This document shows positions 1 through 33,300 of a stretch of 33,300 nucleotides of DNA, in pieces. The translations under genes were made by a program, and so were the position numbers. The stretch is from assembly GCA_035945995.1 (NCBI GenBank), contig DASYZR010000073.1, positions 1 to 33,300 on the forward strand, in the 5' to 3' direction. Below the pieces are notes generated by a model that did no database searches, was not told the origin of the DNA, and saw nothing but the letters and a program-made list of their open reading frames with translations. Positions within the stretch are counted from its first letter, which is position 1. Each line of letters opens with the position of its first letter. The DNA is from a bacterium. GTDB taxonomy: Bacteria > Sysuimicrobiota > Sysuimicrobiia > Sysuimicrobiales > Segetimicrobiaceae.

Positions 1-533
1 GGGTTGATCGGCTCCACCTTGGCGATATTTGTGTAGCTGCCGTAGCTGGTCGCGCCGGTCGCCTTGTTGATCACGTACTGATAGGTGAACACGACGTCGT
101 CGGCGGTGAACGGCCGGCCGTCCGCCCACTTGACGCCCTGCCTGAGCCTGTAGGTGACGGAGCGGCCGTCTTTGGCCACGCCGCCGTTCCCGGGGGTGGG
201 CACCTCGGCCGCCAGCACCGGTGTGAAGCTGCCGGCCGTGTCCGCGCTCAGGAGCGGCTCCATCACGAGCCGCGACGCATGGTAATCCTTGGTGCCGTTG
301 GCCAAGTGGAGGTTCACGATCGTCGGGGCCTGCCAGTAGAGCAGTTTCAACGTGCCCTGCGACCCCCGGCCAACCGCCGCCGCCCGCGCGGGCAGCGCCG
401 TGGCACGGTCGAGAATCGCCCAGGTGGCCCCGAGCGACAGGCCGAGCTCGCCCATGCGCGTCACGACCTGACGCCGCGTCAGACGATGGCCCCAAAAGTC
501 CGTGACGAGCTTCCGGATATCGTTGCTCCGCAT
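1..533 (-). CDS. Peptide ABC transporter substrate-binding protein, N-terminal part (runs off the left edge)
   Basis: Only the first 177 or so codons are in the window, and the C-terminal bulk lies beyond base 1. The ATG at 531-533 follows an AGGGAGG-type ribosome site. The product starts with a short basic region and the twin-arginine-like motif LTRRQVVTRM, then a weakly hydrophobic stretch ending at ALPARAAA. There is no lipobox cysteine, so export by Tat or an anchored signal is more likely than a lipoprotein signal. The mature start (TLKLLYWQAPTIVN) and the motif GVKWADGRPFTADDVVFTY are typical of SBP_bac_5 (family 5 oligopeptide/dipeptide/nickel binding proteins). It is a close paralogue of the next gene (577-2376), matching it almost residue for residue over the visible part. 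It is probably the periplasmic or cell-surface receptor of an importer whose permeases lie outside the window. The ligand cannot be inferred. Confidence 0.9.
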   Translation of the reverse strand, partial: MRSNDIRKLVTDFWGHRLTRRQVVTRMGELGLSLGATWAILDRATALPARAAAVGRGSQGTLKLLYWQAPTIVNLHLANGTKDYHASRLVMEPLLSADTAGSFTPVLAAEVPTPGNGGVAKDGRSVTYRLRQGVKWADGRPFTADDVVFTYQYVINKATGATSYGSYTNIAKVEPIN

Positions 534-576
534 ACGCCCGCCTCCCTTCACATACGCCGCGGCGTGGCCGCGTCGC

Positions 577-2376
577 CTAGGTCGTCCGCCGCCAATCCGC
601 GATGTTGCGGGTCTCGCTGTCGAACGGGCTCATGTTCTTGCCCACGTCGAGCTTGTTGGACCGGACGGAGACGATCTTGCGGTCGATGAGCGGGATCGAG
701 ACCGCCTGGTCGACGACGATGTCGTTCATCTTGATCCACAGGGCGGCGTTCTTTTGCGGATCGAGTTCCTTCTGCGCCTGGTCGTAGAACGCGTTGTACT
801 CCTTGTTCAGCCAGCGCGTGATGTTGAGGCCCGACCAGTTGTTCTCTTTCTGCGCGAGATCCTTGGCCGGGTCGCCGCTGTAGAACCGCCCCATATACTG
901 CAGCGGGAACGGTGAGCCGAAGGTCGAGGTGAACATCTCGAGATCGCGGTAGAAATGTGCATACGTATCGTTGTTGCCGGGCGCGCTGCTGAAGAAGACG
1001 CCCGCGTCCACCGACTGCAACGTCAACGCCGCGCCGATCTTGGAGAAGCCGTCCTTGACGATCTGCTGCTCCTTCTGCCGCAGGCTGTTCACGCTGGTGA
1101 CGTACGTGGCCTGCAGTTTCACGCCGCCCTTCGCGCGAATCCCATCCGGGCCTTTCTTCCACCCGGCCTCGTCGAGCAGCCGGTTCGCGCGCTCGATGTC
1201 AAACACGATCTTGGTGTTCTTGGACGCCAGCGATGAAGGCGTGGTCAGCACGTTCGCCGTGGCACCGCCTTCCTCGCCGTACAGTTGCTTCGCCATCGTG
1301 ACCCGGTCGATCGCCATGGCAAACGCCTGCCGGACCTTCAGGTCCGTCAGGAACGGATGCGGCCCCTTCACCGAGGAGCGCTGGCCGTCGACCTCTTTGT
1401 TGGGGTCCGTCTGGTTGCAGTAGATCTGCTCGACGCCGCCGCCGAGCTCCGTGAGGATGGATCCTTTGCCGGTCGCCAGCATGTGCTCAAGCACCGGCCA
1501 CTCCACCTGCATGTTCCAGGCGTAGTCGTACTCGCCGGTCTCCAGGACCGCCCGCGCCGCCGAGACCGCATCGCCGCCGCCCTTGATCTGCACCTGGCTG
1601 AACGCCGGCTTGTTCGGCTCGCGGTAGTAGGGGTTGATCTTGTAGACCACGAGGTCGCCCGGCCGGAACGTCTCCACAATGTACGGCCCCGTACCGAAGG
1701 ACTTGAGGTTGAAGGGCGCGTTGCGTGCGTTTGACCCGACGAACGCGTCGAGCACGTGCCGCGGGAGGACGACGCCGTCCTCGCCGACGAACGGCGCGTA
1801 CCAGGCCGGCGTCGGAGTCTTGAACGTGATCTTTACGGTGTGGGCGTCGATCGGCTCGACTTTCTCGACCGTCGTATAGTACCCATACGTCGTGGCTCCA
1901 GTCTGCTTGTTCTGGACAAACTGGAACGTGAACACGACATCGTCGGACGTGAAATCGCGTCCGTCCGCCCATTTCACACCCTGCTTGAGCTTATACGTCA
2001 CGGAGCGGCCGTCCGCCGAAATCCCGCCGTTCTGCCGGGACGGCACCTCCGCGGCCAGCACCGCCGTGAAGCGGCCCGCGGCGTCGACCGTGAGCAGAGG
2101 TTCGAGGACCGGACGCGACGCGTGAAAGTCTTTGGTGCCCTGCGCCAGGTGCGGATTGACGATCGTGGGCGCCTGCCAGTACAGCAACTTGAGCGTGCCC
2201 TGCGCCCCGCGGCCGCCCGCCGCGGCGCGCGCGGGAAGCGCGGTCGCCCGGTCGAGCACCGCCCAGATCGCGGAGAGTCCCAACCCGAGCTCGGTCATGC
2301 GCGTCACAACCTGACGGCGTGTCAGCCGCCCCGTTCGGAATTCCTTCTGCAGGTGCGCGATATCGCGATTCCCCAT
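577..2376 (-). CDS. Peptide ABC transporter substrate-binding protein (SBP_bac_5)
   Basis: 599 residues, a normal length for the family 5 extracellular solute-binding proteins that feed Opp/Dpp-type importers. The N-terminus has the twin-arginine-like motif LTRRQVV at residues 18-24, followed by a hydrophobic segment and an ALPARAAA cleavage-like site. No lipobox is present. Family features include GVKWADGRDFTSDDVVFTF near residue 130, the TGPYIVETFRPGDLVVYK region and VRQAFAMAIDRVTMAK. The ATG at 2376 has a purine-rich GAAGGGGGCGGGG just upstream. The gene sits 43 bases upstream of its truncated paralogue at 1-533 in the same direction, so the pair looks like a tandem duplication in one transcription unit. 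No permease or ATPase follows within the window, so the partner transporter is unknown. Peptide is the default ligand, but this family also binds nickel, glutathione and sugars. Confidence 0.93.
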   Translation of the reverse strand: MGNRDIAHLQKEFRTGRLTRRQVVTRMTELGLGLSAIWAVLDRATALPARAAAGGRGAQGTLKLLYWQAPTIVNPHLAQGTKDFHASRPVLEPLLTVDAAGRFTAVLAAEVPSRQNGGISADGRSVTYKLKQGVKWADGRDFTSDDVVFTFQFVQNKQTGATTYGYYTTVEKVEPIDAHTVKITFKTPTPAWYAPFVGEDGVVLPRHVLDAFVGSNARNAPFNLKSFGTGPYIVETFRPGDLVVYKINPYYREPNKPAFSQVQIKGGGDAVSAARAVLETGEYDYAWNMQVEWPVLEHMLATGKGSILTELGGGVEQIYCNQTDPNKEVDGQRSSVKGPHPFLTDLKVRQAFAMAIDRVTMAKQLYGEEGGATANVLTTPSSLASKNTKIVFDIERANRLLDEAGWKKGPDGIRAKGGVKLQATYVTSVNSLRQKEQQIVKDGFSKIGAALTLQSVDAGVFFSSAPGNNDTYAHFYRDLEMFTSTFGSPFPLQYMGRFYSGDPAKDLAQKENNWSGLNITRWLNKEYNAFYDQAQKELDPQKNAALWIKMNDIVVDQAVSIPLIDRKIVSVRSNKLDVGKNMSPFDSETRNIADWRRTT

Positions 2377-2539
2377 CCCCCGCCCCCTTCGCGTGCCGTT
2401 CTCGCCCCGGCCTTGTCGCCCGCCCGCACCTACGCCCTAGGGGTCCGTACGCCAAGAGTGGCCACGATGTTTCGCGGTGCCGGGGGCGAGTCCTTTGTTG
2501 GTTGCAGGACCGTGACGCCTCCGCGGCGGAGCGAAGGGT

Positions 2540-3583
2540 ATGGCCGGGCGCGAACTGGTGTTGGTGGGTGATATCGGAGGCACGAAGACCCGTTTGGGGG
2601 TCTACGAGAACGCGGTGCACCGCCCTCACGGAACGGGCCGGCGCGTCCAGGGCCCGATTCGGATCATCGAGCCGGCGACCTTTCCGAGCGCGTCGTTTCC
2701 GACGCTCGAAGCGCTCGCGCGCGAATACCTCGACCGCACCCGTCTTCGGCCCGACCGCGCCGTCTTCGGCGTCGCGGGGCCCATCGTCGCCGGACGGGCC
2801 CGCGTCACGAACCTGCCGTGGCGGCTGTCGGAATCCGGGCTGCGCCGGGCGCTGCGGGTCCGGTCCGCCCGGCTGCTCAACGACCTGGTCGCGACCGCCT
2901 GGGCGGTCCCCGTCCTCGGGCCCCGAGCCATGCGAACGCTCAATCGCGGCAGGCCCGAGCCCGAGGGAACACTCGCGGTGGTGGCCCCCGGGACGGGTCT
3001 CGGCGAGGCGTTCCTGGTCTGGGACGGACGCCGGTACCGGCCGTACCCGTCGGAGGGCGGACACGCCGACTTCGCGCCGCCGACCGAGCTCGCGGGCGAC
3101 CTGCTCGCGTTTCTGCGGACCACGGAGCCGCACGTCAGCGTCGAGCGGGTGTGTTCGGGAATTGGGATCCCTCATCTCTATGCCTTCTTCCGGGCTCGGG
3201 CGACGCATGACGAGCCGGCGTGGCTGGCCGAACGGCTCGCGGCGGCCGGCGATCCCGCGCCGGTCATCGTCGAGGCGGCCCTCGATCGCGACCGGCCGTG
3301 TGCGATCGCCGTGGCGACCCTGGAATTGTTCGTCGACATCCTGGGCGCCGAGGCCGGCAATCTGGCCGTGAAAGTGCTCGCGGCCGGCGGGCTCTTCCTC
3401 GCCGGCGGCATCCCGCCACGCATCGTGCCCGCGCTGCACGACGGCCGGTTCATGCGCGCGTTCACGCGCAAGGGCCGGATGGCGGACCTGCTTGCACGCA
3501 TCCCGGTGCGCGTGGTCATGCACCCCGCGCCTGCACTCGTGGGCGCGGCGTGCGCGGCGCGGGAGGATACCGGCGGTACCTGA
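2540..3583 (+). CDS. glk: Glucokinase (Glk family, ROK-unrelated E. coli type)
   Basis: ATP-dependent phosphorylation of glucose to glucose 6-phosphate in the cytoplasm. The 347-residue product has the phosphate-1 loop GDIGGTKTRL (residues 10-19), VTNLPWRL (89-96), the NDL motif with the likely catalytic Asp115, the adenosine-loop PGTGLGEAF (150-158) and SEGGHADFAP (171-180). E172 and H175 of that last motif, with E203 in VSVERV, match the sugar-binding residues of E. coli glucokinase. ATG at 2540 is preceded by GGAG and AAGGG. It is divergent from the binding-protein gene at 577-2376, across a 163-base spacer in which I see no convincing promoter. With the isomerase, G6P dehydrogenase and glucose dehydrogenase-like SDR at 15503-19564 it supplies the entry steps of hexose metabolism, although it is not in their operon. 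Confidence 0.93.
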   Translation: MAGRELVLVGDIGGTKTRLGVYENAVHRPHGTGRRVQGPIRIIEPATFPSASFPTLEALAREYLDRTRLRPDRAVFGVAGPIVAGRARVTNLPWRLSESGLRRALRVRSARLLNDLVATAWAVPVLGPRAMRTLNRGRPEPEGTLAVVAPGTGLGEAFLVWDGRRYRPYPSEGGHADFAPPTELAGDLLAFLRTTEPHVSVERVCSGIGIPHLYAFFRARATHDEPAWLAERLAAAGDPAPVIVEAALDRDRPCAIAVATLELFVDILGAEAGNLAVKVLAAGGLFLAGGIPPRIVPALHDGRFMRAFTRKGRMADLLARIPVRVVMHPAPALVGAACAAREDTGGT

Positions 3584-3679
3584 CGGCACCGCGGCGTCGT
3601 ATCATCGGCACGAGGACCGTGCGGCGGGAGGCGCTGGCGCCGACGGCCGCCAATGTCCGGGGTAACGGAGGTGTCGGCG

Positions 3680-4627
3680 ATGCTCTACCGTTCGCTCGGC
3701 CGGTCCGGTCTCAACGTGTCGGCGTACGCGCTCGGCACGAACGCGTTCGGCGGCCGGGCCGATGAAGAGACGTCGATCGCGATTATCCACCACGCGATCG
3801 ACCACGGCGTAAATCTCATCGACACCGCCAATGTGTACACGGGGAGCCACTCCGAGCGCATCATCGGCCGCGCGCTCCAAGACCGGCGCGACCGGGTCGT
3901 CCTCGCCACCAAGTGTGCGATGAAAGTCGGCGACGGGCCCAACGACGAGGGAGCATCGCGCGGGCACGTCCTGCGCGAAGTGGAACGCAGTCTCGCGCGC
4001 CTCCGGACCGACTTCATCGATCTCTACCAGATCCACACGTGGGACCCCCGCACGCCGCTCGAGGAGACCCTCCGGACGCTCGACGACCTGGTCCGCGCGG
4101 GCAAGGTCCGGTATATCGGGTGCTCCAACTACGCCGCGTGGCAGGTCTCCCGGGCCCTCGGGACCAGTGATCGCCGCGGATTCGTGCGGTACGAGTCGGT
4201 CCAGCCGGAGTATTCGCCGGCCGACCGTCGGATCGAAGCCGAGCTCGTGCCGTGCTGCCTGGCGGAGGGCGTCGGCGTCCTCGCGTACTTTCCGCTGGCC
4301 GGCGGCGTGCTCACCGGCAAGTACACCCCCGGGTCGCCGCCGCCGCAGGGGTCTCGCGCGCTCACTCAGCCGCAGTTCGCCAGGCGGCTCAGCGAACGCA
4401 ACCTCCGGCTGGCCCAGGACATGGCCGGGCTCGCCTCCGAGGTCGGCTGCACCCTCTCGCAGCTCACGTTGGCCTGGGTCATGCGCCGCCCCGGCATCAC
4501 GAGCGCGCTGGTCGGCGCGACCAAGGTCGCGCAGCAGGAGGAGAACCTCAAAGCGGTCGACCTCGCGGTCCCGCCGGAGATCCTGGACCGGGTGACCGAA
4601 CTGTCCACCGCCTTCGTGACGGCTTGA
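3680..4627 (+). CDS. Aldo/keto reductase
   Basis: 315 residues, NAD(P)H-dependent oxidoreductase of the AKR TIM-barrel superfamily (YajO/YghZ-like branch). The catalytic tetrad is visible: Asp48 (LIDTANVY), Tyr53 in the same motif, Lys78 (LATKCAM) and His119 (YQIHTWD). The cofactor-binding C-terminal part contains GITSALVGATK and ends with the usual EILDRVTELS helix. I chose ATG 3680 rather than the in-frame ATG at 3653 because GGAGG lies 8 bases upstream of 3680 and the protein then starts MLYRSLGRSGL, the usual family start. It follows glucokinase by 96 bases in the same direction. The substrate is unknown; family members reduce aldehydes, ketones and sugar carbonyls. Confidence 0.92.
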   Translation: MLYRSLGRSGLNVSAYALGTNAFGGRADEETSIAIIHHAIDHGVNLIDTANVYTGSHSERIIGRALQDRRDRVVLATKCAMKVGDGPNDEGASRGHVLREVERSLARLRTDFIDLYQIHTWDPRTPLEETLRTLDDLVRAGKVRYIGCSNYAAWQVSRALGTSDRRGFVRYESVQPEYSPADRRIEAELVPCCLAEGVGVLAYFPLAGGVLTGKYTPGSPPPQGSRALTQPQFARRLSERNLRLAQDMAGLASEVGCTLSQLTLAWVMRRPGITSALVGATKVAQQEENLKAVDLAVPPEILDRVTELSTAFVTA

Positions 4628-4684
4628 GGACCGCCGCGTCGCCCCCGGACGGCGCGGTAGCAGAACAGCGTCGAGGAGTGTCGC

Positions 4685-5338
4685 ATGGCTGATATGGCGT
4701 CCGTGCACGGCTTTCTCTACTTCCGGGTCCCGGCGGGGCATCGCTCGCCCGCCGTGGCGGCGCGCGTATCCGAGGCCGCGGGGACCGCGGCCGGCGCGCC
4801 CGGAGTCGCCGGCCTCTACGCGTACGACCTCGCGGGGCTGCGCGGCGACGCCGACCTGGGTTTTTGGGTCGCCGCGGAGGGCCCGGAGGCGTTCCAGCGC
4901 GCGGCGACGGCGTTGGCCCGCGCCGACCTCGACCTGACGTGGTCGCTGTGGGGCTTCGTCCGGCCCTCGCAGTACACGGGGCGCGACGGCACGAGCGTGC
5001 GTGTGCCCGGTGAGCGGCGCCGGTTTCTCGTCGTCTACCCGTTCGGCAAGACGCACGACTGGTACCAACTGCCGGCGGACGACCGGCGGGCGATGATGAC
5101 CGAGCACGCGCGGCTCGGACATCGCTTCGAGGACATCGAGCAACTGCTGCTCTATTGCACGGGCCTCGCGGACTGGGAGTTCGTCGTCGGCTACGAAACC
5201 GACGACCTCGCGCGGTTCTCCGAGCTCGTCACGGCCCTGCGCAGCACGGCGGCCCGGCCGTACACGCTGCGCGATACGCCGACGTTCGTCGGGCGGTACG
5301 GGCAGATCGAGGACATCGTTCGCGCGGTGATCGGGTAA
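4685..5338 (+). CDS. Chlorite dismutase family heme protein, HemQ-like (coproheme decarboxylase candidate)
   Basis: 217 residues, a usual length for the Cld/HemQ family. The C-terminal ferredoxin-like half has the family signatures YPFGKTHDWYQLP (118-130), MMTEHARLG (137-145), TGLADWEFVVGYETDDL (159-175) and YTLRDTPTFVG (193-203). By family comparison His141 is the expected proximal heme ligand. Where true chlorite dismutases carry a distal Arg, the best-aligned residue here is Gln153, as in monoderm HemQ, so coproheme decarboxylation in the coproporphyrin-dependent heme pathway is likelier than chlorite detoxification. That alignment requires a one-residue gap. The N-terminal half (FLYFRVPAGHR) is the weakly conserved, probably heme-free domain. 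ATG 4685 has GAGGAG upstream, and a second Met at codon 4 is possible. No other heme-biosynthesis gene is nearby; two DinB-like genes follow. Confidence 0.85.
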   Translation: MADMASVHGFLYFRVPAGHRSPAVAARVSEAAGTAAGAPGVAGLYAYDLAGLRGDADLGFWVAAEGPEAFQRAATALARADLDLTWSLWGFVRPSQYTGRDGTSVRVPGERRRFLVVYPFGKTHDWYQLPADDRRAMMTEHARLGHRFEDIEQLLLYCTGLADWEFVVGYETDDLARFSELVTALRSTAARPYTLRDTPTFVGRYGQIEDIVRAVIG

Positions 5339-5347
5339 AACGGCCCA

Positions 5348-5365
5348 TCCGCACCTCCGTGCGGA
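5348..5365 (+). terminator. Perfect hairpin between the HemQ-like gene and the first DinB-like gene
   Basis: TCCGCAC-CTCC-GTGCGGA gives a 7-bp GC-rich stem with a four-base loop, starting 10 bases after the stop codon at 5338. A short TTTT occurs only 10 bases downstream (5375-5378), so it is not a textbook intrinsic terminator. It could cause partial termination or mark the mRNA end between the two genes. Confidence 0.45.
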
Positions 5366-5394
5366 CGCCGACTCGTTTTCGTGAGGGTGGCGTG

Positions 5395-5934
5395 ATGGAT
5401 TACGCGCGCGTCTATGATGTATTGACCCAGGCCCGCGGGCGCCTTTTCGGGTGGCTTCGTCCGTTGAACCAGGAACAGTACACGCAGCAGTTTCCGTTCG
5501 GGATGGGCACGCTCCGCGCGACGCTCATCGAGACCGCCAGGGTCGAGCTGCTCTACGGCATGCGGCTGCGGGGGGAACCCGTGCCGCCGCCTCCCCTTTC
5601 CGACACCTTCCCGATCAGCGAAACCCGGCAACCGACGTTCGCGGATCTCGAGCAGGCCTGGACCGCCCAGGCGCCGCAGACCCGCGCGACCCTCGCCCGT
5701 ACCACCGATTGGGCCACGACGCTGACCCGCCGGATCGAGCAGGGCGACAAAGTCGTGATCACGACCGCGAGCAAAGCCGAGATCGCCGTGCAGATGCTGA
5801 TGCACGAGGTGCATCACCGTGCCCAGGTGATGGCCATGCTGCGGCAGCTGGGCGTCGAAGCCCAGAACCTCGACTACATCGGGTTCGTGGCGCGGCGGGA
5901 GGAGTATCCGAAAGACAGGGCGCCGCGCGCCTAG
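5395..5934 (+). CDS. DinB-like four-helix-bundle protein (first of a tandem pair)
   Basis: 179 residues. It begins MDYARVYDVLTQARGRLFGWL and carries the DinB/YfiT-type last-helix motif MHEVHHRAQVMAMLRQLG (residues 136-153) with His137, His140 and His141. DinB-superfamily proteins usually bind a divalent metal through three histidines, one of them in helix 2. Here the corresponding helix (LRATLIETARVELLYGMRL) has no histidine, so the metal site is altered or absent. ATG 5395 is preceded by GAGGGTGG; a GTG three bases upstream is an alternative. It is paralogous to the next gene. Family roles include thiol-dependent transferases such as bacillithiol and mycothiol S-transferases, but none can be assigned here. 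Confidence 0.8.
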   Translation: MDYARVYDVLTQARGRLFGWLRPLNQEQYTQQFPFGMGTLRATLIETARVELLYGMRLRGEPVPPPPLSDTFPISETRQPTFADLEQAWTAQAPQTRATLARTTDWATTLTRRIEQGDKVVITTASKAEIAVQMLMHEVHHRAQVMAMLRQLGVEAQNLDYIGFVARREEYPKDRAPRA

Positions 5935-5957
5935 CCCCGTCGCACCGAGACGCCGCC

Positions 5958-6518
5958 GTGACCGCGCATCCGATCGACCCGGCCCGCGTCTACGACGTGC
6001 AGACGCAGGCCCGCCGGCGGCTGTTCGACTGGATCCGCCCGCTCACGCAGGCGCAGTACACCCGGCCGTTCCCGTTCGGCCTCGCCACGCTGCGCGCGAC
6101 GCTAATCGAAATCCCGTTCACCGAATTGTATCTGGCCATGCGGCTACGCGAAGAAGTCCTCCCGCCGTTTTCGGACTGGCCCATCGGCGAGCACCGCCAG
6201 CCCACGTTTGCCGATCTCGAGGCCGTCTGGGAGCCACAGATGCGCGAGACGCGGGCGACCCTGGCGCGAACCACCGATTGGGACCGCGAGGTGACCTCCG
6301 AGATCCGCTGGCCGGACCGGGTCGTCGCCGTGACGGCGACCAAGGCCGACATCGCCACGCAACTGCTGCTCCACGAGGTGCACCACCGTGCGCAGGCGAT
6401 GGCGATCCTCCGGCTGCTCGGCGTACCGGCGCAGGACCTCGATTACATCGGGTTTGTGCAGCGGCGGAGTGTACGGACAGACGATCGCGCCCCGGAGAGT
6501 TCCGGGGATCTGCGATAA
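5958..6518 (+). CDS. DinB-like four-helix-bundle protein (second of a tandem pair)
   Basis: 186 residues from GTG 5958, 23 bases after the previous stop. It matches the preceding protein throughout: ARVYDVQTQARRRLFDWIRPL, FPFGLATLRATLIE, RQPTFADLE, RATLARTTDW and HEVHHRAQAMAILRLLGV (residues 139-156). This is clearly a local duplication. As in its sister, the helix that should provide the first metal histidine lacks one (LRATLIEIPFTELYLAMRL). The chosen start places the conserved ARVYDV segment near residue 10, as in the sister gene. No activity can be assigned. It is probably co-transcribed with 5395-5934, and the accessory island starts directly after it. Confidence 0.78.
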   Translation: MTAHPIDPARVYDVQTQARRRLFDWIRPLTQAQYTRPFPFGLATLRATLIEIPFTELYLAMRLREEVLPPFSDWPIGEHRQPTFADLEAVWEPQMRETRATLARTTDWDREVTSEIRWPDRVVAVTATKADIATQLLLHEVHHRAQAMAILRLLGVPAQDLDYIGFVQRRSVRTDDRAPESSGDLR

Positions 6519-6537
6519 CAGCGAGGAAAATTCGGGC

Positions 6538-6969
6538 TCAGTTGTCGAGCGGGTTGATCACTCGAAGGCCTTGGAATCGGACAAAATCCTTGTCGGTGGT
6601 GGCCAGCTCCGCGCCGTGCTCGAGCGCCAATGCGGCAAGGTGGGCGTCCATGACCAGCGGTCCACGCGCAAGGGTCTCCGTCGAGAGCTTGCTGAAAATC
6701 TGCCAGTGACGTTCGCCCGGCTGCAGGATGATCGCATTTGGACGGGCTATCCATGACGAGACGAGCGGCACTGCTTCCTCGGGAAGGAAGGGATGCTCGA
6801 ACACACGTGGATTCGTACTCAGACGGAGAAACGCGAGAATGGTCGTCCATGCAAGACCGATCGGCTCCGGCCGGATGAACGTCCGCTCCAACCAGGAGCG
6901 CGCCTTCTCGTGGTGCCGATCCGAGGCGTTGTATGCATACAACAGAACGTTGGCGTCGAGCAGAATCAC
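6538..6969 (-). CDS. PIN-domain toxin of a VapBC-type toxin-antitoxin pair
   Basis: 143 residues, the size of VapC ribonuclease toxins. It has the N-terminal acidic PIN motif MILLDANVLLYAY (Asp5), a middle TTILAFLRLSTNPRVF segment, VMDAHLAALALEHGA with the second acidic cluster, and the C-terminal TTDKDFVRF motif. This combination (xxLRLxTNPRVF plus DAHLAALALEHGA) is typical of the TIGR00028-type PIN subfamily, in which the second canonical Glu of other VapCs is replaced by a hydrophobic or aromatic residue. The start is GTG 6969, which overlaps the stop of the antitoxin gene by four bases (GTGA), indicating translational coupling. VapC toxins cleave tRNA or rRNA; the target here is unknown. 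Codon use is less GC-biased than in neighbouring metabolic genes, suggesting transfer. Confidence 0.88.
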   Translation of the reverse strand: MILLDANVLLYAYNASDRHHEKARSWLERTFIRPEPIGLAWTTILAFLRLSTNPRVFEHPFLPEEAVPLVSSWIARPNAIILQPGERHWQIFSKLSTETLARGPLVMDAHLAALALEHGAELATTDKDFVRFQGLRVINPLDN

Positions 6970-7211
6970 CGGTGGAGGGGTCCTTCGACATGCTCGACAA
7001 GCTCGCTGATCTTATCGTAATTCAATCCGGGTCGAGAACCCATCTCACGTGGATGGACCTTGAAGGGTCCGAGAACGTTTCGCTCGCGCCTTCGGAGCAG
7101 CCCGAGGCGCAAAAGGCTGTTGACGACCTCCTTGAATGAACGCCCTGAACGTCGGACCTCCGCCCTCAGATCAGCCGCAACATCGTCCTCAAGTGTTATC
7201 GTTGTTCGCAC
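6966..7211 (-). CDS. Antitoxin of the VapBC-type pair (ribbon-helix-helix)
   Basis: 81 residues from a GTG start at 7211. The N-terminus MRTTITLEDDVAADLRAEVRRSG is the beta strand and first helix of a MetJ/Arc-type ribbon-helix-helix DNA-binding domain. SFKEVVNSLLRLGL forms the second helix. The C-terminal part (roughly residues 45-81, PFKVHPREMGSRPGLNYDKI...) is the expected toxin-wrapping tail. It lies directly upstream of the PIN toxin, with a four-base overlap. There is no Shine-Dalgarno site: the inferred -10 box ends about six bases before the GTG, so the message may be leaderless. Two 10-base palindromes in the promoter probably serve as its own operator. Confidence 0.85.
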   Translation of the reverse strand: MRTTITLEDDVAADLRAEVRRSGRSFKEVVNSLLRLGLLRRRERNVLGPFKVHPREMGSRPGLNYDKISELVEHVEGPLHR

Positions 7212-7247
7212 ATCACGATGCTACAATCGTGGGCATCATGATGTCAA
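7211..7247 (-). promoter_or_regulatory. vapBC promoter with two palindromic operator sites
   Basis: On the minus strand TTGACA (7242-7247) is separated by 18 bases from TAGCAT (7218-7223). Transcription would start at or next to the antitoxin GTG at 7211. CATCATGATG (7234-7243) is a perfect 10-base palindrome touching the -35 box, and CATCACGATG (7211-7220) is a near-copy overlapping the -10 box. Their centres are 23 bases apart, about two helical turns. This fits autorepression by a ribbon-helix-helix antitoxin. Promoter and operator roles are inferred from sequence only. Confidence 0.55.
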
Positions 7248-7265
7248 TATGTCCGTCTCGTCATC

Positions 7266-7293
7266 TTGCGTTTGCCCGTTCATATAGTAAGAT
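7266..7293 (+). promoter_or_regulatory. Candidate promoter of the RHH-DUF5678/protease unit
   Basis: TTGCGT (7266-7271), a 16-base spacer and TAAGAT (7288-7293) resemble a sigma-70-type promoter in a locally AT-rich stretch (about 7240-7320). It lies 33 bases before the ATG at 7327, which has its own GGAG site. Neither box is a perfect match, so this is a tentative call. It is back-to-back with the vapBC promoter. Confidence 0.3.
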
Positions 7294-7326
7294 GTGATTG
7301 TTAGCATATTAACGGTTGGAGCCCTC

Positions 7327-7725
7327 ATGAAAAAGCCGCTCGATAACGCCACACTCTATCTACGCGACATCCCCAAAGACCTGGTCCGAAACTTGAAAGC
7401 GCAGGCCGCGCTCCGCGGCACAACCCTGACCGCGTTCGTGATCGACATCCTGTCGGAGGCGGCCGGTGAGGACACCCTCGCCGCGCTGAAGCCGATCGAG
7501 GCCGACATGGCCTGGTACGATGCGCACAAGGCCGCGCTGTTGCGGCGCTACCGCGGCAAACATATCGCGGTCTTGAACAAGAAGGTCGTCGACCAGGACG
7601 AGAACTTTGGCGCTTTAGCGCAACGTGTCTACGCAAAGTTTGGTGTGCGCCCGATCTTCATGCCCCTATGCGAGGACCCGGAACCCGTCATGCACTTCTA
7701 CTCGCCGCAAGTTGTCGAAGGCTGA
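7327..7725 (+). CDS. Ribbon-helix-helix plus DUF5678 domain protein
   Basis: 132 residues from ATG 7327, chosen because GGAG lies 7 bases upstream and the RHH motif then starts near the N-terminus. An in-frame ATG at 7294 lacks this. Residues 8-45 (TLYLRDIPKDLVRNLKAQAA...TLTAFVIDILSEA) read as an antitoxin-like ribbon-helix-helix domain. Residues 63-123 fit DUF5678, with the recognisable core YRGKHIAVLNKKVVDQ and the later KFGVRPIFMPLCEDPE. The stop overlaps the start of the aspartic protease gene by one base (TGATG), so the two are translationally coupled. The role is unknown. By layout it resembles an antitoxin or adaptor gene placed before its effector, but no such function has been shown for it here. 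Its codon use is slightly less GC-rich than the flanking operons. Confidence 0.8.
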   Translation: MKKPLDNATLYLRDIPKDLVRNLKAQAALRGTTLTAFVIDILSEAAGEDTLAALKPIEADMAWYDAHKAALLRRYRGKHIAVLNKKVVDQDENFGALAQRVYAKFGVRPIFMPLCEDPEPVMHFYSPQVVEG

Positions 7726-8105
7726 TGCCCGAGTACCGATATGGACCTACGTTCCGGCCGCCGGCGCCCATGCTACCGATCGGCGTCAGCGGCCCAGGAG
7801 CGACCGCCGCCATGCTGGTTCCGGCGTTGGTGGACACCGGCGCCGGGATGACGGCACTTCCCTCGGACGTGCCCAGACAATTGGGTTTGCCCGTAGCCGG
7901 CCGCACGATCGTCTCCGGCTTCGATGGTCAGGCGAGAATTGTGCCCACGTACACCGTTCAGATACGCGTGGCGGAGTATACTACGGTGCTCAAGGTCATC
8001 GGCCTCGGCGCGGTCGCGCTCCTTGGGCGGGACGTCCTCAACACGCTCTTCATCAGGCTGAGAGGCCCGGAGGGGATTCTCGAAGTCGACGAGCCGCCAC
8101 CGTAA
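7725..8105 (+). CDS. Retropepsin-like clan AA aspartic protease
   Basis: 126 residues, the size of a single-lobe, obligately dimeric retropepsin-like protease. The catalytic motif ALVDTGAGMTALP sits at residues 34-46 with Asp37. The second family hallmark, a hydrophobic pair followed by Gly (ALLGRDVLN, residues 98-106), resembles the IIGRN motif of retroviral proteases. The segment between them, GFDGQARIVPTYTVQIRV, fits the flap and strand region. There is no signal peptide or membrane segment, so it is predicted cytoplasmic. It starts at ATG 7725, sharing one base with the upstream stop. An upstream in-frame ATG at 7668 is unlikely because it lies within the previous gene. The substrate is unknown; the obvious candidate partner is the coupled RHH-DUF5678 protein. 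Confidence 0.83.
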   Translation: MPEYRYGPTFRPPAPMLPIGVSGPGATAAMLVPALVDTGAGMTALPSDVPRQLGLPVAGRTIVSGFDGQARIVPTYTVQIRVAEYTTVLKVIGLGAVALLGRDVLNTLFIRLRGPEGILEVDEPPP

Positions 8106-8113
8106 GTCCGTCT

Positions 8114-8131
8114 CCTGCGCCACCGCGCAGG
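8114..8131 (+). terminator. Perfect hairpin after the aspartic protease gene
   Basis: CCTGCGC-CACC-GCGCAGG forms a 7-bp stem with a four-base loop starting nine bases after the stop codon at 8105. There is no T-tract. Its place at the end of the two-gene unit and before hyuA suggests it ends or protects that message. Confidence 0.5.
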
Positions 8132-8163
8132 CACACGGCCCGGCGGCGACGAACAGCTCGATA

Positions 8164-10365
8164 ATGACGGCCGTGCCCCGCTCCGCGCGTGGCTCGTACC
8201 GTGTCGGACTGGACATCGGCGGCACCTTCACCGACCTGGTGCTGCTCAATGAGACGACCGGCGAGTTGCGCCTTCACAAGATTCTCACAACGCCCGACGA
8301 TCCCGCCCGCGCGGCGCTGGCCGGCCTCCTGGAGCTGTGCGCGTCGGCCGGGGCAGTCGGGGTGGCCGTACGCGACGTCACCGCCCTGGTGCACGGCACG
8401 ACCCTCGTGACGAACGCGATCATCGAGCGCCGGGGCGCCCGCACCGCGCTGCTCACAACCCGCGGGTTCCGCGACATTCTTGAGATGGGCAAAGAGCAAC
8501 GTTACGATATCTACGATCTCTTTCTGCGCTTCCCGGAGCCCCTCGTCCCCCGTCGGGATCGCCTGGAGATCGACGAGCGCGTCGCCGCCGACGGCGAGGT
8601 GCTCAAACCACTCGATCGCGATGAGATCCGCCGCGCGGCCGAACGGCTCGCCGCCGGCGGCATCGAGGCGGTTGCCGTCGCGTTTCTGCACGCCTACCGC
8701 AACCCGGCAAACGAACAGGCCGCGCTCGCGGCGATTCGGGATGCCGCCCCGCACGTGGCCGTGTCGCTGTCGAGCGACGTTGTCCCGGAGATTCGAGAAT
8801 TCGAGCGCACGTGCACGACCGTCGCGAACGCCTACGTCCAGCCGCTGCTCGGCCGCTACGTCGGCCGCCTTGAATCGACCCTCGGCGAGCGCGGCTTCAC
8901 CGGGCGGTTCACCCTGATGCAGTCCACGGGCGGCGCCGCGTCGCCCGAGACCGCCCGGCGCTTCCCGATCCGCCTCTTGGAGTCCGGTCCGGCCGGCGGT
9001 GCGCTCGTGGCCGCGTTCTTCGGCGGTCCCCTCGGTCTCCGCGACCTCGTCGGCTTCGACATGGGCGGCACGACCGCGAAGATCTGCCTCATCCGCGACG
9101 GCCGGCCGGCGATCGCGCCGGAGATGGAGGTCGCGCGCGTCCACCGCTTCAAGCGCGGCTCCGGACTGCCGGTGACGGTCCCGACCGTCGACATGATGGA
9201 GATCGGCGCGGGCGGCGGATCGATCGCCTGGATCGACTCGCTCGGACTGCTCAAGGTGGGGCCGCACAGCGCGGGCGCGGAGCCGGGTCCGGCCTGCTAC
9301 GGCCGGGGCGGACAGGCGCCGACGGTGACCGACGCCTGCCTCGCGCTCGGATACTTCAACGAAGCGTCGTTCCTCGGCGGCGCCATGCCGCTCGACCGGC
9401 CGGCGGCGATCGGGGCCTTGGAGCGCCTCGGCGCGCCGCTGCATCTCGACGCGGTCGGGACGGCCTGGGGCATCCACCAGATCGTCGTCGAGAGCATGGC
9501 CGCCGCGGCGCGAGTCTACCTGATCGAGCGGGGCCAGGACCCGCGACGGTTCGCGCTGATCGCCTTCGGCGGCGCGGGGCCGTCGCACGCCGCCCGGGTC
9601 GCGCGTATCTTGGGCATGTCGGACGTCATCGTGCCGCCGGCTTCAGGCGTGGCCTCCGCGCTGGGACTCCTCGTCGCACCGGTGAGCGTGGAGCTGGTGC
9701 ACTCCCTCCCTGGTCCCCTCGACGGTCTGCCGTGGGATCGTGTGACGGCGCTGTACACTGAGATGGAGGCGCAGGGCCTCGCGGCCTTGCGCGACGCCGG
9801 CATCGCGCCCGGCTCCATCGCGCGCGAGCGGCGCGCGGAGATGCGCCTCCTCGGCCAGTTCCACGACATCGAGGTTCCCGTGCCGGACGGGCCGCTCGGC
9901 CCCGAGGTCGCCGAAGGGTTGACCCGGGCGTTCGAAACCGAGTACCGCCGCCGCTACGGGATCTTCCTCGCCGATCGCCCGATCCAGGCACTCAACTGGC
10001 GCGTCAGCGTGACCGGCCCGCGGCCGGACGTGCGGCTGCAGACCGGCGCGGCCGGAGGCCCTGCGTCAGACGGGGCAGGAGGTCCTGCGTCAGACGGGGC
10101 GACCGCCGCCGTGCGTGGGAGGCGGCCGGCCTACTTTCCGGAGACCGGCGGGTTCGTTGAGGTGCCGGTGTACGACCGCGGCCTGCTCCGGCCGGGCATG
10201 CGGGCCGACGGCCCCGCCATCGTCGAGGAGCGCGAAGCCACCACGGTCGCCGGCCCGGGCGACCGGTTCGCCGTCGATCAGGCCGGCAATCTGCGCCTCG
10301 CCGTCGCCCGGCAGTCGAGACAGCCGGCGACGCTGCGCGGGAGAGTGACGCATGGCACGGACTGA
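8164..10365 (+). CDS. hyuA: Hydantoinase/oxoprolinase family protein, subunit A (N-methylhydantoinase A-like)
   Basis: 733 residues, normal for HyuA. Hydantoinase_A_N is seen from YRVGLDIGGTFTDLVL (12-27) through HGTTLVTNAIIERRGA and GFRDILEMGKEQRYDIYD. The Hydantoinase_A domain has LMQSTGGAASPE, ESGPAGGAL, the second phosphate-binding motif DMGGTTAKICL (from residue 299), EIGAGGGSIAWID and SAGAEPGPACYGRGG. These are the ASKHA-fold ATP sites of ATP-dependent hydantoinases, 5-oxoprolinases and acetone-carboxylase subunits. It should form a complex with the HyuB gene that overlaps its end by 14 bases. ATP-dependent opening of a cyclic amide such as hydantoin or 5-oxoproline is likely; the exact substrate is unclear. 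The ATG at 8164 has a poor ribosome site. Near the C-terminus an 8-residue direct repeat (GGPASDGA twice) forms a linker. Confidence 0.92.
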   Translation: MTAVPRSARGSYRVGLDIGGTFTDLVLLNETTGELRLHKILTTPDDPARAALAGLLELCASAGAVGVAVRDVTALVHGTTLVTNAIIERRGARTALLTTRGFRDILEMGKEQRYDIYDLFLRFPEPLVPRRDRLEIDERVAADGEVLKPLDRDEIRRAAERLAAGGIEAVAVAFLHAYRNPANEQAALAAIRDAAPHVAVSLSSDVVPEIREFERTCTTVANAYVQPLLGRYVGRLESTLGERGFTGRFTLMQSTGGAASPETARRFPIRLLESGPAGGALVAAFFGGPLGLRDLVGFDMGGTTAKICLIRDGRPAIAPEMEVARVHRFKRGSGLPVTVPTVDMMEIGAGGGSIAWIDSLGLLKVGPHSAGAEPGPACYGRGGQAPTVTDACLALGYFNEASFLGGAMPLDRPAAIGALERLGAPLHLDAVGTAWGIHQIVVESMAAAARVYLIERGQDPRRFALIAFGGAGPSHAARVARILGMSDVIVPPASGVASALGLLVAPVSVELVHSLPGPLDGLPWDRVTALYTEMEAQGLAALRDAGIAPGSIARERRAEMRLLGQFHDIEVPVPDGPLGPEVAEGLTRAFETEYRRRYGIFLADRPIQALNWRVSVTGPRPDVRLQTGAAGGPASDGAGGPASDGATAAVRGRRPAYFPETGGFVEVPVYDRGLLRPGMRADGPAIVEEREATTVAGPGDRFAVDQAGNLRLAVARQSRQPATLRGRVTHGTD
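10054..10101 (+). repeat. Two-copy 24-base tandem repeat inside hyuA
   Basis: GGAGGCCCTGCGTCAGACGG followed by GGCA at 10054-10077 is repeated at 10078-10101 with two base changes. It is in frame and encodes GGPASDGA twice, a flexible low-complexity linker before the final C-terminal domain. It looks like a recent slippage or duplication event. Confidence 0.85.
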
Positions 10366-12064
10366 GACGACGCGGCCCGCCGCCGACGCGCCGTTCGATC
10401 CGATCTCGCTCGAGATCATGTGGAGCCGCCTCATCAACATCGCGGAGGAATGCTGGGTCACGATCCTCCGGACGGCGTTCAGCACGATCATCGGCGAGGC
10501 CCAGGACTTCGGCTGTGAGGTGCTCGACGCGGACGCCGAATCGATCGCGCACTCCCCGCGGTCGATGCCGGTGTTCAACCTGTCGCTGCCGCTCGCCGTC
10601 CGGTACATGCTGCGCGCCTTCCCCAGGGAATCGCTGCGGGACGGCGACGTGCTCGTCACCAACGATCCGTGGATGTGCGCCGGGCATCTCTACGACCTGG
10701 CCGTCGTGACGCCGGTGTTCCGGCGGGGCCGTCTGTGCGCCCTCATCGGGTCGATCGCCCACGCCTCGGACATCGGGGGCACGCGCGACTCGCTCAACGC
10801 GCGCGAAGTGTACGACGAAGGGCTCCAGATTCCGCCGCTCAAACTGTACCGGGCCGGCGACCCCAACGACGACCTCATGGCGCTGATCGGCGCCAACGTC
10901 CGCCGTCCCGAGATGGTGCTCGGCGACATTCAGGCCCAGGTCTCGAGCAACCGAATCGGCGCGGACCGCCTGCTGGCATTTATGGACGAGTACGGGCTCG
11001 ACTCGCTCGCGTCGCTCGCGCACACGGTCCAGTCGCGCGCGGAGCAGGCGATGCGCGACGCGATCCGGGCCGTGCCGGACGGCACCTACCGCAGCGACGT
11101 CTGGTACGACGGCCTGGACGAGCCGCTGCGCCTCCCCTGTGGCGTGGCCGTCGCGGGCGACGAGATCACGGTCGACTTTACCGGCGCGCCGCCGCAGTTA
11201 CCCCGGGGCGGCATGAACTGTACCTACCACTACACGGCCGCGCACACCACCTACGCGCTCAAGTCGATCCTGACGCCGGAAATCCGGTCGAACGCCGGAT
11301 GCTACCGGCCGTTTCACGTCGTCGCGCCGGAAGGGTCCGTGCTCAACTGCCGGCATCCGGCGTCGGTCAACGAGCGCACGCACACGGGCTGGTATCTCGG
11401 CCCCGCCGTCTTCCGGGCGCTCGCCGAGGTGCTTCCCGATCAGGTGCAGGCGTTCACCGGCCTGCCGATCGGCATGGGCAGTTACGGGCGCGACGCGGAG
11501 GGGCGGCCCTTCAACGACCATCTCTTCCAAGGCGGCGGCCAGGGCGCGAGCGCGCACGGCGACGGCAAGTCCGCGCTGCTGTATCCGACGTCCGCGGCGA
11601 ACGTCTCGGTGGAGATGTTCGAGAGCCGGACGCCGCTGGTCGTGGAGTGCAAGGAGCTGATCGCGGACTCCGGCGGTCCGGGCCGCCATCGCGGCGGTCT
11701 CGGGCAGCGCGTCCGCATGCGTCTGCGCCGGCCCAGCCCGAACCCGGTGTTGGTCGACTTCCGGCCGCACGGCATGCTGGTGTCGACGCCGGGCCTGCAC
11801 GGAGGACTCGCCGGCCGCCGCGCACGAGCGTTCGTCGTCGAGGACGGCCGCGTTCGTGAGGCCGGGGCCAATGTCGGGGTGGCGGAACTCCGCGGCACGG
11901 AGGAGCGGGCGACGATCGAGATCGCGGGCGGCAGCGGATTCGGCGACCCCGCGACGCGGCCGGCCCCCGAGATCCAAGCCGACTTGGACGATGGCTATGT
12001 GACCGCGGAGGGCATCGCCGCCCACGGCGTGGCGATTTCTCCGGACGGGAGGGTGCGACGGTGA
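10352..12064 (+). CDS. hyuB: Hydantoinase/oxoprolinase family protein, subunit B (N-methylhydantoinase B-like)
   Basis: 570 residues covering the whole Hydantoinase_B domain. Recognisable parts are FDPISLEIMWSRLINIAEE at the N-terminus, LVTNDPWMCAGHLYDLAV (Asn104-Asp105-Pro106 and Gly111-His112...Asp115, the conserved metal or substrate-site motif), ALIGSIAHASDIGG, and the C-terminal SGGPGRHRGGLGQR and GGSGFGDP. It is the obligate partner of HyuA, and its start ATG 10352 lies inside the end of hyuA with GGGAGAG upstream, so translation is coupled. With HyuA it hydrolyses or carboxylates a cyclic amide-like substrate using ATP. The last bases (GTGA at 12061-12064) overlap the start of the next gene. 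Confidence 0.93.
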   Translation: MARTETTRPAADAPFDPISLEIMWSRLINIAEECWVTILRTAFSTIIGEAQDFGCEVLDADAESIAHSPRSMPVFNLSLPLAVRYMLRAFPRESLRDGDVLVTNDPWMCAGHLYDLAVVTPVFRRGRLCALIGSIAHASDIGGTRDSLNAREVYDEGLQIPPLKLYRAGDPNDDLMALIGANVRRPEMVLGDIQAQVSSNRIGADRLLAFMDEYGLDSLASLAHTVQSRAEQAMRDAIRAVPDGTYRSDVWYDGLDEPLRLPCGVAVAGDEITVDFTGAPPQLPRGGMNCTYHYTAAHTTYALKSILTPEIRSNAGCYRPFHVVAPEGSVLNCRHPASVNERTHTGWYLGPAVFRALAEVLPDQVQAFTGLPIGMGSYGRDAEGRPFNDHLFQGGGQGASAHGDGKSALLYPTSAANVSVEMFESRTPLVVECKELIADSGGPGRHRGGLGQRVRMRLRRPSPNPVLVDFRPHGMLVSTPGLHGGLAGRRARAFVVEDGRVREAGANVGVAELRGTEERATIEIAGGSGFGDPATRPAPEIQADLDDGYVTAEGIAAHGVAISPDGRVRR

Positions 12065-12807
12065 GCCGGGATGCGCTGCTGGCAGCGTGGGAGCGTCAGG
12101 TCGATTGGATTGGCAACGTATTGACGAAAGACGGCGTCGAAGGCTGCGTCCTCCAACCGGTCGGACAGATGCCCGCGGCGGCGACGGCGCTCGTGCGCCA
12201 CTCATTTCAATCCGACAACTACATCCACCGCAAGGTGGGGGCCGCGCTTGGTGGCTACGTCACGGACGCCGACCATCATCTGCTCAAAGAGCTATTCGAC
12301 GCGGAACGAACACGCGATGCGAAGGTGCCGGCGGACAGCCGCGAGCGGTTGTTTTGCCAGTCGGTCGTCGAGGATATCGTCTTCGCCGCGGCGCGTTGGT
12401 GCAGAAGCGATGATCTGAGAACCGCCGGGCTCGACCTCTCGTCCGACGTTGTGAGACGTACGATCGACGGCGAGTACTGGAACACCGCCAGCTACGCCAT
12501 GACCACGCTGTGCTTCTACCGGGAGGCGGGTGCTGCCGAACTCCTCAAGCGCTTTCACGCGTTCTGTACGCCGTCAGGGTTGCCCTTCCGCCGCAAGCCC
12601 CGGCTCCCCGAGCACCCCAGCCGCCCCACCCTCGAACAGGAGCGGCAATTCGCCCAGGGGCTGGCCGCCGGAAATCCCGCAACACTGCGATCGATCGAGC
12701 GGTTATTGGACCAAAAAGATGACGCGGCGCGACAGGTCGCCCTGAGCGCCGACGCCAGGCAGTGGCTCAACGGGCTCCTCGATCTTGCCCGCACGGAGGA
12801 TGCGTAG
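12061..12807 (+). CDS. Unrecognised helical protein, co-transcribed with hyuAB
   Basis: 248 residues from GTG 12061, overlapping the hyuB stop by four bases. I do not recognise the family. The sequence is predicted mostly helical, soluble and without signal or membrane segments. Stretches such as YIHRKVGAALGGYVTDADHHLLKELFD and YWNTASYAMTTLCFYREAGAAELLKRF resemble armadillo/HEAT-type paired helices, though no regular repeat can be proven by eye. It contains several Cys residues (CVLQPV, LFCQS, RWCRS, TLCFY, AFCTP) in no clear metal motif. Coupling to hyuB suggests an accessory role with the hydantoinase, or simple operon membership. The third codon position is GC-rich, supporting real coding. 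Confidence 0.75.
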   Translation: MSRDALLAAWERQVDWIGNVLTKDGVEGCVLQPVGQMPAAATALVRHSFQSDNYIHRKVGAALGGYVTDADHHLLKELFDAERTRDAKVPADSRERLFCQSVVEDIVFAAARWCRSDDLRTAGLDLSSDVVRRTIDGEYWNTASYAMTTLCFYREAGAAELLKRFHAFCTPSGLPFRRKPRLPEHPSRPTLEQERQFAQGLAAGNPATLRSIERLLDQKDDAARQVALSADARQWLNGLLDLARTEDA

Positions 12808-13317
12808 ATGACTCGAGGGGATGCGGTCTCGCTCAAAGCGCTGGTGGTGAATCATATCCACACGACGCTGGAGGACGAAGAGTGGCAGTGGCAGCCCCCG
12901 CTCCGCGGAGCGCTCCGGGGGCTGACGGCCGCCGAGGCGGCGTGGAAACCTTCGCCGGCGCGGCACTCGATCTGGCAGATCGTCCGCCATCTCATGGTCT
13001 GGAAGCGCGGGGTGCTCGACGCGTGGGATGGAGATCCGCCCGACGGGCGGCAACTCGCCGCCGCCGATTGGCACGAGGCGACCGGGAGCGAGGCCGACTG
13101 GGAGCGGGACCGCCAAACATTGTTGGAAATCTCCGCCCAGTTTCTCACTCGGGCGGAGGCCCTGGATGATGCGGGGCTCTCAAGAAACGTGGTCTGGTAC
13201 AAGAACGGCGCGGCTCAGCCGCTCGCGATGCGGCTGGTCCGGACGACAACCCACGACGTCTACCACGCCGGACAGATCATGTACCTGCGGGCGCTCCAGG
13301 GCATCGGCAAGCGCTGA
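12808..13317 (+). CDS. DinB superfamily protein with complete three-histidine site
   Basis: 169 residues, starting immediately after the previous stop. It has the DinB layout: a helix with HSIWQIVRHLMVWK supplying His61, and the last-helix motif TTTHDVYHAGQIMYLR supplying His149 and His153. Unlike the tandem DinB-like genes at 5395-6518, all three expected metal ligands are present, so it should bind a divalent metal. DinB proteins include thiol-dependent S-transferases and isomerases; the substrate is unknown. It probably ends the hyuAB operon, because a GC hairpin follows its stop and the next gene is convergent. Confidence 0.85.
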   Translation: MTRGDAVSLKALVVNHIHTTLEDEEWQWQPPLRGALRGLTAAEAAWKPSPARHSIWQIVRHLMVWKRGVLDAWDGDPPDGRQLAAADWHEATGSEADWERDRQTLLEISAQFLTRAEALDDAGLSRNVVWYKNGAAQPLAMRLVRTTTHDVYHAGQIMYLRALQGIGKR

Positions 13318-13334
13318 GCGCCCACGCGGGCGCT
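13317..13334. terminator. Hairpin between convergent genes
   Basis: AGCGCCC-ACGC-GGGCGCT is a perfect 7-bp stem with a four-base loop, placed between the end of the hyuAB operon and the end of the convergent S9 peptidase gene. It begins on the last base of the DinB stop codon. There is no T-tract in either direction. A bidirectional terminator or mRNA 3' end stabiliser is likely. Confidence 0.5.
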
Positions 13335-13354
13335 GGATTCCGCAGTCCACCGCG

Positions 13355-15331
13355 CTACTCGGCGGGCTTCACGTGTCGAGCCATCCAGTCGACAACGCGG
13401 CGCACGACGTCGATTCGATGGCTCGGACGTCCGGTGAGCCGAAATCCGTGGCTCTGGCCCGGATAGCGCACGAACTCCACCGGCGCCCGCCCGGCGGCCA
13501 CCAGCCCCGCAAAGAACTCCTCGCCCTGCCCGATCGGACACCGGTCGTCCGCTTCCCCGTGCACGATCAGGGTGGGCGTCGTCACGCGTTCGACATAGTT
13601 GATCGGGGACAGGCGCCGGTAGGTCTCGCGCTGAGTCACCACGTCGCCCCGCATTTCCCAGGCCGCGAACCACGGCCCGATGTCGGACGTCCCGTGGAAC
13701 GATTCCAAGTTGACGACCGGCGCGCCGACGACCGCGGCTTTGACGCGGTCCGTGTGGGTGATCGTCCATGAGGTCATGAATCCGCCGTATGAGTAGCCGG
13801 AGACGGCCAGGCGGGCCGGATCGGCCGTGCCCTCGGCGACGAGGGCGTCGACCGCGGCGAGTTGTTCGGGGAGGTCCCGCTCGCCCCAGACCCCGCGGAT
13901 GCCCTGCGCGAAGGACTTCGTGTACGAGCCCGAGCCGACCGGGTTTAACTGGAGCACCGCCCATCCGCGGGAGGCGAGAATGTAGGTATGCCACAGGCCC
14001 AGCGGAAAGACCGGTCCGGCATAACTGGCCGGCCCGCCGTGGATTTCGACCAGGAGCGGCGCGGGCCGGAGGCGGCTTGCGGGATGCGTTACCCATCCGT
14101 CCAACTCCCCGCCGTGAGGGCTGGAAAAGCGCCGGTGCTCAACGCGCGGCAACGCCACCTCGGAGAGCCACGCCTCGTTCACCCGGGTCAGACGCCGCTC
14201 GGCCGAGCCATCGGCCGCGCAGACGAACAGGTCGGCCGGGGTCGCCGGGTCCGTGGCCGTGAAGGCGAGGCGGCCCGCCGCCGCCGTGATGCTTTGGATT
14301 TGGCGGTCTCCGCCGGCGACCGTGGCGACCGCCCCGTCCGGTACCGCGGCGCGGACGGCGTGGACGCGACCGGCATCGGCGGCCAGGAACGTGACCGACC
14401 GGCCGTCGGACGACCACACCGGCGGCAGCGTGATCTCGTGCGGACGCAGGAGGACGGCGGCGCGATCGTACCCCGCGGTCAGGCGCCGGGGCGGGCCTCC
14501 GGCGGACGGAACGAGCCAGACGCGGGCCACGGGATCGCCGAACCCTCCTTCTTGCTCGTCGTTGCCGAAACAGGCGATCCACTCACCGTCCGGAGACCAC
14601 GCGGGGGCGACCGCGCGCCCAATCTCGCTCGTGAGCTGCCGCGGCCCGCCGCCGTCCGCATCCATGCTCCACACGTCGAAGAGGCTGTAATCGCCCGCCG
14701 CGGCGCGGGCCCGCACGAACGCCAAACGCCGGCCGTCGGGCGACCAGGCCGGCCCGGCATGCTCGGCGTCGTCGCGCGTGAGCTGCGCGACGCCGCCGTC
14801 CGGCAACCTGAGCACGAAGAGCTGATGCCGCCGATCGAACGTGTACCCGAAGCCGTCGCCTTTGTACTGCGCGCGCGTGACAACGCGGGGACGATGGGGC
14901 CCGTTCGCCGACGGCTCCGCCGGTTCGGGAGACGCGTCCGCCGCGGCGCGGAACGCGATCCGGGTCCCGTCCGGCGCCCACACCGCCGCCCCCGCCCCGT
15001 AGGGGAGCGCCGTCACGCGCCGGGGCTCGCCGCCGGAGAGCGGCAGCAGGTAGAGCTGACCGGTACCGTCGCGGTCGGACAGGAACGCGATCGTGCGGCC
15101 ATCCGGGGCCCATCGCGGAGCGGTGTCGCGGCGCGGCCCGCGCGTCATCTGGACCGGCCCGCCACCGTCCGTGCCGGCGAGCCAGATCGTGGAGCGGTAC
15201 TCGTCGGCGGTGAGATCGGTCTCGGTACGCACGAACGCGACGGCGCGGCCGTCCGGTGAGATCTGAGCGTCGGACACGGTGACGATCGCGGCAAGATCTT
15301 CCGGGCGCACCGCCCGGCGCTGATCGGACAT
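13355..15331 (-). CDS. S9 family peptidase (prolyl oligopeptidase/acylaminoacyl-peptidase type)
   Basis: 658 residues. The N-terminal half is a beta-propeller made of repeated WD40-like PD40 motifs such as PRWAPDGRTIAFLSDRDG, PAWSPDGRRLAFVRAR and PAWSPDGEWIACFGNDE. The C-terminal half is the alpha/beta-hydrolase domain with the nucleophile motif GYSYGGFM (Ser514), Asp595 in HGEADDRCP and His628 in GQSHGF. This is the usual S9C layout for oligopeptide or acyl-peptide cleavage. No signal peptide is seen, so it is cytoplasmic. I chose ATG 15331, which follows AGAAGGGA; the open frame extends far upstream, but that part is antisense to pgi. It probably hydrolyses peptides taken up by the binding-protein transporters, which is an inference from content. 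Confidence 0.92.
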   Translation of the reverse strand: MSDQRRAVRPEDLAAIVTVSDAQISPDGRAVAFVRTETDLTADEYRSTIWLAGTDGGGPVQMTRGPRRDTAPRWAPDGRTIAFLSDRDGTGQLYLLPLSGGEPRRVTALPYGAGAAVWAPDGTRIAFRAAADASPEPAEPSANGPHRPRVVTRAQYKGDGFGYTFDRRHQLFVLRLPDGGVAQLTRDDAEHAGPAWSPDGRRLAFVRARAAAGDYSLFDVWSMDADGGGPRQLTSEIGRAVAPAWSPDGEWIACFGNDEQEGGFGDPVARVWLVPSAGGPPRRLTAGYDRAAVLLRPHEITLPPVWSSDGRSVTFLAADAGRVHAVRAAVPDGAVATVAGGDRQIQSITAAAGRLAFTATDPATPADLFVCAADGSAERRLTRVNEAWLSEVALPRVEHRRFSSPHGGELDGWVTHPASRLRPAPLLVEIHGGPASYAGPVFPLGLWHTYILASRGWAVLQLNPVGSGSYTKSFAQGIRGVWGERDLPEQLAAVDALVAEGTADPARLAVSGYSYGGFMTSWTITHTDRVKAAVVGAPVVNLESFHGTSDIGPWFAAWEMRGDVVTQRETYRRLSPINYVERVTTPTLIVHGEADDRCPIGQGEEFFAGLVAAGRAPVEFVRYPGQSHGFRLTGRPSHRIDVVRRVVDWMARHVKPAE

Positions 15332-15502
15332 TCCCTTCTTCTTCCTCCTCGCCGCCACGGCGGGCGTCGGTCTGCTCCGTCCCAGTGACGGGTTACGGGC
15401 CGGACCGCCGCCGATCCTTGTGCCGGCGACGGATAGGACACGCCGCGGCGGGGGAGAAGAAAGAGGGCACCGTCCCGGCAGGTCGGCCCCCGAGGACAAT
15501 CC

Positions 15503-17218
15503 GTGACCGGCACCCGGCTCGAACTCTCGGCGCACGACGCAGACGCGGCGGCCGTCCAGGCGCGCCTCGAAGGGCTCACGCGCGACCGCTTCGTCGAGCG
15601 GCTGTGGGCCCGCGACGCCGGCCTGTGGACGCAGGACCCCGCGGGGCAGGCCGCGGTGCGCGACGGGCTCGGGTGGCTGCGGGCGCCGGCCACGATGACC
15701 GCGGCGCTCGGCGACCTGCAGCGCTTCGCCGCCGGCGCGCGGGACGCCGGCTACCACCAGGTGCTGCACATGGGAATGGGCGGCAGCAGCCTCGCGCCGC
15801 TGGTCTTCCAGCGTACTTTCCCCGACGCGCCGGGGCTGCGGCTGTCCGTGCTCGACACCACCGATCCCGCGACGATTCTGGCCGAAGACCGGCGGGCGGC
15901 GAGTGCTGCGACGCTGTTCATCGTCGCGAGCAAATCCGGCACCACCGCGGAGCCGCTCGCGTTCGGCGAGTACTTCTACGCGCGGCGGCGGGCCGCGGCC
16001 GGCGAACGCGCGGCTGGGGACTTCGTGGTGATCACCGACGCGGGCACGCCGCTCGCCGCGCAGGCCGAAGCGCGGCGATACCGCCGCGTGTTCACCAATG
16101 CCTCCGACGTCGGCGGCCGCTACTCGGCCCTCACGTATTTCGGCCTCGTCCCCGCCGTCCTCGCCGGCGCGGACGCGGCGGGCGTGCTCGACCGGGCCGC
16201 GCGCATGGCCGAGGCGTGCGCGCCCGCGGCGGCGCCCGCGCACAATCCCGGCGTCCACCTCGGCGCCGTCATGGGCGAGCTGGCCCGGCGGGGGCGGGAC
16301 AAAGTCACGTTGGTCGTCGCGGACCCGGTCGCCACGCTCGGCACCTGGCTGGAACAGCTCCTGGCAGAGAGCACCGGCAAGCACGGCACGGGCCTGCTGC
16401 CCGTCGCCGACGAGCCGCTCGGCGCGCCCGGCGCGTACGGCCCGGACCGGTTGTTCGTGCGCGTCCGCCTGGGCGGTGGCCGCGACGAGCGGGTTGACGG
16501 GGCCCTCGACGCACTGCGGCGCGCCGGACATCCCGTCGTCACGCTCGAGATGAGCGATCCGCTCGACGTCGGGCAGGAGTTCTTCCGCTGGGAGATCGCG
16601 ACGGCGACCGCCGGGGCGATCCTCGGGATCAACGCGTTCGACCAACCCAACGTGCAGGAGAGCAAGGAGAACACGAATCGCCTGCTGGACGTGGTGCGCC
16701 GCGACGGCCGGCTGCCGGAGCCCGCGCCGTCCCTCCAGGACGGGGCGCTCGCAGTGTACGCCGAGCGCCCCGGGGACGATCTTGCCGCGACGCTGGCCCG
16801 GTTCCTCGCCGCGCGGCACCCGGGGGATTATCTCGCCCTCCTCGCCTACCTCACCGAAACGCCCGAGACCCACCGCCGGCTCCAGGCGATCCGGGCGCGT
16901 CTGCGCGATGCCACGCGGCTGGCGACCACGCTCGGCTACGGCCCCCGCTACCTGCACTCGACCGGCCAGTACCACAAGGGCGGCCCCGCGACCGGCCTGT
17001 TCGTGCAGATCACCGCGGACGAGACGGACGACGCGGCCGTCCCCGGTCAGCCCTACACCTTCGGCGTCTTCAAACGCGCCCAGGCCCTCGGCGATCTCGA
17101 GGCGCTGCGCCGCCACGGCCAGCGGGCGCTGCGCGTGCATCTCAGCGGACCGATCGAGGCCGCGCTCGCGCGGCTCGACGAGCTGACCGCCGCGGCTCTC
17201 GGGCCCTCGGCGTCGTGA
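15503..17218 (+). CDS. pgi: Glucose-6-phosphate isomerase, of the kind found fused to transaldolase but here separate
   Basis: 571 residues from GTG 15503 with GAGGAC upstream. It interconverts glucose 6-phosphate and fructose 6-phosphate. Visible SIS-fold and active-site motifs are HMGMGGSSLAPLVF (89-102), VASKSGTTAEPLAF (141-154), AESTGKHGTGLLPV (288-301, with the likely catalytic Glu289), DQPNVQESK (380-388) and YLHSTGQYHKGGPATG (483-498, with His485 and Lys492). The sequence style, including the opening RFVERLWARDAGLW, matches the C-terminal half of bifunctional transaldolase/phosphoglucose isomerase proteins, but no transaldolase domain precedes it. The stop overlaps the start of zwf by four bases (GTGA), so it heads a pgi-zwf-SDR operon. 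It is divergent from the S9 peptidase across a 171-base spacer in which I see no clear promoter. Confidence 0.92.
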   Translation: MTGTRLELSAHDADAAAVQARLEGLTRDRFVERLWARDAGLWTQDPAGQAAVRDGLGWLRAPATMTAALGDLQRFAAGARDAGYHQVLHMGMGGSSLAPLVFQRTFPDAPGLRLSVLDTTDPATILAEDRRAASAATLFIVASKSGTTAEPLAFGEYFYARRRAAAGERAAGDFVVITDAGTPLAAQAEARRYRRVFTNASDVGGRYSALTYFGLVPAVLAGADAAGVLDRAARMAEACAPAAAPAHNPGVHLGAVMGELARRGRDKVTLVVADPVATLGTWLEQLLAESTGKHGTGLLPVADEPLGAPGAYGPDRLFVRVRLGGGRDERVDGALDALRRAGHPVVTLEMSDPLDVGQEFFRWEIATATAGAILGINAFDQPNVQESKENTNRLLDVVRRDGRLPEPAPSLQDGALAVYAERPGDDLAATLARFLAARHPGDYLALLAYLTETPETHRRLQAIRARLRDATRLATTLGYGPRYLHSTGQYHKGGPATGLFVQITADETDDAAVPGQPYTFGVFKRAQALGDLEALRRHGQRALRVHLSGPIEAALARLDELTAAALGPSAS

Positions 17219-18792
17219 GCGCGGGCGGCGACGGCGGGCCGCGGGCGGGTCCCCGCCCGCGCCCGTCCGATCACGGCGCCGCCGGGCGTGCCCGCCCCGG
17301 GGCCACGCTCTTCGTCATTGCCGGCACCACCGGGGATCTCGCGGCCCGCAAACTGCTTCCCGCGCTCTACAACCTGTTTGTCGAGGAGTGGCTGCCGGAT
17401 CACTTCGCCGCGATCGGCGTCGGCCGCGGCGCGTTGGACGACGAGGCCTTCCGGCGGCGCGCGCGCGAAAGCGTGGACCAGTTTTCGCGGCGGGGACGGG
17501 CGGACGAGGCGCGCTGGAGCGCGCTCGCTCCAGCGCTCACGTACCTCCGCGGCGACCTCGCGACCCCCGCGACCACGCGGGCGCTGGCGGCGGCCCTCGC
17601 CGCGGCGGAACAGCGGTGGCGCACGCCGGCGCAGCGGATCTTTTACCTGGCGACGCCGCCGGGGGCGGTCGAACCGATCGTCGAAGGCCTCGCAGCCGCG
17701 GGATTGGCCGCGGAGCGGGCCCGCCTGGTGGTGGAAAAGCCGTTCGGGCGTGACCTCGGCTCGGCCCGCGCGCTGACCGCGGCACTCGGCCGCGTCTTCA
17801 CCGAGCGGCAGATCTTCCGGATCGACCACTACCTCGGCAAAGACACGGTCCAGAACATCCTCGCCCTCCGGTTCGGCAATGCCCTCTACGAGCCGGTGTG
17901 GGACCGGCGGTATCTGGACCACGTGCAGATCACCGTCGCCGAGACCGTCGGCGTCGAGAGTCGCGGCGCGTTCTACGACGCGACCGGCGCGCTGCGCGAC
18001 ATGGTGCAGAACCACCTGCTGCAGATCTGCTGCCTGATCGCGATGGAGCCGCCGGTATCCTTCGACGCCGATGAGGTGCGGAACAAGACGATGGACGTGC
18101 TGCGGGCCGTGCGGCCGCTCGGCGACGGCGCCGCGGCCGCGGTGCGCGGCCAGTATGGGCCGGGCACGATTGACGGCGCGCCGGTGCCGGGATACCGCGC
18201 GGAGCCCGGCATCCCGCCCGACTCCGGCACGGAAACCTTTGCCGCCCTCCGGCTGTTCGTGGACAACTGGCGATGGCAGGGCGTCCCGTTCTACCTGCGG
18301 ACCGGCAAGCGGATGCCGGTCAAAGCCACCGAGATCGTGATCCAGTTCCAGCCCGCGCCGCACCTGCCGTTTCCGCCGGCGACCGTCGAACACTGGCAGC
18401 CCAACCGGCTCATTCTGCGCATTCAGCCCGACGAGGGCGTTGTGCTGCGGTTCCAGGCGAAGCGCCCCGGACCCGTCATGCACCTCGATACGGCGGACAT
18501 GCGGTTCGACTACGGCCGCGCGTTCGGCGGTGAACCGCCCGAAGCCTACGAGACGCTGCTGCTCGACGTCATGTGGGGCGATGCCACGCTGTTCATGCGC
18601 GCCGACCAGGTCGAGGCGGCCTGGTCGATCGTGCAGCCCGTGCTGGACGCCTGGCAGACCGTCCCGAGCGGAGGGATCGCCACCTATCCGGCGGGCACCT
18701 GGGGGCCCGGCGCCGCGGACACCCTGCCCGGCCGGGACGGGCGGGCCTGGCAGCCGCCGAGCATCACGGAGGAGCATGCCGATGGACCTTGA
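17215..18792 (+). CDS. zwf: Glucose-6-phosphate 1-dehydrogenase
   Basis: 525 residues from GTG 17215. It catalyses NAD(P)+-dependent oxidation of glucose 6-phosphate to 6-phosphogluconolactone, the first oxidative pentose phosphate step. The nucleotide-binding loop is GTTGDLAARKL (37-47), in place of the usual GASGDL. EKPFGRDL (174-181) and the signature RIDHYLGKDTVQNI (202-215) bind substrate, and His267 in DMVQNHLLQ is the expected catalytic base. C-terminal features include FYLRTGKRMPVK and QPDEGVVLRFQAK. The first 28 residues are a low-complexity Gly/Pro/Arg extension. It overlaps pgi by 4 bases and the following SDR by 11, a tightly coupled operon. No gnd or pgl gene is in the window. 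Confidence 0.95.
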   Translation: MSAGGDGGPRAGPRPRPSDHGAAGRARPGATLFVIAGTTGDLAARKLLPALYNLFVEEWLPDHFAAIGVGRGALDDEAFRRRARESVDQFSRRGRADEARWSALAPALTYLRGDLATPATTRALAAALAAAEQRWRTPAQRIFYLATPPGAVEPIVEGLAAAGLAAERARLVVEKPFGRDLGSARALTAALGRVFTERQIFRIDHYLGKDTVQNILALRFGNALYEPVWDRRYLDHVQITVAETVGVESRGAFYDATGALRDMVQNHLLQICCLIAMEPPVSFDADEVRNKTMDVLRAVRPLGDGAAAAVRGQYGPGTIDGAPVPGYRAEPGIPPDSGTETFAALRLFVDNWRWQGVPFYLRTGKRMPVKATEIVIQFQPAPHLPFPPATVEHWQPNRLILRIQPDEGVVLRFQAKRPGPVMHLDTADMRFDYGRAFGGEPPEAYETLLLDVMWGDATLFMRADQVEAAWSIVQPVLDAWQTVPSGGIATYPAGTWGPGAADTLPGRDGRAWQPPSITEEHADGP

Positions 18793-19564
18793 GCTGCACG
18801 GCCGGCGCGCCGTCGTTACCGGCGCCAACTCCGGCATCGGCCGGGCGATCGCGCTCGCCCTCGCCGGCGAGGGGGCGCGCGTCTGCGTGAATTACGTCGT
18901 CGCCCCGGACGCGGCGCAGGCGGTGGTCACCGAGGTCGCGGCGTCCGGCGGCACGGCGATCGCCGCCCGGGCGGACGTCTCGGACCCGGGCGAGGTAGCG
19001 CGAATGTTCGCGGACGTCGAGCGTGCCTGGGGCGGCGTCGATGTGCTCGTCAACAACGCGGGCATCGACGGCGGGCGCGTCGCCGCGTGGGACCAGGCGC
19101 CGGATGCCTGGCGCCGGGTGCTCGAGATTAACCTCACCGGCGCCTACCTCTGCGCCCGCGAGGCCCTGCGTCGCATGGTGCCGGCGCGGCGCGGCGTGGT
19201 GCTGAGCCTGACGTCGGTGCACGAACGGATCCCGTGGACCGGGTACAGCGCCTACACGGCGAGCAAGGCCGGGCTCAGCATGCTCACGAAGACGCTGGCC
19301 CAAGAGGCGGCGCCGGCGGGCGTCCGGGTGCTGGCGCTCGCGCCCGGAGCCATCCAGACGCCGATCAACCGCGACGTGTGGAGCGATCCCGCGCAGTTGC
19401 AGGACCTGCTGACGAAAATCCCGATGGGGCGCCTCGGCACGCCCGAGGAGATCGCGCGGATGGTCGCGGTCCTGGTCTCCGACGTCGCCGGATACGTGAC
19501 CGGGACGACGCTCTTCGTGGACGGGGGGATGACGCTGTACCCGTCGTTCATGCGCGGCGGATAG
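18782..19564 (+). CDS. Short-chain dehydrogenase, glucose 1-dehydrogenase-like
   Basis: 260 residues, classical SDR size. The Rossmann motif is TGANSGIG (13-20), NNAG lies at 91-94, and the catalytic residues are Ser145, Tyr158 and Lys162 in SLTSVHERIPWTGYSAYTASK. The C-terminus FVDGGMTLYPSFMRGG closely resembles the conserved end of Bacillus-type glucose 1-dehydrogenases (DGGMT.YPSF), supporting oxidation of glucose or another aldose to its lactone. Start ATG 18782 follows GGAGGAG by 7 bases; another in-frame ATG lies at 18776. It overlaps zwf by 11 bases. In the operon with pgi and zwf it would provide a parallel, non-phosphorylated glucose oxidation route. Specificity is inferred from motif similarity only. 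Confidence 0.88.
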   Translation: MDLELHGRRAVVTGANSGIGRAIALALAGEGARVCVNYVVAPDAAQAVVTEVAASGGTAIAARADVSDPGEVARMFADVERAWGGVDVLVNNAGIDGGRVAAWDQAPDAWRRVLEINLTGAYLCAREALRRMVPARRGVVLSLTSVHERIPWTGYSAYTASKAGLSMLTKTLAQEAAPAGVRVLALAPGAIQTPINRDVWSDPAQLQDLLTKIPMGRLGTPEEIARMVAVLVSDVAGYVTGTTLFVDGGMTLYPSFMRGG

Positions 19565-19578
19565 GGAGTTTCGCCGCG

Positions 19579-20460
19579 TCAGATCCGGAGCCGCGGATCC
19601 AAGATGTCCCGGAGTCCGTCGCCCACGAGGTTCATGCCGACAACGGTCAGTGTAATCGCGAGGCCGGGAAACACGGCGGTCCACCAGGCGTCGCGCAGGT
19701 ACTGACGGGCGCCGCTCAGCATCGCCCCCCACTCCGGCGTCGGCGGCTGCGCGCCGAGGCCGATGTAGGAGAGGCCGGCGGCGATGAGAATGTTCACGCC
19801 GACCCCGAGCGTCGCGAGCACCAGAATCGGCGCGGTGATGTTACGGAGGATGTGGCGGATCATCAGCCGGCCGGTCGTGGCGCCGGCCGCGCGCGCGGCT
19901 TCCACGTATTCCATCCGGCGCACGGCCAGCGTGGATCCGCGCACGGTGCGGGCATACACCGGGATGGCGCCGATGCCGACGGCGAGCATGACGTTGGTCA
20001 AGTTGGGGCCGAGCGCCGCCACGATCGCGATCGCGAGCAGAATGCCGGGAAACGCGAGCAGCACGTCCGTGGCGCGCATGAGCGCCGCGTCGCAGAGGCC
20101 TCCGTAAAAACCCGCCAGCAGGCCGCCGGCGATGCCCGCGGCGGCGGCGATCCCCACCCCGACGAGGCCGACCTGGAGCGAGACGCGACTCCCGTAGACG
20201 ACGCGGCTGAGCACGTCGCGGCCCAACTCGTCGGTCCCGAAGAGATGGGCGCGGGAGGGCGGCGACAGGACGGCGTCGATCTCGGGTGCGATCGGGTCGC
20301 GCGGCGCGATCCAGGGTGCGAGCAGGGCCGTCGCGAGAAACGCGCACGTCAGTACCACGCCGGTCATCGTCGCGGGACTCCCGAGAACGCGGTGGAGCAC
20401 CCGTTGCCGCCGGGTCCTCGCACTGGAGGAGGCCGCCGGCCCCGGCCGCACCGCGCTCAT
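19579..20460 (-). CDS. Dipeptide/oligopeptide ABC transporter permease, DppC/OppC type
   Basis: 293 residues. An N-terminal cytoplasmic tail and first membrane helix (VVLTCAFLATALLAPWIAP) are followed by the OppC-type linker ending FGTDELGRDVLSRVVYGSR. The permease core carries the EAA loop EYVEAARAAGATTGRLMIRHILRN, which contacts the ATPase. It ends DGLRDILDPRLRI, the standard DppC C-terminus. Start ATG 20460 overlaps the stop of the DppB-type gene by four bases (ATGA). The open frame continues further upstream, but that part overlaps the preceding gene. It forms a heterodimeric channel with the product of 20457-21377. Confidence 0.94.
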   Translation of the reverse strand: MSAVRPGPAASSSARTRRQRVLHRVLGSPATMTGVVLTCAFLATALLAPWIAPRDPIAPEIDAVLSPPSRAHLFGTDELGRDVLSRVVYGSRVSLQVGLVGVGIAAAAGIAGGLLAGFYGGLCDAALMRATDVLLAFPGILLAIAIVAALGPNLTNVMLAVGIGAIPVYARTVRGSTLAVRRMEYVEAARAAGATTGRLMIRHILRNITAPILVLATLGVGVNILIAAGLSYIGLGAQPPTPEWGAMLSGARQYLRDAWWTAVFPGLAITLTVVGMNLVGDGLRDILDPRLRI

Positions 20461-21377
20461 TCGTATGTGATCCGCGGATCCAACACGAGGTACGCCACGT
20501 CGACGGCAAGGTTCACGAGGGCGTAGACCGCGGCGGCGAACAGCACGATGCCCTGGATCACCGGGAAATCGCGGGCCTGCACGGCGGTGACGGCAAACCG
20601 GCCGAGGCCCGACCGCGCGAACACGGATTCCACGATCACGGCGCCGCCGAGCAGCGTGCCGAACTGCACGCCCATCACCGTGACGACGGGGATGAGGGCG
20701 TTCCGCAGGGCGTGGCGGAACAGCACGCGGGCGCCCGAGGCGCCTTTGGCCCGCGCGGTCCGGACGAACTCGCTCGGCAGCACCTCGAGCAGGCTCGCGC
20801 GGGTGAGCCGCGCCAGCACCGCGGCGGCCTGCGCGCCGAGTGTGACCGCGGGCAGCACAAGAGCCTGCCACTCGTTCCCCCCGGCGATCGGGAACCAGCG
20901 CAGTGCGAGCCCAAACGCGAGGATCAGGAGCAGCCCCAGCCAGAAGGACGGCATGGAGATTCCGATGAGCGAGGCGCTCATCGCGAACGCCTCGGCCACC
21001 CGGCCGCGGCTCATCGCCGCCAGGGCGCCGAGCAGCACTCCCCCGGCGGCCGCGACGGCCATCGCCGCCAGGGTGAGCTCCAACGTCGAGGGAAACCGCT
21101 CCGCGATCTCGCGCACGACCGGCCGCCCCGAGCGGATCGAACGGCCGAGATCGCCACGGAGGACGTTCGCGAGATACCGGCCGTACTGCACCGCGAGCGG
21201 ACGGTCCAGGCCGAGTTCCTGACGGAGTCGCGCCACCTCCGCGGCCGAGGCGTTTTCGCCGAGCATGATCGTGGCCGGATCACCGGGCGTCAGGTGGCTC
21301 ATCAGGAAGACGAGCACGGAGACCGCCAGCAGCACCGGCAGCACCGCGCCGAGGCGCCGGAGGATAAACGGCAGCAT
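20457..21377 (-). CDS. Dipeptide/oligopeptide ABC transporter permease, DppB/OppB type
   Basis: 306 residues starting MLPFILRRLGAVLPVLLAVSVLVFL, the usual first helix of DppB-type permeases. It has the typical periplasmic segment HLTPGDPATIMLGENAS...LRQELGLDRPLAVQY and the DLGRSIRSGRPV motif. The EAA loop is SEFVRTARAKGASGARVLFRHALRN, and the end is the characteristic YLVLDPRITYE. It lies 36 bases downstream of the binding-protein gene and overlaps the DppC-type gene by four bases. No DppD/DppF ATPase gene is present in this operon. Confidence 0.95.
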   Translation of the reverse strand: MLPFILRRLGAVLPVLLAVSVLVFLMSHLTPGDPATIMLGENASAAEVARLRQELGLDRPLAVQYGRYLANVLRGDLGRSIRSGRPVVREIAERFPSTLELTLAAMAVAAAGGVLLGALAAMSRGRVAEAFAMSASLIGISMPSFWLGLLLILAFGLALRWFPIAGGNEWQALVLPAVTLGAQAAAVLARLTRASLLEVLPSEFVRTARAKGASGARVLFRHALRNALIPVVTVMGVQFGTLLGGAVIVESVFARSGLGRFAVTAVQARDFPVIQGIVLFAAAVYALVNLAVDVAYLVLDPRITYE

Positions 21378-21413
21378 CCGTCAGCCCGCAGGGCGCCCGA
21401 AGCTCGGCGCGGC

Positions 21414-22997
21414 CTACCGCTTCGTCAGGTAGGCGTCTCCGAGGAACACGTACCCGTCCGGATGAATCCTGGCGTCCTTGATGACGGACTGGAGCGCGAT
21501 GTAGTTGTAGTTGGTCCACAGAGGGACCCACAGCGCCTGGTCGACGACGTACTTCTGGAGGTCGACGTACAGCGCCGCGCGCTTCGCCGGGTTCGTGGCC
21601 CGCCGGGCCGCGTCGATCAGCGCATCCAGCTTGGGATCGGCATCGTGGCTGAAGTTGAGCCCGCTGCCGATGTTCGCCGAGTCGAACCAGATGTACATGA
21701 TGTCGGGCTCGTTGTACGTATACCCCATGAACTCGGCCTGCTGATCGCCCTTCTTCAGCCGGTCCAGCAGGGTGCCGAACTCGAAGGTCTGGATATCCAT
21801 CTTGACGCCGAACGAGAGGAGATTGGCCTGCACGAGTTGCGCGCTGCGCACGGAGGTATCGCTCGGCGTTGAGAACAGCGTGAACGCGAGCGGCCGGCCG
21901 CCCTTCTGCAGCACACCGTCCGGCCCGGGCGCGTAGCCGGCTTCGGCGAACAACCGCTTGGCCTTGGCCGGATCATAGTGGGGTGCGTAGGCAACGATCC
22001 CGGGCCAGTAGCCCCAGATGGACGGCGGCAGCGGGCCGTACGCCGGCTCGCCCTGCCCTTCCAGCACCACCTTGACCAGGACGTCCTTGTTGATCGCATA
22101 ATTCATCGCCTGGCGGAGCCGGAGGTCGCTCCACGGCTCGCGCTTGACGTTGAATTCCAGGAACAGCCCCACGCCCTTCCGCAGAAACTTGAAGATCTGA
22201 TACTTCTTGGTCGCGAGCAGCCGGTTGACGTCGTGCGACGGCAGGCCCAACTGACTGACCTCGCCGCTCTCGAACGCCGCGACCTGCGTCGCCGAGTCGG
22301 TGATGATGCGGTACGTGACCTGCTCGATGTAGGCCGGCCCGTGGTGCATGTACGGCGGCCCCCAGGCGAATGCCGGGTCGCGCACCAGTGTGATGTGGTG
22401 GCCCGACGCCCATTCTTTCACCTTGTACGGCCCGTCGCTCACCGGGGCGCGGCCGAACCCGGTCCCCGCGGCATCGGCCGCCTTGACGCTGATCGGCGAC
22501 AGGCGCGGGTCCGTGAGGTTGTTGAGCAGCGGCGCGAACGGCTCTTTGAGGGTCAGGCGCAGCGTCCGCGCATCCACCGCCTCGATGGCCTTTACGGGAC
22601 CGAGCTGCGCCTTCGCGACCGGCGACTTCGTCTCCGGCGCGAGCGCGCGCTCGATCGACGCCTTGACGGCCTGGGCGGTCACCGGCGTGCCGTCCTGGAA
22701 CATCGCGCCCGTCTTGAGCCGGAACGTCCACACCAGCCCGTCGCCGCTGATCGTCCACGACTCGGCGAGCCCGGCCACGACCCGGTTGCTGAAGTCATGC
22801 GCCAGGAGCGGCTGGCCGACCAGTTGGAAGATCGCGGCGGCGACCGCGGCGCCGGTCTTCTGCGGATCCAGGGTATCCGGCTCCTCCGGGATCGCGATCG
22901 TCCAGCTCCCGCCGGCCTGCCCCTGCGCATACAGCGTGGTACCCCATCCGATCGCGGCCACCGCGAGCGCGATGACCGGCGCAACCGTCCGCCGCAT
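21414..22997 (-). CDS. ABC transporter substrate-binding protein (SBP_bac_5)
   Basis: 527 residues with a Sec-type signal peptide (about residues 1-25, MRRTVAPVIALAVAAIGWGTTLYAQ), then the family 5 start SWTIAIPEEPDTLDPQKTG. Family signatures follow: SWTISGDGLVWTFRLKTGAMFQDGTPVTAQAVKASIERA, DGPYKVKEWASGHHITLVR and LRQAMNYAINKDVLVK. There is no lipobox cysteine. GGGGGAGGAC precedes the ATG at 22997. It is the first gene of the binding protein-permease-permease operon (21414 down to 19579). It is clearly different from the two tandem binding proteins at the left edge, which carry RR-type signals. Ligand: probably peptides, not determinable. Confidence 0.93.
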   Translation of the reverse strand: MRRTVAPVIALAVAAIGWGTTLYAQGQAGGSWTIAIPEEPDTLDPQKTGAAVAAAIFQLVGQPLLAHDFSNRVVAGLAESWTISGDGLVWTFRLKTGAMFQDGTPVTAQAVKASIERALAPETKSPVAKAQLGPVKAIEAVDARTLRLTLKEPFAPLLNNLTDPRLSPISVKAADAAGTGFGRAPVSDGPYKVKEWASGHHITLVRDPAFAWGPPYMHHGPAYIEQVTYRIITDSATQVAAFESGEVSQLGLPSHDVNRLLATKKYQIFKFLRKGVGLFLEFNVKREPWSDLRLRQAMNYAINKDVLVKVVLEGQGEPAYGPLPPSIWGYWPGIVAYAPHYDPAKAKRLFAEAGYAPGPDGVLQKGGRPLAFTLFSTPSDTSVRSAQLVQANLLSFGVKMDIQTFEFGTLLDRLKKGDQQAEFMGYTYNEPDIMYIWFDSANIGSGLNFSHDADPKLDALIDAARRATNPAKRAALYVDLQKYVVDQALWVPLWTNYNYIALQSVIKDARIHPDGYVFLGDAYLTKR

Positions 22998-23244
22998 CGA
23001 TCCGTCCTCCCCCGGGGCGCCCCCGATGACGCGGGCCCTGCCGATTCAACCCGCCGCCACCGGCGTCGAACTGTGCACCGCCGCTCATCGGTTCGCGCCG
23101 CGTCTCGGACAGCCCTCCACCACGTCCCGATGCGGCTACAGGAAGGCCCGCGCGGCCGCGCGAACCAGACGACATCCCAGCGGTGCGCTTTCGCCACGCC
23201 GTCGCCCGGACTCGCGCGTACCATCATTTCCGGAGGTGACTTCG

Positions 23245-23625
23245 ATGACGCGTCAGGCCGTTTTCCCGTCCAGCCGTCCCCGTCCCGCTTCGCCGTACTC
23301 GCCCGGCATCCGGTTTAGCAACCTTGTCTTCACCTCCGGGCAGGTCGGCGCCGACGCGACGGGGCGCGTGCCGGCCGATATCCGGGCGCAGACGCAAAAC
23401 TGCCTCGACAATCTGCAGGCGGTGCTCGAAGCGGCCGGAACCGACATGGCGCATGCGCTCAAGGCGACGGTGTTTTTGACGGACATCAACGACTTTGCGG
23501 CGATGAACGACGTCTACCGTGCCGCCTTCCCGGGTGATCTGCCCGCCCGCAGCACCGTCGCCGTCGCGGCACTGGCGCGGCCCGAGTTGAAAGTCGAGAT
23601 CGAGCTGGTCGCCGCGATCCCCTAG
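23245..23625 (+). CDS. ridA: RidA/YjgF/YER057c family enamine/imine deaminase
   Basis: 126 residues, the standard RidA size. It hydrolyses reactive enamines or imines, such as 2-aminoacrylate, that arise from PLP enzymes. Family features are YSPGIRFSNLVFTSGQVGAD near residues 18-37, NLQAVLEAAGTDMAHALKATVFLTD in the middle, and the C-terminal ARSTVAVAALARPELKVEIELVA. The Arg of ARSTV corresponds to the substrate-carboxylate-binding Arg105 of E. coli RidA. A strong GGAGGTGA (23232-23239) lies 5 bases before the ATG. The 247-base spacer to the divergent binding-protein gene contains no other feature I can support. The gene is convergent with the M20 peptidase, 16 bases apart. Confidence 0.92.
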   Translation: MTRQAVFPSSRPRPASPYSPGIRFSNLVFTSGQVGADATGRVPADIRAQTQNCLDNLQAVLEAAGTDMAHALKATVFLTDINDFAAMNDVYRAAFPGDLPARSTVAVAALARPELKVEIELVAAIP

Positions 23626-23641
23626 CCGCCCGACAAAGGCG

Positions 23642-24823
23642 CTACAACTCGGCGAGCAGGCGCGCGAACCAGGCGGTCCGCGGCGCAACGGCCGAACGCC
23701 GCACGTGTTCGGTCTCGGCATGGCCGCCGTCCCCGACGGCCCCGAGGCCGTCCAGCGTCGGGACGCCGAGGGCCGCCGTAAAATTGCCGTCGCTGCCGCC
23801 GCGGGTCCCGCCCGCCGGCAGCCCAAATCCCTCCGCGGCCGCGAGCCGCCGCGCGACCTCGTACAGCCGCCGCGATGCCGGCGTCTCCTCCATCGGCGGC
23901 CGGTTGAGCCCGCCGGTCACGCGGACCGTCGTTCCCGGGACAAACGACGGCCGCTCGACCATCGCGCGCTCGGCACGCCGGGCCTCCGTAACGGTCCGGA
24001 CGCGCAGGTCGATGTGCGCCTCGGCGGTCGCCGCGACGACGTTGGATCGCGTGCCGCCCTGGACAAGTCCCACATTCAGCGTCGTGCCCTCTTCGGGACG
24101 CGCCACCGCCGCGTACAGGTCCACGATCTGGTGCGCGAGCTCCAACACGGCGCTCCGTCCCTTCTCCGGGTCCGCGCCGGCGTGGCTGGCGACCCCCTGC
24201 ACCTCGAGGCGGAAGATCCCCACGCCCTTCCGCCAGAGTTTGGCCGCACCTTCCGCACCCACCGACGGTTCAAGCACGAGCACGCACTCCGCCTCGCGGG
24301 CCAGCCGCTCGATGATGGGGCGGGACGTCGGGCTCCCCACTTCCTCCTCGGTGTTGGCGAAGAAGACGAACGTCTTGTCCGCCGCCGCGCCGCGCTCCAC
24401 GACCGCGCGGAGCGCCCAGAGGCCCTGGACGTCCCCCGCCTTCATGTCGAACGATCCCGGTCCGGTGATCCGGTCGCCGTCGGTGCGGCACGGCAGGCGC
24501 TCGATCGTGTCGAGCGGCCAGACGGTGTCGACGTGCCCGAGGAGAAGCACGCGGCGGGGGCCGCGGCCGATCCGGGCCTCGAAGTGATCCCCAAAGTCGC
24601 GCTGCGGATGCCAGATGATCTCCGCCACGGCGGCCTCGGAGAATCGCGCGGCGAGATGGCGCGGGGCACGATCGACCGCCGCCTTCTCCGTGGTCGGAGA
24701 CTCCAGTTCGACCAGGGCCTCCAGATCGCGCAGGATCTCGTCGAGGTGCCGGTCGGCGAAGGCGCGGTAGGGGCTCGCGTCCCCGCGCGCCGCGGCCTCG
24801 CCGCCGCGGTCCGCCGCGCTCAT
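23642..24823 (-). CDS. M20 family metallopeptidase, glutamate carboxypeptidase (CPG2)-like
   Basis: 393 residues. A two-zinc exopeptidase with the ligands in canonical places: His97 and Asp99 (LLGHVDTVWP), Asp126 (GSFDMKAGD), the catalytic Glu160 and metal ligand Glu161 (FANTEEEVGS), Glu185 (LVLEPSVG) and a C-terminal His in DGGHAETEHV. The dimerisation lid domain contains GVASHAGADPEKGRSAVLELA. The nearest known type is carboxypeptidase G2, which removes C-terminal glutamate from folates and peptides; related enzymes act on other amino acids. No signal peptide is obvious. ATG 24823 overlaps the stop of the upstream ketopantoate-reductase-like gene by four bases. It follows a gamma-glutamyltransferase gene in the same operon, which suggests degradation of glutamyl compounds. 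Confidence 0.92.
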   Translation of the reverse strand: MSAADRGGEAAARGDASPYRAFADRHLDEILRDLEALVELESPTTEKAAVDRAPRHLAARFSEAAVAEIIWHPQRDFGDHFEARIGRGPRRVLLLGHVDTVWPLDTIERLPCRTDGDRITGPGSFDMKAGDVQGLWALRAVVERGAAADKTFVFFANTEEEVGSPTSRPIIERLAREAECVLVLEPSVGAEGAAKLWRKGVGIFRLEVQGVASHAGADPEKGRSAVLELAHQIVDLYAAVARPEEGTTLNVGLVQGGTRSNVVAATAEAHIDLRVRTVTEARRAERAMVERPSFVPGTTVRVTGGLNRPPMEETPASRRLYEVARRLAAAEGFGLPAGGTRGGSDGNFTAALGVPTLDGLGAVGDGGHAETEHVRRSAVAPRTAWFARLLAEL

Positions 24824-25881
24824 GCCGGACCCCCGCCGCCGTACACCGCCGCATCGAGGCGGCGGAGGTCGGCCAGGTTCTCCGGCCGCATCATTCGCCG
24901 GCCGGCTTCCAGATCGTGGATCATCTCGACGAGACGGACGTTGAGCGGCAGGTCCAGCCCGTGCGTCCGCCCGATCCCGACCACCTCGCCGATCTGGGAG
25001 TCGACCTCGGTGCGCCGGCGCCGCACGACGAGATCGCGCCAGATGCCGCTCTTCTGCTTGAGCGAGCCGCGGTTGTGCTCGACCATCGCGGCGAGACTGC
25101 GGCGGATCCCCGCCCAGTCGCGCGGCGCCCGGAAGCGCACGGCGTCCGGGTCGTAGCCGTCGAACCCTTCGCACCGCACCTCCTCGGCGTCCGCTACGCG
25201 GGTGACCTCGCCGGCGAGATCGGCCAGCAGCGCCTCGTTGGCCGGATCGCCGAGCACGTCGGCCATCGTCGCGTCCACGACCGCCGTCCCGAAGAGCATG
25301 GACGCGTAGCCCATCTTGCCCCACAGGTAGCCCCAGATGTTGCGGGTGACGGTCGTGTTCGGCAAAAAGGCAGTTCGCATCACCTCGGCGAGGGCGTGGA
25401 CTCGCGGCGTGAGGCTCCCGTCGAGCTCACCGAGGTAGAGGGCCCCCGGGCCGCCGTACATGATCAGGCCCGGAGCGTGATAGTCCGCGCCGAAGTTGAT
25501 GAACGCCCCGACGGTCCGCCGGGTACCGATCCGCGCGGCGATGCCGCGCTCGTTGAGGCCGTTCTGCATGGAGACGACGTACCCGTCCGGACCGAGCAGC
25601 GGCGCCACCATGTCGAGCGCACCCTCGGTATGCTGGGCCTTGACCGCCAGCATCACAGTCCCCAACCGGCGGTTCCCCAGCCGCTCGGCCAGCCCGGCCG
25701 GCGTCACCGCGGGCACCCGGACGGTCAGGGTCTCGCGCCCCTCGAGGCGCAGCCCGTCGCGGTTGATGGCCTCGACGTGGTCCCCCGCGGCATCGACGAG
25801 CAGCACGTCGTGCCCGGCCCGCACGAGGTGCGCGCCGATGGTTCCGCCGATGGCGCCCGCGCCGACGACGGTGACCTGCAT
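24820..25881 (-). CDS. Ketopantoate reductase-like NAD(P)-dependent dehydrogenase (PanE/ApbA superfamily), copy 1
   Basis: 353 residues, longer than typical PanE (about 300). The Rossmann motif VTVVGAGAIGGTIGAHLVRAGH is at the N-terminus. The ligand motifs AVKAQHTEGAL and SMQNGLNE are present. The catalytic-domain Lys appears in GYLWGKMGYASMLFGTAV, but the Asn that follows four residues after this Lys in E. coli PanE is Ala here, so true ketopantoate reduction is doubtful. The extra length is an Arg-rich C-terminal insertion (LVVRRRRTEVDSQIGEVVGIG) seen in other 2-hydroxyacid-like members. ATG 25881 shares one base with the stop of the upstream gamma-glutamyltransferase gene, and its own stop overlaps the M20 gene by four bases. 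A second, divergent homologue lies at 27562-28500. Confidence 0.88.
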   Translation of the reverse strand: MQVTVVGAGAIGGTIGAHLVRAGHDVLLVDAAGDHVEAINRDGLRLEGRETLTVRVPAVTPAGLAERLGNRRLGTVMLAVKAQHTEGALDMVAPLLGPDGYVVSMQNGLNERGIAARIGTRRTVGAFINFGADYHAPGLIMYGGPGALYLGELDGSLTPRVHALAEVMRTAFLPNTTVTRNIWGYLWGKMGYASMLFGTAVVDATMADVLGDPANEALLADLAGEVTRVADAEEVRCEGFDGYDPDAVRFRAPRDWAGIRRSLAAMVEHNRGSLKQKSGIWRDLVVRRRRTEVDSQIGEVVGIGRTHGLDLPLNVRLVEMIHDLEAGRRMMRPENLADLRRLDAAVYGGGGPA

Positions 25882-27518
25882 CACCACGCCACCGCGTACC
25901 CGTTCCGCCGCGGATCCGCCGCGCCGGCGAGCCAGCCGGTATCGGGATCCGCGAGCACGGCCTGCACGCCGCCGACGCGCATCGACCACGGGCCGAGCGT
26001 GTCGACGCCGTAGCCGCGCCGCCCCAGGGCCGCACGCGTCGCCTCCGGCATCCGCGACTCGACGCGCAGCGCGCGCGCGGGCAGCGGATCGGCCACGTCG
26101 TCGATCCATCGAAAACGCGGCGCGCCGATCGCGTCCTGCAGGTTGAGCCCGAAGTCGATGAGGTTCACCAGCACCTGGACGGTCGTGACGAGAATGCCGT
26201 ACGACCCCGGCGTGCCGATGGTCGCCCAGAAACGGCCGTCGCGGTAGAGATGCACCGGCGCGATCGGCCACTCGTGCCGCTTGCCGGGCGCGATCCGGTT
26301 GGGATGGCCGGCCCGGTTGGAGAACCAGTGCATGGCGTTGTTGAGACATACGCCGGTGCCCGGCACGACCACGCCGCAGCCGAAGCCGTGACCGAGACTG
26401 TGCGTCAGGTTGACGGCCAATCCGCTGCTGTCCGCCGCAGCCAGGTGCGTCGTCGAGCCGGTGACGCCTGCTCCCGAGGCCGGCGCCGATCCCGCCTCCC
26501 CGCGGCGGGCCTCCACTTCGCGGCCCAACGCCTCGAGATGGTCCGCCGCCAGCATCCGGTCCACGGGGATGTCGGCGGCATCGGGATCACCGACGTACCG
26601 ATCGGTATCCAGCCGGGCCAGGCGCGACGCCTCGGCCACGAGCCCGATGTGCTCCGGCCCGAGATGCTCCGTTGCGGCCAGGTGGAACCGCTCCAAGATC
26701 CCAAGGGTGGCGAGCACCTGAACGGCGCTCGTCGGCGGCGGCGGCGCGTAGACGGTGACGCCGCGATACGCCAGTGCGAGCGGATCGGCCCAGTGCAGCG
26801 ACTCGGGATACTCCCGCAGATCCTGCCCGCTCAGCAGTCCCCCGCGCTCGCGCATCAGCGCGCCGATGGCCCAGCCCAGCGGTCCCTCGTACAGATACCC
26901 CGGCCCCTCCGCGCCGATCCTCCGCAGCGTCGCGGCAAGATCCGGCTGCACCAGGAGGGTGCCCGGGCGGGGGACCGCCCCGTCGTGCAGGTACGTCGCC
27001 ACCCCCTCCTGCGTGAGCCGCGGCGCGCTTTCGCGAAACATCATCTCATCGAACGGGGTGAATGGGACGCCGTGCTCCGCGTACTCGATGGCCGGCTCCA
27101 GGACCCGCGCGAGCGGCATCGTGCCGTGCTCGGCGAGCACCCGCGCCCAGCCGGCGAGGTTGCCCGGGACGCAGGCGCCCTCATACCCCACGTCCGGCAG
27201 CCCGCCGGCAAACCGCTCGGCGGTGGCGGCCGCCGGCGCGCGGCCGAGAAACACCAGCGCCTTCGGCACCGCTCCCGGGCGCGTCAGCATGAGGGTGCCG
27301 CACCCGGCGAGCCCCGACATGTAGGGTTCCACGACGCCCACGGCTGCCGCCGCCGCGACGACGGCGTCGACCGCGTTGCCGCCCTCGGCGACCATGCGGA
27401 TGCCCGCCATGGTCGCCAGCGGGTTCGCCGTCGCGACCACGCCGCGGCGGCCGTAGGCCACCGGCCGCAGTCCGAACCGCGTGGCGTACGTCGTGTGCCC
27501 TGATCCCTCACCACTCAT
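25881..27518 (-). CDS. Gamma-glutamyltransferase family (Ntn-hydrolase)
   Basis: 545 residues. These enzymes self-cleave before a catalytic Thr to give large and small subunits and then hydrolyse or transfer gamma-glutamyl groups. The cleavage and nucleophile motif is GSTTHLAAAD with Thr356. Gly-rich small-subunit segments include LTHSLGHGFGCGVVVPG and LNNAMHWFSNRAG. Large-subunit features are GVVATANPLATMAGIRMVAEGGNAVDAVVAAAA at about 26-58 and LGRAPAAAT, with the Arg expected to bind the glutamyl carboxylate. There is no signal peptide, so it is probably cytoplasmic like YwrD-type members rather than periplasmic Ggt. ATG 27518 has GGAGGG 7 bases upstream. It is the first gene of the overlapping operon that includes the ketopantoate-reductase-like and M20 genes. 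Cephalosporin acylase-like members look similar and are an alternative. Confidence 0.9.
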   Translation of the reverse strand: MSGEGSGHTTYATRFGLRPVAYGRRGVVATANPLATMAGIRMVAEGGNAVDAVVAAAAAVGVVEPYMSGLAGCGTLMLTRPGAVPKALVFLGRAPAAATAERFAGGLPDVGYEGACVPGNLAGWARVLAEHGTMPLARVLEPAIEYAEHGVPFTPFDEMMFRESAPRLTQEGVATYLHDGAVPRPGTLLVQPDLAATLRRIGAEGPGYLYEGPLGWAIGALMRERGGLLSGQDLREYPESLHWADPLALAYRGVTVYAPPPPTSAVQVLATLGILERFHLAATEHLGPEHIGLVAEASRLARLDTDRYVGDPDAADIPVDRMLAADHLEALGREVEARRGEAGSAPASGAGVTGSTTHLAAADSSGLAVNLTHSLGHGFGCGVVVPGTGVCLNNAMHWFSNRAGHPNRIAPGKRHEWPIAPVHLYRDGRFWATIGTPGSYGILVTTVQVLVNLIDFGLNLQDAIGAPRFRWIDDVADPLPARALRVESRMPEATRAALGRRGYGVDTLGPWSMRVGGVQAVLADPDTGWLAGAADPRRNGYAVAW

Positions 27519-27561
27519 TGGCTGGCCCTCCGGATGTCCTCGAATTTTTCCAGGCGAGTCC

Positions 27562-28500
27562 CTACTCCGGCCGCGGAATCTCCGGCGCGCCGGCGGCGAA
27601 CGGCCGCAGCGCCGCGTAGATCGTCCAGTTGACCGGTACCGCGACGGCGTGCGCGCGGCCGAGCCTCACCACCGTGCCGTTGAGCGTGTCGAGTTCGAGC
27701 CGCCGCCCTTCGAGCAGATCCTGGGCCATGGAGCCCCGAAACCACGGCTCGAGGGTGCGCATCTGCGCCACGGCCTGCTCGGCGAACCGCGGAGCGACCG
27801 GCACGTCGTCCGCGCGCGCCACGGCGACGACCTCATCGAGCGTCGCGCGCATGAGCGCGGCCGTCTCCACGTCGGCGAGGATCAGCCCGAGCGGGAGCCG
27901 CGTGACCGCCGTCACGCCGCTCACGCCGCAGATGAACACGAACTTCTCCCAGAGGGCCAGGCGGATGTCGGGCCGCACCTCCGCGGCGATGCCGGCGCTC
28001 CGCAAGACCGTAAGGAGGCGCGCCGTGCGGGCGCTCTCGCCGCCCGCCATCTCGCCAAAAACGAGCCTCCCCGGCCCGCCGGTCTGCCCGACCACCCCCG
28101 GCCCCTGGATGAACGACGACACCTGGGCCACCGCGCCCAGCACCGGGCCGGCGCCGGCGGCGGCGGCGATCCGGTCCTCGTTGTCCACCCCGTTCTGCAC
28201 CGAGAGGATCATCGTCTCGGGCCCGACGACCGAGGGCAGCAGCGACAGGACGCCGTCCAGACTGTAGGCTTTGACGCAGACGAGCACCAGATCGACGGGC
28301 CCGATGGTGCGCAGGTCGTCGGTCGCCGCGGCCCGCACGACAAAATTGCCGGCCAGCCGGGAGTTGACGGTGAGCCCGCGCGCGCGAATCGCGTTGAGGT
28401 GGGCGCCCCGCGCCATGAACGTGACGTCGTGGCCCGCGCGCGCCAGCAGCCCCCCGAAGTATCCCCCCGTGCCGCCCGCGCCGATGACGGCGACGCGCAT
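27562..28500 (-). CDS. Ketopantoate reductase-like NAD(P)-dependent dehydrogenase, copy 2
   Basis: 312 residues, the normal PanE/ApbA length. The N-terminal motif is MRVAVIGAGGTGGYFGGLLARAGH; VCVKAYSLDG and SVQNGVDNE follow. The all-helical C-terminal domain has ALWEKFVFICGVSGVTAVTR with the expected Lys, but the Asn four residues later in PanE is Ile. It is only distantly similar to copy 1 (24820-25881). ATG 28500 lies 2 bases after the stop of the secreted MBL-like gene, so the two are co-transcribed. The spacer to the gamma-glutamyltransferase gene is 43 bases, so all five genes may form one long minus-strand unit. Substrate unknown: a 2-oxo acid related to pantoate is the family default. 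Confidence 0.88.
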   Translation of the reverse strand: MRVAVIGAGGTGGYFGGLLARAGHDVTFMARGAHLNAIRARGLTVNSRLAGNFVVRAAATDDLRTIGPVDLVLVCVKAYSLDGVLSLLPSVVGPETMILSVQNGVDNEDRIAAAAGAGPVLGAVAQVSSFIQGPGVVGQTGGPGRLVFGEMAGGESARTARLLTVLRSAGIAAEVRPDIRLALWEKFVFICGVSGVTAVTRLPLGLILADVETAALMRATLDEVVAVARADDVPVAPRFAEQAVAQMRTLEPWFRGSMAQDLLEGRRLELDTLNGTVVRLGRAHAVAVPVNWTIYAALRPFAAGAPEIPRPE

Positions 28501-28502
28501 CG

Positions 28503-29030
28503 CTAGAGGACCCGCACGCCGGACGGCGTCAGGAAGAACACCTGCCCCGGTTTGGGATCGAACGCGCGCACCCGCCCGCGCAGCGCCGGCCGGGCATTGA
28601 CCGCGTCGACGAACGCCCGCCCGCGGCGGTCGGGCGGCATGAAGGCGGCGTGGTGTTGCGGGAACACCGCAATGAGGCTCGGGTTGTCCGCCCGCAGCAA
28701 CTCTGCCGCCATCGCCGCCTCGTCCGGCATCATCCCCGAGGCGATCGGCAGCAGCGCGACGTGGGGCCGGTAGAGGCGACCGTACATCTGCAGATCCATG
28801 GTCAGCGGGGTGCTGCCCGCATGGTAAATCCTGACGCCGTTTTCGAGCGTGACGATGAAGCCGAGCGCCGGACCACCGTACACGGCCGCCGGCACATTCG
28901 GCAGCGGCGGCTGGACGAGTGATGTCACGGCACCCTGAATTGCGCCGGGCCATCCCACCGAGGCTATGAGCAAAGCCGTCGCGGTCACGGCCCACATCAC
29001 GGTCGTGATCCACAGGTGTCGCCGCATCAT
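28503..29030 (-). CDS. Secreted, N-terminally incomplete metallo-beta-lactamase-fold protein (UPF0173/UlaG-like)
   Basis: 175 residues. The N-terminus has a signal peptide or anchor (MMRRHLWITTVMWAVTATAL..., about residues 1-30). From residue 59 the protein matches the C-terminal half of UPF0173/UlaG-type metal-dependent hydrolases: LENGVRIYHAGST (63-74, where the family has HAGDT), RPHVALLPIASGMMPDEAAMAAELL (88-112) and AVFPQHHAAF (121-130, in place of P.HY.T). The N-terminal half carrying the HxHxDH metal motif is absent, the metal-bridging Asp is Ser73, and no upstream frame supplies the missing part. It is therefore probably not a hydrolase by the usual mechanism, although it has an intact export signal and a strong GAGGAGGAGGG site. 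ATG 29027 is an alternative start. It overlaps no gene and precedes the ketopantoate-reductase-like gene by 2 bases. Confidence 0.75.
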   Translation of the reverse strand: MMRRHLWITTVMWAVTATALLIASVGWPGAIQGAVTSLVQPPLPNVPAAVYGGPALGFIVTLENGVRIYHAGSTPLTMDLQMYGRLYRPHVALLPIASGMMPDEAAMAAELLRADNPSLIAVFPQHHAAFMPPDRRGRAFVDAVNARPALRGRVRAFDPKPGQVFFLTPSGVRVL

Positions 29031-29185
29031 CCCTCCTCCTCGCCCGGCCGCCATCGAACGCGCGCGCCGCTCGCGCTCCGGTCGGATGGTGTCCGCTTCA
29101 GCGGCCCGCCGCACGGTCCCTCTGTCGCCTGCCGCACAAGCGTGCCACAGGGCCGGACGGACCGGCGGCGAAACGTGGCGAATAC

Positions 29186-29686
29186 ATGCGCACGATGCTG
29201 CCGCCGGGCGGCGGACGTCCGTTGCCACGCCGACGGCGCCCGCTTGTCTTCCTCGCGCACTCTTGGGGCCTGCTCGCCCTGCTTGCCGGCGGCCTGTTTA
29301 CGTTTCCGTCAACTGCCGGCCACGACCCCTATCACGCGCACATCGTCGTCGGAGGCACACCCGCCGCACGAGCCCGTGCGCTCGCCCGGCACCTCCTCCG
29401 CGAACGCGAAGGAACCGATAACGGCGAGCCTCCGGCGGCGCCGGGCGTCGTCGGAGGCGTCATGTTCCCCGGCGTGCGCGTGATCTCGATTCGGGGCACC
29501 GACAGCGGCGGCCCGGCCGTCCTGAGCGTCCAGGGAAGCGGGACCGCCGCGCTGGCCGGGATTCCGCAGATCCCCGCACCCGTCCGAGCATGGCGGGTCG
29601 TGACGCATCGATCATCAAGAGTCCTTGAGACGAGTGTGCCGGCGCCCGATCCACCTCCACGCCGCGTGCGCGGCTACAATCTCTAG
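29186..29686 (+). CDS. Possible secreted small protein, unrecognised
   Basis: 166 residues, predicted from a basic start (MRTMLPPGGGRPLPRRRRP), a hydrophobic segment LVFLAHSWGLLALLAGGLF, and then PSTAGHDPYHAHIVVGGTPAARARALARHLL, which would be the mature start. Third codon positions are GC-rich, and the frame is uninterrupted and ends in TAG at 29684-29686. There is no good ribosome site before the ATG. I do not recognise the protein. It is divergent from the MBL-like gene, with 155 bases between them in which I see no feature. If it is not real, 29031-29789 is a 759-base gap without other genes. The 103-base tail before 29790 is the leader of the copper operon and contains only a weak hairpin (GACTCG at 29707, CGAGTC at 29724). 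Confidence 0.4.
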   Translation: MRTMLPPGGGRPLPRRRRPLVFLAHSWGLLALLAGGLFTFPSTAGHDPYHAHIVVGGTPAARARALARHLLREREGTDNGEPPAAPGVVGGVMFPGVRVISIRGTDSGGPAVLSVQGSGTAALAGIPQIPAPVRAWRVVTHRSSRVLETSVPAPDPPPRRVRGYNL

Positions 29687-29775
29687 CCCTACAGCGGAAC
29701 TCTTCGGACTCGTTGCCGGGCTTCGAGTCGCGGGCGCGCTGCGCTCGGCAGGCTCGAACCGGCGGATATTCGCGT

Positions 29776-29784
29776 GGAGGTGAT
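29776..29784 (+). promoter_or_regulatory. Very strong Shine-Dalgarno site deciding the GTG start at 29790
   Basis: GGAGGTGAT pairs with the 3' end of bacterial 16S rRNA over nine bases and is spaced 5 bases from GTG. It fixes the unusual GTG start of the first copper-operon gene and suggests efficient translation. Confidence 0.8.
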
Positions 29785-29789
29785 TCACT

Positions 29790-30428
29790 GTGCGGTTGCG
29801 TGTTGGCGTTCTCGTGAGCATTCTCGTTGTCGCGCCGAGTGTAGTGATCCTCTCCCAGGCGGCTCTGGCGCACGAGCAGCGGACCGTGGGCAAGATCCAG
29901 ATGACCGTCGGGTGGTCCACCGAGCCCAGCTACACCGGGTATCGGAACGATGTGCAGCTCATCCTGAAAGACGCGGCCGGCAAGCCGATCAATGACGTGG
30001 GCGATGGGCTCAACGTCGAGGTGATCTTCGGCGGCCAGAAGAGCGCCCCGTCGCCTCTCGATCCGTCCTACGATCCGGACACCGGCCTCGGGACGCCGGG
30101 CGAATACGATAAGGCGATTATTCCGACGCGGCCGGGGAATTACACGTTTCACTTCGTGGGCAACGTTCGCGGCCAGCGCATTGACCAGTCGTTCATATCC
30201 TCGGAGAAGACGTTTAACCCGGTGGAAGAGGCCGGAGCGGCCGAATTTCCGGCCACAGATCCCTCGCAAGCGGAGCTCGCCGGTCTCATGGAGCGCCTTC
30301 GGCCGCGTGTTGACGCGGCGTCCGGCACGGCCCGGCAGGGCCGTTCGCTCGCCATCATCGGCATTGTGTTGGGCGCGATCGGTACCGTGATCGGGGTGTG
30401 GCCTCGACGGGGGCGCGGGAGCCGGTAG
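29790..30428 (+). CDS. Secreted, C-terminally anchored protein of copper-type operon
   Basis: 212 residues from GTG 29790. It has a signal peptide (1-27, ending SQAALA) with His28 as the likely first mature residue. Next comes a beta-rich domain (KIQMTVGWSTEPSYTGYRNDVQL, GKPINDVGDGLNVEVIFGG, RPGNYTFHFVGNVRGQ). An acidic spacer and a single C-terminal membrane helix (about 187-205, SLAIIGIVLGAIGTVIGVW) are followed by RRGRGSR, which fits an outside-facing domain anchored to the membrane. Proteins of this kind often precede CopC/CopD genes, and the next gene here is exactly that. A role in binding or handing over copper in the envelope is plausible. No Cys and only a few His or Met residues are available for metal binding. 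Confidence 0.8.
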   Translation: MRLRVGVLVSILVVAPSVVILSQAALAHEQRTVGKIQMTVGWSTEPSYTGYRNDVQLILKDAAGKPINDVGDGLNVEVIFGGQKSAPSPLDPSYDPDTGLGTPGEYDKAIIPTRPGNYTFHFVGNVRGQRIDQSFISSEKTFNPVEEAGAAEFPATDPSQAELAGLMERLRPRVDAASGTARQGRSLAIIGIVLGAIGTVIGVWPRRGRGSR

Positions 30429-30475
30429 CGGCGTGTCCCACGAACCTTCCCGAAGGACGCAGCGGGGGTAGCCTG

Positions 30476-32422
30476 ATGCGTCGGGCTGGGGTTGCCGCCC
30501 TGGTCTGCGCGGGGGTGCTATCGTGCGCGCCGGTCGCGGGCGCGCACGCCTTGCTTCAGCGCTCCGTCCCGGCCGGCGGCGCCGTGCTCCAGCGCGCTCC
30601 CGCAACCATCCTGCTGACCTTCACGGAAGTGCCGGAGCCGTCATTATCAAACATCCACGTTCTCGACAGCACCGGCCGGCAGGTGGACCGGAGCAGAGCC
30701 CAGTCCGCCCCCGGTCACCCGCTGGAACTCTTGGTCCCCTTGGGGCCGCTTCCGAACGGCGCGTACACTGTTACCTGGCGGACGGTGTCGCGCGTGGACG
30801 GCCACGTGACGGGGGGAGCGTTTGCGTTCGGCGTCGGCGTGTCGCCCGGCGCGGCGCCGCCGGCAGCGGCGAGCCCGTTCCCCTCCCCCCTGTCCATCGT
30901 CAGCCGCTGGGGGCTGTACGCGGGCCTGACCGGTCTGGTGGGCCTCGCGTGGGTCTGGACCGCGGCGTTCGCCGAGCCGCCCGCCGGGCGCACGGCCTAT
31001 CCGTGGCTCCTGTGGGGACTGGCCGCCGCGGGTGTGATCGGTCTCGGGGCCGCCCAGGCGGCGGATGCGGGAGCCGGTATCGGCCGCCTGCTCGCGACGC
31101 CCTTGGGGGCGGCGCTCTGGTGGCGCTTCCTCCCTATCGTCGGAGCGGGAGCTGCGCTGGCGGTCGCGGCCCGCGCGCGCGGGCGTCTCCGGCCGCAGGC
31201 ATTGGCGGCCGCAGGTGTCCTGGTCGCGGGGTCGATGTTCGCGGATGTGCTGGCCGGTCACGCCGCGGCGGGCTCGGGCCCGCTCCGTTGGCCGAACATC
31301 GCCGACCAGTGGGTGCACATCACGAGTGTGGGGGTGTGGCTCGGCGGGCTCGCGGCACTGCTCGTGGGACTCCGTGGGGCCCCGACCGACGCCAGAGCCG
31401 CCGCTGCGCGGCGGTTCTCCGTGGTTGCGGGCATCACGCTGGGGGTCACCGCGCTCACGGGAGTCCTGCGCGCGGTCGACGAGGTGGGACAATGGAATGC
31501 ACTCGTCGCGACGGACTTCGGCCGCCTCGTCGTCGTGAAGGCCGCGTTGCTCCTCATTCTCGCCGCTCTCGGGGCGTTCAACCGGTATCGCAGCATCCCC
31601 GCGCTCCTTACGTCGCTCCGCGGCCTCCGGCGCGTCGGCGGCGCGGAGCTCGCGGCGGCGGCGGTGGTCCTTGGCGTCACAGGAATCCTGGTGGGACTCG
31701 CGCCGCCGCGGCTGTTGCAGCAGGCGGCACAAACCGCCACGGCCATCTCGGTGGACCGCAGCGATTTTGCCACCTCGGTGCGGGCCCACCTGGAAATCAC
31801 GCCCGGCTTCCCGGGAGTGAACCGCTTTCTGGTTCGACTCGTGGATTATGATACCGGCCGCCCCGTCACGGCCGGGCGCGTCGCCCTACGCTTCAGCCAG
31901 CCCGAGCGGCCCGGCGTCGGTCCGTCCGTGCTGGCGCTCAAACCGACGGCACCCGGAACGTATGAGGCCCAGGGGACGAATCTCTCCCTGGATGGAACAT
32001 GGTCGATTGTGGTCATGCTCGAACGCGGCCTGCAATCGACGGAAGTACCGCTCGGCGTCGCGGCGCGGGTGCGTCCGGAGATCGTGCGTGAGATCCGGGC
32101 CCCCGGGCAACCCACGCTGTACGGCATCGACTTGGAGGGAGGCATCGTGCTCGACGCGTACCTTGACCCCGGCCGGCCGGGGCTCAATGAAGTCCATGCG
32201 ACGTTCATCGCGGCGAACGGGCAGGAGTTGCCGGTACCCCGCCTGATCACGATCGCCGCCGGGCGCCCGGGGCAGGCGGTCCGGCCGCTCCCGGTCCGCC
32301 GTTTCGGCCCCGGACACTTCATCGGGGACGCGCAACTCGGCCCCGGGACCTGGCACATCGAGTACAGCGGCATCGCGCGGGATGGCAGCGCGCTGCGCGC
32401 GTATCTCGACGTCACGCTATGA
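30476..32422 (+). CDS. CopC-CopD-YtkA-type fusion membrane protein (copper transport/resistance)
   Basis: 648 residues from ATG 30476; the preceding GGGGG is the likely ribosome site. A signal peptide (1-23, ending PVAGA) is followed by HALLQRSVPAGG, so the mature protein begins with His24, the N-terminal copper ligand of CopC. The Asp108-Gly-His110 motif in SRVDGHVTGGAFAF supplies the remaining Cu(II) ligands. The CopC domain is about 24-120. About 145-430 is the multi-helix CopD domain with segments such as PLSIVSRWGLYAGLTGLVGL and LVVVKAALLLILAALGAFNRYR. A C-terminal extracellular YtkA-like domain (about 440-535, beginning VRAHLEITPGFPGVNRFLVRL) is followed by a further beta-rich region to the end. 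It resembles YcnJ-type copper importers. The stop overlaps the lipoprotein start by four bases. Confidence 0.92.
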   Translation: MRRAGVAALVCAGVLSCAPVAGAHALLQRSVPAGGAVLQRAPATILLTFTEVPEPSLSNIHVLDSTGRQVDRSRAQSAPGHPLELLVPLGPLPNGAYTVTWRTVSRVDGHVTGGAFAFGVGVSPGAAPPAAASPFPSPLSIVSRWGLYAGLTGLVGLAWVWTAAFAEPPAGRTAYPWLLWGLAAAGVIGLGAAQAADAGAGIGRLLATPLGAALWWRFLPIVGAGAALAVAARARGRLRPQALAAAGVLVAGSMFADVLAGHAAAGSGPLRWPNIADQWVHITSVGVWLGGLAALLVGLRGAPTDARAAAARRFSVVAGITLGVTALTGVLRAVDEVGQWNALVATDFGRLVVVKAALLLILAALGAFNRYRSIPALLTSLRGLRRVGGAELAAAAVVLGVTGILVGLAPPRLLQQAAQTATAISVDRSDFATSVRAHLEITPGFPGVNRFLVRLVDYDTGRPVTAGRVALRFSQPERPGVGPSVLALKPTAPGTYEAQGTNLSLDGTWSIVVMLERGLQSTEVPLGVAARVRPEIVREIRAPGQPTLYGIDLEGGIVLDAYLDPGRPGLNEVHATFIAANGQELPVPRLITIAAGRPGQAVRPLPVRRFGPGHFIGDAQLGPGTWHIEYSGIARDGSALRAYLDVTL

Positions 32423-32823
32423 AGCGCCTTGCGATTCTGGTCCTCGCCGCCCTTCTGACCGGCTGCGCGCCGCGGGCGCAGACCCCTCCGGCGCAGCCGG
32501 CGACGCAGGTGCGCCCCCGCTCCACCGCCGTCCTGCATATTCTCAACCCGTCGCCGGACGCGACGGTGTCCGGGCGCACGCTGCGCGTCCGCCTCGAGCT
32601 CAAGGGCGCCAGGATCATACCGCAGACGTCGCTTGATTTGGCGCCGGACCGCGGCCACGTCCACCTCAGCCTCGATGGGAGGGTGGTGTCCATGGCGTAC
32701 GGCCTCGAGCAGGACGTGGCCGTCACGCCGGGCGATCACCTGATCCAGGTGGAATTCGTCGCGACGGACCACTTTCCGTTCAACCCCCGCGTCGTCACGA
32801 GCGTGACGTTCACGGTGAAGTGA
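32419..32823 (+). CDS. Lipoprotein with a beta-sandwich domain, copper operon
   Basis: 134 residues, overlapping the CopCD gene by four bases (ATGA). It has a lipoprotein signal MKRLAILVLAALLTGCAP with the lipobox LTGC and acylated Cys16, then a Pro/Gln-rich linker. A single domain follows with LHILNPSPDATVSGRTLRVRLELKGARI and DRGHVHLSLDGRVV. The HVHLSLDG motif and the later TPGDHLIQVEFVATDHFPFNP resemble periplasmic proteins of the DUF4399 kind found near copper genes, so metal binding is conceivable. Function unknown. The following coding stretch (32824-33003) continues in the same frame after its TGA stop. Confidence 0.83.
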   Translation: MKRLAILVLAALLTGCAPRAQTPPAQPATQVRPRSTAVLHILNPSPDATVSGRTLRVRLELKGARIIPQTSLDLAPDRGHVHLSLDGRVVSMAYGLEQDVAVTPGDHLIQVEFVATDHFPFNPRVVTSVTFTVK

Positions 32824-33095
32824 CCCGCAGCGGACGCGGGGCCCCGCCTCGCCTGGGGGCTGGCCGCACCCGGCGTCCTGATCGCCGCGGTCCTCATGGC
32901 CCGCTACGCGGGGCACCTGCACCTGCTGGTCGCGAACGTACCCGCGCTCGGCACATTCGCGCCCGTCGCGACGGCGACCACGCCCTACGTGCAGGCTGCC
33001 CCGTGGGGCGCTATGCCATCGTCGCCGCGCTCGTCGTCTTCGGGGCCCTCTTAGCGATGAGAGGCACGCGGCGCCGAACGCGCCCAATACCGTGA
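32820..33095 (+). pseudogene. Small two-helix membrane protein with broken reading frame
   Basis: No single frame is coding-like throughout. Frame 1 (the lipoprotein frame, after its TGA) reads PRLAWGLAAPGVLIAAVLMARYAGHLHLLVANV up to about 33003, with clean GC third positions. The frame starting at GTG 32820 reads GRYAIVAALVVFGALLAMRGTRR from about 33003 to the stop at 33095. Joined, these give helix, outside-facing loop with YAGHLHLL and ATATTPYVQAAPWG, helix, and a basic tail. One missing base in the G-run TGGGG at 33007-33011 reconnects them. The N-terminus would need either a second shift near 32845-32855 from the GTG frame, or continuation from the lipoprotein. This is a pseudogene, an assembly error or a programmed shift; I cannot tell which. 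Confidence 0.6.
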
Positions 33096-33117
33096 AGGTC
33101 CTTGACGGATCCCCATC

Positions 33118-33300
33118 TTATCCCGTGATGGCGTGCATGACGACGAGCGCGAGCCACCCCGCGCTCGCGAGCAGCGCCAGCACGGTGGCCACCGCGAGCG
33201 GCCAGCGGAGGACGCGGCCGCACGCGCCCGCAAGCGCCCAGACGTCCTCGCGCCATGCCGGATCGTCGCTCCAGCGCCGCCGCTGGTCGGCCGCCGCCAC
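33118..33300 (-). CDS. Small membrane protein, partial (right window edge)
   Basis: At least 60 residues ending in TAA at 33118-33120. It is predicted as DQRRRWSDDPAWREDVWALAGACGR followed by one membrane helix (WPLAVATVLALLASAGWLALVV) and MHAITG at the C-terminus. The GTG at 33298-33300 is the very last codon in the window and may or may not be the start. The family is not recognised. It is convergent with the copper operon, with only 22 bases between the two genes and no hairpin seen there. Confidence 0.55.
   Translation of the reverse strand: MAAADQRRRWSDDPAWREDVWALAGACGRVLRWPLAVATVLALLASAGWLALVVMHAITG

What the first reader, a model, noticed from the sequence alone, without database searches (positions are those of the whole stretch)
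7327..8105. Coupled RHH-DUF5678 / retropepsin-like protease pair: possible protease-based two-gene module
Seen: two small genes share one base (TGATG). The first combines an antitoxin-like ribbon-helix-helix (residues 8-45) with a DUF5678 domain. The second is a 126-residue single-lobe aspartic protease with DTGA (Asp37) and ALLGRD motifs. The unit has its own AT-rich promoter region, ends in a hairpin and lies back-to-back with VapBC in a lower-GC stretch. Known: RHH domains are typical antitoxin modules; retropepsin-like enzymes act as dimers; DUF5678 has no assigned function that I know of. Inference: the RHH-DUF5678 protein may be the DNA-binding partner, regulator or substrate of the protease, giving a toxin-antitoxin-like or stress-processing system. 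This is the best candidate here for an undescribed system.
Basis: partly seen in the sequence, partly recalled or inferred. Interest (0 to 1): 0.65.

Follow-up and report, generated by a model that had tools for sequence, protein, structure and literature searches.

The report
Repressor-coupled HIV-protease-like two-gene module
Two overlapping small genes, one for a DNA-binding protein carrying an uncharacterised domain (DUF5678) and one for a small protease of the HIV-protease fold, form a conserved unit found in many bacterial lineages; it is built like a toxin-antitoxin pair, although no experiment has yet shown what it does.

Summary
Gene 1 (7327-7725) is a FitA-like ribbon-helix-helix plus DUF5678; gene 2 (7725-8105) is a retropepsin-like protease with Asp37. 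In this order (CSP1-3 lineage), all 18 genomes with RHH-DUF5678 have the protease directly downstream; so do a Gemmatimonadetes and a Deltaproteobacteria MAG. DUF5678 without the RHH is followed directly by a retropepsin gene in 19 of 29 resolvable loci from other bacteria. In the converse search, all 30 top protease hits have DUF5678 upstream. The RHH genes carry a dedicated operator of GTTAGC half-sites; its palindromic form occurs six times in 43 genomes, always at this operon. In the window, module plus VapBC form one 1.67-kb segment absent from a same-genus genome. Related cyanobacterial retropepsins pair with another small gene, matching the untested PADLOC defence candidate PDC-M52. Best reading: an autoregulated, toxin-antitoxin-like module in which the DUF5678 protein binds and restrains the protease. 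Pairing is shown, autoregulation strongly supported, binding and toxicity inferred. No held paper links DUF5678 to a protease, and DUF5678 has no solved structural relative.

The parts
7327..7725 (+). Gene 1: 132-aa RHH-DUF5678 protein, proposed partner and autorepressor
   Evidence: conserved in 18 order genomes
7348..7464 (+). FitA-like ribbon-helix-helix, residues 8-46
   Evidence: PF22513, 29.4 bits against cut-off 27; family profile matches antitoxin chains 9kkd and 7e4j in the PDB
7537..7629 (+). DUF5678 match, residues 71-101; the predicted domain spans about residues 55-116 with a less confident C-terminal tail
   Evidence: PF18929, 27.4 bits against cut-off 23.2; AlphaFold2 model pLDDT 91
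7725..8105 (+). Gene 2: 126-aa retropepsin-like protease
   Evidence: PF13975, PF13650 above cut-off; family profile matches HIV protease and Ddi1; fold search on a relative
7833..7844 (+). Active-site motif DTGA (Asp37)
   Evidence: D, G and A invariant in 17 aligned relatives
8016..8033 (+). ALLGRD motif, residues 98-103
   Evidence: G101 and R102 invariant in A2
7299..7314 (.). Operator-like site TGTTAGCATATTAACG in the promoter region of gene 1
   Evidence: TGTTAGCATRYTAAC with up to 1 mismatch occurs once in the own genome; half-sites recur upstream of relatives
8114..8131 (+). Hairpin after gene 2, not terminator-like
6538..6969 (-). VapC (PIN ribonuclease toxin), divergent neighbour within the same accessory segment
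   Evidence: TIGR00028, E 2.7e-42
6966..7211 (-). VapB-like RHH gene, divergent neighbour
   Evidence: RHH_1 and VAPB_antitox matches below cut-off; position next to VapC
6469..8140 (.). 1.67-kb accessory segment holding VapBC and the module
   Evidence: Same-genus genome G002 joins window 6468 to 8141 directly; G001 lacks it too

Best explanation
A self-regulating two-gene module that works like a type II toxin-antitoxin pair. Gene 1 makes a small protein whose DUF5678 domain binds the protease made by gene 2 and controls it, most likely holding it inactive. Its RHH domain, a dimer by family knowledge, binds GTTAGC half-sites over the promoter and represses the operon. Gene 2 makes a retropepsin-like subunit that must dimerise to cut. 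When the gene 1 protein is depleted or displaced, the freed protease would cleave cellular or phage proteins. Shown: conserved adjacency and gene overlap, purifying selection on both genes, retained catalytic Asp, a dedicated operator, an accessory segment, and an alternative small partner in related cyanobacterial modules. Inferred: direct binding, inhibition rather than activation, and toxicity.
For: Adjacency: 18 of 18 order genomes, two further RHH-DUF5678 MAGs and L040, 18 of 28 resolvable other loci; converse 30 of 30 top protease hits. Selection: dN/dS 0.08-0.39. Operator. Accessory and patchy: absent from same-genus genomes, travels with VapBC. Asymmetric decay: DUF5678 intact beside protease deletion remnants in L028 and L084. 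Partner exchange and toxin-antitoxin-rich plasmid setting in cyanobacteria. RHH of the antitoxin type.
Against: No toxicity or binding data exist. Fusion model gave no confident docking. Seven of 29 RHH-less DUF5678 loci have no protease next door, so DUF5678 can act without it. The decay asymmetry is partly a sampling effect, because those loci were fetched with DUF5678 as query. Some related retropepsins have no small partner (L118, L119). The window protease has Gly41 where aligned relatives have Asp, so this copy may be impaired.
Confidence: 0.45

Rival explanations
1. A regulated processing enzyme, not a toxin. The DUF5678 protein is an activator, adaptor or chaperone that presents substrates to the protease, and the RHH only sets the dose, in the manner of the RimB or RloA systems.
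For: Characterised bacterial retropepsins act in regulation, and the RimB paper notes that A2 proteases often need other protein factors (PMC11957791; RloA, PMC12239564). Conserved pairing fits an obligate cofactor equally well.
Against: Patchy presence, including absence from same-genus genomes, the joint accessory segment with VapBC and a dedicated autoregulatory operator are more typical of toxin-antitoxin units than of housekeeping processing.
Confidence: 0.3
2. The gene 1 protein is the substrate: the protease cuts the RHH-DUF5678 repressor and so switches its own operon on, in a LexA-like loop.
For: Same operon, small DNA-binding protein next to a protease; the C-terminal tail has a conserved Pro and an S/T-P-R pattern.
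Against: DUF5678 mostly lacks any RHH outside this lineage but keeps the protease, and the RHH-DUF5678 linker varies greatly in length, about 60 extra residues in L018, so a fixed cut site there is unlikely.
Confidence: 0.12
3. A dedicated phage-defence module with the protease as effector, a sister arrangement to PADLOC candidate PDC-M52.
For: Cyanobacterial pairs of small protein and retropepsin match PDC-M52A (E 1e-43) and PDC-M52B (2e-47); 13 of 18 aligned DUF5678-partner and related proteases match PDC-M52B at E<=0.1, best 2e-9. PDCs come from guilt-by-embedding and are mostly unvalidated (PMC12988326).
Against: DUF5678 matches no PADLOC partner component; no defence gene other than VapBC was identified beside the window module; no held paper mentions PDC-M52 or PDC-M08.
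Confidence: 0.1

Closest known systems
PADLOC candidate PDC-M52 (A and B), cyanobacterial plasmids
   Same: Small upstream gene overlapping a retropepsin-like gene; the proteases are homologous
   Different: PDC-M52A is a different small protein, not DUF5678 and without RHH; untested candidate
Type II toxin-antitoxin modules with RHH antitoxins (FitAB, VapBC)
   Same: RHH-bearing first gene, enzyme second, gene overlap, autoregulatory palindromes, accessory distribution
   Different: The second gene is a retropepsin-like protease, not a PIN nuclease; toxicity and neutralisation are untested
RimB of the rimABK operon and RloA proteases of Pseudomonas (PMC11957791, PMC12239564)
   Same: Bacterial retropepsin-like proteases working with operon partners
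   Different: Partners are RimA/RimK or RloB/RloC, not DUF5678; RloA proteins are secreted
Rickettsia APRc (RC1339, PMC4140852)
   Same: Bacterial retropepsin of solved structure, among the best fold matches of the modelled relative (5c9f)
   Different: No DUF5678 pairing is reported in the abstract seen; full text not read
HIV-1 protease and eukaryotic Ddi1
   Same: Single-lobe aspartic protease fold with DTG and GR motifs
   Different: Viral polyprotein or ubiquitin-related settings, no bacterial partner gene

Membership tests
Retropepsin-like aspartic protease (clan AA, A2-type) | Profile score above curated cut-off | tested here: met
   PF13975 33.9 bits (cut-off 28.2), PF13650 26.0 (24.3); TIGR03698 and TIGR02281 below cut-off
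Retropepsin-like aspartic protease (clan AA, A2-type) | Single lobe with catalytic D-T/S-G motif and fold | tested here: met
   D37 invariant; fold search of modelled relative gives HIV protease, APRc, Ddi1
Retropepsin-like aspartic protease (clan AA, A2-type) | Homodimer with proteolytic activity | not testable with these tools
   Needs purified protein
DUF5678 (PF18929) | Profile score above gathering cut-off | tested here: met
   27.4 bits against 23.2
FitA-like RHH (PF22513) | Profile score above gathering cut-off | tested here: met
   29.4 bits against 27
Type II toxin-antitoxin system | Two small co-directional overlapping genes, conserved as a pair | tested here: met
Type II toxin-antitoxin system | Autoregulation through operator repeats at the promoter | tested here: inconclusive
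   Comparative evidence strong; no binding data
Type II toxin-antitoxin system | Second gene toxic alone, first gene protein binds and neutralises it | not testable with these tools
   Fusion model inconclusive, pTM 0.52
PDC-M52 defence candidate | Small partner matches PDC-M52A | tested here: not met
   P0001 has no PADLOC match; DUF5678 set has none to PDC-M52A
PDC-M52 defence candidate | Protease matches PDC-M52B | tested here: inconclusive
   P0002 E 0.018 only; other DUF5678 partners down to 2e-9

The most novel reading that the evidence does not exclude
A broad, undescribed class of toxin-antitoxin or abortive-infection modules whose effector is an HIV-protease-like dimer held in check by a DUF5678 protein, with partner exchange (DUF5678, RHH-DUF5678, PDC-M52A type) as in classical toxin-antitoxin families.
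Probability: 0.35. Interest if true: 0.85.

Novelty: new variant of a known kind. Interest (0 to 1): 0.62.

Why it matters
DUF5678 has no assigned role, and the single held paper that contains its name is an unrelated plant-pathogen study. A conserved bond to a retropepsin gives the domain a first testable function as protease partner, and gives small bacterial retropepsins a candidate control protein. If the pair behaves as toxin and antitoxin, retropepsin-type proteolysis would join the known toxin activities, and it would suggest what the related PADLOC candidate PDC-M52 does.

Tried and rejected
Complex prediction: only single-chain jobs were possible, so I folded a relative (L026) whose two genes lie in one frame, reading the stop as Gly. 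Both halves are confident but pTM is 0.52, so no docking is claimed. Fold of DUF5678: no PDB match better than E 0.7. PDB sequence search with protein 2 alone found nothing relevant; the family profile did. Viral contigs: no relative of protein 1. Plasmids: no relative of P0002 or of the L045 protease. VapBC beside the module is not general: of 34 loci scanned, only L075 showed a VapC, and it is a different one. Natural DUF5678-protease fusions: none noticed apart from the L075 deletion remnant. Terminator hairpin: not significant. Similarity of the cyanobacterial small partner to antitoxin families (PF09720, TIGR02574, VapB15) is below cut-off and not used. In-frame TGA flagged in some hyuA relatives: in the three relatives where it could be placed it is the stop near the C-terminus.

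Full report
What is there. Gene 1 (7327-7725) encodes 132 aa with a FitA-like RHH (8-46) and DUF5678 (71-101), both above Pfam's cut-offs. Gene 2 (7725-8105) encodes a 126-aa retropepsin-like protease, above cut-off for two aspartic-protease families. They overlap by one base. Upstream and divergent lies VapBC: VapC is secure (TIGR00028, E 3e-42), while the VapB-like RHH gene rests on position and below-cut-off matches. The hairpin after gene 2 is not significant and has no T-tract.

Is the pairing real? DUF5678 occurs once in the own genome. Of the 43 genomes of the order, 18 have it, and each has a retropepsin-like gene directly downstream on the same strand, mostly overlapping or abutting; L021 has DCG in place of DTG/DSG. 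Named relatives in the GTDB scan are CSP1-3/Armatimonadetes and ANGP1 MAGs. A Gemmatimonadetes (L037) and a Deltaproteobacteria (L039) MAG have the same RHH-DUF5678 plus protease, and an Ignavibacteriae MAG (L040) has DUF5678 without RHH plus protease. The RHH of L037 and L039 is below Pfam's cut-off and is taken from alignment with the others.

With L040, 30 RHH-less DUF5678 loci from other bacteria were examined. One (L055) ends at a contig edge. Of the other 29, 19 have a clear retropepsin gene directly downstream, 2 have deletion remnants of one (L028, L084), 1 has a divergent one with DCG (L049), and 7 have none (L041, L043, L044, L047, L054, L056, L085). Eight of the positives (L077-L083 and L086) were not used to build the protease profile that detects them, so they are an independent check. 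Retropepsin-like genes are rare: the own genome has three hits at E<=1e-8 in 4.1 Mb, so the chance that a given neighbour is one is roughly 0.1 percent (my estimate, assuming about 4,000 genes).

Converse test. The protease subfamily profile (A2) in 61 genomes finds the same 18 order genomes plus G018, where an internal deletion has joined a piece of DUF5678 to a piece of the protease without the Asp. Fisher's exact test for co-occurrence gives p 3e-11, but adjacent genes and related genomes are not independent. A broader protease profile (A4) over 340 genomes gives 30 hits at E<=1e-20. All have DUF5678 directly upstream; four of these (L099, L101, L112, L115) were not among the Pfam-based hits and were confirmed with my own DUF5678 profile at E 2e-5 or better. 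A4 was built from DUF5678 partners, so this shows that the clade is coherent, not that every bacterial retropepsin has the partner. Weaker hits often lack it (L118, L119, L123, own-genome L002 and L003).

Selection and catalysis. Close pairs give dN/dS of 0.08 to 0.39 for both genes. The catalytic Asp and the following Gly are invariant in the aligned relatives. The fold search on the modelled relative L026 gives HIV protease, Rickettsia APRc and Ddi1. The window copy has Gly41 where all other rows of A2 have Asp; this is the position of HIV-protease Asp29 (family knowledge), so this copy may be impaired. Distances of the two proteins correlate over 13 pairs (r 0.80, none of 2000 permutations as high), which shows joint inheritance and does not by itself prove contact.

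Regulation. Upstream of 18 RHH-DUF5678 genes there are 36 GTTAGC-type half-sites in the last 80 nt, against 2.1 (sd 1.5) in dinucleotide-preserving shuffles, mostly 8-10 bp apart. The half-site set was read off these same regions, so that excess is partly by construction. The specificity test is stronger: TGTTAKCATGCTAACA with up to one mismatch occurs at six places in 43 genomes, each upstream of an RHH-DUF5678 gene, with no hit for the reversed control pattern. The window version, TGTTAGCATATTAAC at 7299-7313, is the only such match in its genome. TGTTAGCAT also resembles an extended -10 element, so repression by promoter occlusion is the natural reading (inference).

Accessory nature. In the same-genus genome G002 the DinB-like gene (window 6468) joins directly to the hyuA side (8141); G001 lacks the segment too. 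Window 6469-8140, holding VapBC and the module, is thus a single 1.67-kb difference with 60 percent GC against 70. The direction, gain or loss, is not proved; composition favours gain.

Partner exchange. Retropepsins in G089 (L117) and G169 (L121) are preceded by a different small gene. Relatives sit on cyanobacterial plasmids (Nostoc, Rippkaea, Pseudanabaena), overlapping an upstream gene of 72-86 codons; on the Rippkaea plasmid the pair lies near HicAB and ParA. These pairs match PADLOC PDC-M52A and PDC-M52B. PDCs are unpublished or putative candidates from guilt-by-embedding, mostly unvalidated (PMC12988326, PMC11811056). DUF5678 matches no PADLOC partner model, so the present module is a sister arrangement and not a member.

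Mechanism. I commit to an autoregulated, toxin-antitoxin-like module with a protease effector, at 0.45. Conserved pairing is shown and autoregulation strongly supported; binding, inhibition and toxicity are inferred. The main rival is a regulated processing protease with an adaptor (0.3). A multimer model and simple expression tests would separate them.

Novelty. No held paper links DUF5678 to a protease and none was found on retropepsins as toxins, within an open-access library only. DUF5678 has no solved relative by sequence or by fold. Because pairs of a small protein and a retropepsin already exist as untested candidates in PADLOC, I rate it a new variant of a known kind.

Noticed in passing
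window 7845-7847 (residue 41 of gene 2): Gly where every other aligned order relative has Asp (DTGAG against DTGAD/DSGAD); possible loss of function in this copy.
   Followed up: partly
L021, L049: Retropepsin partners with DCG in place of DTG/DSG at the active site, beside an intact DUF5678.
   Followed up: no
L075 (G018): In-frame deletion remnant joining part of DUF5678 to the C-terminal half of the protease, directly after a different VapC-type gene.
   Followed up: partly
window 5155-6518: Two tandem DinB-like paralogues upstream of VapBC; G001 appears to lack the second.
   Followed up: partly
L133 (Rippkaea orientalis plasmid pP880101): PDC-M52-type small gene plus retropepsin near HicAB, ParA and IS elements on a 50.9-kb plasmid.
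   Followed up: yes
L050: Two DUF5678-like stretches (829-984 and 1462-1650) before one retropepsin gene.
   Followed up: no
L118, L119: Related retropepsins (G071, G218) without any recognisable small partner upstream.
   Followed up: no
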